A DNA stretch of 64,000 bases from an uncultured Pelagibacteraceae bacterium (GTDB taxonomy: Bacteria; Pseudomonadota; Alphaproteobacteria; Pelagibacterales; Pelagibacteraceae), in the NCBI GenBank assembly GCA_902591755.1, contig CACJBX010000002.1, positions 62,001-126,000 on the forward strand. The letters run 5' to 3'. The position numbers and the translations under genes are program-made. Positions within the stretch are counted from its first letter, which is position 1, and every line of letters starts with the position of its first letter. Below, piece by piece: positions 1 through 64,000 of the stretch. The notes under the pieces were generated by a model. That model did not search any database. It saw only the letters and a program-made list of their open reading frames with translations, and was not told the origin of the DNA.

Positions 1-764
1 ATTTTAAGCATTTACCTTCGAATATAATTCCGTTAGGTCTTGGGGATAATTTTTACCCTGCGAATTTTTTAAACGAACAATCAGGTACAAATATTGTTAA
101 ACATAACAAATATCTTGCTGAAATGACTGGTATATATTGGGTCTATAAAAACCAAATAAATAAATTTAAAGATGATGACTGGATTGGTTTTTGTCATTAT
201 AGAAGATTTTGGCTAAATGATTTTTATAAACAAAATCACAAAATAAAGTCATCTTTATACTCAAAATTGCTAATTAATAGTCAGAAATTAAAAAAAGCAG
301 AGGTTATACTTGCTCAACCAACAAAACTTAAAAGGGAAACAATCATAGATCATTTTATTAATAATCATGGTGATGAAATGATTTTTGAAGCAATAAAGAT
401 TCTAGATGGACCAAATGCAACAGCTTTTAAAAATTATTTAAATAACAGAGAATTTAGTTGTTGCAATATGTTTATTACTAGACCAAAAGTATTTATAGAT
501 TATTGTGAGTTTGTTTTTCCATACCTACTTAAGATACTGGATTATTGTAAAGATAAAAATCTATGTGTAGGCAAAAATACAAAATTACCCGCTTATTTTA
601 TTGAAAGATTTACATCTTTTTGGTTTCATAAATATGCAAATGTAAGTTATTTATCATATGCACAATTAAATTTTTTTTTTTCATCTAACATTTTAAACAA
701 TTTAATTAATACATTTAAAGTACCTGGAACTTTTATGTTTTATCCAACAGTATTAGATATATAA
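1..764 (+). CDS. DUF4422-like capsular polysaccharide/glycosyltransferase family protein, 5' truncated by window edge
   Basis: The frame is open to base 3 upstream of the listed ATG (FKHLPSNIIPLGLGDNFYPANFLNEQSGTNIVKHNKYLAEMTGIYWVYKN...DDWIGFCHYRRFW), typical of DUF4422 proteins. Confidence 0.75.
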   Translation, partial: FKHLPSNIIPLGLGDNFYPANFLNEQSGTNIVKHNKYLAEMTGIYWVYKNQINKFKDDDWIGFCHYRRFWLNDFYKQNHKIKSSLYSKLLINSQKLKKAEVILAQPTKLKRETIIDHFINNHGDEMIFEAIKILDGPNATAFKNYLNNREFSCCNMFITRPKVFIDYCEFVFPYLLKILDYCKDKNLCVGKNTKLPAYFIERFTSFWFHKYANVSYLSYAQLNFFFSSNILNNLINTFKVPGTFMFYPTVLDI

Positions 765-772
765 TATGAATA

Positions 773-1921
773 ATGATTGAATCAGACGTAATAATAGTTG
801 GGGGAGGGCCTGTAGGTTGTGTTTTAGCTAATAAATTATCAAATGAACTTAATTTAAAATGTCTGATAATTGAAAAAAGAAATCATATAGCTGGAAATTG
901 TTATGATGAATATAATAAAAAAGGTTTATTGTACCATAAATATGGACCACACTATTTAAGATTTAAAAATCGAAAAACATTAAATTATCTTTCTAAATTT
1001 ACAAAATGGATACCTGGCGAATATATAGTAAAAACATATGTTAATAAAAAATTGTACCCAATACCAATTAATCTTGAAACTTTAGAAATGTTTTTTAAAA
1101 GAAAATTTAATTCAAAAAAAGACGTCGAAAATTTTTTAAATCAAAAAAGAGTTAGAATAAAAAAAATTAAAAACGCCGAAGATTTTATTTTATCAAAATT
1201 AGGTAAAGAAATTTATGAAAATTTTTATAAAAATTATACAATTAAACAATGGGGAATACATCCTAGAAATTTATCCAAAACAATTACTGGAAGATTACCG
1301 ATAAGAATAAACCGTAATCCTTATTATGTAAAAGAAAAATTAAGATTAATGCCGAAAAAAGGATTTACAAAGATGTTCAAAAAAATGATCAATAATAGAA
1401 ATGTTACTATTAGATTAAATACTGATTTCAATAAGATTAAAAAAAAATTGAAATTCAAGTATTTTTTAATTTATACCGGGGAACCAGATAGATATTTCAA
1501 TTATAAATTTGGAAAATTAAATTGGAGATCTTTAATTTTTAAATTTAAAAATTATAATAAGAAATTTTTGCAAAAATGCGTTCAATATAATTATCCCAAT
1601 GATTATAAATATACGAGAACTGTTGAAATTAAACACGTAACTAAACAAAAAAGCAATCATACAGTAATTTCAAAAGAGTATCCTACTAATAAGGGAGATC
1701 CTTATTATCCCATAATAAATGATAAAAATTTAAGATTATTTAAAAAATATGAAAATTTGATGAATAAAGAGGCTAAAAATAATATTTTTTTTGAAGGAAG
1801 GTTAGCCAGATATACATATTACAACACCGACGAAGTGATAGAAAGAGCTTTAGATTTATATTTAACTTTAAAGAAAAAATTCAAAACGATTAGAAGTCAA
1901 AAATCCTCAATACGCTTGTAA
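773..1921 (+). CDS. glf: UDP-galactopyranose mutase
   Basis: N-terminal FAD motif VIIVGGGPVGCVLANKL, GNCYDEYNKKGLLYHKYGPHYLRF, TIKQWGIHPRNL, RYTYYNTDEVIERAL. Confidence 0.9.
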   Translation: MIESDVIIVGGGPVGCVLANKLSNELNLKCLIIEKRNHIAGNCYDEYNKKGLLYHKYGPHYLRFKNRKTLNYLSKFTKWIPGEYIVKTYVNKKLYPIPINLETLEMFFKRKFNSKKDVENFLNQKRVRIKKIKNAEDFILSKLGKEIYENFYKNYTIKQWGIHPRNLSKTITGRLPIRINRNPYYVKEKLRLMPKKGFTKMFKKMINNRNVTIRLNTDFNKIKKKLKFKYFLIYTGEPDRYFNYKFGKLNWRSLIFKFKNYNKKFLQKCVQYNYPNDYKYTRTVEIKHVTKQKSNHTVISKEYPTNKGDPYYPIINDKNLRLFKKYENLMNKEAKNNIFFEGRLARYTYYNTDEVIERALDLYLTLKKKFKTIRSQKSSIRL

Positions 1922-2763
1922 GATCTTTTATTTTTAATCGAGTTCACTAAACCATTTAATCTAATTTGGTATTTTGATTTATTTTTCTTATTTCCAAAAA
2001 CAGTATTAATAAAAATCTTAAAAATTATTCTTAATAAAGCAGGTGAGAACAAGATCAGAGATGTTAATCTGCCATATCTTTTTCTGTAATAATAAAATTT
2101 TGACCAAATAAAATGCCATGCATATAATTTCTTAAGTTTATCTACCTCTTCTTGACTTGTTGTTTCAACAGACGTACCAATTTCGTGATATACTTTTTGA
2201 GAGTTTATTTGGTAAATTTTTAAGCTATTTTTGTTTGATCTATAGCAATAATCGGTTTCTTCAAAGTATAGAAAGAAATTTTCATCAAATCCTCTGTTTT
2301 TATCAAAAACCTCGGAGCAAAAAAACATTGCGGATCCACTTATTGACTCTATTTGACCATATTTTTCATTTATATTTGATTGCTTATGAGATTTCTCACT
2401 TACATTTTGAAATCTAGGTCCTAGTGCCCCAAAATTATTATCTAATTCTTTTGCTGACTCATAAAAAACATTAATTAATTTATCATTAATATTTTGCATG
2501 TCTGGATTTAATGCAAAAAAATATTTTGTAGTAACATGTTTTCTTGCTAAGTTTATTGAGCTCCCATAACCATTATTTTCAGAAAATATAATTTGTATGT
2601 TTTTACGAAGATCTGAAAGTTCTTTTTCTATTGAATTGTCATAGGAATTTTCAACTATTATTATCTTAAAGTTAGTTGATATATTTTTTATCAAATTTAA
2701 AATTTTTTTTTTACTTTTGTAAGACACTATAACAACTGTAACTTCTTTAAATGAATTATCCAT
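1897..2763 (-). CDS. Family 2 glycosyltransferase (rhamnosyltransferase-like)
   Basis: VTVVIVSYKSKKKILNLI...NNGYGSSINLA...ALNPDM...GSAMFFCSEVF...GFDENFFLYFEETDYCYR. Confidence 0.88.
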   Translation of the reverse strand: MDNSFKEVTVVIVSYKSKKKILNLIKNISTNFKIIIVENSYDNSIEKELSDLRKNIQIIFSENNGYGSSINLARKHVTTKYFFALNPDMQNINDKLINVFYESAKELDNNFGALGPRFQNVSEKSHKQSNINEKYGQIESISGSAMFFCSEVFDKNRGFDENFFLYFEETDYCYRSNKNSLKIYQINSQKVYHEIGTSVETTSQEEVDKLKKLYAWHFIWSKFYYYRKRYGRLTSLILFSPALLRIIFKIFINTVFGNKKNKSKYQIRLNGLVNSIKNKRSYKRIEDF

Positions 2764-2777
2764 TTTAAAACATTTAT

Positions 2778-3731
2778 TTATATTTTAATTTTGTTCAGAG
2801 CATTATTCTTAAATATATTAGCTTCTCTTATATATCTTCTTACCATTTGCGTTGTCTTATGTCCTGTCATAGCCATTATACTTCTTTCATCAGCACCAGA
2901 TTCTGCCGCTACAGTAGCAAATCCTGCTCTTAAACTATGACCTGCAAAGTTTTTATTTTCTATACCGGCTAAGTTTAAATATTCTTTCATTAACAATACT
3001 ACAGATTGATCTGTTAATCTTTTTTCTGTTAATAACGAACCTTTAGCAAATCTTCTAAAAATAGGTCCAGATTTAATTTTTGAAACTTCTAACCATTTTT
3101 TAAGACTAGAAACTGGACAATAAATTTCATTTGAGAAGTAGGGTAGGCCCTTTATCATTCCTTCTCCAAATTGATCTGTTTTTGATCTTCTGATGGTTAT
3201 TTTAAGACCTTCAGGCACAAACTCTAAGTCCTCGTAGTCTATAGAAATAAGTTCAGTTCTTCTAAACCCCCCTCCAAATCCGATCAGTATAATTGATCTG
3301 TCTCTTGACTTTTTGATTTCTTCGCACTTTTGTTCATCTATTACATTAACTATTGATTTTAAATGATTGATTAATATAGGTTTTTTACCTCTTTGAATAC
3401 TCCCTTTTACTCTTTTAATACCTAATAAGTTTTCAGTAATAATTGGATGTTTTGTATCTAGATAATGACCTTTGAGCTTATGAACCATACTTATTGACAC
3501 CAATCTTCTTCTTATAGTGCTTATTTTAGATTTTTTTGATAGGTGAGTAAGGTAAATAGAGACTATTTTTGGCTCTGATGGTAATGAACTTAGTCCATGC
3601 TTAGCACAAAAAGACCCGAAGTCTTTAAAATCCGACTTATAAGCTCTTAATGTATTATTTGCTTTAGAACTTTTAAGATTGTTTAAAGTTGCTTCATGAA
3701 GCGATTTAAGATCTGTTGTTAATTTATTCAT
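2778..3731 (-). CDS. Tyrosine recombinase / site-specific integrase
   Basis: Catalytic motifs FRRTEL, HSLRAGF, GHKTTQMVRRYIR. The ORF track starts at 3749; the internal Met at 3731 (MNKLTTDLKSLHEATL) is a likely alternative start. Confidence 0.88.
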   Translation of the reverse strand: MNKLTTDLKSLHEATLNNLKSSKANNTLRAYKSDFKDFGSFCAKHGLSSLPSEPKIVSIYLTHLSKKSKISTIRRRLVSISMVHKLKGHYLDTKHPIITENLLGIKRVKGSIQRGKKPILINHLKSIVNVIDEQKCEEIKKSRDRSIILIGFGGGFRRTELISIDYEDLEFVPEGLKITIRRSKTDQFGEGMIKGLPYFSNEIYCPVSSLKKWLEVSKIKSGPIFRRFAKGSLLTEKRLTDQSVVLLMKEYLNLAGIENKNFAGHSLRAGFATVAAESGADERSIMAMTGHKTTQMVRRYIREANIFKNNALNKIKI

Positions 3732-3733
3732 AA

Positions 3734-3767
3734 TTACTATTGATAACAATTAATTATCATTAGTAAT
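3734..3767. repeat. Imperfect inverted repeat, 14-bp arms with 7-bp spacer (recombinase core-site or operator candidate)
   Basis: ATTACTATTGATAA-CAATTAA-TTATCATTAGTAAT; 13 of 14 arm positions are complementary. Confidence 0.5.
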
Positions 3768-3813
3768 AATATAAGTCATTTAAGATGTCAAGCAAATAAG
3801 TTAATTTGTTTTT

Positions 3814-3978
3814 ATGTTAAAATATATAATTTTAGCTTTAGCTTTTATTGGATTAATTTTTTTTGTGCTGTTTAAATTTGAAAAATTGGATAAGCCTGAG
3901 AAAAAGAAATCCATATATTTTTTGATAGCAGTATTAATTTTAAGCCTAGCTGGAATTGTTTCATTATTGTATTTTTAA
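3814..3978 (+). CDS. Small hypothetical membrane protein (54 aa, two predicted TM segments)
   Basis: MLKYIILALAFIGLIFFVLFKFEKLDKPEKKKSIYFLIAVLILSLAGIVSLLYF*. Below the ORF-track length cutoff, with two hydrophobic helices and a charged linker. Confidence 0.55.
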   Translation: MLKYIILALAFIGLIFFVLFKFEKLDKPEKKKSIYFLIAVLILSLAGIVSLLYF

Positions 3979-4061
3979 AGTTATTAACGTTATTCACACC
4001 TATCCTTTTAATCGCCTAAAAAGTGATACATTCAACCTAAGTAGTTTGTTATTGTAAATTT

Positions 4062-4250
4062 AATTAAGGGGCAACCCTTAACTGGCCGACTGGGGAAAGG
4101 CCGAGAGGACCAAGCCCAGGGGGCAGAAAGTCTTACGGAGTAGCGCTAAAATCGTAGGGCGGAAGGCATGGCGGTAGCGCATACAACGACGTGCCAAAAC
4201 TACTGTTCTTTGCACCGTAAAAAGTGCAAGGAAACAGGGGTTTTTTCTTT
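4062..4250 (+). ncRNA. Unidentified GC-rich structured RNA with terminator-like 3' hairpin
   Basis: Bases 4081-4200 are 71/120 G+C in an AT-rich surrounding. Helices: UAAGGG-GCAA-CCCUUA (4065-4080); CUGGG/CCCAG enclosing GGCC-GAGA-GG(A)CC (4090-4119); CUUACG/CGUAGG (4132-4158); GGCAU/GUGCC (4165-4195); CUGUU-CUUUGCAC/GUGCAAGG-A-AACAG followed by GGGGUUUUUUCUUU (4203-4250). Confidence 0.75.
4203..4250 (+). terminator. Rho-independent terminator-like hairpin at 3' end of the structured RNA
   Basis: 13-bp stem with one bulged A, 8-nt loop CGUAAAAA, then GGGGTTTTTTCTTT. Confidence 0.65.
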
Positions 4251-4520
4251 ATGAAAGGCACTAAATTTCAATTACAAGTGTGGAATTGTCTTAAAAAGAT
4301 ACCTAAAGGTTCTATAAAAACATATAAACAAGTAGCTATAGCAATAAATAAGCCAAAATCAGCTCGTGCAGTTGCTAATGCCTGTGCTAAGAACCCTTAT
4401 GCTCCAAATATACCTTGTCATAGGGTTATTAGGTCTGATGGAGGCCTCGGAGGTTATTCCGGAAAAGGTGGAGTTGATCAAAAATTGAAATTGTTGAGGT
4501 CAGAAAAGGTTGATATTTAG
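4251..4520 (+). CDS. ogt: Methylated-DNA-[protein]-cysteine S-methyltransferase catalytic-domain protein
   Basis: FQLQVWNCLKKIPKGSIKTYKQVA...ARAVANACAKNP...IPCHRVIRSDGGLGGYSGG-like core with PCHR. The track start (GTG 4224) lies inside the terminator hairpin, so ATG 4251 is preferred. Confidence 0.85.
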   Translation: MKGTKFQLQVWNCLKKIPKGSIKTYKQVAIAINKPKSARAVANACAKNPYAPNIPCHRVIRSDGGLGGYSGKGGVDQKLKLLRSEKVDI

Positions 4521-4699
4521 GGCTTTTTTTCAATCAAAAACCCAATAAAATCAACGTTTTTTTAATATTCAGGCCATAAATCGATATTATTTATAGATTC
4601 AACAATCAGTTGCACCATTCTAAGGGTAATTCTTAAAATTGACCCCTCTATGGCCGTTTAAATAGCATATTCAATATTTGCATTGGTCTAAAATTATGG

Positions 4700-4884
4700 A
4701 ATAACAATAGTTTTGGAAACCCCTTTTTTTCTAATTTTTCAAAGTATTTGAACCACTATTAATGGCTATTTTAAAGGCTTTTTCATTTTTATCATTAATT
4801 TACCGTTTTTTGTTAACCTTTTTACCAATAATTATCTTATAGAGCTACTAATAATATTCAATAATAACAATAGTTTACAATAGT
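4700..4884 (+). repeat. Iterated CAATAGT motif (three copies; two spaced 10 bp apart)
   Basis: CAATAGT at 4705-4711, 4868-4874 and 4878-4884. AATAACAATAGTTT is duplicated at 4700-4713 and 4863-4876. Confidence 0.5.
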
Positions 4885-4929
4885 ATATTAAAGTATTACT
4901 TCATTAATAAGTAAACTTTTATTACCTAT

Positions 4930-5781
4930 TTATTTAAGTCTTTTAACAATGTTCTCTCGCCTTGAAATATAGATACCACTAAGAATAATAATAAATAAAC
5001 CAAGAAAAGTCCATTTATCTGGGAAATCACTAAAGAAGTAATATCCTATTATAATATTTGTAACTATCTCAAAGTAACTAAATGGAGCTAATTTCGAAGC
5101 ATCTGCATATTTAAGAGACAATATAATAAATAAATGACCTACACATGCAAATATTCCAATAGCTGCCATCATAGACCATTGATTTAAGGTAGGTTTAATC
5201 CACACGAAAGGCATAACAAATGAGATTATTATGGCCCCTACTACACCAGTTAATAATAAAGTTAATAATGGATTATCAGATGAACTTAGTTTTCGTGTAA
5301 TTATTAAATAAAAACCATACATAACTCCAGTTCCTAAGGCTGCTAAACTTGCTAAGTTTATTTCTACAAATCCTGGTCTAATTACTACCATTGATCCAAT
5401 AAAACCAATTATAACTGCAGACCATCTTCTAAAACCTACTTTCTCACCTAAAAAAATTGGAGAAAATGCTGTAACAATTAAAGGGGCAATGAAAGCTAAT
5501 GTAAGAGCCTTTGCCAAAGAGATTATTGAAATTGAATAAAAAAAACAAACATTCGCAGTTAATAGAATTAAACCTCTAATAAGTTGTAGTTTAGGTTTGT
5601 CAGTCCAAACAAGGTTTTCTCTAAAAAAGAAAAACATTATTGGTAATGTAAATGCTACTGTAAAGAAGTATCGTGCCCACGTAATTTGTAAAACTGGAAG
5701 ATCAGAGCTGAGATATTTAGCAAAACCATCCATTATGGGAAGCATTACCCACGCTAATAAATTAAAAGTTATAGCTTTCAT
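4930..5781 (-). CDS. EamA/DMT family transporter
   Basis: About 10 hydrophobic segments; ARYFFTVAF, FIAPLIVTAFSPIFLGEKVGFRRWSAVIIGFIGSMVVIRPG typical of EamA repeats. Confidence 0.85.
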   Translation of the reverse strand: MKAITFNLLAWVMLPIMDGFAKYLSSDLPVLQITWARYFFTVAFTLPIMFFFFRENLVWTDKPKLQLIRGLILLTANVCFFYSISIISLAKALTLAFIAPLIVTAFSPIFLGEKVGFRRWSAVIIGFIGSMVVIRPGFVEINLASLAALGTGVMYGFYLIITRKLSSSDNPLLTLLLTGVVGAIIISFVMPFVWIKPTLNQWSMMAAIGIFACVGHLFIILSLKYADASKLAPFSYFEIVTNIIIGYYFFSDFPDKWTFLGLFIIILSGIYISRRENIVKRLK

Positions 5782-5794
5782 TAATATATTAAAT

Positions 5795-6691
5795 CTAATT
5801 GAAATATCTTAAAGCAAAGAATACCACAATAGGAATTGTTATAAATGACATTAAAGTTGATGTAACAATTGTACTTGCAATACTATCAACAATTTTTTTG
5901 GGAGAATACATGCTTCCAACTAAATAGTTCAATATAGCACTTGGCATCGCACTTTGTATTAAAAGTACTCCGGCAGGAAATCCTGAAAGATCAAAATAAT
6001 AAATAACAGCAAAGCCTATAATAGGACCTATTATAACTCTTAAAAATGAGAATATTATTGAGTCTCGAAAAGAAAATTTAAACCTAGTTAATGCAATACC
6101 CAAAGACATCAACACCAAAAAAATAGTTGCATAAGTGAGAAGAAAAGTTGTGTTTTCGAGAAATAAAGGTGTTTTGATATCAAAAAATAGAAAAAAAACA
6201 GAGACTATAATTGCATATACAGGTGGACTTTTAATAAGGATATCAAATGAAAATTTTTTTTTTGCTAAAAAAACACCTAATGTGAAATGAAAAAGAATAA
6301 TTACGGAGGCAACAGCCGAAGCTACTCCCAAACCTTGAGTTCCATAAGCAAATAAACAAATTGGAACGCCCATATTCCCAGTATTTGGAAGAATTAGTGG
6401 TGGGAGTTCCATACTAAGATCTTTTTTAAGAATGAAAAGTATTATAAGTCCAACTATTGCAAAACCGCCAATCATTAAAATAGCATACGCAAAGTAATGA
6501 ATAAAAATACTTAGAGTTATGCCTGTTGTTGTAACAGTATAGAAAATCATTGCTGGAGTACCAATATTTCCAGCAAAATATGTTACAAAATTAGTGTCAA
6601 ATTTTGGATTTTTTTTACCTAAATAGTAGCCAATACCTATGACAAAAAAAACTGGAAAAATAACTTCAAATATCTTTACATATATTTCCAT
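5795..6691 (-). CDS. AEC family (auxin efflux carrier-like) transporter
   Basis: FVIGIGYYLGKKNPKFDT..., PLILPNTGNMGVPICLFAYG..., QSAMPSAILNYLVG. Confidence 0.82.
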   Translation of the reverse strand: MEIYVKIFEVIFPVFFVIGIGYYLGKKNPKFDTNFVTYFAGNIGTPAMIFYTVTTTGITLSIFIHYFAYAILMIGGFAIVGLIILFILKKDLSMELPPLILPNTGNMGVPICLFAYGTQGLGVASAVASVIILFHFTLGVFLAKKKFSFDILIKSPPVYAIIVSVFFLFFDIKTPLFLENTTFLLTYATIFLVLMSLGIALTRFKFSFRDSIIFSFLRVIIGPIIGFAVIYYFDLSGFPAGVLLIQSAMPSAILNYLVGSMYSPKKIVDSIASTIVTSTLMSFITIPIVVFFALRYFN

Positions 6692-7983
6692 TACTGAAAA
6701 AGCCTTAATAAAACAGGCTTTTTAAGCACATTTTTGTTTTTTTGTAATGATCTTAGACATTTATCTGAATTTATTTGCTTAGTTGCATGTGTAATTATAA
6801 CAATTGAAGCTGTTTTGTTTTTATTATTCGGTATTTGTATTAATCTTTGAATAGAAATTTTATTATTAGCTAAGTTTTTTGTTATTTGAGATAACACGCC
6901 TTGTTTGTCTTTTACTTCAAATCGAATATACAGGGAATTTTCATAATTATTAATATCATAACTTTTAATTTTACTCCGTTTTGCATTAGGAATGCCAAAA
7001 GGATATTTAATATTTCCTCTCAAAATTGACATTAAATCTGACATTAGTGCCGACGATGTGGGTTCAGGCCCTGCCCCTTCACCTTGTAAGACACTCTCTC
7101 CGACTGGTTTTCCTTCTAATATTACTGCGTTCATTACACCACCTACATTTCCAATATACGTATTCTTTTTGACCAAACACGGGTGAACCCTTTCAAAAAG
7201 CTTATTATTGATGATTTCTGTAATACCTAATAATTTTATTCTTAGATTTAATTGGTCTGCTATTTCAAAATCCTTTGGTTCGACATTTTCTATTCCTTCC
7301 ATTAAAGAAACTGAATTCGACAAACGCTTATTAAATGCTAAAGCAGACAGAATTTTAACTTTAGCAAGAGCGTCATACCCATTTAAATCTAATTTTGGAT
7401 TACCTGGTTCAGCATAGCCCAATTTTTGGGCTTTTGTTAGAACATTTTTAAAACTATCTTTTGTTTTTTCCATCTCGGATAATATGTAATTACATGTTCC
7501 GTTCAATATTCCATAAACTTTTGTAATGTGATTGGTTGCAAGACTATCTTTAATTGTTCTAAGAATTGGAATACCGCCTCCAACTGATGCTTCAAACTCC
7601 AAATTTACTCTTTTACTTTCAGCTATGGAAGAAAGTTTATCACCATTTTTTGATATTAAGGCTTTGTTGGGTGTTATAACATGAATTTTTTTGTTCAAAG
7701 CAAACTCAACACATCTTTTTGACATTCCATCCGATAATCCAATGCACTCAAACAAAATATCAACTTGTTTTTTCTTAAGCATTTTAATTGGATCTTTAAA
7801 AAAGATCTTTTTATTTATCGGATATCTTCTTTTTTTATTTTTGTTTCTTGCTGATAAACCAACAATTTTAATTTTTTTTCCGGTTAAAAGTTGAATAGTT
7901 TTTTGATTTCTTTTGAGTTCATTATAAAGAAAAATACCTATTTGTCCTAATCCTACAATCGCAATGTTAAATTCCTTTTTCAT
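6691..7983 (-). CDS. hom: Homoserine dehydrogenase
   Basis: NIAIVGLGQIG, ITPNKALIS, EASVGGGIPILRTIKDSL, GILNGTCNYILSEM, DLNGYDALAKVKILSALAF, C-terminal ACT domain. Confidence 0.93.
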   Translation of the reverse strand: MKKEFNIAIVGLGQIGIFLYNELKRNQKTIQLLTGKKIKIVGLSARNKNKKRRYPINKKIFFKDPIKMLKKKQVDILFECIGLSDGMSKRCVEFALNKKIHVITPNKALISKNGDKLSSIAESKRVNLEFEASVGGGIPILRTIKDSLATNHITKVYGILNGTCNYILSEMEKTKDSFKNVLTKAQKLGYAEPGNPKLDLNGYDALAKVKILSALAFNKRLSNSVSLMEGIENVEPKDFEIADQLNLRIKLLGITEIINNKLFERVHPCLVKKNTYIGNVGGVMNAVILEGKPVGESVLQGEGAGPEPTSSALMSDLMSILRGNIKYPFGIPNAKRSKIKSYDINNYENSLYIRFEVKDKQGVLSQITKNLANNKISIQRLIQIPNNKNKTASIVIITHATKQINSDKCLRSLQKNKNVLKKPVLLRLFQ

Positions 7984-8144
7984 TAATCTAAACTCGGGTA
8001 TCCTTTAATATTTCCATTCTTTTCGATCAAGGCCCTAAATTCTTCAAAAGTCATCTTTTTATTTATGTCCACAACTTCTGTATTAAGATCCTCTTTGCTA
8101 CATGAAATTAATATGAAGAATATTATGAATAAAAAATTTCTCAT
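7983..8144 (-). CDS. Small predicted lipoprotein (53 aa) between argC and hom
   Basis: MRNFLFIIFFILISCSKEDLNTEVVDINKKMTFEEFRALIEKNGNIKGYPSLD*. Lipobox LISC; ATG overlaps the argC TGA and TAA overlaps the hom ATG. Confidence 0.6.
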   Translation of the reverse strand: MRNFLFIIFFILISCSKEDLNTEVVDINKKMTFEEFRALIEKNGNIKGYPSLD

Positions 8145-9157
8145 TTTAAACCCTCATTAAACTTAAAATTATAGATAAAATTTAAATTTTGAACCGCTTG
8201 CCCTGCCCCACCTTTTATCAAATTATCTATACTGCTTAGAATAATTAATTTTTTTTTATCCTTTGATTTACAAACTGATATTTGACAATTATTTGTGTTA
8301 ATAACATCATTCGTGCTTAAAGCTTTATTCTTCAATATTTTGATAAATTTATCTTTCATATAATATCTTCTTAATTCATTGTATATTTTATTCAAATTAG
8401 ATTTACTTTTATAATTTAAGTAAATAGTTGATAAAATCCCTCGAAACATGGGAAGTATATGAGGAGTGAAAGTAAATTCTATATTTTTTTTAACATAGCT
8501 CAATTCCTGTTGAATTTCTGCATTATGTCTATGAGAGGCTATTCCATAAGCGCTTGTTGAACCATATAAATTTTTATTCTTGAATTTCTTATGAACGCCA
8601 CGACCAGCTCCAGAAAAACCTGATTTTGAGTCAATAACAATATTTTTAAAATCTATTAAATTTTTTTTAATTAAGGGAAGTAAAGGCAAAAGTATAGAAG
8701 TAGGATAACAGCCCGGACAGGCTATAATTTTACCTTTTGGTAAATTTTTCTTGTTAATTTCAGTTAAGCCATAAATACTTTTTTTAAGATTATTTAAAGA
8801 TATATGTTTTATCCGATAATATTTGTTATACATTTTTGCATTCGTTAATCTAAAATCAGCTGATAGATCAATCATGATGTTGTTTTTTAATAGTTTATTA
8901 GCAATTTTTTGAGACTGGCCATTAGGCAAGGATGTAAATATAACATCTACATCTTTAAATAGTTTATAATTAATCTTGATAATCTTTGGTAGCTTATATT
9001 TCTTTAAATCTTTATCATAATAAGAAATATTCTTACCAACAGATGTATTGCCACAAAGATATTTTATTTTCACATTTTTGTGTTTACACAGGAGTTTCAC
9101 CAATTGAGTTCCAATATAACCCGTTGAGCCCGCAATTAATACGTTAAGTTTGTCCAT
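8141..9157 (-). CDS. argC: N-acetyl-gamma-glutamyl-phosphate reductase
   Basis: VLIAGSTGYIGTQLVKLL, SLPNGQSQ, DLSADFRL, YGLTEIN, ACPGCYPTSILLPL, SGAGRG. Confidence 0.93.
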   Translation of the reverse strand: MDKLNVLIAGSTGYIGTQLVKLLCKHKNVKIKYLCGNTSVGKNISYYDKDLKKYKLPKIIKINYKLFKDVDVIFTSLPNGQSQKIANKLLKNNIMIDLSADFRLTNAKMYNKYYRIKHISLNNLKKSIYGLTEINKKNLPKGKIIACPGCYPTSILLPLLPLIKKNLIDFKNIVIDSKSGFSGAGRGVHKKFKNKNLYGSTSAYGIASHRHNAEIQQELSYVKKNIEFTFTPHILPMFRGILSTIYLNYKSKSNLNKIYNELRRYYMKDKFIKILKNKALSTNDVINTNNCQISVCKSKDKKKLIILSSIDNLIKGGAGQAVQNLNFIYNFKFNEGLK

Positions 9158-9190
9158 AAATTATTATAACAGTTGATTGTAAAAAAGTAA

Positions 9191-9610
9191 TTATCTTTTA
9201 GAAAACTGAAAGCTTCTTCTTGCTTTTCTATGACCGTATTTTTTACGCTCAACAGAACGAGAATCTCTCGTGGTAAGTTTTTCTTTTTTTAAAGGAGTTT
9301 TGAATGAAGCGTCGAATAACAATAAAGCTTTAGAAATACCATGTATCATTGCTCCAACTTGGCCGCTATGTCCTCCACCCTTTACAGAGCATTTTACATC
9401 ATAAGAAGTTGATTGTTCTATTAATTCGAAAGGTCGCAAAAGTTGATTTATATGATTTGATCTCTTGAAATATGCATCATACTTTTTACCATTTACGTAA
9501 ATATTTCCACTTCCTTTTTTAAGCCAAACTCTAGCTATTGATTTTTTTCTTCTCCCAGTAGCATATTTACCGTCTGTGAAATTTCCAATATTTTGTATTT
9601 CTGTGGACAT
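9191..9610 (-). CDS. rpsI: 30S ribosomal protein S9
   Basis: YATGRRKKSIARVWLKKGSGNIYVNGK...TRDSRSVERKKYGHRKARRSFQFSKR. Confidence 0.97.
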   Translation of the reverse strand: MSTEIQNIGNFTDGKYATGRRKKSIARVWLKKGSGNIYVNGKKYDAYFKRSNHINQLLRPFELIEQSTSYDVKCSVKGGGHSGQVGAMIHGISKALLLFDASFKTPLKKEKLTTRDSRSVERKKYGHRKARRSFQFSKR

Positions 9611-9612
9611 AA

Positions 9613-10071
9613 TTAATTTCTGACAATATTTTTGTTATTTAATTTTGATAAATCTATTAAAACTGGGTTTTGTGACTCATGAGGATGCTTTTCGCCAACA
9701 TAAACTTTTAGTTTTGACAATTGTTTTTTCCCTAAAGGTCCACCTGGCAACATTCTTTTAACTGCCAATTTTAAAACTTCCTCTGGTTTTTTTTGATGTA
9801 ATTTCTCTGGTGTGGTTTCTTTTATACCACCTGGATAACCAGTATGTCGGTAGTACTTTTTATTTTCAAATTTATTTCCTGTAAATTTTATCTGTTCAAT
9901 ATTTTTAACCACTACAAAATCACCATGGTCCATATGAGGTGAAAATTTAGGGCTATTTTTACCTCTAATTATTTTCGTAATTATAGTAGCTAATCTACCT
10001 ACAACTGCATTTTTGGCATCAATTTCATACCACTTACAGTTTATTTCACTTTTTTTAACGAATTTAGTCAT
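9613..10071 (-). CDS. rplM: 50S ribosomal protein L13
   Basis: WYEIDAKNAVVGRLATIITKIIRGKNSPKFSPHMDHGDFVVVKN...YRHTGYPGG...MLPGGPLGKKQLSKLKVY. Confidence 0.97.
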   Translation of the reverse strand: MTKFVKKSEINCKWYEIDAKNAVVGRLATIITKIIRGKNSPKFSPHMDHGDFVVVKNIEQIKFTGNKFENKKYYRHTGYPGGIKETTPEKLHQKKPEEVLKLAVKRMLPGGPLGKKQLSKLKVYVGEKHPHESQNPVLIDLSKLNNKNIVRN

Positions 10072-10156
10072 GTTTGCGGGGATTAATACTTAGAAATAGC
10101 TTATTGTCAAATTATTATATTTAGCTTGTTTTTTAAGATTATTTTATGATAGCCTT

Positions 10157-10162
10157 TATAAT
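10157..10162 (+). promoter_or_regulatory. Possible -10 element for metY transcript
   Basis: TATAAT about 8-12 nt before the start of the putative aptamer; no convincing -35. Confidence 0.3.
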
Positions 10163-10167
10163 TATAT

Positions 10168-10232
10168 GAAAGTAGTGCATAATTCACAATTTCTACTGAT
10201 CAAAAAAAAGAAAATCATCAACGAAGGGAGAA
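10168..10232 (+). promoter_or_regulatory. Candidate SAM-V (SAM-II-like pseudoknot) riboswitch preceding metY
   Basis: P1 AGUAG(10171-10175)/CUACU(10193-10197) with a 17-nt loop, A-rich linker, 3' segment AUCAUCAACGAAGGGAG overlapping the Shine-Dalgarno directly before metY. SAM-V in this position is established for SAR11 metY. Confidence 0.65.
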
Positions 10233-10236
10233 AAAA

Positions 10237-11562
10237 ATGAGTAAATCTAAGAATCCAGAGACTATTGCTCTACATGGTGGTGAATATAGAAGTGACCCAG
10301 CAACAACTGCAGTTGCTGTACCAATTTATAGAACAACATCATATCAGTTTAATAATACTGGACATGCGGCAAACCTATTTGCGCTTAAGGAGTTCGGAAA
10401 CATCTATACAAGGATTATGAATCCAACAAATGATGTTTTAGAAAAAAGAGTTGCAGCCATTGAAAATGGTTTAGCTTGTGTAACTGTTGGCTCAGGACAA
10501 GCAGCCTCTACTTTTGCAATTCTAAATGTATGTCAGTCAGGTGATAACTTTGTTAGTTCAACAGATCTTTATGGTGGAACAGTAAACTTATTTACACACA
10601 CATTAAAAAAACTTGGTATTGAAGTAAGGTATGCTGATCCTTCTGATCCAAAAAATTTTGAAAAAGCCATAGATGATAGAACTAGATGTTTCTATGCAGA
10701 AACATTGCCTAATCCTGCCTTAAGAGTTTTTCCAATTAAAGAAGTTTCTGATATTGGAAGAAAACATAACATACCTTTAATAATGGATAATACTGCTGCC
10801 CCAGTTATATGTAAGCCATTAGATCATGGTGCAGCTGTTGTTGTTCATTCTTTAACTAAATTTATTGGAGGTCATGGAACAGTAATCGGTGGATGTTTAG
10901 TTGATGGAGGTAATTTCGACTGGACAGCTGACCCAAAAAGACAACCATTATTTAATGAACCAGATATGAGTTACGGTGGGGCAAAATGGGGTGAAGTTGT
11001 ACCTCAACTAACTGGAGCTAATGTATCCTTTGCGGTAAGAGCAAGAGTATGTCTACTGAGAGATTTGGGAGCACCTTTGGCACCTGATAACGCATGGGGT
11101 ATTATACAAGGGTTGGAAACAGCACCTTTAAGAATGAAACAACATTGTTCAAATGCAGAAAAGGCTGTTGATTTTTTAACTAAGCACAAAAATGTTGAGA
11201 GAGTAATATATCCAACACTTCACAAAGGAGCAGTTGGCGATAGAACTAAGAAATATTTTTCTGGAGGTAACGGTGCTCTAGTAGGTATTGAAGTTAAAGG
11301 CGGTGTAGAAGCTGGTAAAAAGTTTATTGAGGCTTTAAAAATGTTTTACCATGTAGCAAACATTGGAGATGCTAGAAGTTTAGCTATCCACCCTGCTACA
11401 ACTACACATAGTCAACTTACTGAAGAAGAATTGTTAGCAGCTGGTGTTACACCTGGATACATAAGACTATCAATAGGTATTGAGCATCCAGATGATATTA
11501 TTGCAGACTTGAAACAGGCTCTTGATGCATCAGGTAAACCAAGTCTGAAAGCTGTAAGTTAA
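10237..11562 (+). CDS. metY: O-acetylhomoserine (thiol)-lyase / aminocarboxypropyltransferase
   Basis: PETIALHGGEYRSDPATTAVAVPIYRTTSYQF, GSGQAASTFAILN, VHSLTKFIGGHGTVIGG, NIGDARSLAIHPATTTHSQL. Confidence 0.95.
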   Translation: MSKSKNPETIALHGGEYRSDPATTAVAVPIYRTTSYQFNNTGHAANLFALKEFGNIYTRIMNPTNDVLEKRVAAIENGLACVTVGSGQAASTFAILNVCQSGDNFVSSTDLYGGTVNLFTHTLKKLGIEVRYADPSDPKNFEKAIDDRTRCFYAETLPNPALRVFPIKEVSDIGRKHNIPLIMDNTAAPVICKPLDHGAAVVVHSLTKFIGGHGTVIGGCLVDGGNFDWTADPKRQPLFNEPDMSYGGAKWGEVVPQLTGANVSFAVRARVCLLRDLGAPLAPDNAWGIIQGLETAPLRMKQHCSNAEKAVDFLTKHKNVERVIYPTLHKGAVGDRTKKYFSGGNGALVGIEVKGGVEAGKKFIEALKMFYHVANIGDARSLAIHPATTTHSQLTEEELLAAGVTPGYIRLSIGIEHPDDIIADLKQALDASGKPSLKAVS

Positions 11563-12575
11563 TTTTTCTTAGTGTTTATAAATAAAAAATAAACACTAAA
11601 GCTTACAAGAAGAATTGAACTAATTTGGTGCATAGATGCAATAAACATTTGTGCACCACTAGTTACTGTCAAAATTCCTAACACAATTTGAAGCAATAAT
11701 ATTAAACCTAAAATTACAACTGTTTTATTAAACTTTATTAATTTGTTTGAAATTACTAAATAAAGAGTAATCAAATATACAATCATTATAATGTAGGCAA
11801 GGTTTCGATGCATAAATTGAACAAGAGATGGTTCGCTAAAAGCTGAAATCTCAAACAAGTTGTAGAGATTATTGTCATTTGGAAAAAACGTTGATCCCAT
11901 TAATGGCCACGAATTATAAATTTTTCCAGCATCCATACCCGAAACAAAAGCACCAACAATTATTTGTAAAAAAATCAAGAAAATGAAGATCTCAGGTAAT
12001 TTAAATTTTATATATCCATAGTTAGAATTCAGTTTTATTTTAAGATTGAAAATTTGCCAAAGAATGAGTGTTAAGATAATAAAGGCAGTTGTTAGGTGAA
12101 GAGATAATCTAAAATGGCTTACATCAATTTTGTTAACTAAACCGCTCATAACCATATACCAACCTATAAACCCTTGAGCACATATTAGTACAAATATAAA
12201 TATATATGATTTAGTTTTTTTGAAACCTAGTCTGAAAATAAAATATATTAATGGTATTAGAAAAAATAAACCTATTATTCTTCCCAAAAATCTATGAGCC
12301 CACTCCCACCAGAAAATTACTTTAAATTCATCTAGTGACATATTGAAGTTTTGTAATTTATATTCAGGTATTTCCTTGTATAAATTAAAATAAGCAATCC
12401 ATTCAGTATTTGAAAAAGGTGGTAAAAATCCTTTAAATAATTCCCATTCAGTAATCGATAAACCTGAGTCAGTTAATCTTGTGAGTCCACCAACAACTAT
12501 TATTGATGAAACTAATACAAACATAATAATTAACCAAAAAGACAGTAAATTTTCGATACTTTTATTTATGTACAT
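11559..12575 (-). CDS. ctaA: Heme A synthase (CtaA/COX15)
   Basis: GGLTRLTDSGLSITEWELFKGFLPP, WEWAHRFLGRIIGLFFLIP, FMHRNLAYI, MHQISSILL. Confidence 0.93.
   Translation of the reverse strand: MYINKSIENLLSFWLIIMFVLVSSIIVVGGLTRLTDSGLSITEWELFKGFLPPFSNTEWIAYFNLYKEIPEYKLQNFNMSLDEFKVIFWWEWAHRFLGRIIGLFFLIPLIYFIFRLGFKKTKSYIFIFVLICAQGFIGWYMVMSGLVNKIDVSHFRLSLHLTTAFIILTLILWQIFNLKIKLNSNYGYIKFKLPEIFIFLIFLQIIVGAFVSGMDAGKIYNSWPLMGSTFFPNDNNLYNLFEISAFSEPSLVQFMHRNLAYIIMIVYLITLYLVISNKLIKFNKTVVILGLILLLQIVLGILTVTSGAQMFIASMHQISSILLVSFSVYFLFINTKKN
11569..11599. terminator. Perfect 11-bp hairpin at the metY/ctaA convergent junction
   Basis: TTAGTGTTTAT-AAATAAAAA-ATAAACACTAA lies inside the 3' end of ctaA. There is no clean T-run on either side, so it is an atypical terminator. 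Confidence 0.4.
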
Positions 12576-12618
12576 ATATCAATAAATATAATAATTATAA
12601 TTAAATCCAAAAGATTAA

Positions 12619-12912
12619 ATGTCGCCTAATAATAAAAAAAAATTAATTGTTTTAAGAAAAAAACTAGATTTGCTTGATAATCAACTCATCAAAATATTAA
12701 AAAAGAGATTTAATGTTGTTCAAAACGTTTTAAAGCTTAAAGAAAAAAAGAGTGAAATAATTGATAGAAAAAGAATTAATGTAATTTTAAATAATATTAA
12801 GAAAAAATCAAAAAAAAATAAAATAGATACTAGAATTACTCTTAAGGTATGGAAAAGTATGATTAATGCTTTTATTCAATACGAATTCAGAAATTTTAAG
12901 AAAAAAAAATAA
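12619..12912 (+). CDS. AroQ-type chorismate mutase
   Basis: LIVLRKKLDLLDNQLIKILKKRFNVVQNVLKLKEKK...RKRINVILNNIKK. Confidence 0.75.
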   Translation: MSPNNKKKLIVLRKKLDLLDNQLIKILKKRFNVVQNVLKLKEKKSEIIDRKRINVILNNIKKKSKKNKIDTRITLKVWKSMINAFIQYEFRNFKKKK

Positions 12913-12916
12913 GTAG

Positions 12917-13108
12917 TTATTTACTATGTGGAGGCAGTTTTTTTTCAACAAAAACTTCATGCTTTCTTGTAGAAGGATTGTACTTTTTTGCTTTTAACTT
13001 AATCTTAGCCTTTTCACCACCAGCTGGTTTTTTTACATAATAAAAAAAAGGACTGTCAGGTTTAGACTCTGGGACCAATCTAACTTTAACGTGAGTTTTT
13101 TTTGCCAT
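12917..13108 (-). CDS. rpmG: 50S ribosomal protein L33
   Basis: MAKKTHVKVRLVPESKPDSPFFYYVKKPA...KAKKYNPSTRKHEVFVEKKLPPHSK. Confidence 0.9.
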   Translation of the reverse strand: MAKKTHVKVRLVPESKPDSPFFYYVKKPAGGEKAKIKLKAKKYNPSTRKHEVFVEKKLPPHSK

Positions 13109-13466
13109 TTGATGTTTTTAAGTCTTTAATTAATTTATTAATTTTGTTTAACTTATACTTTAAATCCATTGCATTTATAGTTTTATTTTCACTAGGGTCA
13201 ATATCAAAAAAATCTTTATTTAATTGTTTTTTTACACCCGATATTGTCATTCCTTTTTCTTTAAGTAAAAACTTTATTTTCTTTAAAAGTTCTATATTTT
13301 TATCGTCATAATGTCTTCGTTTATTTATCATTTTTGGTTTAACTTGTTGAAACTCAGTCTCCCAATAACGAATTGTATGAGTATTCTTTTTATTTCCAAT
13401 CGAGTCTAATTCTAGTATTTCTGCAACTTCGCCAATTGTTTTATAGGCTTTTAAGCTTTTTTTCAT
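13086..13466 (-). CDS. MerR family transcriptional regulator
   Basis: YKTIGEVAEILELDS...THTIRYWETEFQQVKPKMINKRRHYDDKNIELLKKIKFLLKEKGMTISGVKKQL. Start assigned to MKKSLKAYK. Confidence 0.85.
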   Translation of the reverse strand: MKKSLKAYKTIGEVAEILELDSIGNKKNTHTIRYWETEFQQVKPKMINKRRHYDDKNIELLKKIKFLLKEKGMTISGVKKQLNKDFFDIDPSENKTINAMDLKYKLNKINKLIKDLKTSNGKKNSR

Positions 13467-13752
13467 TATTATTAATATAATTTTTAAAATCCTTAGATGG
13501 TTTAAATAAAACAACATTTCTTTCTTTAATTATTTTTTTTTCTTTTGTTTTGGGATTTCTACCAATACGACTTTTTTTAAAACGTATGTGGAATGTTCCA
13601 AAATTTGATATTTTTACAACTTTGAATTTTTTAAGATTTTTTACAATATCAGACAAAATATCTTCAAGAATACTTTCTGACATTTTTTTTGAAAAGCCTA
13701 TTTGCATAAATACAGAGTTAATAATTTCTTTTTTTGTAAGGTTTACTCTCAT
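13441..13752 (-). CDS. ihfA: Integration host factor subunit alpha (HU/IHF family)
   Basis: NLTKKEIINSVFMQIGFSKKMSESILEDILSDIVKNLKKFKVVKISNFGTFHIRFKKSRIGRNPKTKE. Confidence 0.88.
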   Translation of the reverse strand: MRVNLTKKEIINSVFMQIGFSKKMSESILEDILSDIVKNLKKFKVVKISNFGTFHIRFKKSRIGRNPKTKEKKIIKERNVVLFKPSKDFKNYINNNEKKLKSL

Positions 13753-14756
13753 TAATTAATAATGTTATTTTTTATTTTCTCTATCAAATTTCCATGGACT
13801 ATTTTTTCACAAACTTTCAATGAGTTAGAAAAACCAATATAATCTGTTGAGCCATGACTTTTAACTACAGGGGAATTTAAGCCAATAAGAATTGCACCAT
13901 TATAAAGTCTGGGATCTAATTTATCTTTTACTTTTCTTAAATTTTTAATATTTAAAAAAGATAGAACTTTCCCATATAAATTAGATGTCATCGAACTCTT
14001 AACCTCTTTCATTATAAAATTAGCAGTCCCTTCCGCAGTTTTAAGGGCAATATTTCCAGTAAAACCATCTGTCACAATAACATTTACATCACCAGACATA
14101 ATATTATTACCTTCTATATAACCAGCAAAATTAAATTCATTACTTTTTTTTTCGCTTAAAATTTTGTGAGCACCTTTAATTATTTCGTTACCTTTTATGT
14201 CTTCAGACCCGATGTTTAATAGTGCTACTTTTGGCTGCTCTTTTGGAAAAAGTGATTTAAACAAAGATGAACCCATTATTGCAAAATCAATTAAATTTTT
14301 TTCACTACACTCAATGTTTGCCCCAAGATCTAGAACAACATTCATTCCTGATTTATTTGGCCATAAAGCAGATAAAGCTGGTTTATCAATATTCTCTATC
14401 ATTTCTAAATTTATTTTTGCGATAACAAATAGTGCACCAGTATTTCCTGCAGATATTACTATATCTGATTCTTTTGATTTAACACTTTCTATTGCTTTCC
14501 ACATACTAGAATTTTTTCCTTTTCTTGCAGCCGATAATGGTGAGTCTGTATCAAGTATCTTTTCTTTTGTATCAAAAATTTTAAAACTATTTTCTTTTAA
14601 ATTTTTTAAAAGCTCTTTTATTTCTTTTTCATCACCAAACACATTGTAATTAATATTTTTTGCTGTTTTGGAATGATGAATTATTCCATCAATAGCTTTT
14701 TTCGGTGAACCTTCCCCACCCATTGCATCTACTGCAATATTTAAAATGTTGGTCAT
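13752..14756 (-). CDS. plsX: Phosphate acyltransferase PlsX
   Basis: IAVDAMGGEGSP, SAARKGKNSSMWKAIE, VISAGNTGALFVIAKI, DLGANIEC, VIVTDGFTGNIALKT, HGSTDYIGFSNSLK. Confidence 0.94.
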   Translation of the reverse strand: MTNILNIAVDAMGGEGSPKKAIDGIIHHSKTAKNINYNVFGDEKEIKELLKNLKENSFKIFDTKEKILDTDSPLSAARKGKNSSMWKAIESVKSKESDIVISAGNTGALFVIAKINLEMIENIDKPALSALWPNKSGMNVVLDLGANIECSEKNLIDFAIMGSSLFKSLFPKEQPKVALLNIGSEDIKGNEIIKGAHKILSEKKSNEFNFAGYIEGNNIMSGDVNVIVTDGFTGNIALKTAEGTANFIMKEVKSSMTSNLYGKVLSFLNIKNLRKVKDKLDPRLYNGAILIGLNSPVVKSHGSTDYIGFSNSLKVCEKIVHGNLIEKIKNNIIN

Positions 14757-14765
14757 AATGAAAAA

Positions 14766-14945
14766 TTATTCCTTGGGATCTAGTACCTGTCTACCTTTAT
14801 AGGTACCAGTTTTTAAATCTAAATGATGTGAAAGACGATACTCGCCTGATTTCTTGTCTTCTGTAACATTTTTTGTTCTAAAATGAATGTGAGATCTTCT
14901 TTTTCCAGCTCTAGATTTAGTTGTTTTGCGTTTTGGTACAGCCAT
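14766..14945 (-). CDS. rpmF: 50S ribosomal protein L32
   Basis: [59 protein letters not shown], 59 aa; missed by the ORF track. Confidence 0.92.
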
Positions 14946-14949
14946 AATA

Positions 14950-15423
14950 TTAAAACTTATGATTTATTACACCTTTTGTAAATGATTTTAAAGGAGTTTT
15001 CGATAAATATATCTCGTAGTCATTAAAATAATTAACTATTTTCACATGATTATCTTTGAGTTTATAATAAAGTACCAGAATATCGGCTTTTTTATCATCA
15101 TCTAATTTATTCCAATTGCTAATTTTATCTAAAATTGAAAAGAAAATATTTATATAATCTTTCATTTTCTTATTTATTGATGCATCTCCATAACCAATCT
15201 CTCTAATACTAAGCTCAATTTGTCTAAAAAAATAATCAAAAAATTTTTGAAGGTATTCTTTATCGGTTTTACCTTTATGCTGACGCAAAAAGAATGCAAA
15301 ATGAAACAATAAAATGAGTAATCTATCAGAAAAGGTGTCTTTGTTGGTAAAAAGAGAGAAAAGACTTTTATTTCTAGAGAGATTTACTAAATTATTATAT
15401 AAGTTTACAAAATCTTTAATCAT
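14950..15423 (-). CDS. Ubiquinol-cytochrome c chaperone family protein
   Basis: [18 protein letters not shown]...[38 protein letters not shown]; conserved neighbour of bamE in Alphaproteobacteria. Confidence 0.75.
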
Positions 15424-15892
15424 GAAAAATATATTCCTTATATCCCTATTTTTGATTATTTCAAATTGTTCTTTGAATTTAGTAGATGATCACCATGGAG
15501 TTTATTTTATAGAAAAAAAAATGAAAAAAATACAAGTTAACACAACAAACAGAAATGATTTAATAAAGATTTTTGGAGAACCTTCGACAAAAAGTACATT
15601 TGATAATGATGTATGGATATATATCGAAAGAAAAATTACTAATACTCATTTATTTGGAAAAAGAGAATTAATTGTAAATAATGTTCTTGTCCTTGAAATA
15701 GATCAGAGAGGTTTATTAGCTAAAATTGACTTTTATGATATAGACGATATGAAAAAAATTAATTTTGATAAAGACAAAACTGCAATTTCTTATAGAAAAA
15801 GAAGTTTTGTCTATGATTTTTTAGCTAGTATGAGACAAAAAATTAATGACCCTCTTGGTGTAAGAAAAAAAAGAAGAGAGCAGAACCAATAA
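15422..15892 (+). CDS. bamE: Outer membrane protein assembly factor BamE (SmpA/OmlA)
   Basis: Signal peptide with lipobox-like SNC ([19 protein letters not shown]), then NRNDLIKIFGEPSTKSTFDNDVWIYIE. The track start at 15314 is too far upstream. Confidence 0.8.
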   Translation: MKNIFLISLFLIISNCSLNLVDDHHGVYFIEKKMKKIQVNTTNRNDLIKIFGEPSTKSTFDNDVWIYIERKITNTHLFGKRELIVNNVLVLEIDQRGLLAKIDFYDIDDMKKINFDKDKTAISYRKRSFVYDFLASMRQKINDPLGVRKKRREQNQ

Positions 15893-15897
15893 TTTGA

Positions 15898-18003
15898 TCA
15901 TCCAGCTATAACTGCTAAAAGTAATAAAGCAACTATGTTTGTGATCTTTATCATTGGATTCACTGCTGGACCTGCTGTATCTTTGTAAGGGTCACCAACT
16001 GTGTCGCCGGTTACTGCAGCTTTATGAGCTTCAGACCCTTTTCCACCATGATTACCATCCTCTATATATTTTTTAGCATTATCCCAAGCACCACCACCAG
16101 CTGTCATTGAAATTGCCACAAACAAGCCAGTAATTATAACTCCCAGTAACATTGCACCTACAGATGATAAAGCAGCAACTTGTCCGCCTATTTGATAAAT
16201 TATCAAATATAAAACTATTGGAGATAAAACAGGTAATAGAGATGGTATAATCATTTCTTTAATCGCAGCTTTAGTAAGTAAATCAACGAGTTTGCCGTAA
16301 TCAGGTTTTGCTTTTCTTTTCATTATACCAGGAATTTTTTTAAATTGTCTTCTAACCTCTATTACAACTGCGCCTCCTGCTCTTCCAACTGCTTGCATAC
16401 CCATAGATCCAAAAAGATATGGTAACATACCACCAACTAATAAACCCACTACTACGAAAGGATTTGATAGATCAAAGCTTACAACTACATTTTCAAGCTT
16501 TGAACCAGGTAAACTAGAAAAAAATTTAATATCTTCTGTATATGCTGCGAATAAAACTAAAGCTCCTAGCCCTGCTGAACCTATCGCATAACCTTTAGTG
16601 ACAGCTTTTGTAGTATTCCCTACTGCATCTAGTGCATCAGTAGTCTTTCTTACATTTTTAGGTAAATTGGACATCTCAGCTATTCCACCAGCGTTATCTG
16701 TTACTGGTCCATAAGCATCTAAAGCAACAACCATTCCAGCAAGAGCTAACATTGCAGTCACAGCAATTGCTATTCCATATAAACCAGCAATATAATTTGT
16801 TAATAAAATTCCACCAACAATAATTAGTGCTGGTATTGCTGTAGCTTCCATAGATACTGCTAGTCCTTGAATTACATTTGTACCATGTCCGGTAGTAGAT
16901 GATGATGCAACACTTTTCACTGGTCTATAATTTGTACCAGTATAATATTCTGTAACCCATATAAGTAGACCTGTAATTACTAATCCAATTACACTACAGT
17001 AATAAAGACTTAAGCCTGAAAATTGATTGTTACCTATTGAATATACTTTGTCTAATTCTAAAACATAATCAGTAAGTGGATATAAAACTAGTAGAGATGT
17101 GATTGCAGTAACAATGAAACCTTTATAAAGAGCAAGCATTATATTTTTTGACGAACCTAATCTTACAAAAAATGTTCCTAATATTGAAGTTACTATACAA
17201 ACTCCTCCTATTGTTAGAGGATAAACCATCATCATTAAATCTTTTGGGAAAAAAATTGAAGATAAAACCATCGTAGCAACAATAGTTACTGCGTAGGTTT
17301 CAAATAAATCTGCTGCCATTCCTGCGCAGTCACCAACGTTATCCCCAACGTTGTCTGCTATTACTGCTGGGTTTCTTGGATCATCTTCTGGAATTCCTGC
17401 TTCTACTTTTCCAACTAAATCTGCACCAACATCAGCACCTTTTGTAAAAATTCCACCACCTAATCTTGCAAATATAGAAATGAGTGAGGCACCAAATCCC
17501 AAAGCAATAAGTGCATTTATTAATTCTCTTTTATCAACGTTAAATTTTAAAAGTAAATAATAGTAAACTGCTATTGATAATAAAGCTAATCCAGCAACTA
17601 ACATTCCAGTAACAGCACCAGACTTAAATGCAATCGATAAACCTTTTGATAAACCTTTTCTAGATGCTTCAGCAGTTCTTACATTGGCCTGAACTGAAAC
17701 TAACATTCCCACATAACCTGCAATACCAGACAATGCAGCTCCAATTAAGTAACCCAGACCTACTAAAAAACTAAAAGAAAAACTTATAATAACAAGAACT
17801 ACTAAACCAACAATTGCGATAGTCTTATACTGTCTGTTTAAATATGCTTTTGCACCAATTTGAATTGCAGATGCAATTTCTTGCATCTTTGAGTTTCCTG
17901 TACTTGCGGCTAAAATATTTTTTCCTGTAAAATATCCGTAAACTATTGATAAGATACCAGCTAGAATTGTGTAGATTAAAATTGTTTCAACATTATAGTT
18001 CAT
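15898..18003 (-). CDS. hppA: Membrane-bound proton-translocating pyrophosphatase
   Basis: [80 protein letters not shown]. Confidence 0.97.
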
Positions 18004-18083
18004 AAATTCCTTATGTATTAAAAGTTTCTATTTAAAAAAAATGGACATTACAAAAATAAGTATAAAAGGCAATATAATATTAG

Positions 18084-19046
18084 TTAAAATTGATGAGTAT
18101 AACCAAGGTTTTTATTTATTCTAAACTTGTTGTTACCTTTTAAAATACAGGAATCTTGGTGTTTTTTTAAGATTTTACCGATTCTTTGAATTTTAAGTTT
18201 TTTACTTTTGGCGTACTTATTGATTAAAGATCGGTTTTTTTTATGAGAGGTGAAAATAATTTCATAATCATCACCATTAAAAATTATATTTTCAATTTTA
18301 AACCTTTTATTTCTACTTAGGACCTCTTTGAGTTGATTTGATAATTTAATGTCATCTAATCTAAGTGCAAAACCATGTTTCTGTTGTCTTATCATTTTTT
18401 TCAAATCAATCAACAACCCATCGGATATATCAATAGATGTATTTGCAAATTTTTGTAAGAAATTTACCGTTTTTAAATTTATAGATGGCATATAGAATTT
18501 AGAAATGAAATATTTTTTCAAATGTTTTGGTATTGAAATTTTTTTTTTCAAAATTTGAAGACCTATGAAACTATCGCCTAAGTGACCAGTTATGTATATA
18601 TCATCTCCAATCATTGAGTTGTGTCTTTTTACTATCTTATTGGAAAATCCTATAACACAACATGTAAAAGAGTTAGTATTAGAATAAACTGTATCACCAC
18701 CAGATAATTCAATATCAAATTTTTTCTGTTCTAAGGATAAAGAGTTTGAAATCTTTTTTAAATTTTTGTTTGAGAAAGATTTTGAGTTACCACTCGCTGA
18801 TATAAAATAATATTTTGGTTTAACACCCTTACAAATTAAATCCGATAGTGATGATCTTAAAATCTTTTTAATTACAAGATCAGGTGCTTTAAAATTAGGA
18901 AAGTGTACTTTTTCAACATAAGTATCAACCGATACTGCTAATTTGTTGGATTTATTAAAAAAAATATCATCGTTTAGACCTTGAGATGAACTTTTTTTTT
19001 TGGTTAATCTTTTAAGAAATTTGTCAATTAATTGAACTTCGTTCAT
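18084..19046 (-). CDS. thiL: Thiamine-monophosphate kinase
   Basis: LNDDIFFNKSNKLAVSVDTYVEKVHF, SLSDLICKGVKPKYYF, GGDTVYS, DISDGLLIDL, NGDDYEIIFT. Confidence 0.88.
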   Translation of the reverse strand: MNEVQLIDKFLKRLTKKKSSSQGLNDDIFFNKSNKLAVSVDTYVEKVHFPNFKAPDLVIKKILRSSLSDLICKGVKPKYYFISASGNSKSFSNKNLKKISNSLSLEQKKFDIELSGGDTVYSNTNSFTCCVIGFSNKIVKRHNSMIGDDIYITGHLGDSFIGLQILKKKISIPKHLKKYFISKFYMPSINLKTVNFLQKFANTSIDISDGLLIDLKKMIRQQKHGFALRLDDIKLSNQLKEVLSRNKRFKIENIIFNGDDYEIIFTSHKKNRSLINKYAKSKKLKIQRIGKILKKHQDSCILKGNNKFRINKNLGYTHQF

Positions 19047-19442
19047 TTAAGCTCTGATTTTATTTGATATTTTATCTAATAATGCATTAAGATATTTCGT
19101 CTGTGATAAGTCTATAAAATAATTAGACGCATTTAGATATTCTTTGATAATTATTTTTGAAGAAACATTCGGTTTGTATAAAAATTCAAAAATAGCACTT
19201 TTAATTATTATTATAAAAATTTTATCAAGTTTTTTTAGTTTAATGTCATTTTCTAAATGTATTTGAATTTCATTATTAATTACTTCATTTCGTTCAATTG
19301 TACCTTTTACAACATCCTTTATAAATTTTTTAAATCTGTGTTTAGGAAATGTTAATTCCTCTTCTTTATTAAAAAATTTTCCATATAATTTTTGAATTAT
19401 AATTACTCTTGGATTATTTTTTGGACTGTATTGTGGCTGCAT
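19047..19442 (-). CDS. nusB: Transcription antitermination factor NusB
   Basis: VIIIQKLYGKFF...LDKIFIIIIKSAIFEFLYKPNVSSKIIIKEYLNASNYF; conserved position between ribH and thiL. Confidence 0.78.
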   Translation of the reverse strand: MQPQYSPKNNPRVIIIQKLYGKFFNKEEELTFPKHRFKKFIKDVVKGTIERNEVINNEIQIHLENDIKLKKLDKIFIIIIKSAIFEFLYKPNVSSKIIIKEYLNASNYFIDLSQTKYLNALLDKISNKIRA

Positions 19443-19446
19443 CTTT

Positions 19447-19860
19447 TTAGTTGTCGTTAATCAAAAGTTCAATTACTGCGTTTGCTGCTTCTTTACCTTT
19501 GTTTTTATTTGATTTATCAGCACGTTCAATTGCTTGGTCTTTATTTAAGCAAGTTAAAATTCCATTTCCAATAGGTTTTTTACTTTCAATTGATAATTTC
19601 ATTATTGCATCTATTGAAGATTTACTGATAAAATCAAAATGAGGCGTTTCACCTTTGATGACACATCCCAAGGCTATAAAAGCATCATATTTTTTTAAAT
19701 TTTTTGATACCGCATATGGTATTTCGAAAACACCTGGAACATAAATAATCTCTGTTTTAATTTTTTTTTTATGATTATTTACAACATCATTAACACCACT
19801 AACTAGCATATTAATGATATCTTCATAATATTTTGATGCGACTATACAAATTTTTTTCAT
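19447..19860 (-). CDS. ribH: 6,7-dimethyl-8-ribityllumazine synthase
   Basis: IIYVPGVFEIPYAVSKNLKKYDAFIALGCVIKGETPHFDFIS...PIGNGILTCLNKDQAIERA. Confidence 0.94.
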   Translation of the reverse strand: MKKICIVASKYYEDIINMLVSGVNDVVNNHKKKIKTEIIYVPGVFEIPYAVSKNLKKYDAFIALGCVIKGETPHFDFISKSSIDAIMKLSIESKKPIGNGILTCLNKDQAIERADKSNKNKGKEAANAVIELLINDN

Positions 19861-20960
19861 TTTATAATTTCTTGTTTGGTAATTCTAATTCCAAAACCTT
19901 CTAAGCCAATAACTTTTTTTGGCGATCTGGTAACTAATATCATATTTTTTACTTTTAAAGCTTTAATTATTTGAGCACCAATACCATAGTTTCTAATTAG
20001 TTTATCAGTGCCCATTTTATCTTTCTTATCAGATTTAAAGTCTCTTAAAGTTGAAGATACAGATTTTAAATTAGAGTCTCTTATAAAAACTAATATACAA
20101 TTATTATAATCTTTAAAATAATCTAATGTATTATTAAATGAATTAGGCAATCTCTTTCCTAGTAAATAACTTTCAACCAAATTGGAGGATATAACTCGTA
20201 CTCTAGTATTTTTACTGGGGCTGATTTTACCTTTTATTAATGCAAAATGTTCAGAACCATCAAGTTGATTTTCAAAAATTTTAATTTGATATTTTTTATT
20301 TTTAATTACAATTTTATCAGTTTTTTTGAGCTTAACTAATTTTTCATTCTTTAATCTATAAGAAATTAAGTCTTCTATTTTTGCTATAGCCAATTTATGT
20401 TTATTAGCAAATTCAAAAAGCTCTTTGCCTTTTGTCATTACTCCTTTATCGTTCATTATTTCACATATAACCGCCGAAGGATTTTTTTTGGCTAGTTTTG
20501 ATATATCAACTGATGCCTCTGTATGACCTGCCCTTACTAAAACTCCACCGTCTTTAGAGATGATTGGAAATATATGTCCTGGTGAAACTATATCTTTTTT
20601 TTTAACATTTGTTTTTATTGCTGTTTTAATTGTTAAAGATCTGTCTTTTGCAGAAATACCAGTTGTAACTCCCCTTCTTGCCTCTATTGATACTGTAAAA
20701 GCTGTTTGGTTTCTTGATTTATTTATTGGAGACATGAGAGAAAGACTCAATCTTTTAGCTTGTTTATTTGTTAGCGCTAAACAAATTAATCCCCTTCCAT
20801 ATTTTGCCATGAAATTAATTTTCTTTGGAGAAACATTTGAAGCTGGTATTACCAAATCACCTTCATTTTCTCTGTGTTCATCATCTACAAGGATATACAT
20901 TTCTCCTTTTTTGGCTTTACGGATAATGTTTTCTACAGAGCTAAACTTTTTTGTTTTCAT
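19857..20960 (-). CDS. ribB: 3,4-dihydroxy-2-butanone 4-phosphate synthase with degenerate GTP cyclohydrolase II-like C-terminal domain
   Basis: MYILVDDEHRENEGDLVIPA, GLICLALT, TGISAKDRSLTIKTA, GHTEASVDISKLA intact. The C-terminal domain lacks the Cys triad of GCH II. Confidence 0.92.
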   Translation of the reverse strand: MKTKKFSSVENIIRKAKKGEMYILVDDEHRENEGDLVIPASNVSPKKINFMAKYGRGLICLALTNKQAKRLSLSLMSPINKSRNQTAFTVSIEARRGVTTGISAKDRSLTIKTAIKTNVKKKDIVSPGHIFPIISKDGGVLVRAGHTEASVDISKLAKKNPSAVICEIMNDKGVMTKGKELFEFANKHKLAIAKIEDLISYRLKNEKLVKLKKTDKIVIKNKKYQIKIFENQLDGSEHFALIKGKISPSKNTRVRVISSNLVESYLLGKRLPNSFNNTLDYFKDYNNCILVFIRDSNLKSVSSTLRDFKSDKKDKMGTDKLIRNYGIGAQIIKALKVKNMILVTRSPKKVIGLEGFGIRITKQEIIK

Positions 20961-21537
20961 AAAATTTTTTTACATATTTTGAAAGAATATCTATTTCAAT
21001 GTTAACAATATCATTAACCTTTAAATTTGATAAATTAGTAAGCTTTAAGGTATGCGGAATGCACCAAATTTGAAAGTTATTACCTTTTATTTTTGATATT
21101 GTAAGCGAAACACCGTTTATAAGTATTGAAGCTTTAGGTATTAAATATTTTGAAAATTTATTTTCAATTTTAAATTCTAATACAATTGATTTACCCACTT
21201 TTTTAATTTTTTTTAGTAAAGAAGTACAATCAACATGGCCTTGGCATATATGACCTGAAATATCTTGACCATATTTTAAAGGCAGTTCAAGATTTATCTT
21301 TTGACCAATTTTAAGATGCTTAAACTTTGATTTGTTGATACTTTCTTTGGATAGATAAAATTCTAATAAGTCTTTTTTTTTTGAAACCAATGTAAGACAA
21401 ACACCATCACATGCAATGGATGAACCAATATCTTTTTTGTCCAATTTAAGCTTGCTCTTTATAAATATTTTTGTCCCTGTGTTTAATTTCGAAAATTTTG
21501 ATACAGTTCCCTGTTGATATATAATTCCGTTAAACAT
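20941..21537 (-). CDS. ribE: Riboflavin synthase alpha subunit
   Basis: MFNGIIYQQGTV...IGSSIACDGVCLTLVSK, GQDISGHICQGHVD, ILINGVSLTISKI. Confidence 0.93.
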   Translation of the reverse strand: MFNGIIYQQGTVSKFSKLNTGTKIFIKSKLKLDKKDIGSSIACDGVCLTLVSKKKDLLEFYLSKESINKSKFKHLKIGQKINLELPLKYGQDISGHICQGHVDCTSLLKKIKKVGKSIVLEFKIENKFSKYLIPKASILINGVSLTISKIKGNNFQIWCIPHTLKLTNLSNLKVNDIVNIEIDILSKYVKKFYENKKV

Positions 21538-21540
21538 TTT

Positions 21541-22623
21541 TTAAATAAATCTTGTAATTTTATTTTTATCAAAATACTGATTGATATTACTATTAATTCT
21601 AAATTTTTTTGATAATTTATAAACTATTTTTTTAATGTTTAATTTACCAGATTGTCTCAATTTATTATCTGTTTTTATTAAATAAAATTCATTAAATAAA
21701 TTTTTATCCAACATTTTGTTTGTAAACTGATTTCCACCCTCAACTAATAAAAAACGTATATTGTTTTGATATAAAATTGACATAACTTTTTTTAAGTTAA
21801 ATTCACCATTTTTTTCGAGTTTAACATTGATTAGTTTTACTTTTTTACTCTTAAGAAACTTTATCTTTTTTTTATCACCTGAGTTATAAAAAATAATTAT
21901 TTTAGTATTCTTTAATTTGAAAATATTTGCATTTTTTTTAACTTTTAAATTCTTATCTATAATAACTTTTATAGGTGAATACTCATTTAAACCAGATAAT
22001 CTACAATCCAATAATGGATTGTCTTCGTTAATAGTCTTGTAAGTAACTAATATAGCTTGATTTTTATACCTTAGATGATGAGAAAAAGATTGAGTATATG
22101 TATTAGAAACATATTTTGATTTAGAACTTTTAATAAAAAAATCTTTTGAGCATGCTATTTTTCCTACTACATAGGGTTGTTTATATTTTCTTTGAAAAAT
22201 ATAAGGTTTATAAAATTCACTTATCTTAGGTACATTAATATTTTTAACTTTAATTTTTTTTGATTTTAGAATTTGTTTGGCTCTTTTTGAGGATCTTTTA
22301 TCAATGTCATGAGTAGCAAAAACAAGCCTGGAAATCTTTTTATCTATTATAATATTAGTGCAAGGCGGTGTTTTTCCATAATGACTACAAGGTTCTAAAG
22401 TTACATAAAGAGATGAGCCCTTAGTTATTTTTTTGTCAATTTTATTTAATAAACTAAACTCAGAATGAGGCGTTCCATTATAACCTGTGGAAGCTAACGA
22501 AATAACCTCATCATTCTTAACAAGAACACTTCCAACAGAAGGATTTGTCCCTGTTAAACCCTCCATATTTTTTGCTAAATTCAAAGCTAAATTTAAATAG
22601 AGCTTATCTTTTTTTGAAGACAT
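21541..22623 (-). CDS. ribD: Bifunctional diaminohydroxyphosphoribosylaminopyrimidine deaminase / reductase
   Basis: [76 protein letters not shown]. Confidence 0.93.
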
Positions 22624-23062
22624 CTATTTTGTCTACAAATTGTACAAAGTCTTTTTCTTCTCTAAAATTTCTATAAACAGATGCAAATCTTACGTAAGCT
22701 ACAGGGTCTAAATTTTTTAAACCATCCATAACCATTTTTCCAATTGCATTGGACGAAATTTCATTTTGCCCTAATTCTTCAAGTGATCTTGAAATATTAG
22801 TAATAAATTTTTCGACAGTTTCAGTATCAATGGGTCTTTTTTTTAGAGCAATGTAAATTGACTTTGATAATTTATCTCTATCAAATGGTGATTTTCTTCC
22901 ACTCTTTTTAACAACCATTAATTCTCTAAATTGAATTCTTTCAAAAGTAGTAAATCTTTCTCCACATGTGCAAAGTCTCCTTCTTCTTATTGCAGTACCA
23001 TCTTCGGTTGGACGTGAATCCACAACCGATGTTTCACCTTTTTTTTCACATGGACAAATCAT
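22604..23062 (-). CDS. nrdR: Transcriptional regulator NrdR
   Basis: [53 protein letters not shown]; adjacent to glyA and ribD. Confidence 0.93.
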
Positions 23063-23065
23063 TTA

Positions 23066-24376
23066 CTATTTTAAATTTTTATAAATCGGAAATTTTGAGC
23101 ACAGTGAAATTACTTCTTCTTTTACTTCTGCTTCAACTTTCGCATTATCGTCTGGATTTGCTGATAAACCTTTTATTGTTTTAGTTATTAGTTCTCCTAC
23201 TTTTTTAAATTCATCTAAACCAAAGCCCCTTGTAGTTGCAGCTTGTGTTCCTAATCTTATCCCAGATGTTATCATTGGACTTTCTGTATCATATGGAATT
23301 CCATTTTTATTACATGTTATGTTTGCTCTACATAAACTATCAGCCGCAATATTTCCTTTTACATTGAATGGTCTTAAGTCTACCAACATTAAATGAGTAT
23401 CAGTTCCGCCTGAATATATTTTAAAACCATTGTTTTTTAATGTCTCGGCTAAAATTTTTGCATTAGCCATTACATTTGAAATATAATTTCTAAATTCTGG
23501 TTTTAATGCTTCAAGGAACCCTACTGCTTTTGCAGCAATTATATGCATCAAAGGTCCACCTTGATAACCTGGGAAAACTGCAGAATTAAATTTTTTAGAC
23601 AAAGCTTCATTATTAGTTAAAATAATTCCACCACGTGCACTTCTAAAAACTTTATGAGTTGTTGAAGTAACAACGTCAGCATACTCTACAGGATTTGGAT
23701 AACCTTTACCTGCAACTAAACCAGAAAAGTGAGCCATATCTACCATAAAATATGCTCCTACTTTATCTGCAATCTCCCTAAACTTTTTAAAATCAATTTG
23801 TCTAGAGTACGCACTTCCACCTGCAATTATAAGTTTTGGTTTATTCTCAACTGCAAGTTTCCCAATAGATTCATAATCTAGTAATTCTGTTTTTTTATCT
23901 ACATCATATGCGATTGCGTTAAACCATTTCCCTGAAACAGATGCTTTTGACCCGTGAGTAAGGTGACCACCAGAATTTAAACTCATTCCCATTATAGTAT
24001 CACCTGGTTTTAGTAATGCTAAGAAGACTGCTCCATTAGCTTGAGCTCCAGAATGAGGTTGGCTATTAGCAAATTTACAATTAAATAATTTCTTTAGTCT
24101 TTCGTTAGCTAAGTTTTCAGCAACGTCGACATGATCACATCCGTTATAATATCTTTTTCCTGGATAACCTTCAGCATACTTGTTAGTTAATACAGATCCT
24201 TGAGCTTCAAGAAGAGCATTAGAAACAATATTCTCTGATGCAATTAGTTCGATATGTTGTTGTTGCCTAGCTAATTCATCATTAATAGCCTTATATATTT
24301 CTGGATCAGTATCTGATAAGTTTTTTTCAAAAAAGTTTTGATACTCTATATTTGTATATTTACCTTCACTAGACAT
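23066..24376 (-). CDS. glyA: Serine hydroxymethyltransferase
   Basis: [64 protein letters not shown]. Confidence 0.97.
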
Positions 24377-24379
24377 AAT

Positions 24380-24808
24380 TTATTTTATTTTTTTAACCCT
24401 TCTCAAGTGTCTACCACTTTCGAATCTAGTTTTCAAAAAAATATTAACACAATTTAAAGCTAATTTTGCGCTAATAAGTCTCGATCCTAAAGCGATTATA
24501 TTGGCATCATTATGTAATCTTGATAATTTGGTATTTTCAATGCTATAACACAATGCGGCTCTTATATTTTTAACCTTGTTTGCCGCTATTGACATTCCAA
24601 CACCCGAGCCACAAACCAAGATCCCACGATTTTTTTTACTTTTTGCAACACTTTTTGCTAATTTTTTTGCAAAATCTGGATAATCTACAGAATTGTCATT
24701 GCTGGGTCCTAAGTCGAAAATTTTTAATTTTTTCTTTTTTAATGAATATTTTATTTTTTCTTTTAGTTTAAATCCAGCGTGGTCTGAAGATATATAGATT
24801 TTATTCAA
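24380..24808 (-). CDS. rpiB: Ribose 5-phosphate isomerase B
   Basis: NKIYISSDHAGFKLKEKI...VDYPDFAKKLAKSV...RGILVCGSGVGMSIAANKVKNIRAALC. Probable TTG start at 24808; the upstream track extension overlaps the neighbouring CDS. Confidence 0.88.
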   Translation of the reverse strand: MNKIYISSDHAGFKLKEKIKYSLKKKKLKIFDLGPSNDNSVDYPDFAKKLAKSVAKSKKNRGILVCGSGVGMSIAANKVKNIRAALCYSIENTKLSRLHNDANIIALGSRLISAKLALNCVNIFLKTRFESGRHLRRVKKIK

Positions 24809-24809
24809 A

Positions 24810-25400
24810 TTAATTAAATTTGTAATCAAGTACACAAGCAACAAGATGAATTCTATTCTCTTCACCGCCATTAAATGCATTGTGATACTTTTTATTATTA
24901 GTAATCCAAACTGATCCATCAGCTGGCATGTGCTTAGCTACATTATCTATTACCATTATACATCCAGGGTTTGTAATAATTGGGATATGTAGTCTAGGCT
25001 CTGGATCACGATGCCAACTTAAAGTAGATCTTGGTTCCTTTAATAATAATCTTACTCTGCCTAATTTATATTTTTTTGATAATTCTTCATAAACAGTTTT
25101 AAAATAAGTATCTTTATATTCATCTATGAACTGTGTGTACTTTCCTTCGTCAATCATTTTGTCCCTTGAAACTTCTTTTCCATCACTGTTTGGTTTCGTC
25201 CAAAATACCCCACGAACATTATTTCCTTTAATTGACTCTGGATCTCCTGGTATTTGATTTAATGAAATTCCAGCAAAGTGAGGAATTCCTAGACTTGTGT
25301 CAAAACCTTTTAGGTTTAAAACTTTTGTGCAAGCTTCTCGAAGTTTGGTAATATCGAATTTGATATCTTGTTTTTGAAAATCGTTAAATGATAGTGACAT
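24810..25400 (-). CDS. 2-oxoglutarate/Fe(II) oxygenase-like, aspartyl/asparaginyl beta-hydroxylase-related
   Basis: STLSWHRDPEPRLHIPIITNPGCIMVID...DGSVWITNNKKYHNAFNGGEENRIHLVACVLD; HxD...H metal-site pattern and downstream Arg. Confidence 0.68.
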   Translation of the reverse strand: MSLSFNDFQKQDIKFDITKLREACTKVLNLKGFDTSLGIPHFAGISLNQIPGDPESIKGNNVRGVFWTKPNSDGKEVSRDKMIDEGKYTQFIDEYKDTYFKTVYEELSKKYKLGRVRLLLKEPRSTLSWHRDPEPRLHIPIITNPGCIMVIDNVAKHMPADGSVWITNNKKYHNAFNGGEENRIHLVACVLDYKFN

Positions 25401-25469
25401 TTTATAACTTTTTTATTAATAGCTTATAAACTATTTTTATATATATTACTATTGTCGCATTAAAAAACA

Positions 25470-26471
25470 TTGAGAATGATTATCACTGGTAAATACCCCA
25501 AATTGAGAATGAGAAGATCAAGAAAAACTGATTGGATGAGAAGATTAGTTAGAGAGAATTCTCTTTCAAGTAATGATTTTATATTACCAATTTTTGTAAC
25601 AGAGGGAAAAAATAAAAAGATTCCAATTAAAACTATGCCTGAAGTTTTTAGATATAGTGTCGATAAACTTGGTCAGATTGTTGATAGAGCCCTAAAACTT
25701 AAAATTCCAATGGTGGCAATTTTTCCTCAAACAAATAGTGGTCTAAAAGACTCTTATGGTAGTGAAGCTTTAAATGAAAACAATTTAGTTTGTAAGGCTA
25801 TTAGAAAAATTAAAGATAAATACAAAAATGAAATCGGTATAATGACTGATGTCGCTTTAGATCCTTATACATCACATGGACATGATGGAATATTAAGTGA
25901 CAAAAAAATTCTTAATGACGAAACAATCGAAATATTAATTCAACAATCACTCTTACAGGCTCAAATGGGTAGTGACGTTATCGCTCCATCAGATATGATG
26001 GACGGACGTATCGGTGAGATTAGACAAGAACTCGATAATAATTCTCTTAAAGACATAAAAATATTATCTTATGCTGTAAAATATGCATCTGCTTTTTATG
26101 GTCCCTTTAGAGATGCAGTTGGATCAAAAAAATCTTTAAAAGGTGACAAGAAAACATATCAGATGGACTTCAGTAATTCCGAAGAAGCTTTAAGAGAGGT
26201 GGCATTAGATGTTAAAGAAGGAGCAGATCTTGTAATGGTGAAACCTGGTCTTCCCTACCTCGATATAATAAAAAAAGTGAAAGAAAATTTTAAAATACCA
26301 GTTTTGGCTTACCAGGTTTCAGGTGAATATAGTTTGTTAATGAATGGTATTAACAAGGGATTAATAGATGAAAACTCTATTTATGAAACACTTATGTCAT
26401 TTAAAAGAGCTGGCGCTAATGCAATTATTTCATATTTTGCAGATAGAACAGACAAAATTATTAAAAATTAA
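25470..26471 (+). CDS. hemB: Delta-aminolevulinic acid dehydratase (porphobilinogen synthase)
   Basis: LRMRRSRKTDWMRRLVREN, DVALDPYTSHGHDGI, APSDMMDGRIGEIR, YQMDFSNSEEALREVALDVKEGADLVMVKPGLPYLD. Confidence 0.96.
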   Translation: MRMIITGKYPKLRMRRSRKTDWMRRLVRENSLSSNDFILPIFVTEGKNKKIPIKTMPEVFRYSVDKLGQIVDRALKLKIPMVAIFPQTNSGLKDSYGSEALNENNLVCKAIRKIKDKYKNEIGIMTDVALDPYTSHGHDGILSDKKILNDETIEILIQQSLLQAQMGSDVIAPSDMMDGRIGEIRQELDNNSLKDIKILSYAVKYASAFYGPFRDAVGSKKSLKGDKKTYQMDFSNSEEALREVALDVKEGADLVMVKPGLPYLDIIKKVKENFKIPVLAYQVSGEYSLLMNGINKGLIDENSIYETLMSFKRAGANAIISYFADRTDKIIKN

Positions 26472-27148
26472 GATTTAAAATCGTCTATGAATTTTTTTCT
26501 TTGATGAGGAAAATTAATACTGTTAGGTAAAAAAAGATTTGTTTGTAAATACTCACTTATAAGATTCAAACCGTCTATTATATCTTGATTCTTTACATTA
26601 TCTCCACTTTTAGAAATAAGAAAATTGGGAACTTTAATTTTTTTTAGATTTGTAGTAATAAAAAATTCATCCTTCCCATTGGACTCTTTTTTTGCATATT
26701 TCTTTACATCTAAGTCAAAACCAATCAATCTTAGAAAATCAAGTTCCCAAAAAATATAATTTATATACCAATCATCTTTTTCTAGAATTGAAAATAACTT
26801 ATGAACCAGCTCATAAATTGATGTATTCTCTTGATTTTCTACAGTTAGTAATTTTACTAAATTTAATGCTGCGTTAATGCAATACATAGATCTTTTTTGG
26901 GAGAAAAATATCGGGGTGTTTACTTTTAAAATTTCAACTTTAAAATATCCAAAACTATCATCACTTTTCGAATTATAATTTAAATGAAGTTCATTTCCAA
27001 TTTGTAAATAGTTTTTGATTTTTTTTGATGATGCGCCAAAAATAATACCTGAGCACTTACCATGATTTTTAGTATAGAAATTTACAATAGTAGAATTTTC
27101 TTGAAATTTATTCTTTGACAACAAAATACCTGTATCTGTCCAGTTCAT
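26468..27148 (-). CDS. recO: DNA repair protein RecO
   Basis: MNWTDTGILLSKNKFQENSTIVNFYTKNHGKCSGIIFGASSKK...IGNELHLNY. Confidence 0.85.
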   Translation of the reverse strand: MNWTDTGILLSKNKFQENSTIVNFYTKNHGKCSGIIFGASSKKIKNYLQIGNELHLNYNSKSDDSFGYFKVEILKVNTPIFFSQKRSMYCINAALNLVKLLTVENQENTSIYELVHKLFSILEKDDWYINYIFWELDFLRLIGFDLDVKKYAKKESNGKDEFFITTNLKKIKVPNFLISKSGDNVKNQDIIDGLNLISEYLQTNLFLPNSINFPHQRKKFIDDFKS

Positions 27149-27807
27149 CTTTTAAAAGTATCCAATAATTTTAAAGCAGCTTTCTGTTCGGCTTCTTTTT
27201 TAGAATTACCAATTCCCGAATATTTTTTTGAATTTTTTATTTTGACTGAAACTTTTATAACAGGTTTGTGTCTTGGGCCTTTATTTTCTACTACATTATA
27301 AATTGGGAGAGTTTTATACAATTTAAGAGAATATTCTTGAAGCATTGTTTTTGGATCTCTATAAATTGTTAATTTTTCATTTAAAAATCTTTTCCAGTAA
27401 TTTAAAATGAATTTTTCAGTTACTTCCAATCCTTGATCTAAATACAAGGCACCAACAATTGATTCAACTGTATCTGCTAAAATTTTATTCTCTATTTTTG
27501 AATTTTCTTTGTTGTCTCCTACTAAAACATAATCCTTTAAAGATAAATAATTAGAAATTTCAACACATCTTTTTCTATTAACTAATGATGCCAATTTTTT
27601 ATCAAGATCTCCTTCCTTATCATTTGGAAATAATTTGTATAAATTCTTTGATATAATTAATCCCAATACTCTATCACCTAAAAATTCTAATTTTTCATTG
27701 TTATTAAGTGGATTACTACTTTTATGGGTTAGGCTTTGTAATAGGAGATTTTGATTTTTAAATTTAACACCTATTATTTTTTCAAAAGAACTTATATTTT
27801 TTTTCAT
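27145..27807 (-). CDS. rnc: Ribonuclease III
   Basis: LLLQSLTHKSS...NNEKLEFLGDRVLGLIIS...ADTVESIVGALYLDQG; C-terminal dsRBD GIGNSKKEAEQKAALKLL. Confidence 0.95.
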   Translation of the reverse strand: MKKNISSFEKIIGVKFKNQNLLLQSLTHKSSNPLNNNEKLEFLGDRVLGLIISKNLYKLFPNDKEGDLDKKLASLVNRKRCVEISNYLSLKDYVLVGDNKENSKIENKILADTVESIVGALYLDQGLEVTEKFILNYWKRFLNEKLTIYRDPKTMLQEYSLKLYKTLPIYNVVENKGPRHKPVIKVSVKIKNSKKYSGIGNSKKEAEQKAALKLLDTFKR

Positions 27808-28532
27808 TATTTAATTTTTTTGAAGAATCTTTCTAATCTAAAACTTTTATTCCATTTCCAAAATTCAATAAATCTTCCTATTTTTTTGTCTGTTGAAAAA
27901 AAAATAAATCTAGCTTTACCAACAATATTATCACGGTGTACATAGCCAACACTTGTTAAAAATCGGCTATCCTTTGAACAATCTCTATTATCTCCTAAAA
28001 AAAAATAATGGTTATCAGGTACAACAAATTCATCTGAATTTTGATAGGATCCAAAATTATTATAAGCAGTTAAATATTTTTTATTTTCTAATTTTTCTTC
28101 AAAAAGATTTGTTTCTAAAACTTCTCCACCACAATATATTTCCATTTCTAACTTCACTTTAGATTTAAGAATCTCAACGTCATTAAGATATAGATTGCCA
28201 TCTATAAATTGAATCTTATCTCCCGGTCCACCTATAAGTCTTTTAATATAATCGGTTCTGTTATCCGCAGGAGTTTTGAATACAATAATGTCTCCTCTTT
28301 CTGGCTCATCAAAAAAAATACGTTTTTTAATGGGACCTAAACTAAAAGGAAATGAATGCTTGCTATATCCATAAGTATATTTAGTTACAAAAATCCTATC
28401 TCCTACCAACAAAGTTGGCTCCATTGATGATGACGGAATATAAAAAGGTTGAATTAATAAAGACCTAATTATAATAGCAATTACTAAAGCATAAAAAATA
28501 GTTTTGACATTATCTATAATTTTTTGTTTCAT
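27807..28532 (-). CDS. lepB: Signal peptidase I
   Basis: FYIPSSSMEPTLLVGDRIFVTKYTYGYS, RGDIIVFKTP...DYIKRLIGGPGDKI, FFLGDNRDCSKDSRF. Confidence 0.95.
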   Translation of the reverse strand: MKQKIIDNVKTIFYALVIAIIIRSLLIQPFYIPSSSMEPTLLVGDRIFVTKYTYGYSKHSFPFSLGPIKKRIFFDEPERGDIIVFKTPADNRTDYIKRLIGGPGDKIQFIDGNLYLNDVEILKSKVKLEMEIYCGGEVLETNLFEEKLENKKYLTAYNNFGSYQNSDEFVVPDNHYFFLGDNRDCSKDSRFLTSVGYVHRDNIVGKARFIFFSTDKKIGRFIEFWKWNKSFRLERFFKKIK

Positions 28533-28924
28533 TTAATCTTTTGAGTTATAACGTATGCAATTGAATATTCTCTTTCATCTGATAATGACAGAAAAATTTT
28601 AATTTTTTTCAACTTAAGTTTTCTTTTTAATATATTTTTTAACTTATTGCTTAAAGTAAGGTAGGGTTTACCACTTCTTTTTTTTGATACATTTATATCT
28701 TTAAAATTAATATTATGAGCAAAACCAGTGCCAAGAGATTTTACGAAAGCTTCCTTAGCAGCGAATCTTTTCGAAAAAAACAAAGTTTTCTGATTAATTT
28801 TTTTTGAGTCTTTAATTTCACTAGATGTGAATATTCTATTAATAAATTTTTTGTTTTTAATAAGTTTTTTTATACGACTATTTTTAACAATATCTGTCCC
28901 TACACCAAAAATATTCAAAGTCAT
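28529..28924 (-). CDS. acpS: Holo-[acyl-carrier-protein] synthase
   Basis: NIFGVGTDIVKNSRIKKLI, FSKRFAAKEAFVKSLGTGF, SLSDEREYSIAYVI. Confidence 0.92.
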   Translation of the reverse strand: MTLNIFGVGTDIVKNSRIKKLIKNKKFINRIFTSSEIKDSKKINQKTLFFSKRFAAKEAFVKSLGTGFAHNINFKDINVSKKRSGKPYLTLSNKLKNILKRKLKLKKIKIFLSLSDEREYSIAYVITQKIK

Positions 28925-29634
28925 CTTACGATCTTTTTGAATTCTTTAATAATACTGGGCATACCAGACTCTAAACTTTCTCCTATGATAAAGTGACCAA
29001 TATTAAATTCTTTTATGTATGGAATTTTTCTCAAAATTTTTGTTGTTTTATAATCTAAGCCGTGTCCTGCATGTACTTCGATATCATAATCAAATGCTAA
29101 TTTACTTGCATTTTTAATTCTCTTTAGTTCATTTGAAAATTTTGCACCTTTTTTAATTAAAATTGATATTTTTCCTGTGTGCAGCTCAACGCATTTTGTT
29201 CCTATTTTTTTTGAGATTTCAATATTTTGTTTTGAAGGGTCTATAAATAAACTTGTTCTGATTTTAGCTTTATTAAGTCTGGATATAATTTCTTTTAAAT
29301 TATGAAAATTTTTTTTTAAATCTATTCCCCCCTCTGTGGTAATTTCTTTTCTTTTTTCTGGTACTATACAAACATAATTAGGCATGTTTCTAAGAGCAAT
29401 TTTTAACATTTTGTTATTACATGCCATCTCTAAGTTTATTTTAATTTTTTTTTTACAAAGTTTTTTTAAATCTAAATCTTTAATATGTCTTCTGTCTTCT
29501 CTAAGATGAACTGTAATGGAGTCAGCTCCAGAATTAATTGCAATATCTGCAAATTTTAAAATATTTGGATGATTTTCTCCTCTAGCATTTCTTAACGTAG
29601 CCACATGATCAATGTTAACACCGAGTTTAGACAT
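28921..29634 (-). CDS. pdxJ: Pyridoxine 5'-phosphate synthase
   Basis: LGVNIDHVATLRNARGE, GADSITVHLREDRRHI, LEMACNNKML, VCIVPEKRKEITTEGG, VHAGHGLDY. Confidence 0.95.
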   Translation of the reverse strand: MSKLGVNIDHVATLRNARGENHPNILKFADIAINSGADSITVHLREDRRHIKDLDLKKLCKKKIKINLEMACNNKMLKIALRNMPNYVCIVPEKRKEITTEGGIDLKKNFHNLKEIISRLNKAKIRTSLFIDPSKQNIEISKKIGTKCVELHTGKISILIKKGAKFSNELKRIKNASKLAFDYDIEVHAGHGLDYKTTKILRKIPYIKEFNIGHFIIGESLESGMPSIIKEFKKIVR

Positions 29635-30215
29635 TATCTTAGATATCTACTTCCTGGTTTTGTAATTTGGATATTCTTTAAAGAAGTTGGTAATTTATTT
29701 CTCTTATAAACAGGAATATCTAATTTTACTTGAGATATAATTTTTTTGGACATTTTTAATTTTTTCGACCTGTCTATTAAGCAAGCAATTCCAACAAACT
29801 TTCCACCAAACTTTTTAATAAGTCTTACACACTCCAATGAAGATTTTCCTGTAGTTATTACGTCTTCTACTATTAATATTTTTGCTTTTTTTTTAATATT
29901 AAAACCTCTTCTAAGTTTAAATTTTTTATCTACTCTTTCACAAAAAATAGTCTCTTTGTTTAACAATCTTCCTATCTCATAACCAATAATTACTCCTCCC
30001 ATTGCTGGGGATAGTATGATGTCAAAAGTTTTAATATTTCTTTTAATTTTTGTTGCCAAGGAACTTATAAATTTTTTAGCTTGAGTTGGTTTGCTTAAAA
30101 GCTTAGCACATTGAACATATTGGGGTGAATGTAGACCAGATGAAAGTACGAAGTGTCCCTCTAAAAGAGCGTCAGTTTTTTTTAAAACTGCCAAAGAATT
30201 TTTTAAAGAAAGCAT
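29634..30215 (-). CDS. pyrE: Orotate phosphoribosyltransferase
   Basis: ALLEGHFVLSSGLHSPQYVQCAKLL, LSPAMGGVIIGYEIGRLL, ILIVEDVITTGKSSLECVRLI. Confidence 0.92.
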   Translation of the reverse strand: MLSLKNSLAVLKKTDALLEGHFVLSSGLHSPQYVQCAKLLSKPTQAKKFISSLATKIKRNIKTFDIILSPAMGGVIIGYEIGRLLNKETIFCERVDKKFKLRRGFNIKKKAKILIVEDVITTGKSSLECVRLIKKFGGKFVGIACLIDRSKKLKMSKKIISQVKLDIPVYKRNKLPTSLKNIQITKPGSRYLR

Positions 30216-31914
30216 ATTTTTTGTTTTTGTGTCTAATAATTTTAAATTTATACTCTCTTTGTTTTAACTCACTTATTAATTTTGTAAAGTTTTTGAGATC
30301 AGAAATAATTAGATTAAATCTAAAATTAATGGAGGTTTTAGTTTTTTCTACCATTTCAACACTAGAAATGTTTACATGATTTTCTCCAATCATCGTTGTC
30401 ACTGTTCCAAGAACACCTGGTTTATCAGGTAACGAGATCCAAAGAGTAGTATTATATATTTTGTCGGTTGGTTTAGAATTTTCTCTATATAGCCAATATC
30501 TCCTAATTGCGGCTCTTGCTTTACCTGTTTTAGCTGAACTTAACCAATGTAAAGATGGTGACTCTTTCTTTGATGTTATAATCTTAACCACATCACCATT
30601 TCTTAGGATACTTTGTAAATGACTGTCTTTACCATTTATTTCTGATCCAATAGCTGTATCTCCAACTTGTGTATGTACAGCATAAGCAAAATCTATTGGA
30701 GTAGCGTCTTTTGGAAGTTTAATCACAGATCCCTTTGGTGTAAAGCAAAATACATTTTCTTGAAACATCTGAAGTTTAGTATATTCATAAAAATCCTCTG
30801 GATTTTCATTTCTCTCAATTATTTCAACTAGATCTTTTAACCAATCGTATTCTTTCCAAGTTAAAGAATTAAATTTTTCAGAAGATTTATATTTCCAATG
30901 AGATGCAATTCCTCTTTGAGCGTATTCATGCATCTGCATTGTTCTTAATTGAATTTCAATAGGTCTTTTGTTTGGACCAATTATAGCGGTATGTAATGAT
31001 TGATATTTGTTTATTTTTGGAGATGAAATATAATCTTTAAATCTTCCTGGTATACAATTCCACTTTTTGTGGAATACACCCAAAGTCTTGTAGCAATCTG
31101 ATACATCGTCAACAATTACCCTAAATCCGATTATATCTGTGATTTGCTCTAGTGAAGTTCTTTTTTTTTGAATTTTTCTCCAAATAGAAAAAGGAGTTTT
31201 CTCTCTACCAAATATTTTAACATTTAATCCTTCTTCTTTTAAAATTTTTTGAAACTCCTCAGAAATCATATTAAAATTTGAAATATTATTTTCTTTTATT
31301 TCATCAAGTCTTTTCTTAACGAGATGTCTTGCTTCAGGATTTAAAATTTCAAAAGAAAGATCTTCCAACTCATCTCTAATTCTATTCATGCCCATTCTGT
31401 CTGCTAATGGAGCATATATTTCCATCGTTTCTTTAGCTTTTCTAATTTGTTTTTCTTTGAGTTTTACAAATTTAATTGTTCTCATGTTATGAAGTCTGTC
31501 AGCTAATTTTACAAGAAGGACTCTTATGTCTTTAGAGGTTGCAATGATTAATTTTCTAAAATTTTCAGCTTTAGAGTCTTGAGCTGCTTGATTTTCAAAT
31601 GCAGAGATTTTTGTGACACCTTCCACTAAATCAGCAACTTCTTGACCAAATTCTTCCTTGATTGTTTTATAAGTAGCTTTAGTATCTTCAATCGTATCGT
31701 GTAATAATCCGGTTGCAATAGTTGCGCTATCAAGTTTTAAATCTGAAAGAATATTTGCTACAGCTATTGGGTGAATAATATATGGCACACCTTCATCTCT
31801 TTTTTGTTTCTTGTGTGCCTCGAGAGCAAAATTATAAGCTTTAGTTAAAGTTGTCGGGTTTAAAAACTTATTATATTCCCTTACCTTATTTATTAATTCT
31901 TCAGATTTAAGCAT
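30172..31914 (-). CDS. RelA/SpoT-family (p)ppGpp synthetase/hydrolase
   Basis: HD domain (VPYIIHPIAVANIL, ATGLLHDTIEDT, KLADRLHNMRTI), synthetase RFKDYISSPKINKYQSLHT, TGS domain (TPKGSVIKLPKDATPIDFAYAVHTQVG), C-terminal ACT. Confidence 0.93.
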   Translation of the reverse strand: MLKSEELINKVREYNKFLNPTTLTKAYNFALEAHKKQKRDEGVPYIIHPIAVANILSDLKLDSATIATGLLHDTIEDTKATYKTIKEEFGQEVADLVEGVTKISAFENQAAQDSKAENFRKLIIATSKDIRVLLVKLADRLHNMRTIKFVKLKEKQIRKAKETMEIYAPLADRMGMNRIRDELEDLSFEILNPEARHLVKKRLDEIKENNISNFNMISEEFQKILKEEGLNVKIFGREKTPFSIWRKIQKKRTSLEQITDIIGFRVIVDDVSDCYKTLGVFHKKWNCIPGRFKDYISSPKINKYQSLHTAIIGPNKRPIEIQLRTMQMHEYAQRGIASHWKYKSSEKFNSLTWKEYDWLKDLVEIIERNENPEDFYEYTKLQMFQENVFCFTPKGSVIKLPKDATPIDFAYAVHTQVGDTAIGSEINGKDSHLQSILRNGDVVKIITSKKESPSLHWLSSAKTGKARAAIRRYWLYRENSKPTDKIYNTTLWISLPDKPGVLGTVTTMIGENHVNISSVEMVEKTKTSINFRFNLIISDLKNFTKLISELKQREYKFKIIRHKNKKYAFFKKFFGSFKKN

Positions 31915-32458
31915 TTTTAATTATACCATTACTTTGATAAATCTTTATATCACTAATTGATTTGGGGTTTAATTTTTTTATTAAAATATCTATTTTTTGC
32001 TTATTTTTTGGATGTATCCAGTTTTTTTTTATTTCATATAATGGAATTAAAGTAAAATTTCTTTGATGCATTCTTGGGTGTGGAGTAATAATTTTTTCTC
32101 CTTTATGAATAATGCTTTTGCAAGTATTGTTGAAATCAATAATATCAATATCGCAAGTTCGTGATGCGTTTTTTATACTTTTTTTTCTTCCTAATAATGT
32201 TTCTATTTTTTTTATTTTTTCGAACAATTCGATAATTGTTAAATCTGTTTTACATTCAATAATGAGGTTTAAAAATTTTGGATTCGATTGGTTTGGCCAC
32301 GATGGTGTTTCGTAAAGTTTTGAGACTTTAAGAAAGTAACAAAAATGCGATAAATGTAACTTAGTTTTTTCAATATTATCTGCTCTATTTCCCAAATTTG
32401 AGCCTAGTGCCAGTATGATTGTATTATGATGATCTTCTAAAATATCTTGCTTTATCAC
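31907..32458 (-). CDS. folK: 2-amino-4-hydroxy-6-hydroxymethyldihydropteridine pyrophosphokinase
   Basis: [79 protein letters not shown] at 32458 is one plausible start; the track start lies deep in smpB. Confidence 0.85.
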
Positions 32459-32891
32459 GGTTCCAGTCCCTTGTTTTTTTTGTTTGTCGTTTATCAAACC
32501 TTTTTTTACCTTTTGCGACGGCAATCTCCAACTTTGCTCTCCCTTTTTTAAAATACATTTTAAGAGGTATCAGTGACAATCCATCTCTATTAACTTTACC
32601 AATTAATTTTTTTATTTCTCTTTTGTTTAACAACAGCTTTCTCTCTTCTCTAGGATTATGGTTAGTAAAACTTGCCTCTTTATAGATTGGTATGTGTGAA
32701 TTTACTAAAAAAAACTCACCATCTTTTTCAATAGCATATGATTCTGCTATATTTACTTTTCCTGCTCTCACAGACTTAATCTCAGATCCTTTTAATACAA
32801 TTCCTGCCTCTAAAATTTCTTGAAAAAAAAAATTAAAGGATGCTTTTCTATTTAAACAAATTATTTTGTGTCCAGGTTCTTTTTTTACCAT
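32424..32891 (-). CDS. smpB: SsrA-binding protein SmpB
   Basis: [43 protein letters not shown]...[33 protein letters not shown]. Confidence 0.96.
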
Positions 32892-32892
32892 G

Positions 32893-33774
32893 CTACAATA
32901 ATTTTGCAGACAATAATGCTTCTTTTACTTTTTCTTTAGTGGATTTTTGTATTTTAACTAATGGCAGTCTAACATCATCACTGCACAGACCTAAAAGTTT
33001 GGCTGCATATTTTGCAGGTGCTGGATTGCTTTCAATAAATAGAGCTTTATGAAGTGGTTGAAGCAAAGCATTAATTCTTTCAGCCTCTTTAATTTCATTA
33101 CCAGAATTTGATTTTGAAAATTTTTGAAAATCAGAACATAACTTGGGTGCTATATTTGCTGTAACTGAAATTATACCAACCCCTCCTCTTTTATTAAATT
33201 CAAAAGCAAGACCATCTTCACCAGTTAGCTGAATAAAATCAGGACCCAATTTTTTTAAAGTTTGATCAAGTCTATTTAGGTCTCCTGTCGCATCTTTTAC
33301 ACCTGCGATATTTTTAAGTTCATAAAGTCTTGCCATTGTATCAACTGACATATCAATAACGCAGCGACTTGGAATATTATAAATAATAATTGGCAAGCTA
33401 GTATTATCATTAATTGATTTATAATGTTGATATAAACCTTCTTGTGTTGGTTTGTTGTAATATGGAGTAACTACAAGTACTCCATCTGCTCCTGCCTTTT
33501 CTGCATGCTTTGTTAAAGCTACAGCTTCAGTTGTAGAATTTGATCCAGTGCCAGCAATTACCGGGATTTTGCCTTTTGCTTCTTTAATACAAAGCTCAAT
33601 GACTTTTTCATGCTCTTCATGGCTCAATGTGGGCGATTCACCAGTTGTTCCTGCGGGAACTAAACCATTTGTGCCATTTTCAATATGAAAATTTATTAGT
33701 TTGATATAACAATCTTCGTCTAATTTATTATTCTTAAACGGAGTTAATAACGCAACATTTGATCCTTTAAACAT
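32893..33774 (-). CDS. dapA: 4-hydroxy-tetrahydrodipicolinate synthase
   Basis: [75 protein letters not shown]. Confidence 0.96.
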
Positions 33775-33814
33775 ATAACTTTATAACATAGATTGTCGAT
33801 TCATTTACAAAAAT

Positions 33815-36064
33815 ATGATCTTTTTTAAAATATTTATCAAATTTATTTTAATCTTTCTGTTAATTTTAGGCTCATATTCATTTTCAAGTGAGTTAATTAT
33901 TCCACCAAAAAAACCAACATTATCCGATGAGGTTAAAAAAAAGATTATATCAAAAAAGAATATTATACCTCCAATAAAACCTACAGTTAAAAAAGATAAA
34001 GAAATTCAAGAAGAAAAAAAAGAAAAAGTTGAAAAAAAAGAAACTGATAAGGATTTTCAAAATATAGGGATTTTGCTACCTAAAAAGAAACCAACAATAA
34101 TTGTTAAAAAGACAGAGACAAAAAAGGAGAAAGTTAAAAAATCAAAATACTATAGTAAAAAAGACGTAAAAATAGCTCAACAATCTTTAGATTTAATTAA
34201 AAGAAAAAAGTGGCAAAGTGCAATCAAAATTGCCTCTCGTGCAAAAGATAAGTCAATTTATGATTTCACAATGTGGAGATACCTATTAGAAAGAAACAAT
34301 AATGCAAATTATTCTGACTATAGTTCATTTTTAAAAAGAAATGAAACTTATCCTCGTCGTGGTAGAATTGAATATCTATCTGAAAAGAAATTATCAGTTA
34401 AAAAAATTGGTCACAAAAAAATAATAAATTTATTCGAGGATAAAAAACCATTAAGTGGATACGGAGAGATAGTTTTGGGGGAAAGCTTATTACAAGATGG
34501 GCAAAATGTAGACGGTATAAAGTTGATAAAAAAAGGATGGATTACTGCCGATTTATCTAAAGCAGAACTTAGACCTACATACAAACGAATAAAAAAATAT
34601 TTATCATCAGAAGATCATATTAAAAGGGCTGATTACCTAGCTTGGGAAAATAAATATTGGGATTTAAAAAGAATGTTAAGATATTTACCGAAAGATTATC
34701 AGCTTCTTTATACTGCAAGGCAATTGCTAATGAGTAAATCATATGGTGTAGACAATGCAATTTCAAAAGTGCCTGAAAGTTTCAGAAATGACCCAGGTCT
34801 TAACTATGACAGATTAAAATGGAGAAGAAAAAGAGGTCGAGTAGATAGCTCATTAGAAATTTTGTTAAACATTAAGAATACTAAGAGTTATATGGTGAGA
34901 CCAGACAAATGGTGGGTGGAAAGGTCAATTATTGGTAGATCATTAATTTATAAAAAGAAATATCAAACAGCTTACAAAATTGTCAATAACCACTCATTAG
35001 AACAAGGAACTCCAGAATACGCTGAGGCAGAATGGTTTAGTGGATGGATTGCTTTAAGTTTCTTAAATGATCCAATTTTAGCAAGAGAACACTTTAAGTC
35101 TTTTTATCAAAATGTTGGTTATCCAATAAGTTTGTCTAGAGGAGCATTTTGGTTAGGAAGAACATATGAAAAACTGGGTGACCCCGTAACAGCTGATAAA
35201 TATTACAGTGAAGCATCTAAATTTCCGACTACATATTATGGGCAACTTGCACATATGAAAATTAAACCAGACGAAACATTTTCTTTAAATGAAACTATGA
35301 AAGCAAACGATAAATACAAAAAAGAATTTCAGGACAAGAAATTATATAAACTTGTTTATTTACTTTATGAGATAGAAAGAGATAAATATACAAAACATAT
35401 TTTACGTCATTTAGCTCTTGATAATATAGATCAAGGAAGTGAAGTTCTAGCTGCAGAACTTGCTACTGAAATTTCAAGATATGATTTTGCAATTCAGATA
35501 TCTAAATTAGCATCTTATGAAAAAAGATTTCACAATCAATATAACTATCCTGTTATCAGCACACCAACTATGGTTGGAGGAAGAAAAATTCCTAACCCTG
35601 CATTGATACTTGCAGTTATAAGACAAGAGAGTGAATTTGATAGTAAAGCAAATAGTTACGCTGGTGCGAGAGGTATGATGCAACTTATGACTTACACAGC
35701 TAAGATTGTTGCAAAACAAGCTAAGCTACCATATTCAAAATCAAGATTAACTTCAGATCCTGAATACAATATTAATTTAGGGTCTCATTATTTAGCAGGA
35801 CTAATTTTAGAATATGATGGTGCCTACCCTTTTGCTATTGCCGCTTATAATGCGGGCCCTAAAAGAGTAAGATATTGGAAAAAAATAAATAAAAATCCTC
35901 AAAAGGATCAAGTGGATTATGTTGATTGGATTGAGCTTATTAAATTTAAAGAAACAAGAAATTATGTTCAAAGAGTATTAGAAAATTATAACGTTTATCG
36001 ATACGTGTTAGAACAAAAGCCTATAAAAATGAAAGATTTTTTTGCTAATTACCCATTGTACTAA
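33815..36064 (+). CDS. Soluble lytic murein transglycosylase (Slt-like)
   Basis: N-terminal signal peptide and C-terminal SLT domain: ILAVIRQESEFDSKANSYAGARGMMQLMTYTAK...NINLGSHYLAGLI...AIAAYNAGPKRVRYW...ETRNYVQRVLENYNVYR. Confidence 0.9.
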   Translation: MIFFKIFIKFILIFLLILGSYSFSSELIIPPKKPTLSDEVKKKIISKKNIIPPIKPTVKKDKEIQEEKKEKVEKKETDKDFQNIGILLPKKKPTIIVKKTETKKEKVKKSKYYSKKDVKIAQQSLDLIKRKKWQSAIKIASRAKDKSIYDFTMWRYLLERNNNANYSDYSSFLKRNETYPRRGRIEYLSEKKLSVKKIGHKKIINLFEDKKPLSGYGEIVLGESLLQDGQNVDGIKLIKKGWITADLSKAELRPTYKRIKKYLSSEDHIKRADYLAWENKYWDLKRMLRYLPKDYQLLYTARQLLMSKSYGVDNAISKVPESFRNDPGLNYDRLKWRRKRGRVDSSLEILLNIKNTKSYMVRPDKWWVERSIIGRSLIYKKKYQTAYKIVNNHSLEQGTPEYAEAEWFSGWIALSFLNDPILAREHFKSFYQNVGYPISLSRGAFWLGRTYEKLGDPVTADKYYSEASKFPTTYYGQLAHMKIKPDETFSLNETMKANDKYKKEFQDKKLYKLVYLLYEIERDKYTKHILRHLALDNIDQGSEVLAAELATEISRYDFAIQISKLASYEKRFHNQYNYPVISTPTMVGGRKIPNPALILAVIRQESEFDSKANSYAGARGMMQLMTYTAKIVAKQAKLPYSKSRLTSDPEYNINLGSHYLAGLILEYDGAYPFAIAAYNAGPKRVRYWKKINKNPQKDQVDYVDWIELIKFKETRNYVQRVLENYNVYRYVLEQKPIKMKDFFANYPLY

Positions 36065-36075
36065 TTTCTGAAAAA

Positions 36076-36170
36076 TGGCGGAAGGAGAGGGATTCGAACC
36101 CTCGGTACACCTTTTCAAGCGTACGGCGGTTTAGCAAACCGCTGGTTTAAACCAGCTCACCCATCCTTCC
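36076..36170 (-). tRNA. tRNA-Ser (anticodon GCU)
   Basis: Minus strand GGAAGGATGGGTGAGCTGGTTTAAACCAGCGGTTTGCTAAACCGCC...GGTTCGAATCCCTCTCCTTCCGCCA; acceptor stem GGAAGGA/TCCTTCC, long variable arm, CCA encoded. Confidence 0.95.
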
Positions 36171-36232
36171 TTATATACTGTGTAACTTGAAATCATTGAA
36201 TATTCAATATTTATCAAGTAATTTCTCAAAAA

Positions 36233-37486
36233 ATGAAAAATAAATATTCTATATTTTCTTTAATAAAGAATGCTTTTAGCAACCATGAAAATTGGCAAAG
36301 AGCATGGAGAGATCCTGAACCTAAAAAAGAGTATGATGCTGTAATTGTTGGTGGCGGCGGTCACGGTTTAGCCACTGCATATTATTTAGCAAAAAAACAT
36401 AATTTAACAAACATTGCTGTCGTTGAAAAAGGTTGGATTGGTGGAGGTAACACTGGAAGAAATACTACAATTATCAGATCAAATTATTTATGGGACGCCA
36501 GTGCAGGTTTATATGATCACGCATTAAAGATTTGGGAAGGTTTGTCCCAAGAACTTAATTACAATGTAATGTTCAGCCAAAGAGGAGTTATGAATTTAGC
36601 TCATAATTTACAAGATGTAAGAGACCTAAAAAGAAGAACTCACGCAAATAGATTAAATGGTATTGATGCTGTTTGGTTGGAAACAGATGAAGTAAAAAAG
36701 TTTTGTCCAATAATAAATACATCGCAGGATATAAGATATCCAGTCTTAGGTGGAACTCTACAAAAAAGAGCTGGTACAGCTAGACATGATGCTGTTGCTT
36801 GGGGTTATGCAAGAGGCGCTGATGAAATGGGAGTTGATATAATTCAAAATTGTGAAGTTAAAGGTATTAAAAGAAGTGGGGATACAGTTGAAGGTCTAGA
36901 AACAACAAAAGGATTTATTAAAACAAAAAAGATTGGTGTTGTTGCTGCGGGACATTCTAGTGTGATAGCAAATATGGCAGGACTTAAGTTGCCACTTGAA
37001 AGCAAACCCTTGCAAGCGCTTGTATCGGAGCCAGTAAAACCAATAATTGATACTGTTGTAATGTCAAATGCTGTTCATGCTTATGTAAGTCAATCAGATA
37101 AAGGTGAATTAGTGATTGGTGCAGGAACTGACTCATATGTTTCTTACACACAAAAGGGAAGCTTTAATATTGTAGAAGAAACACTTAAAGCCATATTAGA
37201 ATTATATCCAATTTTTAGTAGAATGAAGATGTTAAGACAATGGGGTGGAATTGTTGACATTTGTCCAGATGCAAGCCCAATAATTAGTAAAACATCAATC
37301 AAAGGACTTTATTTTAATTGTGGTTGGGGAACTGGTGGATTTAAAGCAACACCTGGTTCGGGCGATTTATTTGCTCATACAATCGCTAATGATGAACCTC
37401 ATAAATTAAATGCTGCATTTAACATTAATAGATTTGTAAGTGGCGATCTAGTAGATGAACATGGAGCAGCAGCTGTTGCCCACTAA
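36233..37486 (+). CDS. soxB: Sarcosine oxidase beta subunit
   Basis: [23 protein letters not shown]..., [58 protein letters not shown]. Confidence 0.95.
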
Positions 37487-37761
37487 TGTTTTTAATTAAT
37501 TGTCCATATTGTGGTGAAAGAGATCAATCAGAATTTGTTTCTGGTGGTGAAGCTCATATAGCAAGACCCAAACAACCTACCGAATTAAATGATGATCAAT
37601 GGGCAGAATATTTGTTTATGAGAAAAAATATTAAGGGTATCCAATTTGAAAGATGGAATCATGCACATGGATGTAGAAAATGGTTTAATGTAGCTCGTGA
37701 CACCTCAAATGATAAAATAGAAAAAATATACAAAATGGGTGAACAACCACCAAAATTATAA
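37486..37761 (+). CDS. soxD: Sarcosine oxidase delta subunit
   Basis: [28 protein letters not shown]...YLFMRKNIKGIQFERWNHAHGCRKWFNVARDT. Confidence 0.96.
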   Translation: MFLINCPYCGERDQSEFVSGGEAHIARPKQPTELNDDQWAEYLFMRKNIKGIQFERWNHAHGCRKWFNVARDTSNDKIEKIYKMGEQPPKL

Positions 37762-40700
37762 TGTCCAAAAATCTAAGAATAAATAATAAACAATTTGTAG
37801 ACGAAACTAGAAAACTATCTTTTGTTTTTAATGGAAAAAAATTATACGGATATAAAGGCGATACACTAGCCTCTGCCCTTCTTTCAAATGATATTCATCT
37901 TGTGGGAAGAAGTTTTAAGTACCATAGACCAAGAGGAATAATGACTTCCGGTTCTGAGGAACCAAATGCAATTCTTCAAATAGGAAATGACGATGCTTTA
38001 ACAGAGCCTAACGTACGAGCTACTGAAATCGAGTTATATGATGGTTTAATTTGTAACAGTCAGAATTGTTGGCCAAGTGTAAACTTTGATATAGGTGGAA
38101 TAAATAATTTTTTATCACCTCTCCTTCCTGCGGGTTTTTATTATAAAACATTTATGTGGCCAGCAAGTTTTTGGGAAAAGTACGAATACTTTATTCGTAA
38201 GTCTGCTGGCTTAGGAAAATCCCCAACGAAACAAGATCCGGATATGTACGACCATAGATATATGCACTGTGATATCTTGATAGTTGGAGGTGGTGTTTCT
38301 GGTTTAATAGCGGCTAAAATAGCTTCTGATGATAATAAAAAGGTTTTATTGTTAGAGGATAAGGAATTACTGGGAGGTTCATTAATTTATGATGATAATG
38401 ATATCTCTAAAATTGATAATCAAAAAAGCAGTGAATGGTTAAAAAAGCTCATTGAAAACATTAAAAATGATAAAAATATCATTATTAAAACTAGAACAAG
38501 TCTTGCTGCTTATCATAATTATAACTTTTTACTAGCAAGGCAAAATTTAACTGATCATTTAAGTGTTAATGACCGTAATAATAAAATCAGACAAAGACTT
38601 TACAAAATAAGAGCAAAAAAAGTAATTATCTCCACTGGGGCTATAGAAAGACCTCAAGTTTTTCATAACAACGACAGACCCGGTATAATGTTGGCATCTG
38701 CTGTAAAAAAATACATAGACTATTATGGTGTTAGATGTGGTTTGGAAAATGTTATATTTACCAATAACGACAGTGCCTATGAAACAGCTTTATCTTTACA
38801 TAAATCAGGCACAAAATTAAATGCAATAGTAGATATTAGAGAAAATTCATCTTCAGAAATAGTAAATAAAGTAAAAAGTTTAGGAGTACAAATATATTGG
38901 AAACATACAATAGTAAACACTAAAGGTTATAAAAGAATTAACAAAGTAGCAATAATGAAGCTAAATGATAAAGGCAATGATGTTATCGGAAAAAAGATTG
39001 AATTAAATTGCGATTGCTTGGCAATTTCTGGTGGCTGGACCCCTATGGTTCATCTATTTACACAATCTGGTGGTAAACTTAAGTTTGATAATAAAGATAA
39101 TATTTTTGTTCCAGATAAAACAAATTTGAATCAATTAAGTATTGGTTCTGCAAAAGGAGATTTTGAATTAGATGATGTTTTAAAAAACTCAATAAAAGAT
39201 ACAAAAAAGTTTTTGCAGATTGAAAATTCTAATTTTGATAAAATTGATGTTCAATGCTCTAAGGAAAAAGAGAAAAAAAATATATGGTTACTTCCATCAG
39301 ATAAACCTTTAAGTAAAACAAAACCATTTTTAGATTATCAAAATGATAGCACTGCAAAAGATATAAAATTAGCTTTACGAGAAGGCTTTAAATCAATTGA
39401 ACATGTAAAAAGATATACAACGACTGGCATGGGTACTGATCAAGGTAAACTTGCTAACATGCATGCCTTAGGTATAGTTGCTGATACAACTAATACTAAT
39501 ATGGGTGATCTAGGTACGACAACGTTTAGACCTCCATATACTCCACTCACTTTTGGAACCATAGTAGGTAGAAACGTTGGACAATTTTTTGATATTTTTA
39601 GAAAAACTCCTATGCATGACTGGCATGTTGATAATAATGCAAAGTTTGAAAATGTCGGCCAATGGAAACGTGCTTGGTATTATCCAAAAGATGGTGAAAC
39701 AATGCATGATGCTGTGCAAAGAGAAAGCAAAGCTGCAAGAGAATCTAGTGGAATATTAGATGCTTCAACACTCGGTAAAATCGACATTCAAGGAACTGAT
39801 GCAAATGAGTTTCTTAATAGGGTTTACACAAATGCTTGGTCAAAATTGCAAATAGGTAAGTGTAGGTATGGTTTAATGTTAAATGAAGATGGAATGGTTT
39901 ACGATGATGGAGTGACAACAAAACTAGGTGAAAATCACTATTTAATGACAACAACAACTGGTGGTGCTGCAAATGTCATGTCTAAACTTGAAGATTATTT
40001 GCAAACAGAATGGCCAGAATTAGATGTATTTTTAACATCAGTTACGGATCATTATGCAACAGCGAGTGTATGTGGTCCAAACGCAAAAAAAATCATTAAT
40101 AAAATTTTTAAAGATTTAGATTTATCTGATGAAAGTTTCCCACATATGTCATTTAAAGAAGTAAAGCTAGGAAATATAAATTGTAGAGTCATGCGGATAA
40201 GTTTTACAGGTGAACTAAGTTATGAAATCAATGTGGAAGCATCATACGGAAAATATATTTGGGAAAAATGTATTGAAGCTGGAAAAGAATTTAACATTAC
40301 TCCTTATGGAACTGAAACTATGCACCTTTTAAGGGCTGAAAAAGGATTTATCATTGTTGGCCAAGATACTGATGGAACAATGACACCAGTAGATCTTCAA
40401 ATGGATTGGATAATTAGTAAAAAAAAATATGACTTTATTGGTAAACGATCTCTATATAGAAGCGATACTATTAGAGAAGATAGAAAACAATTAGTCGGAC
40501 TTTTAACTGATGACCCTAATGAAATTTTAGAGGAAGGTGCTCAAATTATTAAAGACGAAAATAAAAAGCCTATAAATATGCTTGGACATGTAACTTCAAG
40601 CTATTTCAGTCCAACTTTAAAAAAATCAATTGCTTTAGCAGTTTTGAAAGAAGGTAAAAAACTCAAGGGACAAAAACTCTTGGTTCCAATGATAGATAAA

Positions 40701-40766
40701 ACAATTAAAGTAACTGTATCAGACACGGTCTTCTTAGATAAAGAAAATGAAAGAATAAATGGATAA
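37761..40766 (+). CDS. soxA: Sarcosine oxidase alpha subunit
   Basis: LVGRSFKYHRPRGIMTSGSEEPNAIL, LIVGGGVSGLIAAKIASD, KRYTTTGMGTDQGKLANMHALGI, C-terminal GcvT-like domain. Confidence 0.96.
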   Translation: MSKNLRINNKQFVDETRKLSFVFNGKKLYGYKGDTLASALLSNDIHLVGRSFKYHRPRGIMTSGSEEPNAILQIGNDDALTEPNVRATEIELYDGLICNSQNCWPSVNFDIGGINNFLSPLLPAGFYYKTFMWPASFWEKYEYFIRKSAGLGKSPTKQDPDMYDHRYMHCDILIVGGGVSGLIAAKIASDDNKKVLLLEDKELLGGSLIYDDNDISKIDNQKSSEWLKKLIENIKNDKNIIIKTRTSLAAYHNYNFLLARQNLTDHLSVNDRNNKIRQRLYKIRAKKVIISTGAIERPQVFHNNDRPGIMLASAVKKYIDYYGVRCGLENVIFTNNDSAYETALSLHKSGTKLNAIVDIRENSSSEIVNKVKSLGVQIYWKHTIVNTKGYKRINKVAIMKLNDKGNDVIGKKIELNCDCLAISGGWTPMVHLFTQSGGKLKFDNKDNIFVPDKTNLNQLSIGSAKGDFELDDVLKNSIKDTKKFLQIENSNFDKIDVQCSKEKEKKNIWLLPSDKPLSKTKPFLDYQNDSTAKDIKLALREGFKSIEHVKRYTTTGMGTDQGKLANMHALGIVADTTNTNMGDLGTTTFRPPYTPLTFGTIVGRNVGQFFDIFRKTPMHDWHVDNNAKFENVGQWKRAWYYPKDGETMHDAVQRESKAARESSGILDASTLGKIDIQGTDANEFLNRVYTNAWSKLQIGKCRYGLMLNEDGMVYDDGVTTKLGENHYLMTTTTGGAANVMSKLEDYLQTEWPELDVFLTSVTDHYATASVCGPNAKKIINKIFKDLDLSDESFPHMSFKEVKLGNINCRVMRISFTGELSYEINVEASYGKYIWEKCIEAGKEFNITPYGTETMHLLRAEKGFIIVGQDTDGTMTPVDLQMDWIISKKKYDFIGKRSLYRSDTIREDRKQLVGLLTDDPNEILEEGAQIIKDENKKPINMLGHVTSSYFSPTLKKSIALAVLKEGKKLKGQKLLVPMIDKTIKVTVSDTVFLDKENERING

Positions 40767-41304
40767 TATTAATACAGCTATTAAAGACAAAAGAGAATAT
40801 TCAGATTTAAATTTGAAAGAGGTTGAACCAATTACTAAAATTAACCTACGTGGAAATAAAAGAGAGTTCTTTACAAAAGTTGGCCAAGTTCTCTCTGTTA
40901 TTTTACCAACGGAAAGTAATACGTCTACAAGTAACCAAGAGTTAAGCGCTTTATGGCTAAGCCCAGATGAATGGATGGTTTATACAAATAGCATGAATAA
41001 AGAAATTTTTGATAGAATTTTTAAAGAAATTTCATCACTTAACTACGGAGCTGTTACAAATGTAAGTGACCAATGGGTGTGTATTAATATTTCTGGAGAT
41101 AAATTATACGAATTACTCTCAATGAGTTGTCCATTTGATTTCTCAAAATTTAGAGATACTAAAGGATCCACAACCCAAACTATAATTAATCATATTGATG
41201 TAATCATTCATAACCTGGGTGATAACAATATAAATTTATTTGTAAGACGATCGTTTTCTAACCATTTATGGGATTGGCTTAATGACGGGGCGAATTTATT
41301 ATAA
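40759..41304 (+). CDS. soxG: Sarcosine oxidase gamma subunit
   Basis: KINLRGNKREFFTKVGQVLSVILPTESNTS...ALWLSPDEWMVYT...VTNVSDQWVCINISGDKLYELLSMSCPFDF. Confidence 0.92.
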   Translation: MDNINTAIKDKREYSDLNLKEVEPITKINLRGNKREFFTKVGQVLSVILPTESNTSTSNQELSALWLSPDEWMVYTNSMNKEIFDRIFKEISSLNYGAVTNVSDQWVCINISGDKLYELLSMSCPFDFSKFRDTKGSTTQTIINHIDVIIHNLGDNNINLFVRRSFSNHLWDWLNDGANLL

Positions 41305-41363
41305 AATTTAACTGCGTCAAGGTTAACATAGAAAAATATCATAAATTATCTTATTAAACTCTT

Positions 41364-42128
41364 ATGAAAAAAATTATCATATTATTATTTACTTTATTAT
41401 TCTCGTTTTCAGCAAACGCTTCTTCTTTAGACAAAATTCTTTCAAACGGAGAACTAAGAGTTGGTACAACTGGAGATTGGGATCCAATGACTATAAAAGA
41501 TCCTTCTACAAATACCTATAAAGGTTTTGACATTGATGTCATGAACGAACTTGCAAAAGACATGGGTGTAAAAATTAAGTTTGTTCCCGCTGAATGGAAA
41601 ACTATAGTTTCTGGAATAACTTCAGACAGATATGATATTTCAACAAGTGTAACAAAAACTCCAAAAAGAGCAGAAGTAGCAGGTTTCACAGAGACTTATT
41701 ACAAATATGGAACTGTTCCACTGGTTTTAAAGAAAAATTTAAGTAAATTTTCAACTTGGGATTCTTTAAACAATAAAGGTGTTACAATCGCTACAACGCT
41801 TGGGACTTCACAAGAGGAAAAAGCTAAAGAATTTTTCCCTAAATCAAAATTGAATTCAGTAGAGGCACCTGCAAGAGATTTTCAGGAAGTACTAGCAGGA
41901 AGAGCAGATGGTAATATTACAAGTTCAACTGAAGCTAACAAATTAGTTATTAAATATCCACAATTAGCAATTGTTCCAGATGGTGAAAAAAATCCTGCTT
42001 TCTTAGCTATGATGGTTGGTAAAAATGATGATAAGTGGAGAAAGTACGTTAACGATTGGATCAATAAGAAAAAGAAATCTGGTTTCTTCAAAGAACTTTT
42101 AGCAAAATACAATCTTAAAAGCTTATAA
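41364..42128 (+). CDS. ABC transporter substrate-binding protein (amino-acid type)
   Basis: Signal peptide; [57 protein letters not shown]. Confidence 0.88.
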
Positions 42129-42168
42129 TAAATTAGCTATTAATAATTAATTCTTTATAAATATAAGT

Positions 42169-42903
42169 GTGAAAAACTTATTTTTATTATTCTCATTGTT
42201 ATTCCTATTATCATGTGGAAAGCAGGAATTAGATTGGTTAATATTATCTCCCAACAATGTTAACGGTTTAACAAATCTAAAATTTTTATTAAGTGGATTT
42301 ACAACAACTATCTTTATATCTGTCGTATCAATATCTCTATCAATAGTATTGGGATTAATAGTTGCTATCCCCTCCTTAGCCAAAAATAAATTTTTAACAT
42401 ACTTAAATATAGGTTATGTCGAAATAGTTAGAGCTATACCTTTGTTGGTTTTGATTTTATGGATTTATTATGGATTACCTATTATGACAGGAATTAGTTT
42501 TAGTCCATTTGTATCTGGTATTATAGCTTTATCTATTAGTGAAAGCGCATTTCAGGCTGAAATTTTTAGAGCTGGAATAAACTCAATTAGAAAACCTCAA
42601 TGGGAAGCTGGAAGTTCTTTAGGGCTTAATTTTTTTAGGAAATTAAGACTTGTCATTCTTCCTCAAGCCATAAGAAATATACTACCTGCTATTGGAAATC
42701 AGTTTGTATACGTTCTAAAAATGTCTTCTTTAGTTTCGATTATTGGTATTGGAGACTTAACTAGAAAGGCAAATGAACTTGTTGTTACTACATACAGACC
42801 TTTAGAAATATATACGTTTTTGATCTTAGAGTATCTTGTACTAATTTTAATTGTATCATTCTTAGTAAGACGGCTTGAAAAAAAAATGAAAAAGGATAGT
42901 TAA
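42169..42903 (+). CDS. Amino-acid ABC transporter permease with N-terminal lipobox-like segment
   Basis: GFTTTIFISVVSISLSIVLGLIVA, EIVRAIPLLVLILWIYYGLP, EIFRAGINSIRKPQWEAGSSLGLNFFRKLRLVILPQAIRNILPAIGNQFVYVLKMSSL (EAA loop); GTG start. Confidence 0.88.
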   Translation: MKNLFLLFSLLFLLSCGKQELDWLILSPNNVNGLTNLKFLLSGFTTTIFISVVSISLSIVLGLIVAIPSLAKNKFLTYLNIGYVEIVRAIPLLVLILWIYYGLPIMTGISFSPFVSGIIALSISESAFQAEIFRAGINSIRKPQWEAGSSLGLNFFRKLRLVILPQAIRNILPAIGNQFVYVLKMSSLVSIIGIGDLTRKANELVVTTYRPLEIYTFLILEYLVLILIVSFLVRRLEKKMKKDS

Positions 42904-42904
42904 T

Positions 42905-44281
42905 CTAACTTTTTATAAAAAAATATTTTTTATTATCCTTAAACATATAATTAAAAAAAGATCCTATAAAAAATAGTACTACTAATCCCATTAACCAATT
43001 TGTAACTAATATTGTATAAAAGATATCGCTGTAACTCCCTCCTTTAATATTAATAACGTACCACAAACATAAAAAAGGAATTGCAGTAAGCCTTAATATA
43101 CTCAGATACAAACTAAAGATGGGTCTCTTAAGAGCCTGAAATACAGCAGTAGTAATAAAAAAAGTTGGATATATAGGGCCTATCAATGCTGCAATCTTTA
43201 AATATAGAGATCCAAATTTAATAGTTTCTGGATCGTCAGTAATTAATCCAAGGAGATTTTCTGCCCCAAAATACAGAATGAAGCCAGCCATGATCATAAA
43301 TGAGCAACCAAATATTAATGCTTTTTTATAAAGATCTCTTATTCTTTCAAAATTTTTAGCTCCGAAGTTTTGACCTCCGATTGATAATACAGCCGTATTC
43401 AATGCTATGACTGGTAATAAGAAAACTTGTTCTATTCTAAGTGCAGCTCCATAACCAGCAGTAGCAATATCTCCAAATTTTCCTACAAAGTATAATACAT
43501 TAAATATACCAACACCAATTAACAACATGCTAAACATGATTGGTACAGATTGAAAAGTAAGATTACTTAAAAAGTTAATTTTTGGAATAAAGCACTTTGC
43601 ATATAAATACTCTTTAAGTTTACAACAATAAACTTTTTGCGCTAAATAGATTGTTCCAATAAGTTGGCAAATAACTGTAGCAATTGCAATACCTGAAATT
43701 CCAAAAGCAGGTATTATCAAAAAACCAAAAATAAAAATTGGATTAAGTATGATGTTTAAAAAAAAAGTAAATATAAGGACATTTCTATAACTTTTTGTAT
43801 CCCCTTGTGCATTTAATGTTCCATTTAAGGATATTTGGATCAGTACTATTACTGTGCAATAAAAAATTATATCCAAATATTCCCTGGTCAAAATAATATT
43901 TTCTGGAGAGGACCCTAATAATTGAAGCAGATAATTAGATGAATTAATTCCTACAAATGTAACTAATAATGAAATGATTATTGCAAAAATTATTGATTGA
44001 GCAACATATAATGAGGCGACTTTTTCTTTTTTTTCACCTATGGAATTTCCTATAAGTGTATTAGTACCAGCTCCAACTCCAACACCTATTGCAATAATAA
44101 TAAAATAAATTGGAAACGATTTTGCTAAAGCACTTAATGCATCAGGTGATATCTTTCCAGCAAAAAAAGTATCAACCAGATTATAAAAAGTTTGAAATAA
44201 CGATCCAATACTGGCGGGGAATGTAACTCTTCTTAGAAGTTGCCACATTGGATCCGCTGTTAAATTAATTTTCTTAACCAT
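42905..44281 (-). CDS. MATE family efflux transporter
   Basis: LTADPMWQLLRRVTFPASIGSLFQTFYNLVDTFFAGKISPDALSALAKSFP...; 12 TM segments. Confidence 0.9.
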   Translation of the reverse strand: MVKKINLTADPMWQLLRRVTFPASIGSLFQTFYNLVDTFFAGKISPDALSALAKSFPIYFIIIAIGVGVGAGTNTLIGNSIGEKKEKVASLYVAQSIIFAIIISLLVTFVGINSSNYLLQLLGSSPENIILTREYLDIIFYCTVIVLIQISLNGTLNAQGDTKSYRNVLIFTFFLNIILNPIFIFGFLIIPAFGISGIAIATVICQLIGTIYLAQKVYCCKLKEYLYAKCFIPKINFLSNLTFQSVPIMFSMLLIGVGIFNVLYFVGKFGDIATAGYGAALRIEQVFLLPVIALNTAVLSIGGQNFGAKNFERIRDLYKKALIFGCSFMIMAGFILYFGAENLLGLITDDPETIKFGSLYLKIAALIGPIYPTFFITTAVFQALKRPIFSLYLSILRLTAIPFLCLWYVINIKGGSYSDIFYTILVTNWLMGLVVLFFIGSFFNYMFKDNKKYFFIKS

Positions 44282-45184
44282 CTATTTGTAAATTTTTTTA
44301 AACATGTAATTTTTTTTTTCTTTTTTTGCTTTATCAATTTGACTTTGTCTCATTCTAAATCGTTTTTTTTGTTCTATGCTTGATTTATTATAACAATTAG
44401 GACATGAAACACCTTCTTCAAATTTCACAGATTTCTTATCTATAACAGAAATAGGTTCTCTACATCCAGGACAAATTGAATATTTGCCTCTATTTAACCT
44501 ATGGTTCACAGAAACACGATTATCAAATACAAAACATTCTCCTTTCCATAAGCTTTCTTTTCTCTTGATTTTTGACAAATAATTAATGATGCCGCCTTTT
44601 AACTGAAAAACATTTTTATAACCTTTGTTATATAAATAATCACTAGCCTTTTCACATCGAATACCTCCTGTACAGAACATTCCGATTTTCGAATTTTTAT
44701 TAAACTTTTTAAAATATTTAGAAAAATCTCTAAAGTTATTTAATTTTGGATTTATAGATTTCTTGAAAGTCCCAATCCTAAACTCAAAATCTTTTCTAGT
44801 ATCAATTATATAAGTGTCTTTGTTTAAAACAAAATTATTCCATTCTTTAGGAGAAAGATGATTATCTTTAACTTTTTTTTTAAGTCTTTTTCCAATTGGA
44901 ACAACTTCCTTTTTAACCTTCACCCTCCCCTTATGAAAAGGAATAAATCTATTTAAAGAAATATTTTCATTATCAAATTTTGTAATGGCAAAGATTTTTT
45001 TAAGATTGATTTTTATTTGTTTGGTATTTTTTTTTAGGAAAGAAATTGATCCATTAATCCCCTCAGGTGAAATAATTATAGTTCCTTTAATTTTGTAATC
45101 ATCTATAAAATTTTGAAGTTTATCTTTGATTTTACTGATTTTTTTTAATTGTTTAAATTTATAAAAACCAAAGATGGTATACAT
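44282..45184 (-). CDS. trhO: tRNA uridine(34) hydroxylase TrhO/YceA (rhodanese family)
   Basis: IDTRKDFEFRIGTFKKSINPKLNNFRDF, MFCTGGIRCEKASDYLYNKGYKNVFQLKGGIINYL, C-terminal CPGC...CPNC. Confidence 0.88.
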   Translation of the reverse strand: MYTIFGFYKFKQLKKISKIKDKLQNFIDDYKIKGTIIISPEGINGSISFLKKNTKQIKINLKKIFAITKFDNENISLNRFIPFHKGRVKVKKEVVPIGKRLKKKVKDNHLSPKEWNNFVLNKDTYIIDTRKDFEFRIGTFKKSINPKLNNFRDFSKYFKKFNKNSKIGMFCTGGIRCEKASDYLYNKGYKNVFQLKGGIINYLSKIKRKESLWKGECFVFDNRVSVNHRLNRGKYSICPGCREPISVIDKKSVKFEEGVSCPNCYNKSSIEQKKRFRMRQSQIDKAKKEKKNYMFKKIYK

Positions 45185-45840
45185 TATAATTTTCTACAAA
45201 TTGAAAAGCCATCACCTATGGGGATAATCATATTTTCAACTCTTATATCGTTATTAACATAAGTATTAAAATCTCGAATTATCTCAGTTAAGTGTTCTTT
45301 ATTGTTTTTATCTACAACTTCGCCATGCCACAAAACATTATCAATGATTATAAAACCATCCCTATTTAATAAGTTTAAAGACAATTCATAATATTTTTTG
45401 TAATTCTCTTTATCAGCATCTATAAAAATCAAATCAAACAATTTTTTTTGGCTTATTAATTTATTAATTCCATTAATAGCTTCATCAATGATTATATTAA
45501 TTTGTTCTGAAACTTTTGCCTTTTCAAAGAAATTTTTCGCTACTAATGAAGTATCTTTGTTTTTATCGATAGTAGTAATCTTAGATTCGTTTTCTAGACC
45601 AATGCACATACTCAATGAGCTAAGACCAGTAAAAGTACCAATTTCTAAAATTTCTTTAGGTTTAAATAATTTTGTTACTAAATATAAAAAATGACATTGG
45701 TTGATTGAAATTTGTAATTTCTTTTTTTTTCCAAGTGTGTCGTTATGCTTAATAATTTCATCTTGTACTGGATGTAATTTAAAAGAGTGCTCATCAATAT
45801 ATTTTTCTATTTGCTTATTAATAGGCAGATTTGAACTCAT
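45184..45840 (-). CDS. O-methyltransferase (caffeoyl-CoA/COMT-like, class I SAM)
   Basis: KPKEILEIGTFTGLSSLSMCIGL, FDLIFIDADKENYKKYYELSLNLLNRDGFIIIDNVLWHGEVVD. Confidence 0.88.
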   Translation of the reverse strand: MSSNLPINKQIEKYIDEHSFKLHPVQDEIIKHNDTLGKKKKLQISINQCHFLYLVTKLFKPKEILEIGTFTGLSSLSMCIGLENESKITTIDKNKDTSLVAKNFFEKAKVSEQINIIIDEAINGINKLISQKKLFDLIFIDADKENYKKYYELSLNLLNRDGFIIIDNVLWHGEVVDKNNKEHLTEIIRDFNTYVNNDIRVENMIIPIGDGFSICRKL

Positions 45841-45841
45841 G

Positions 45842-47305
45842 CTAGTTCAATTTTTTCTTTAAAATATCATTTACTAACTTAGGATTGGCTTTGCCATCTG
45901 TCTTTTTCATGACTTGACCAACAAAAAAACCAAACAATTTATCTTTACCGGATTTAAATAATTCAACATTTTTTGGATTTTCTTTAATTACATCATTTAC
46001 AATTTTTTCAATTTCTTTAGGGTCACTTTGTTGTTTCAATCCCTTTTCGTCAATAATGCTTTTTGGATCTTTGCTTTCATTTGCCATTATTTCAAAAACT
46101 GTTTTTGCAATTTTGCCAGAGATAGTTCCATCTTTAATCAAGTTAATTAAAGATGATAAATTTATAGATGAAATAGGACTTTGTGATATTTCTAAATTTC
46201 TATCATTAAGTAATGCAAATAATTCACCTGTTATCCAGTTTGTTGCTAGTTTAATATCTGAATTTTTAATTACATCTTCAAAATATTTTGATGTTTCAAT
46301 ATCAGATACCAATATATTTGCCTCGTATGGAGTTAATTTAAACTTATCTACAAATCTTTTTTTCTTTTCATCAGGTAATTCAGGTATTTCCTTTTTTATT
46401 TTTGATATGAAATCATCAGTTAATTCAAGGGGCAATAAGTCAGGATCAGGAAAGTATCTATAGTCGTGGGCATCCTCTTTTGACCTCATAGATCTAGTTT
46501 CATTTTTTTTTGTATCAAATAAACGAGTTTCTTGGTCAATAGAGCCTCCCTCTTCTAATATATCAGCCTGACGATTTGCTTCATATTCGATTGCCATTTG
46601 CATAAATTTTATAGAATTAACGTTTTTAATTTCACATCTTGTGCCTAATTTCTTTTCTCCTGTCTTTCTAATTGAAACATTCACGTCAGCTCTTAAAGAT
46701 CCTTCTTGCATATTTCCATCGCAAGTTCCAAGATATCTCATAATTGATCTAAGTTTTTTGATGTATAAGTTTACTTCCTCTGGAGATCTTAAGTCAGGTT
46801 TACTTACTATTTCCATAAGAGCAACTCCAGATCTATTTAAGTCTACGAGAGTATTTTGGGGATCAATGTCATGAATACTTTTTCCTGCATCTTGCTCTAA
46901 ATGTAACCTTTCAATACCAACTTTTTTTTCTCCATCTGGTAAATCTAATAAAATTGAACCTTCACCAACTATTGGATCTTTGTATTGAGAAATTTGATAT
47001 CCTTGTGGTAAATCAGCATAAAAATAGTTTTTCCTATCAAAAATTGATTTTTTATTTATTGCTGCATTGAGACCTATGCCCGTTTTAACTGCTTGCTTAA
47101 TACAAAATTCATTTATTACTGGTAGCATTCCAGGAAATGCAGCATCTACCAAACTCACTTGGGTGTTAGGCTCAGCACCAAAGTTTGTAGGAGAGTCAGA
47201 AAATAGTTTCGATTTTGAAAGAACTTGAGCATGAACTTCTAATCCAATTATAACTTCGTATTCTGAATTACCTCTCTTTATTAAATATTCTTTATTTTTA
47301 CTCAT
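45842..47305 (-). CDS. gatB: Aspartyl/glutamyl-tRNA amidotransferase subunit B
   Basis: [65 protein letters not shown]-like core; [13 protein letters not shown]. Confidence 0.97.
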
Positions 47306-48759
47306 TTAATCCACCAATCCTGCAAGTTGTTTTTAAAACTTAATTCTCTTTCCATTGAATATGAAATATCTAATAAATTCTGCTCTTCAAATGCTTTACC
47401 TATCAGTTGTAAGCCTAAAGGATAATTATTTTTATCTTTACCTGCTGGAATAGAGATAGCTGGCAGTCCTGACAAATTGACTGGTACTGTAAAGATATCA
47501 TTCAGATACATTGATACAGGATCATCTGTTTTATCACCAATCTTAAAGGCTGAACTAGGTGTGGAAGGAGTTAAAATTGCATCTACAGATTTATAAGCTT
47601 CATCAAAATCATTTTTGATTAATCTTCTAATTTTTTGTGCTTTTAAATAATAAGCGTCGTAATAACCAGATGACAGAACATATGTTCCAATCATTATTCT
47701 TCTTTTTACTTCATCACCAAAACCTTCTGATCTTGTATTTTCATACATACTGATTAAGCTTTCTCCCTCAGAACGATATCCATACTTCACTCCATCATAC
47801 CTAGCTAGGTTAGATGATGCTTCAGCTGGTGCAACTATATAATAAGCAGGCAATGCATACTTAGTGTGAGGTAAAGATATATCAATAATTTTTGCTCCTA
47901 ATTTTTTTAATAAAGTAATTCCATCTTGCCACAAACTTTCAATCTCCCTAGGCATGCCATCAACCCTATATTCTTTTGGAATACCAATTTTTTTCCCTTT
48001 AATATTAGAACTTAATGATTTGAAATAATCACCTCTCTTAAAATTTACTGAAGTTGAATCTTTTGTATCGTACTTACTTATAACATCTAACATTAATGCA
48101 GCATCTGAAACATCCTGGGTCATTGGTCCTGCTTGATCTAACGAAGAAGCAAATGCAACAATACCATATCGAGAACAACTGCCATATGTTGGTTTCAAAC
48201 CCACAGTGCCAGTAAAAGACGCTGGTTGTCTTATTGAACCTCCGGTATCAGTTCCAATAGTTGTTGGTGTCAATTTAGCTGCAAGTGCTGAGGCTGATCC
48301 ACCTGATGACCCACCTGGCACAACTCTTTTACCAACTGGACTTTCGACATTTCCAAAGAAACTAGTTTCATTTGATGAACCCATTGCAAATTCATCACAA
48401 TTAAGTTTTCCGAGTAAAATAGCCCCTTCATCCCATAGATGCTGGGTTACAGTAGACTCATAACTGGGTATAAAATTTGAAAGTATTTTACTTCCAGCTG
48501 TTGTCTTTAAATTATTAGTGCAAAAAAGATCTTTAATTGCAATAGGTACTCCGGGTAGTTTGTAATCAAAATTTCCCTTTTCATCAAATTTTTTAGCTTT
48601 TTTAATTGCATTTTCAAAATCTGTAGTGATGTATGTATTTAAATCTTTAGATTTTTCAGCTCTTGCAATATATGCGTTTGTAATTTCTTGAGAGGATAAT
48701 TCTTTTTTTTTAATTTTATTGATTAAAGCTGATAAAGTAAGATTTATTATATCACTCAT
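47302..48759 (-). CDS. gatA: Aspartyl/glutamyl-tRNA amidotransferase subunit A
   Basis: [86 protein letters not shown]. Confidence 0.97.
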
Positions 48760-49043
48760 TCTACAACCTTTGGTACCACAAAAAAATCTTTATTTTTGTC
48801 TGGTGAATTTTTTAAAATTTGTTCTCTAATATTTTTTGTTTTGACCTCATCACCTCTTAATTTTAATGATGTTTCTGCAATTGAAGTTAGTGGGTCAACT
48901 TTTTTAGTATCGACTTTATTTAGCACTTCGATAAATTCAAAAATAGAATTTAAATCTTTTTCTAGTTCTTTTGCTTTTTTATCATCTATGGAAATTCTTG
49001 ATAATTTTGCTATATGTTTAATTGTTTTAAGATCTATGCTCAT
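48756..49043 (-). CDS. gatC: Aspartyl/glutamyl-tRNA amidotransferase subunit C
   Basis: MSIDLKTIKHIAKLSRISIDDKKAKELEKDLNSIFEFIEVLNKVDTKKVDPLTS. Confidence 0.92.
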   Translation of the reverse strand: MSIDLKTIKHIAKLSRISIDDKKAKELEKDLNSIFEFIEVLNKVDTKKVDPLTSIAETSLKLRGDEVKTKNIREQILKNSPDKNKDFFVVPKVVE

Positions 49044-49124
49044 ATGGTAATTTATCCTTAAAAAAATTTTAATAAATATTTAATATTAAAATTGAAAAAT
49101 ATCATTATATAAGAATAAAACAAT

Positions 49125-49580
49125 ATGATCACTTTAAAGGAACTCAAGTCTAAAATTGATAAAAACGCAAGATTAATTGGGTTAGATCTTGGAAAAAAGA
49201 GAATTGGTGTTTCAATTTGTGATCATAAACGAATTATAGCCACTCCTTTTAAAACTATAGAATATGTTGATCATGAAAATTTTATTGCTGAACTATTAGA
49301 AATAATTGATCAAGAAAATATAAAGGCTATTGTTGTAGGAAATCCATTGAATATGGATGGAAGCAAAGGCCCCTCTTCTCAATCGGCTTTAGACAAAGCT
49401 AAAATGATTGAGAATAAAACAAATATACCTGTAGCTTTATGGGATGAGAGATTGTCAACTTTAGGTGCCTTTAAGATATCAAGTCAATTAGACATTAATG
49501 TATCAAAAAGAGTTCAAAAAATAGATGAAAATGCAGCAGCGTTTATATTGCAGGGAGCGATTGAATTCTTAAATAATTAA
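49125..49580 (+). CDS. ruvX: Putative pre-16S rRNA nuclease (YqgF/RuvX)
   Basis: RLIGLDLGKKRIGVSICDHKRIIATPFKTIE...VVGNPLNMDGSKGPSSQSA...LWDERLSTLGA...DENAAAFILQGAIEF. Confidence 0.92.
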   Translation: MITLKELKSKIDKNARLIGLDLGKKRIGVSICDHKRIIATPFKTIEYVDHENFIAELLEIIDQENIKAIVVGNPLNMDGSKGPSSQSALDKAKMIENKTNIPVALWDERLSTLGAFKISSQLDINVSKRVQKIDENAAAFILQGAIEFLNN

Positions 49581-49612
49581 GCTTGCAATATTAATGCTTT
49601 GAAGCTATAGAG

Positions 49613-50563
49613 TTGGTTTTAATGGCTATAAACAATAACGCTATTAAAATTTCACAAAAACACCTACTAGGTATCCAAGATCTTTCTATTTCAGATGTAA
49701 AACTTATCTTGGATGAAGCGAAGAAATTTATTTCACTTAATAAGAGTAAAAACAAAAAGTTAGATATTCTCAGAGGAAAAACTCAAATAAATCTTTTTTT
49801 TGAGCCTTCAACGAGAACACAAAGTTCTTTTGAATTAGCTGGAAAGAGACTTGGTGCAGATGTGATGTCAATGAATATAACTAATTCTGCTATTAAAAAA
49901 GGCGAAACATTAATCGACACCGCAATGACACTAAATGCAATGCACCCAGATATAATTGTAGTAAGACATCAAGATAGTGGTGCATCAAACCTTCTTTCAC
50001 AGAAAGTAAACTGTTCAGTTTTAAATGCTGGTGATGGTAGACGTGAGCATCCAACGCAAGCTTTACTAGATGCGCTTACAATAATTGAAAAAAAGAAAAA
50101 AATTGAAGGTTTGCGAATTGCTATTTGTGGAGACATTTTACACTCAAGAGTAGCTAGATCAAATATTTTTTTATTAAACATGTTAGGAGCTGAAGTAAAT
50201 ATAGTTGCCCCAACAAATCTCATGCCAAAGGATATTGAAAAATTTGGAGTAAAAACATTTTCAAATATGAAGAATGGTGTGAAAGATTGCGATATAGTTA
50301 TGATGTTAAGATTACAAAATGAGAGGATGAGTAGTTCATTTTTGTCATCAAATAGAGAATATTATGAGTATTATGGCTTAACTCCTGACAAACTAGAAAA
50401 AGCAAAGAAAGATGCAATAATTATGCATCCTGGACCAATGAATAGAGGTATTGAAATTGATACCAAACTTGCTGACGATATAAATAAAAGCGTAATCAAA
50501 GAACAGGTTGAGTTAGGTGTTGCTGTAAGAATGGCCTGTTTAAAAATTTTTTGTGAAAAATGA
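49613..50563 (+). CDS. pyrB: Aspartate carbamoyltransferase catalytic subunit
   Basis: [77 protein letters not shown]. Confidence 0.96.
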
Positions 50564-51846
50564 AGAAACAATATTTTTTAAATGCAAACATAGTTGATCC
50601 AGCTAATTCTATAGAAGAATTAGGGGGGTTAATTATTAATGAGAATGGAAAAATTGAGGCAATAGGAAAAAAAGTAAACAAAAATAATATTCCCTCACGT
50701 GAAAAATTCATAGATCTCAAAGAAAAATATATATTTCCCGGTTTAATCGATATGAGGGTTTTTGTTGGGGAGCCAGGCTTTGAGTATAAAGAGAATTTTA
50801 AAACATTAAGTAATGCCGCATTAGCAGGTGGAGTTACATCTGTTGTGACAATGCCAAACACTTCCCCTGTTATTGATAACGTTTCCATGGTTGATTTTTT
50901 AAAAAGGAGAGGAAGAGATAAATCAAAAATAAATATATATCCAACTGCTACCTTAACAAAAAATCTTGAAGGTAATAATATGAATGAGTTCGGCCTTTTA
51001 CAAAAAAAAGGAATAGTTGGTTTCACAGATGGAATAAAAACAATTCAAAACACAAGAGTAATGTCTAGAATTATGAAATCTGCTTACGATTTGGACTCTT
51101 TAATAATACAACATGCTGAAGATTTTGAATTAGCAAAAAACGGTCAGATTAATGATGGAATTATCGCAACCAAATTAGGTCTTCACGGAATACCAGATTA
51201 TGCAGAGAAAATAATTATTGAAAGAGACTTAAGTTTACTTCAGGATTATAATTGCAGATATCACATTTCACAAATATCTTCAGCAAAATCTTTGGATGTA
51301 ATTAAACGTAGTAAAGATAATATAAATTTTACAACAGGAGTATCTATTAACAATTTGTCACTCAACGAAAATGATATTGGAGATTTTAGAACCTTTTTAA
51401 AACTTTCTCCACCACTTCGAACAGAGGATGATAGACTTTCATTAATTAAAGGTATTAATCAAGATTTAATTGAAGTCATAGTTTCAGATCACAAACCTGA
51501 AGACGAAGAGTCAAAAAGATTAACGTTCTCACAAGCTGCAACTGGAGCATCAGGTATAGAAACTTTATTATCCCTTGCGTTAGAGTTATTTCACAATGAG
51601 TCTTTAAAACTTTCTAAAATAATTCAGTGTTTAACAAGTAATCCTGCAAAAATATTAAAGATAGATAAGGGAAGTTTATCTATAGGAAATGATGCTGACT
51701 TTTGTATAGTCGATTTATTTAAACCTTGGATAGTAAAAAAAGAAAATATGATCAGTAAATCTAAAAATACATGCATCGAGGATAAAAAACTTCAAGGTAA
51801 AGTGCTTAATACATATATTAAAGGCGTAGAACTATATAAATGTTAA
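50560..51846 (+). CDS. Dihydroorotase-like protein (PyrC'/PyrX-like, HxH motif absent)
   Basis: [63 protein letters not shown]; overlaps the pyrB stop. Confidence 0.88.
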
Positions 51847-52427
51847 ATTTTGAATTATTTTTAATTATACTAGTAAGTTATTTATTTGGATCCATACCTT
51901 TTGGATTACTTTTAACTAAAATTTTTTTAAAAAAAGACATCCGTGAAATAGGATCTGGTAATATTGGTGCAACAAATGTATTAAGAGCTGGTAACAAAAT
52001 TTTAGGTTACTCAACTTTAGTTCTCGATATATTAAAAGCTGTTCTTCCAATTTTATATATAAAATTTTTCATGAACGATTATTTATATATATCTGCATTA
52101 TCAATTTTTATAGGACACGTCTTCCCTATTTGGTTAAAATTTAGAGGTGGTAAAGGCGTTGCATCTTATCTTGGAATTCTTTGTTGTTTAGATATTTTTA
52201 CTGCTTTAATCTTTGGGGTCGTTTGGATTTCTGTTTTTATACTCTTTAAATTTTCATCATTAAGCTCTTTGCTTGCAAGTTTAACAATTCCAATTTTCCA
52301 CTTTTTTTATAATTCTAATTCTGACTACTATTTTTACTTTATGATGTTCATTTTGATTTTTTTCACTCATAGAGAAAATATAAAACGCTTGAGAAATAAT
52401 ACAGAATCTAAATCAAAAATTTATTAA
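51840..52427 (+). CDS. plsY: Glycerol-3-phosphate acyltransferase PlsY
   Basis: SYLFGSIPFGLLLTKIFLKKDIREIGSGNIGATNVLRAGNK, GHVFPIWLKFRGGKGVASYLG. Confidence 0.95.
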   Translation: MLNFELFLIILVSYLFGSIPFGLLLTKIFLKKDIREIGSGNIGATNVLRAGNKILGYSTLVLDILKAVLPILYIKFFMNDYLYISALSIFIGHVFPIWLKFRGGKGVASYLGILCCLDIFTALIFGVVWISVFILFKFSSLSSLLASLTIPIFHFFYNSNSDYYFYFMMFILIFFTHRENIKRLRNNTESKSKIY

Positions 52428-52463
52428 TTTGACTATCAATCTTATTTATGATTTTTTGTTTAC

Positions 52464-55043
52464 ATGAATCTAGTAATTGTTGAAAGTCCAGCTAAAGCAA
52501 AAACAATAAATAAATATCTAGGAAATGATTATACAGTCCTCGCTAGTTATGGACATATCAGAGATCTTCCCTCTAAAAATGGCTCAGTAGATCCCGAAAA
52601 TGAATTTAAGATGATTTGGGAAATTGATAGTTTTTCTAAAAAATATTTAAAAGAAATTTCTGATGTAGCAAAAGATTCAAAAAAAATAATACTTGCTACA
52701 GACCCTGACAGAGAAGGTGAAGCAATTGCATGGCATGTTAAAGAATTTTTAAATGAAAAAAAATTACTTAAGGACAAAAAAATTGAAAGAGTTGTTTTTA
52801 ATGAAATAACTAAAAAAGCAGTTACAAATGGAATAGAAAATCCAAGAGAAATTGAATCTGATCTTGTAAATGCTTACATGGCAAGACGTGCCTTAGATTA
52901 TTTAGTAGGTTTTAATATTTCTCCCATACTTTGGACTAAACTCCCAGGGTCTAAATCAGCGGGTAGAGTACAATCTGTTGCTCTAAGACTTTTAACCGAA
53001 AGAGAGCATGAAATCGAAATTTTTAAACCTGAAGAATTTTGGTCTTTAAAAGTAAATTTTAAAACAAATGATGGAAATTTAATAACATCAAATATTTTTC
53101 AAATAGATAATAAAAAAATTGAAAAATTTAGTTTCAAAAATAAAAACGACATTAATCAAGCAATAGAAAAAATAAAAAAAGATAAATATAAAATTACAGA
53201 TATTACATCCAAAATATATTCTAGAAATCCTTCTGGACCTTTTACAACTTCAACATTACAACAGTCAGCATCAAGCAAGCTTGGTTTTGGTGCCTCCAGA
53301 ACAATGCAAATTGCTCAAAGACTGTATCAGGGTATTGAAATTGAAGGTGAAACTAAAGGATTAATCACTTACATGCGAACCGATGGTACCAATATATCTA
53401 AAGAAGCTTTGCCAGTTTTTAGAAACTTCATAAGTGATAACTTTGGTAACGAATATTTACCTGAACAACCAATTAATTACTCGGGTAAAAAGGCGAAAAA
53501 TGCGCAAGAGGCTCATGAGGCTATAAGACCAACAGAAATAAGTAATACGCCTGAAAAAATGAAAAAATATTTAAGCTCAGATCAAAATAAATTATATAAC
53601 TTGATTTGGTCAAGAGCTCTATCTTCACAAATGACACCAGCAAAATTTGATAGAAAAACAATTATTATTGAGTCAAATAACAATGAACATATCTTTAAGT
53701 CATCGGGTTCAACGATAGTGTTTGATGGTTTTATGAAGGTAATTAATTTAGATGATGACAACAACGATGAAAATATTTTACCCAAAGTAGAAAAAGGAGA
53801 AGTAAATATATCTGATTTTATAGATGAACAACATTTTACTCAACCACCCCCAAGATATTCTGAGGCCAGTTTAGTTAAAAAATTAGAAGAATTGGGTATT
53901 GGTCGTCCCTCTACTTACGCAAGTATTATTTCAGTAATTGCCAATAGAGGTTATGCAGATGTTGTAAATAAAAGATTTTTCCCAACTGATAGAGGAAAAC
54001 TTTTATCTGCATTTCTTGAAAAACTTTTTACAAAATATGTTGATTATGACTTTACTGCAAAATTAGAAGATCAATTAGATGACATAACTTCAGGAAAAGA
54101 AAATTGGCTAAGTGTATTAGATCAATTTTGGAAAGACTTTAATAAAAATGTTTCATCTGTAAAAGAAATTAGAACAAGAGAAGTTCTTGATATGTTAAAT
54201 GAAAGTTTGGGGGATCTAATATTTGAAAGAAATAATGATGGTAAAATTGATAGAAACTGCAAATTATACAACAAAACATGTGTTTCTGGTGAGGGTACAT
54301 TAAGTTTAAAAAATAGTTTTAGAGGTGGTGCATTTATTGGTTGTTCTAGCTATCCAGATTGCAAGTTTACAAGACCACTTTCTAAGATTAAGGCATCTCA
54401 ACAAATAAATTTAGCAGAACCTAAATTAATTGGTAAAAACGATAATGATAAAGAAATTTATTTAAAAAATGGAAGATTTGGTCCTTATTTACAATACGAA
54501 TTATTAGAAGATGAAATAGTAAAAACCAAAAAAAGAAAAGCAAAGAAAGAGGAAAATAATCTAAAAAATGTATCAATTCCTAAAGGCTTAGATATAGAAA
54601 ATATAGATCTAGAAAAAGCAAAATATCTATGCTCTCTACCTAAAATTTTAGGGACACACCCAGATATTGGCAAAGAAATTACAGTCAATGTTGGTAGATT
54701 TGGACCATACTTAAAGTGTGAAAACAAATCTGCAAGAATTGAAAGTGTAGACGAATTATTTTCAATTGGTTTAAACAGAGCCATAACTTTAATATCTGAA
54801 GCAAAACCTGGTAGAATGTCTTCATCAATGATTAAAGATTTAGGTGAACATCCTGAAGATAAAAAACCTGTAAGAGTTATGAAGGGTCAATATGGTCCTT
54901 ACATAAAGTATAAATCTCTGAATGCAACTATCCCTGAAGAAAAAGATCCAACAGAATTGACAATGGAGGAAGCTTTGATATTGATTGAGAAGCGGAAAGA
55001 ATACGATAAGACTAAAAAATCAAAAAAAAGAAAATCAAAATGA
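52464..55043 (+). CDS. topA: DNA topoisomerase I
   Basis: NLVIVESPAKAKTINKYLGNDYTVLASYGHIRDLPSKNGSVDP, ATDPDREGEAIAWHV, ITYMRTDGTNIS, lysine-rich C-terminus. Confidence 0.97.
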   Translation: MNLVIVESPAKAKTINKYLGNDYTVLASYGHIRDLPSKNGSVDPENEFKMIWEIDSFSKKYLKEISDVAKDSKKIILATDPDREGEAIAWHVKEFLNEKKLLKDKKIERVVFNEITKKAVTNGIENPREIESDLVNAYMARRALDYLVGFNISPILWTKLPGSKSAGRVQSVALRLLTEREHEIEIFKPEEFWSLKVNFKTNDGNLITSNIFQIDNKKIEKFSFKNKNDINQAIEKIKKDKYKITDITSKIYSRNPSGPFTTSTLQQSASSKLGFGASRTMQIAQRLYQGIEIEGETKGLITYMRTDGTNISKEALPVFRNFISDNFGNEYLPEQPINYSGKKAKNAQEAHEAIRPTEISNTPEKMKKYLSSDQNKLYNLIWSRALSSQMTPAKFDRKTIIIESNNNEHIFKSSGSTIVFDGFMKVINLDDDNNDENILPKVEKGEVNISDFIDEQHFTQPPPRYSEASLVKKLEELGIGRPSTYASIISVIANRGYADVVNKRFFPTDRGKLLSAFLEKLFTKYVDYDFTAKLEDQLDDITSGKENWLSVLDQFWKDFNKNVSSVKEIRTREVLDMLNESLGDLIFERNNDGKIDRNCKLYNKTCVSGEGTLSLKNSFRGGAFIGCSSYPDCKFTRPLSKIKASQQINLAEPKLIGKNDNDKEIYLKNGRFGPYLQYELLEDEIVKTKKRKAKKEENNLKNVSIPKGLDIENIDLEKAKYLCSLPKILGTHPDIGKEITVNVGRFGPYLKCENKSARIESVDELFSIGLNRAITLISEAKPGRMSSSMIKDLGEHPEDKKPVRVMKGQYGPYIKYKSLNATIPEEKDPTELTMEEALILIEKRKEYDKTKKSKKRKSK

Positions 55044-55501
55044 GTTACGAAGAAAAAATAAAAGAACTAAAAATAATTCTTCCTGAGGCGAAAGCACCCG
55101 TTGGAAATTATGTTGCAACAAAAGTTTCTGGAAAAATGTTATTTGTTTCTGGACAAATTTCTATTGATGAAACTGGTCAGTTAATAAAAGGGAAAGTTGG
55201 GAAAGATTTAGATACAGAGGCTGGTTATAATGCTGCCAAAAGATGTGCGTTAAGTATTATTGCGCAAGTAAAGAAAGCTTGTAATAATGATTTATCAAAA
55301 GTTAAATCGTGTGTAAAATTAACAGGATTTGTTAATTCAACAGATGAATTTATAGATCAACCTAAAGTATTAAATGGTGCATCAGATCTAATAGCTTCAG
55401 TTTTTGGAGACGCTGGGATGCATACTAGGGCTGCCGTAAGTACAAATAGTTTGCCGTTAGGTGTTTCTGTGGAAGTAGATGCAATATTTGAGTTAAAATA
55501 A
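55040..55501 (+). CDS. RidA/YjgF family protein
   Basis: APVGNYVATKVSGKMLFVSGQISIDETGQLIKGKVGKDLDTEAGYNAAKRCALSIIAQVK; SVEVDAIFEL. Confidence 0.9.
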   Translation: MSYEEKIKELKIILPEAKAPVGNYVATKVSGKMLFVSGQISIDETGQLIKGKVGKDLDTEAGYNAAKRCALSIIAQVKKACNNDLSKVKSCVKLTGFVNSTDEFIDQPKVLNGASDLIASVFGDAGMHTRAAVSTNSLPLGVSVEVDAIFELK

Positions 55502-55504
55502 ATT

Positions 55505-56803
55505 TTATTTTCCAACACTAAAGTACTTAAAACCTTGTTCCTTCATTTTTGAGGAAGAATACAAATTTCTCATATCAAAAATAATAAACTTTTTTCCTTT
55601 AGCTAAGTTTTTAAAATTTATTGATTTAAAGTCATTCCATTCTGTGTGTAGAATAACTAGATCTGAATTTTGGATAGCATCTTTAATTGATGTTTTGTTA
55701 GTAACATTTTTTAGTTTTGAAAATTCATTTTTGTAACCTGTTGGATCAAAATATTTTATTATTGCTCCTTTTTTTGATAACCACGGTATCATTTTGAGAC
55801 TTGAGGAATCTCTCATATCATCAGTGTTTGCTTTAAATGTTACACCTAAAAAAGCTATCTTTTTATTCTTTACTTTTTTATTTAACATTTGATAAATTCG
55901 ATCTAATAAAATTTTAGATCTATTGTCATTCGATTTAATTACAGATTTTACCACTGATAGGTTCGTTTTAAATTTGTCAGCAGTTGAAATGATTGCTTTT
56001 GTGTCTTTTGGAAAACAAGATCCGCCGTAGGCAGGGCCTGCTCTGAGAAATCTGCTACCTATTCTTTTATCTAAACCCATTCCTATTGATATATCTTCCA
56101 CATTAATCCCAGTTTTTTCGCATAAATTTGCTATTTCATTAATGAAAGTTATTTTGGTAGCTAAGAAAGCGTTAGAGGCGTATTTGATTAATTCTGCTGC
56201 TCTTCTAGATGTTTGTAAATATGAAGCCCCTTTAGAAATAAGTGGGCTATAAAGATTTTTCATAATTTTACCAGCTTTTTTGTCATTCGTCCCAATTACC
56301 ACTCTATCAGGATAAGAAAAATCTCTTATCGCCTCACCTTCTCTCAAAAATTCTGGATTAGAGACTACCGAAAATTTTTTTTTACTGTTTTTTCTAGATA
56401 AAATTTTTTCAATCTCATCGCCTGTAGTTACAGGAACTGTTGATTTTGTTATGATAATTTTGAAACTATTAATTGAGGAACTTATCTCCTTAGTAACATT
56501 ATAAATTTGACTTAAATCTGCTGAACTTCCCCCTTTTTTTGTAGGTGTTCCAACACAAATAAAAATTATTTCAGATTCTTTTACAGATTTTTTTAAATCT
56601 GTTGAAAAATTTAATCTTTTATTTCTAAAATTTTTAATTACTAACTCTGAAAGTCCAGGCTCGTAAATTGGAACTTTTCCTTTTTTAAGAGAATTAATCT
56701 TATTTAAATCTTTATCTACGCAAATTACTTCATTACCTAAATCTGCAAAACATACACCACTAACTAATCCTACGTAGCCAGTTCCTATCATACATAACTT
56801 CAT
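55505..56803 (-). CDS. UDP-glucose/nucleotide-sugar 6-dehydrogenase
   Basis: MKLCMIGTGYVGLVSGVCFADLGNEVICVDKD, NPEFLREGEAIRDFSYPDRVVIG, GPAYGGSCFPKDTKAI. Internal Met preferred over the track start. Confidence 0.94.
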   Translation of the reverse strand: MKLCMIGTGYVGLVSGVCFADLGNEVICVDKDLNKINSLKKGKVPIYEPGLSELVIKNFRNKRLNFSTDLKKSVKESEIIFICVGTPTKKGGSSADLSQIYNVTKEISSSINSFKIIITKSTVPVTTGDEIEKILSRKNSKKKFSVVSNPEFLREGEAIRDFSYPDRVVIGTNDKKAGKIMKNLYSPLISKGASYLQTSRRAAELIKYASNAFLATKITFINEIANLCEKTGINVEDISIGMGLDKRIGSRFLRAGPAYGGSCFPKDTKAIISTADKFKTNLSVVKSVIKSNDNRSKILLDRIYQMLNKKVKNKKIAFLGVTFKANTDDMRDSSSLKMIPWLSKKGAIIKYFDPTGYKNEFSKLKNVTNKTSIKDAIQNSDLVILHTEWNDFKSINFKNLAKGKKFIIFDMRNLYSSSKMKEQGFKYFSVGK

Positions 56804-57615
56804 GATTTGGCTATCTCCAAAGTAGATTTTATATAACCATTCATACTTCCACAATCTAAGTATTTGCCTGAAAAATTATGAGCAATAAACTTATTGTTAT
56901 CATAAATCAAAGATTGAATTGCATCCGTAATATGAATTTCTCCACCTTTACCTGGTTTTTGTTTTGATAATTTAGAAAATATTTTGTTAGGTAAAATATA
57001 CCTTCCAATTACCGCTTTGTTTGATGGGGCAGTTGCAATAGACGGTTTTTCAACAACATCTTTAATCAAATAATTATTCCTATCTAGTTTTTTGTTTAAT
57101 CTAAATATGCCCCATCTTGAAACTGTTTTTTTATTCACATTCATACTCGCCATAACAGAAGATTTGTAGCGTCTGTGAATTTTTATCATAGATTTAGAGC
57201 AATTCTTTTTAATTATTAGATCGTCAGGTAAAAGCATTAAAAAAAATTTGTCTTTAATATATTTTTTTGTCTTCAAAACTGCGTCGCCAGTACCAAGAGG
57301 TTTATTTTGATATACAAATTTAATCATTTTTTTATATTTCAAGATTTGTTTATATTCTTTAATAATTCTTGGATCCTTTTTTTTGTTTATAATTTTCTTA
57401 TAAAAATTGTCATTATAAAAATAATTTTTTATCATTTGTTTTTTTTTTGAAATAATAAATACAACTTCTTTAATTCCTGCTTCAATACATTCGTCCAAAA
57501 TATATTGTATTCCAGGTTTCCCATTGATAGGTAATAATTCTTTCGCAAAAACGCTAGTTAAAGGTAAAAGTCTTGTGCCCAAACCAGCCAAAGGTATTAT
57601 TGCTTGTTTAATCAT
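56800..57615 (-). CDS. galU: UTP-glucose-1-phosphate uridylyltransferase
   Basis: AIIPLAGLGTRLLPLTSVFAKELLPINGKPGIQYILDECIEAGIKEVVFI, NKPLGTGDAVL, KGGEIHITDAIQ. Confidence 0.93.
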   Translation of the reverse strand: MIKQAIIPLAGLGTRLLPLTSVFAKELLPINGKPGIQYILDECIEAGIKEVVFIISKKKQMIKNYFYNDNFYKKIINKKKDPRIIKEYKQILKYKKMIKFVYQNKPLGTGDAVLKTKKYIKDKFFLMLLPDDLIIKKNCSKSMIKIHRRYKSSVMASMNVNKKTVSRWGIFRLNKKLDRNNYLIKDVVEKPSIATAPSNKAVIGRYILPNKIFSKLSKQKPGKGGEIHITDAIQSLIYDNNKFIAHNFSGKYLDCGSMNGYIKSTLEIAKS

Positions 57616-57644
57616 AAAATCTTATACTAACTCAATTACCATAA

Positions 57645-58445
57645 ATGATTATTTTTAAAAGTATTAATAAACTTAATAAAGAAGTTAATTTTAAGGCAGG
57701 TATAGGATTTGTCCCAACAATGGGCAGTTTGCATAAAGGGCATATTAGTTTAGTGAAAAATTGCCAAAAAACTTGCGATAAAACCCTAGTAAGTATATTC
57801 ATTAATCCATCACAATTTAATCGAAAGACTGATTATAAAAATTATCCAAGAACATTAGATAGAGATATTAAGATATTAAAGAAACTTAAAGTAGACTATG
57901 TTCTGGTACCAAACATAAAAGAAATCTACTCAAGAAATACTCCAAGAAAAATTAGTATTGATAAAAAATACAAGGTATTATGCGGTAAATATCGACCAGG
58001 ACATTTTGAAGGAGTTTTGGCTGTTATAAATAAATTTTTAAAAGATCTTAAGGTTAAAAAAATGTTTCTAGGAGAAAAAGATTTTCAACAATATTTCTTG
58101 ATCAAAAATTTCGTAAAAAAAAGATTTAAAACAAAGGTTGTGTTATGTAAAACTATTAGAATGAATAGTTCACTACCCTACTCATCCAGAAATAAATTAC
58201 TTGATAACAAAAGTATTAGAATAGCGCAAAAGTTTACAAAAAAAATAATTGATGTTTTCAAAAATATAAAAAAAGATACAAAAAAAACTTATTTACTTCA
58301 AAGTATTAAAAGCAACAGTAATATTAAAATTGAATATTTAGAATTGAGAAATAAAGATAATCTTAGTCCAATTTTTAACAAAAAAAATTTAAAACTTTTT
58401 GTATGTTTTTATATTAAGAAAGTTAGATTAATTGATAATTTTTAG
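57645..58445 (+). CDS. panC: Pantothenate synthetase
   Basis: GFVPTMGSLHKGHISLVKNCQKTCDKTLVSIFINPSQFN, YPRTLDRDIKILK, GKYRPGHFEGVLAVINKFL, LGEKDFQQY, SSRNKLL. Confidence 0.93.
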   Translation: MIIFKSINKLNKEVNFKAGIGFVPTMGSLHKGHISLVKNCQKTCDKTLVSIFINPSQFNRKTDYKNYPRTLDRDIKILKKLKVDYVLVPNIKEIYSRNTPRKISIDKKYKVLCGKYRPGHFEGVLAVINKFLKDLKVKKMFLGEKDFQQYFLIKNFVKKRFKTKVVLCKTIRMNSSLPYSSRNKLLDNKSIRIAQKFTKKIIDVFKNIKKDTKKTYLLQSIKSNSNIKIEYLELRNKDNLSPIFNKKNLKLFVCFYIKKVRLIDNF

Positions 58446-59821
58446 CCGTAAAAGAAATATGCACCAATACCTAAAAAAGACAAAAAACCAATTACATCTG
58501 TGACAGTAGTTACAAACACGCTTGATGCTATAGCTGGGTCAATATTAAGTTTTTTTAATGTCACCGGAATCAAAATGCCAAATAGGCCAGCAACAATCAT
58601 ATTTAATATCATCGAGATAGAGATGATTATTGATAAAACATAATCTTTAAACCATAGTTGAACTATTAAAGCACTTATTATTGCAAAAATAATTCCATTT
58701 AGAACTCCAATATTAAATTCTTTTAAAACAATTTTTAAAAAGTTGCTATTTGTTAAATCATTAGTAGCTATACCACGAATAGTTACAGCCAGCGTTTGCA
58801 TTCCAGCATTACCACCCATTGAAGCTACTATTGGCATTAAAAAGGCTAGAGCAACCATTTGTTCAATAGTTGCACCAAATTTACTTATAACCCAGGTTGC
58901 TAAAAAGGCTGTAAAAAGATTTAGTAAGAGCCAATTAAATCGTCTTTGTGTTTTTTTAATCACTCCATCAGTAATTTCTTCATCACCAACACCAGCTAGT
59001 CTTAAAGTATCTTCCTCTGCCTCTTCTTTAAGAACAGTTAATATGTCGTCACTAGTAATCATACCAACCAATTTTTTTGTTTTATCAATTACAGCTGCTG
59101 AATTAAGGTTGTAATTTTCGAAAAGTCTTCCAACTTCTTCTCTGTCCATGTCAACTGGAATAGTAACTTGGGACTCCAGCATAATTTCAACCATTTTAGT
59201 TTCACGAGGTGTTCTTAATACTTTTGATGAAGGGACAGTTCCAAGAGGTTTAAATTCATTATCGATAATATAAATTTCTAAAAATTGTTCAGGGAGATCT
59301 TTATTTTCTCTTAAATAATCAATTGTTTGTCCAACAGACCAATTGCTTGGAATAGCAGTAAATTCTCTCTGCATAATACGTGCTGCAGAGTCTTCAGGAT
59401 AACTTAAACTTTCTAATAAGGCAAATCTATCTTTAGGAGGTAAAGAACTTAAAATTTCATTTTTACTTTTTTCTTCAATATTTTCCAATATCTTTATAGC
59501 GTCATCAGATTCTAAGTTTTTTAGAATAAATATTATAGAAGCGGTAGAAAGTAATTTTATAATTTCAGATTGAATGTTTTCATTTAATTCAACGAATAAT
59601 TCTGGATCTAATTTAAAATTATTTAACTTAATAAGATTTTCTCTATCGTCTTGGCTTAGGTGTTCAATAATATCTGCTGCATCAGCAGGGTGCATCTCTC
59701 TAAAGGAATTAGTAATAAAATTTACATCGTTTTTTTGAATTTTTTCTTCAATTACTTTGATATATTCTTTATTGAATTCAAAGTTTACTTTTTTATCGAT
59801 TTTTTTTTTCAAATTGCTCAT
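58442..59821 (-). CDS. mgtE: Magnesium transporter MgtE
   Basis: MHPADAADIIEHLSQDDRENLIKL, CBS domains, PIVASMGGNAGMQTLAVTIRGIA, FVTTVTDVIGFLSFLGIGAYF. Confidence 0.95.
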   Translation of the reverse strand: MSNLKKKIDKKVNFEFNKEYIKVIEEKIQKNDVNFITNSFREMHPADAADIIEHLSQDDRENLIKLNNFKLDPELFVELNENIQSEIIKLLSTASIIFILKNLESDDAIKILENIEEKSKNEILSSLPPKDRFALLESLSYPEDSAARIMQREFTAIPSNWSVGQTIDYLRENKDLPEQFLEIYIIDNEFKPLGTVPSSKVLRTPRETKMVEIMLESQVTIPVDMDREEVGRLFENYNLNSAAVIDKTKKLVGMITSDDILTVLKEEAEEDTLRLAGVGDEEITDGVIKKTQRRFNWLLLNLFTAFLATWVISKFGATIEQMVALAFLMPIVASMGGNAGMQTLAVTIRGIATNDLTNSNFLKIVLKEFNIGVLNGIIFAIISALIVQLWFKDYVLSIIISISMILNMIVAGLFGILIPVTLKKLNIDPAIASSVFVTTVTDVIGFLSFLGIGAYFFYG

Positions 59822-59888
59822 TTTAAATCCTATAAAAATTATTAGAACTATTAATACAAATTAAATATAATACAATTTTAAAATTCTT

Positions 59889-60503
59889 ATGGAGATCAAA
59901 ATATCAAAAAAACCAGTAAAATATGAAGAAGCTATTGAATATCTCGATGAAAGGGTTAGTCAAGTTTCTCAGAATAGAAATGAGGAATTAATTTGGTTTT
60001 TAGAACACAAATCTGTTTATACATGTGGTGTAAACTTTAACCAAAAAGATGTTTTAGATAAAAATATAAAAATAGTTAAAACTAATAGAGGCGGGAAAAT
60101 AACATGGCACGGACCAGGACAATTAATTTGCTACTTTGTAATAGACATCTCTAGGAGAAAAAAAGACATAAGAAAATTTATAACAGTAATTGAAAATTCT
60201 ATTATTGAAACTTTAAAAGATTTTAAGATAAGCTCTTTCAGTGATAGAAAAAATATAGGTATTTGGGTTTTAGAAAAAAAAGAGGAAAAAAAAATTGCAG
60301 CAATTGGTTTTCGTGTAAAAAAATGGATTGCATTTCATGGATTTTCTTTAAACCTATCTAATAATTTGGATAATTATAAAAAAATAATTCCATGTGGCAT
60401 TTCTGATAAAGGTATTTCCAAGATTTATAATTTTAAAAAAATCTCAAAAGATAAAATAATTAATAGACTTAAGATAAATCTTATTAAAAATTTAGAATAT
60501 TAA
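59889..60503 (+). CDS. lipB: Octanoyltransferase (lipoyl protein ligase B)
   Basis: NRGGKITWHGPGQLICYFVIDISRRKKDIRKFI, IGFRVKKWIAFHGFSLNLSNNLDNYKKIIPCGI. Confidence 0.94.
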   Translation: MEIKISKKPVKYEEAIEYLDERVSQVSQNRNEELIWFLEHKSVYTCGVNFNQKDVLDKNIKIVKTNRGGKITWHGPGQLICYFVIDISRRKKDIRKFITVIENSIIETLKDFKISSFSDRKNIGIWVLEKKEEKKIAAIGFRVKKWIAFHGFSLNLSNNLDNYKKIIPCGISDKGISKIYNFKKISKDKIINRLKINLIKNLEY

Positions 60504-61401
60504 GTTTTTTTCTATTTAAGTACTTGCTAAATGCAGCAGGTGGATTTGCTTTATAAAAGAATTTTTTATTATTAATATAAAATTTCAAAGAATAAGCATG
60601 CAACATAAGATCTTTGTCACTTTTATTTTTTTTATTTGATAAAATGTATTTTTTATCTCCAACAATTGGATTATCAATTAAAGCTAGCTGTTTTCTTAAC
60701 TGGTGCTTTCTTCCTGTTACTGGTTTAAGCTCAAGGAATGAAGTTGTATCTGTTTCAGAAAGAACTTTATAATAAGTTATCGCTTTCTCAATTTTCTTTT
60801 TATCATTTTCAAATGTTATTAGTTCATTTTTTAATTCGCCCTTTTTTTTACTTATGTGACCGTGACATATAGCTAAATAAGTTTTGTGAATTTTTCTTAG
60901 TCTAAATAAGGTCGTTAATAATCTTGCTGAATTATGATTTTTGGAAATTATCATTATACCAGATGTTTCTTTATCTAATCTATGTACTGGAAATGGTTTT
61001 GTATCCTTAAAAAACTCACTAGATGCAAGTATATCAATTAGATTCTTTTTTGATTTTGTTCCACCTTGAACTGGTACACCTGGACTTTTGTCTATTACGA
61101 TAAAGTCATCATTATTTTCCAATATTCTGTTCTCATGAACTTTTAAAAGTTCAGAAGATGGGGAAAATTTTTTGTTTGTTTCCTTATTTTTATTAACTTC
61201 AAAGGTAAAATTAAAAAACTTAATTTTATCTCCAGTTTTTAATTTATAAGAACTATTTACTTTTTTAATATTAACCTTAATTTTACCTTTTCTTAGGGAT
61301 TTTTCGATTAATGATTGTGGTAAAGAAGCTACGTTATTTCTTATCCATCTATCTATACGCATTCCTGAATAAATTTCCTTAATAGTGTAGGACTTATTCA
61401 T
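60484..61401 (-). CDS. RluC/RluA-family pseudouridine synthase
   Basis: S4-like N-terminus; DDFIVIDKSPGVPVQGGTKSKKNL, PFPVHRLDKETSGIMIISKNHNSARLLTTLF, PVTGRKHQLRKQLALIDNPIVGDKKY. Confidence 0.92.
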   Translation of the reverse strand: MNKSYTIKEIYSGMRIDRWIRNNVASLPQSLIEKSLRKGKIKVNIKKVNSSYKLKTGDKIKFFNFTFEVNKNKETNKKFSPSSELLKVHENRILENNDDFIVIDKSPGVPVQGGTKSKKNLIDILASSEFFKDTKPFPVHRLDKETSGIMIISKNHNSARLLTTLFRLRKIHKTYLAICHGHISKKKGELKNELITFENDKKKIEKAITYYKVLSETDTTSFLELKPVTGRKHQLRKQLALIDNPIVGDKKYILSNKKNKSDKDLMLHAYSLKFYINNKKFFYKANPPAAFSKYLNRKKLNILNF

Positions 61402-61408
61402 TATTTAA

Positions 61409-61849
61409 TTATGCTGTAGCTGATTTTTTTTCCTCTGTCTTTGCAGGTTTATCTTGTGATTTCTTTTTCTTAAATTTTCTTTTTGCTTCAACATCTCTAT
61501 CTACAAATTCTATTACAGCTAATGGTGCATTATCACCATATCTAAATCCAGCTTTTACAATTCTAGTGTATCCTCCAGATCTTTTTTCATATCTTTTAGA
61601 TAAAGTTTTTATAACTTTATTTGCATTAGTTTTATCTTGAAGTTTAGACACTAATCTCTTAGTATTTTGAAGATTTTTTTTCTTTCCTAAAGTTATGATC
61701 TTTTCAGCTTGTGGCTTAAGCACTTTAGCTTTAGGCAAGGTAGTAATTATTTGCTCATATTTAATCAAATTATTTAACATATTTTTAATTAAAGCTTTTC
61801 TATGTTCAGATGTTCTATTAAGTTTTTTATAACCAAATCTATGTCTCAT
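61409..61849 (-). CDS. rplQ: 50S ribosomal protein L17
   Basis: MRHRFGYKKLNRTSEHRKALIKNMLNNLIKYEQIITTLPKAKVLKPQAEKIITLGKK. Confidence 0.97.
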   Translation of the reverse strand: MRHRFGYKKLNRTSEHRKALIKNMLNNLIKYEQIITTLPKAKVLKPQAEKIITLGKKKNLQNTKRLVSKLQDKTNANKVIKTLSKRYEKRSGGYTRIVKAGFRYGDNAPLAVIEFVDRDVEAKRKFKKKKSQDKPAKTEEKKSATA

Positions 61850-61851
61850 TA

Positions 61852-62880
61852 TTAAATACTTTCCTCTAACTTTTTAGATAATTCTGCTATATTGTCTGGA
61901 GGCCAATTAGGTATTTCCATACCTAAGTAAAGTGACATGCCATTTAAAACTTCCTTAATCTCATTTAGCGATTTTCTCCCAAAATTTGGTGTTCTTAACA
62001 TTTCACCTTCTGACTTTTGAACTAAATCACCAATATAAATAATATTATCATTTTTAAGGCAGTTCATAGATCTTACAGAAAGCTCTAATTCATCAACTTT
62101 TCTTAATAAATTTTTGTTAAATTCAGGTTCACTTGGTTTTTCAGTAATAGTAACTTCTTGGGGTTCATCAAAATTAACAAACATTCCTAATTGATCTTGA
62201 AAAATTCTAGCTGAGTACGCTAGCGCATCCTCTGCTGAGATAGAACCATTAGTTTCTATTTCCATAGTTAATTTGTCATAATCTAAAGCCTTACCTTCTC
62301 TAGCAGTACTTACAGAATACGAAACTTTTTTAACAGGACTAAAAAGTGAGTCTATAGGTATCAGACCTAAAGGTGGTTCATCTGGTTTGTTAAGTTCTGC
62401 AGGAACATAACCTTTTCCATTACCTATTGTCATTTCCATGTGAAAATTTGTATTTTCATCTAAATTACAAATTACCAAGTCCGGATTTAAAATTTCTATT
62501 TCATTAATTTTTGTTATGTCAGACGCTTTAATTACTCCTGGGCCTTTTGCATCAAGGACTAATTTTTTTGAACCCTCAGAGGTGCTCTTCAATGCTAAAG
62601 ATTTAACATTAAGAACAATATCAGTTACATCTTCTCTTACACCTTTAATAGAGGTAAACTCATGAAGTACTCCATCAATTTGAATTGCTGTTACAGCAGT
62701 ACCTCTTATTGAAGACAACAAAATTCTTCTTAGTGAGTTACCCAAAGTTAAACCATAACCTTTTTCAAGAGGTTCAGCTATAATTTTAGCGTATGATTTA
62801 TCATCATTTAAATTTATATCTATTTTTCCCGGTTTAATTAATGATTTCCAATTTTTTAAATTTACATTAGCCGTTTCCAT
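61852..62880 (-). CDS. rpoA: DNA-directed RNA polymerase subunit alpha
   Basis: [56 protein letters not shown]-terminal [23 protein letters not shown]. Confidence 0.98.
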
Positions 62881-63326
62881 TAAACTCTCCTTTTTTTTGG
62901 TGGTCTTGTTCCATTATGAGGCATTGGCGTTGTGTCTTTTATAGACAATATTTTAAAACCTCTCGCTTGTAATGCACGCAAAGCTGTTTCTCTTCCTGAA
63001 CCCGGTCCTTTAATTTCAACCGTTAAAGTTTTCATACCATACTCCAAAGCTTTCGATGCAGCTGAATCAGCTGCTATTTGTGCTGCATAGGGTGTTGATT
63101 TTCTAGAACCTTTAAAACCTTTTTGTCCAGCAGACGCCCAAGATACAACATTACCTTGGGTATCAGCTATTGATACAATTGTATTATTAAACGTTGACTG
63201 AACATAAGCTATACCATTTACAATATTCTTTTTAACTTTTTTCTTTTTAGAATAAGAACTTTTTTTTACTGATTTTACTTCTGATTTATCGTCAACTTTT
63301 TTTTCTACTTTTTTCTTGTCAGCCAT
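62880..63326 (-). CDS. rpsK: 30S ribosomal protein S11
   Basis: [50 protein letters not shown]...[18 protein letters not shown]. Confidence 0.98.
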
Positions 63327-63332
63327 TTTAAA

Positions 63333-63716
63333 CTATTTCTTTAATGGTGTTAATTTTTTACCTGCTATAGCAATTGCCTTACCTTTTCTTGTTCTCGCAT
63401 TACATCTAGTTCTTTGTCCTCTTACAGGTAATTTTTTTTTATGTCGAAAACCTCTGTAGCAAGCAAGATCAATTAATCTTTTTATGCTCATTGAATTTTC
63501 TCTTCTTAAATCTCCCTCAACTGTAAAGTGCTGGTCAATATACTCTCTAATTTTTAGAATTTGGTCGTCAGTTAGTTCATTCACTCTTTTTGATTTTGGT
63601 ATTTCTAATTCCTTACAGATTTGTTTAGAAAACTTATCTCCTATACCATAAATATATGTAAGTCCGATCTGGACGATTTTATTCTGTGGGATATTTACAC
63701 CTGCAATTCGAGCCAT
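63333..63716 (-). CDS. rpsM: 30S ribosomal protein S13
   Basis: [34 protein letters not shown]...[24 protein letters not shown]. Confidence 0.98.
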
Positions 63717-63770
63717 AATTTGAGATAAAATTTAGCCTTTTATATAAGATGAAAATTTAAAGTCAACTTT

Positions 63771-64000
63771 TTATAACTTTAAAAAGCCCTTAATTTGCTT
63801 GTTTATTTGATCAATTTCAAGGTTTCCGTCAAGCTTATAAAAGTTTTGTTTAGATGAATAATAATCTAATACTGGGGAGGTTGTTTTTAAATAAGTGTCA
63901 TATCTTTTAAGAATTGTATCTAGATCATCATCCCCTCTTTTTTCCTCAACTTTTCTTTTTTCAATTCTTTTAATTATAGTTTCTTTATTCACATTTAGAA
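63771..64000 (-). CDS. adk: Adenylate kinase, C-terminal part (5' end beyond window)
   Basis: LNVNKETIIKRIEKRKVEEKRGDDDLDTILKRYDTYLKTTSPVLDYYSSKQNFYKLDGNLEIDQINKQIKGFL; open upstream of the listed GTG; sits between the window edge and rpsM as in secY-adk-rpsM. Confidence 0.75.
   Translation of the reverse strand, partial: LNVNKETIIKRIEKRKVEEKRGDDDLDTILKRYDTYLKTTSPVLDYYSSKQNFYKLDGNLEIDQINKQIKGFLKL

Follow-up and report, generated by a model that had tools for sequence, protein, structure and literature searches.

Several systems have been described in which one recombinase gene is linked to a site at the replication terminus as a module, namely XerS/difSL of streptococci and lactococci and XerH/difH of epsilonproteobacteria (PMC5357621, PMC2731167). 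The Legionellales, an order once regarded as devoid of dif/Xer, have a single divergent recombinase, XerL, whose palindromic dif site lies close to the maximum of GC skew; a copy of this site is carried by the mobile element LME-1 (PMC9765430). Such dif sites were recognised by their place at the terminus and by the recombinase and FtsK that go with them (PMC2731167, PMC9765430). Pelagibacter ubique was reported to have no dif/Xer in the proteobacterial survey of Carnoy and Roten (2009), as an example of loss by genome streamlining (PMC2731167).

The locus described here, from an uncultured Pelagibacteraceae bacterium and with its closest named loci in the Pelagibacteraceae, resembles each of these systems in part. 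A lone recombinase, a single-copy inverted repeat with a short centre and a place at the terminus, which mark the single-recombinase dif modules of the XerS, XerH and XerL kind, are all found. The descriptive likeness to XerL extends to the earlier view of the order and to the copies on mobile DNA, but the SAR11 site abuts the recombinase gene and overlaps its promoter. Unlike difSL, whose centre is described as 11 bp long, it has near-symmetric arms and a 7-bp centre. With XerCD/dif it shares its place, its probable role and the inner GATAA/TTAT letters of several alphaproteobacterial dif sites (PMC2731167), but it has one enzyme in place of two, near-symmetric arms and a 7-bp centre in place of a 6-bp one. 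Cre/loxP of phage P1 likewise consists of one enzyme and two inverted arms, although Cre serves a plasmid prophage and the SAR11 enzyme appears to serve the chromosome terminus. In loxP, arms of 13 bp flank a spacer of 8 bp. From the comparisons reported below, we are confident, though short of certain, that the recombinase uses the repeat beside its gene as its core site for recombination of the chromosome, which makes the repeat a dif site by function. No earlier report of this SAR11 system was found in the open-access literature searched, outside which most subscription papers fall.

Results

The recombinase gene (2778..3731, minus strand) of the 64-kb window, that is, of the whole stretch of DNA analysed, encodes a Cre-like/Xer-like tyrosine recombinase of 317 residues. 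Reading the window sequence directly places a 35-bp inverted repeat, ATTACTATTGATAA-CAATTAA-TTATCATTAGTAAT, at 3733-3767, 1 bp from the ATG at 3731. Two candidate recombinase half-sites of 14 bp, arm 1 on the start-codon side (3733..3746) and arm 2 (3754..3767), neither assigned to a strand, are complementary at 13 of 14 positions and flank an asymmetric central region of 7 bp (3747..3753, also without strand), which reads TTAATTG in the orientation of the recombinase. The initial annotation had described the arms, their complementarity, the spacer and the location just upstream of the start codon as they are found here, and only its first coordinate, 3734, is off by one base.

It is the only repeat of this strength (13/14, spacer of 3-12 bp) in the window, so that equally strong repeats, which would have spoken against the proposal had they been common, are absent elsewhere in it. 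A repeat finder with 9-base seeds overlooks the palindrome, owing to the arm mismatch. First-order shuffles of the window contain on average 1.5 such repeats with spacers of 3-12 bp and 0.2 with spacers of 6-8 bp. For this reason the palindrome alone is weak evidence, near the level of chance, as had been cautioned for AT-rich DNA, and its strength was rejected as an argument on its own.

The repeat is present at all 27 recombinase loci first read, which comprise that of the own genome and those of 26 others in the genus, and at 80/80 further named loci, where 1-3 bp separate it from the start codon; it adjoins the gene at each of the 107 loci inspected. The sequence upstream of the promoter diverges among these genomes and the repeat does not, so the arms, whose conservation among strains with the same recombinase had been proposed as a check, are kept in the loci read. 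The excess over chance comes from the conservation of the repeat and not from the palindrome itself.

Pattern searches in 399 genomes of the genus revealed two versions of the site. Type A (ATTACTAAY-GATAA-TTAATNG-TTATC-RATAGTAAT) is found in 209 genomes, with no match to a reversed-pattern control in the same set, and type B (TTCC-GATAA-TTAATGG-TTATC-GGAA, with the spacer also given as N7) in 69, with no genome common to both lists. Neither pattern is matched in the remaining 121 genomes (8 of the 57 of high quality), which the incompleteness of the genomes, often 50-90% complete, explains in large part, though not provably in all. The recombinase adjoins the site in all 14 type B loci read. 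These type B recombinases are 57-63% identical to the type A recombinase of the window, and they have no loop at residues 226-237. By these sequence criteria, the two mutually exclusive site versions go with two recombinase groups, and given that the type B site has other arms together with a divergent enzyme, the outer arms and the enzyme change together. Between the types, the inner core is constant, as is the spacer for the most part. Complementarity holds without exception for the five inner pairs and for pairs 6 and 7 throughout the 45 distinct host sites, and pair 7/29 occurs both as A-T and as T-A, with both sides changed together. The host spacer is nearly invariant (TTAATTG or TTAATGG), while it is variable in phages and plasmids.

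The location of the site in the chromosome was determined from cumulative GC skew. A complete relative (G012; 1,343,202 bp) has the skew maximum, computed on 795 kb of its genome, at 615.8 kb, and the site at 617.6 kb. For four further genomes, contigs gave distances of 1.8, 1.5, 1.0 and 10.6 kb between maximum and site, while in a shorter stretch of another genome the skew changes sign at the site; the genomes were read in stretches, and GC skew also tracks gene strand. The site lies at the replication terminus, as defined by the inversion of GC skew. FtsK with a gamma domain is encoded in the complete relative. The KOPS-like motif GGGNAGGG occurs 8 times versus 1 in favour of the leading strand, a bias based on few copies and confounded by GC skew. 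The complete relative also has a SAM-V riboswitch, roughly 7 kb away from the site (L043 17416-17482). Some 290 bp past the site, the window contains an IMES-2 RNA (RF02035, 159 bits; 4057-4197, plus strand), a motif that takes its name from environmental sequence of marine origin. Of 12 loci of relatives that were scanned, 10 have this RNA in a comparable position, so that it has a steady home beside the SAR11 terminus site.

The own genome (85% complete) and the complete relative each contain one PF00589 gene, as do 6 of 8 other genomes, while the other two carry a second, different gene. Among 24 genomes of order-level relatives from another family, 14 show two PF00589 matches, of which one is XerC-like (291 bits).

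These results bear on whether the recombinase could be the integrase of the neighbouring hypervariable island or of a phage, with the repeat as its attachment site. Glycosyl transferase genes adjoin the recombinase in the window, the recombinase family is common on plasmids, and glycosyl transferases also flank the 'probable phage integrase' SAR11_0551 of HTCC1062, which is listed in hypervariable region 2 (PMC2217521). Nonetheless, no genome among the 209 of type A and the 69 of type B contains more than one copy of the site, so that attL/attR pairs are missing and the repeat lacks the appearance of an att site of an island; a search of the own genome also returned no second copy. The gene was found in 26 of the 36 same-genus genomes first searched, which is about what is expected of a core gene given genome completeness, and it is the sole tyrosine recombinase gene of the own genome and of the complete relative, located at the skew inversion. 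An attachment site is therefore a very improbable reading. Of the crossover, att or dif-like site that the initial annotation had put forward, the dif-like part is favoured by the terminus location, the single copy, the single recombinase and the matching of arms and enzyme, and by the copies in phages and beside related genes presented below, while the island att part is unlikely.

The catalytic set of the recombinase (R157, K184, H265, R268, H291 and Y300) is invariant in the family alignment. The protein falls far below the NCBIfam cut-offs for XerC (59 vs 335 bits), XerD (70 vs 330) and XerS (44 vs 267). A profile of the family matches Cre with 73 bits over both domains, compared with 63 for XerA, 55 for XerD and 33 for XerH, these three matches being confined mainly to the catalytic domain. 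Foldseek with a predicted model of middling quality (pLDDT 79, pTM 0.58) also ranks Cre first (E 5e-13, TM 0.67) and ahead of XerH (E 2.6e-8), so that Cre is the best full-length match by profile and the best match by fold, although the identity is only 16-19% in the fold alignment. Since a search with the single sequence put archaeal XerA first, the likeness to Cre is probable rather than settled. By descent, the recombinase seems closer to Cre than to XerC/D. The proposed dif-like reading is amended in this respect, as the system seems related more closely to Cre/lox than to XerCD/dif.

The same palindrome is found beside relatives of this gene. In an exact scan of viral contigs, TTCCGATAA-N7-TTATCGGAA occurs in at least 120 stretches, compared with 21 for a spacer of 6 bp and 10 for one of 8 bp. 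Among 80 of the N7 loci, 12 have a recombinase 23-41% identical to that of the window, with the centre of the site 15-453 bp upstream of the aligned start (15-21 bp in four of them). Most of these 12 loci sit in DNA of 59-67% GC, indicating that the AT-rich core is not an effect of composition. In three contigs of 66-67% GC and up to 117 kb (L442 5102-6029, L401 and L441), a related recombinase starts a few bases from TTCCGATAATGGTCTGTTATCGGAA.

Using tblastn, a relative of the recombinase family was matched in 2109 plasmid records. In a plasmid of Alicyclobacillus dauci (Bacillota), AACTTCCGATAA-N7-TTATCAGAAGTC precedes the integrase gene of the relative by 37 bp, and the site of this plasmid, AACTTCCGATAATTTAACGTTATCAGAAGTC (L518 1306-1336), is nearly the SAR11 type B site. 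Plasmids of Methylobacterium and Novosphingobium have looser GATAA-N6-TTnnC palindromes near their recombinase genes. The loxP arm ATAACTTCGTATA resembles the AACTTYCGATAA arms of the plasmid relatives. The arms are kept and the spacers are free, as expected of recombination sites, and the palindrome is therefore best seen as the cognate site of the recombinase family. The likeness to Cre, together with the presence of the palindrome beside the genes of plasmid and viral relatives, makes it seem that a Cre-type enzyme related to those of plasmids stands in for XerCD, and has replaced it, in this bacterial family.

When viral contigs were scanned for the host site, the exact core was found in three that carry terminase genes and whose relatives are pelagiphages (the terminase of HTVC106P is 85% identical and those of the HTVC010P group about 49%). 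A weight matrix built from host sites was applied to 72 viral records, a few of them redundant. In 54, its best match falls ahead of the large terminase gene, at a distance of 100-950 bp, compared with 8.1 expected by length and with 5, 1 and 14 obtained with permuted matrices. Most of these matches share one strand and a distance of 328-390 bp. In some phages a second core with TTCC arms follows 31-32 bp on, so that A-like and B-like arms stand in tandem; such tandem dif-like cores are seen in three pelagiphage contigs (L165 4147-4220, L166 and L167). The phage spacers are mostly unlike that of the host. The copy in HTVC100P has a 6-bp centre (ATTACTAACGATAATTAAAGTTATCAATAGCAAT), HTVC106P has no good match to the host site, and the strict core is absent from the stretch read in HTVC010P, HTVC034P and HTVC028P.

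Unlike LME-1, the SAR11 carriers are tailed phages with terminase genes for which no integration was seen. No tyrosine integrase was found in 16 phage records, three of them complete isolates. As in IMEX, the pelagiphages have a dif-like site without an integrase, and integration at dif, which also characterises IMEX, was not detected in the 399 genus genomes, none of which showed a prophage at the site or two copies of it. A pelagiphage terminase was found in only one of the 399 genomes, where it occurs twice, as inverted copies on one contig (G210 contig 20; L324 and L325), representing either an infecting phage or an assembly artefact. As to its role, the phage site is about equally likely to let the host enzyme integrate the phage or to serve in resolving phage multimers.

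Upstream of the recombinase gene of the window, a -35-like hexamer TTGACA (3786..3791, minus strand) is followed at 17 bp by a -10-like hexamer TATTAC (3763..3768, minus strand) that overlaps the outer edge of arm 2. All 149 loci checked have TTGAC[AT], in 143 of them at a fixed distance of 27 bp from the core, and 17 bp past it there is TATTAC (128 loci) or a similar hexamer, overlapping the outer arm. Since the -10 falls within the repeat, a recombinase bound there should mask the promoter of its own gene, which would explain the odd position of the repeat against the start codon. The repeat overlaps the recombinase promoter and probably represses it, and the autoregulatory operator that had been suggested is likely as well, given the conservation of this arrangement.

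Could the repeat be an operator only, which binds the recombinase or another regulator and represses the promoter, with recombination occurring elsewhere or not at all? The conserved -35 element, its fixed spacing in most loci and the overlap of the -10 with the repeat speak for such an operator. However, no other copy of the pattern is present in the genomes, the place is the replication terminus, phages carry the site beside terminase genes without a recombinase gene, and elements that differ in the 7-bp spacer have retained the arms. This makes a purely regulatory role unlikely. A translational control hairpin in the 5' leader of the recombinase mRNA would also account for a repeat standing at the start of the transcript and adjoining the start codon. 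The same palindrome is nevertheless found in non-coding phage DNA ahead of terminase genes and, in other elements, at distances of tens to hundreds of bases from related recombinase genes. In neither setting is a leader role expected, which renders an RNA hairpin the least probable of the alternatives, with hardly any weight.

Discussion

The repeat, read as the core site of its adjacent recombinase, is very probably the single site at which doubled chromosomes are unlinked after replication. A pair of recombinase molecules would occupy the near-identical arms, with GATAA/TTATC as the inner core, and FtsK would bring the two sites of a dimeric chromosome together at the division septum and presumably activate the enzyme. 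Strand exchange, at cleavage positions that are predicted from the comparison, would then take place across the 7-bp central region and yield two monomers, while the bound recombinase may block its own promoter, whose -10 is inside the repeat. In a wider reading, which we hold tentatively and rate at a little short of an even chance, the chromosome dimers of SAR11, the most abundant group of marine bacteria, are resolved by a plasmid-related enzyme of the Cre family that displaced XerCD, and the tandem mimic sites of the integrase-less phages match both host site types, which would let these phages exploit the recombinase of either host type for integration or for resolution of their own genomes.

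The window from 1 to 2763, directly beside the recombinase, contains glycosyl transferase and UDP-galactopyranose mutase genes. This region looks like the hypervariable cell-surface island of SAR11 (HVR2), which would then border the terminus. SAR11_0551 of HTCC1062, in hypervariable region 2 (PMC2217521), is probably this recombinase gene. The 'phage integrase' of that region is thereby recast as a probable housekeeping gene, and the island is placed beside the replication terminus.

It follows that Pelagibacter would have a dif/Xer-like system which went unrecognised and consists of a different enzyme and site. The site provides a marker of the terminus for SAR11 genomes, and the two recombinase groups offer a natural pair of enzymes with distinct site types. 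The result also suggests that some SAR11 viruses use the enzyme of their host.
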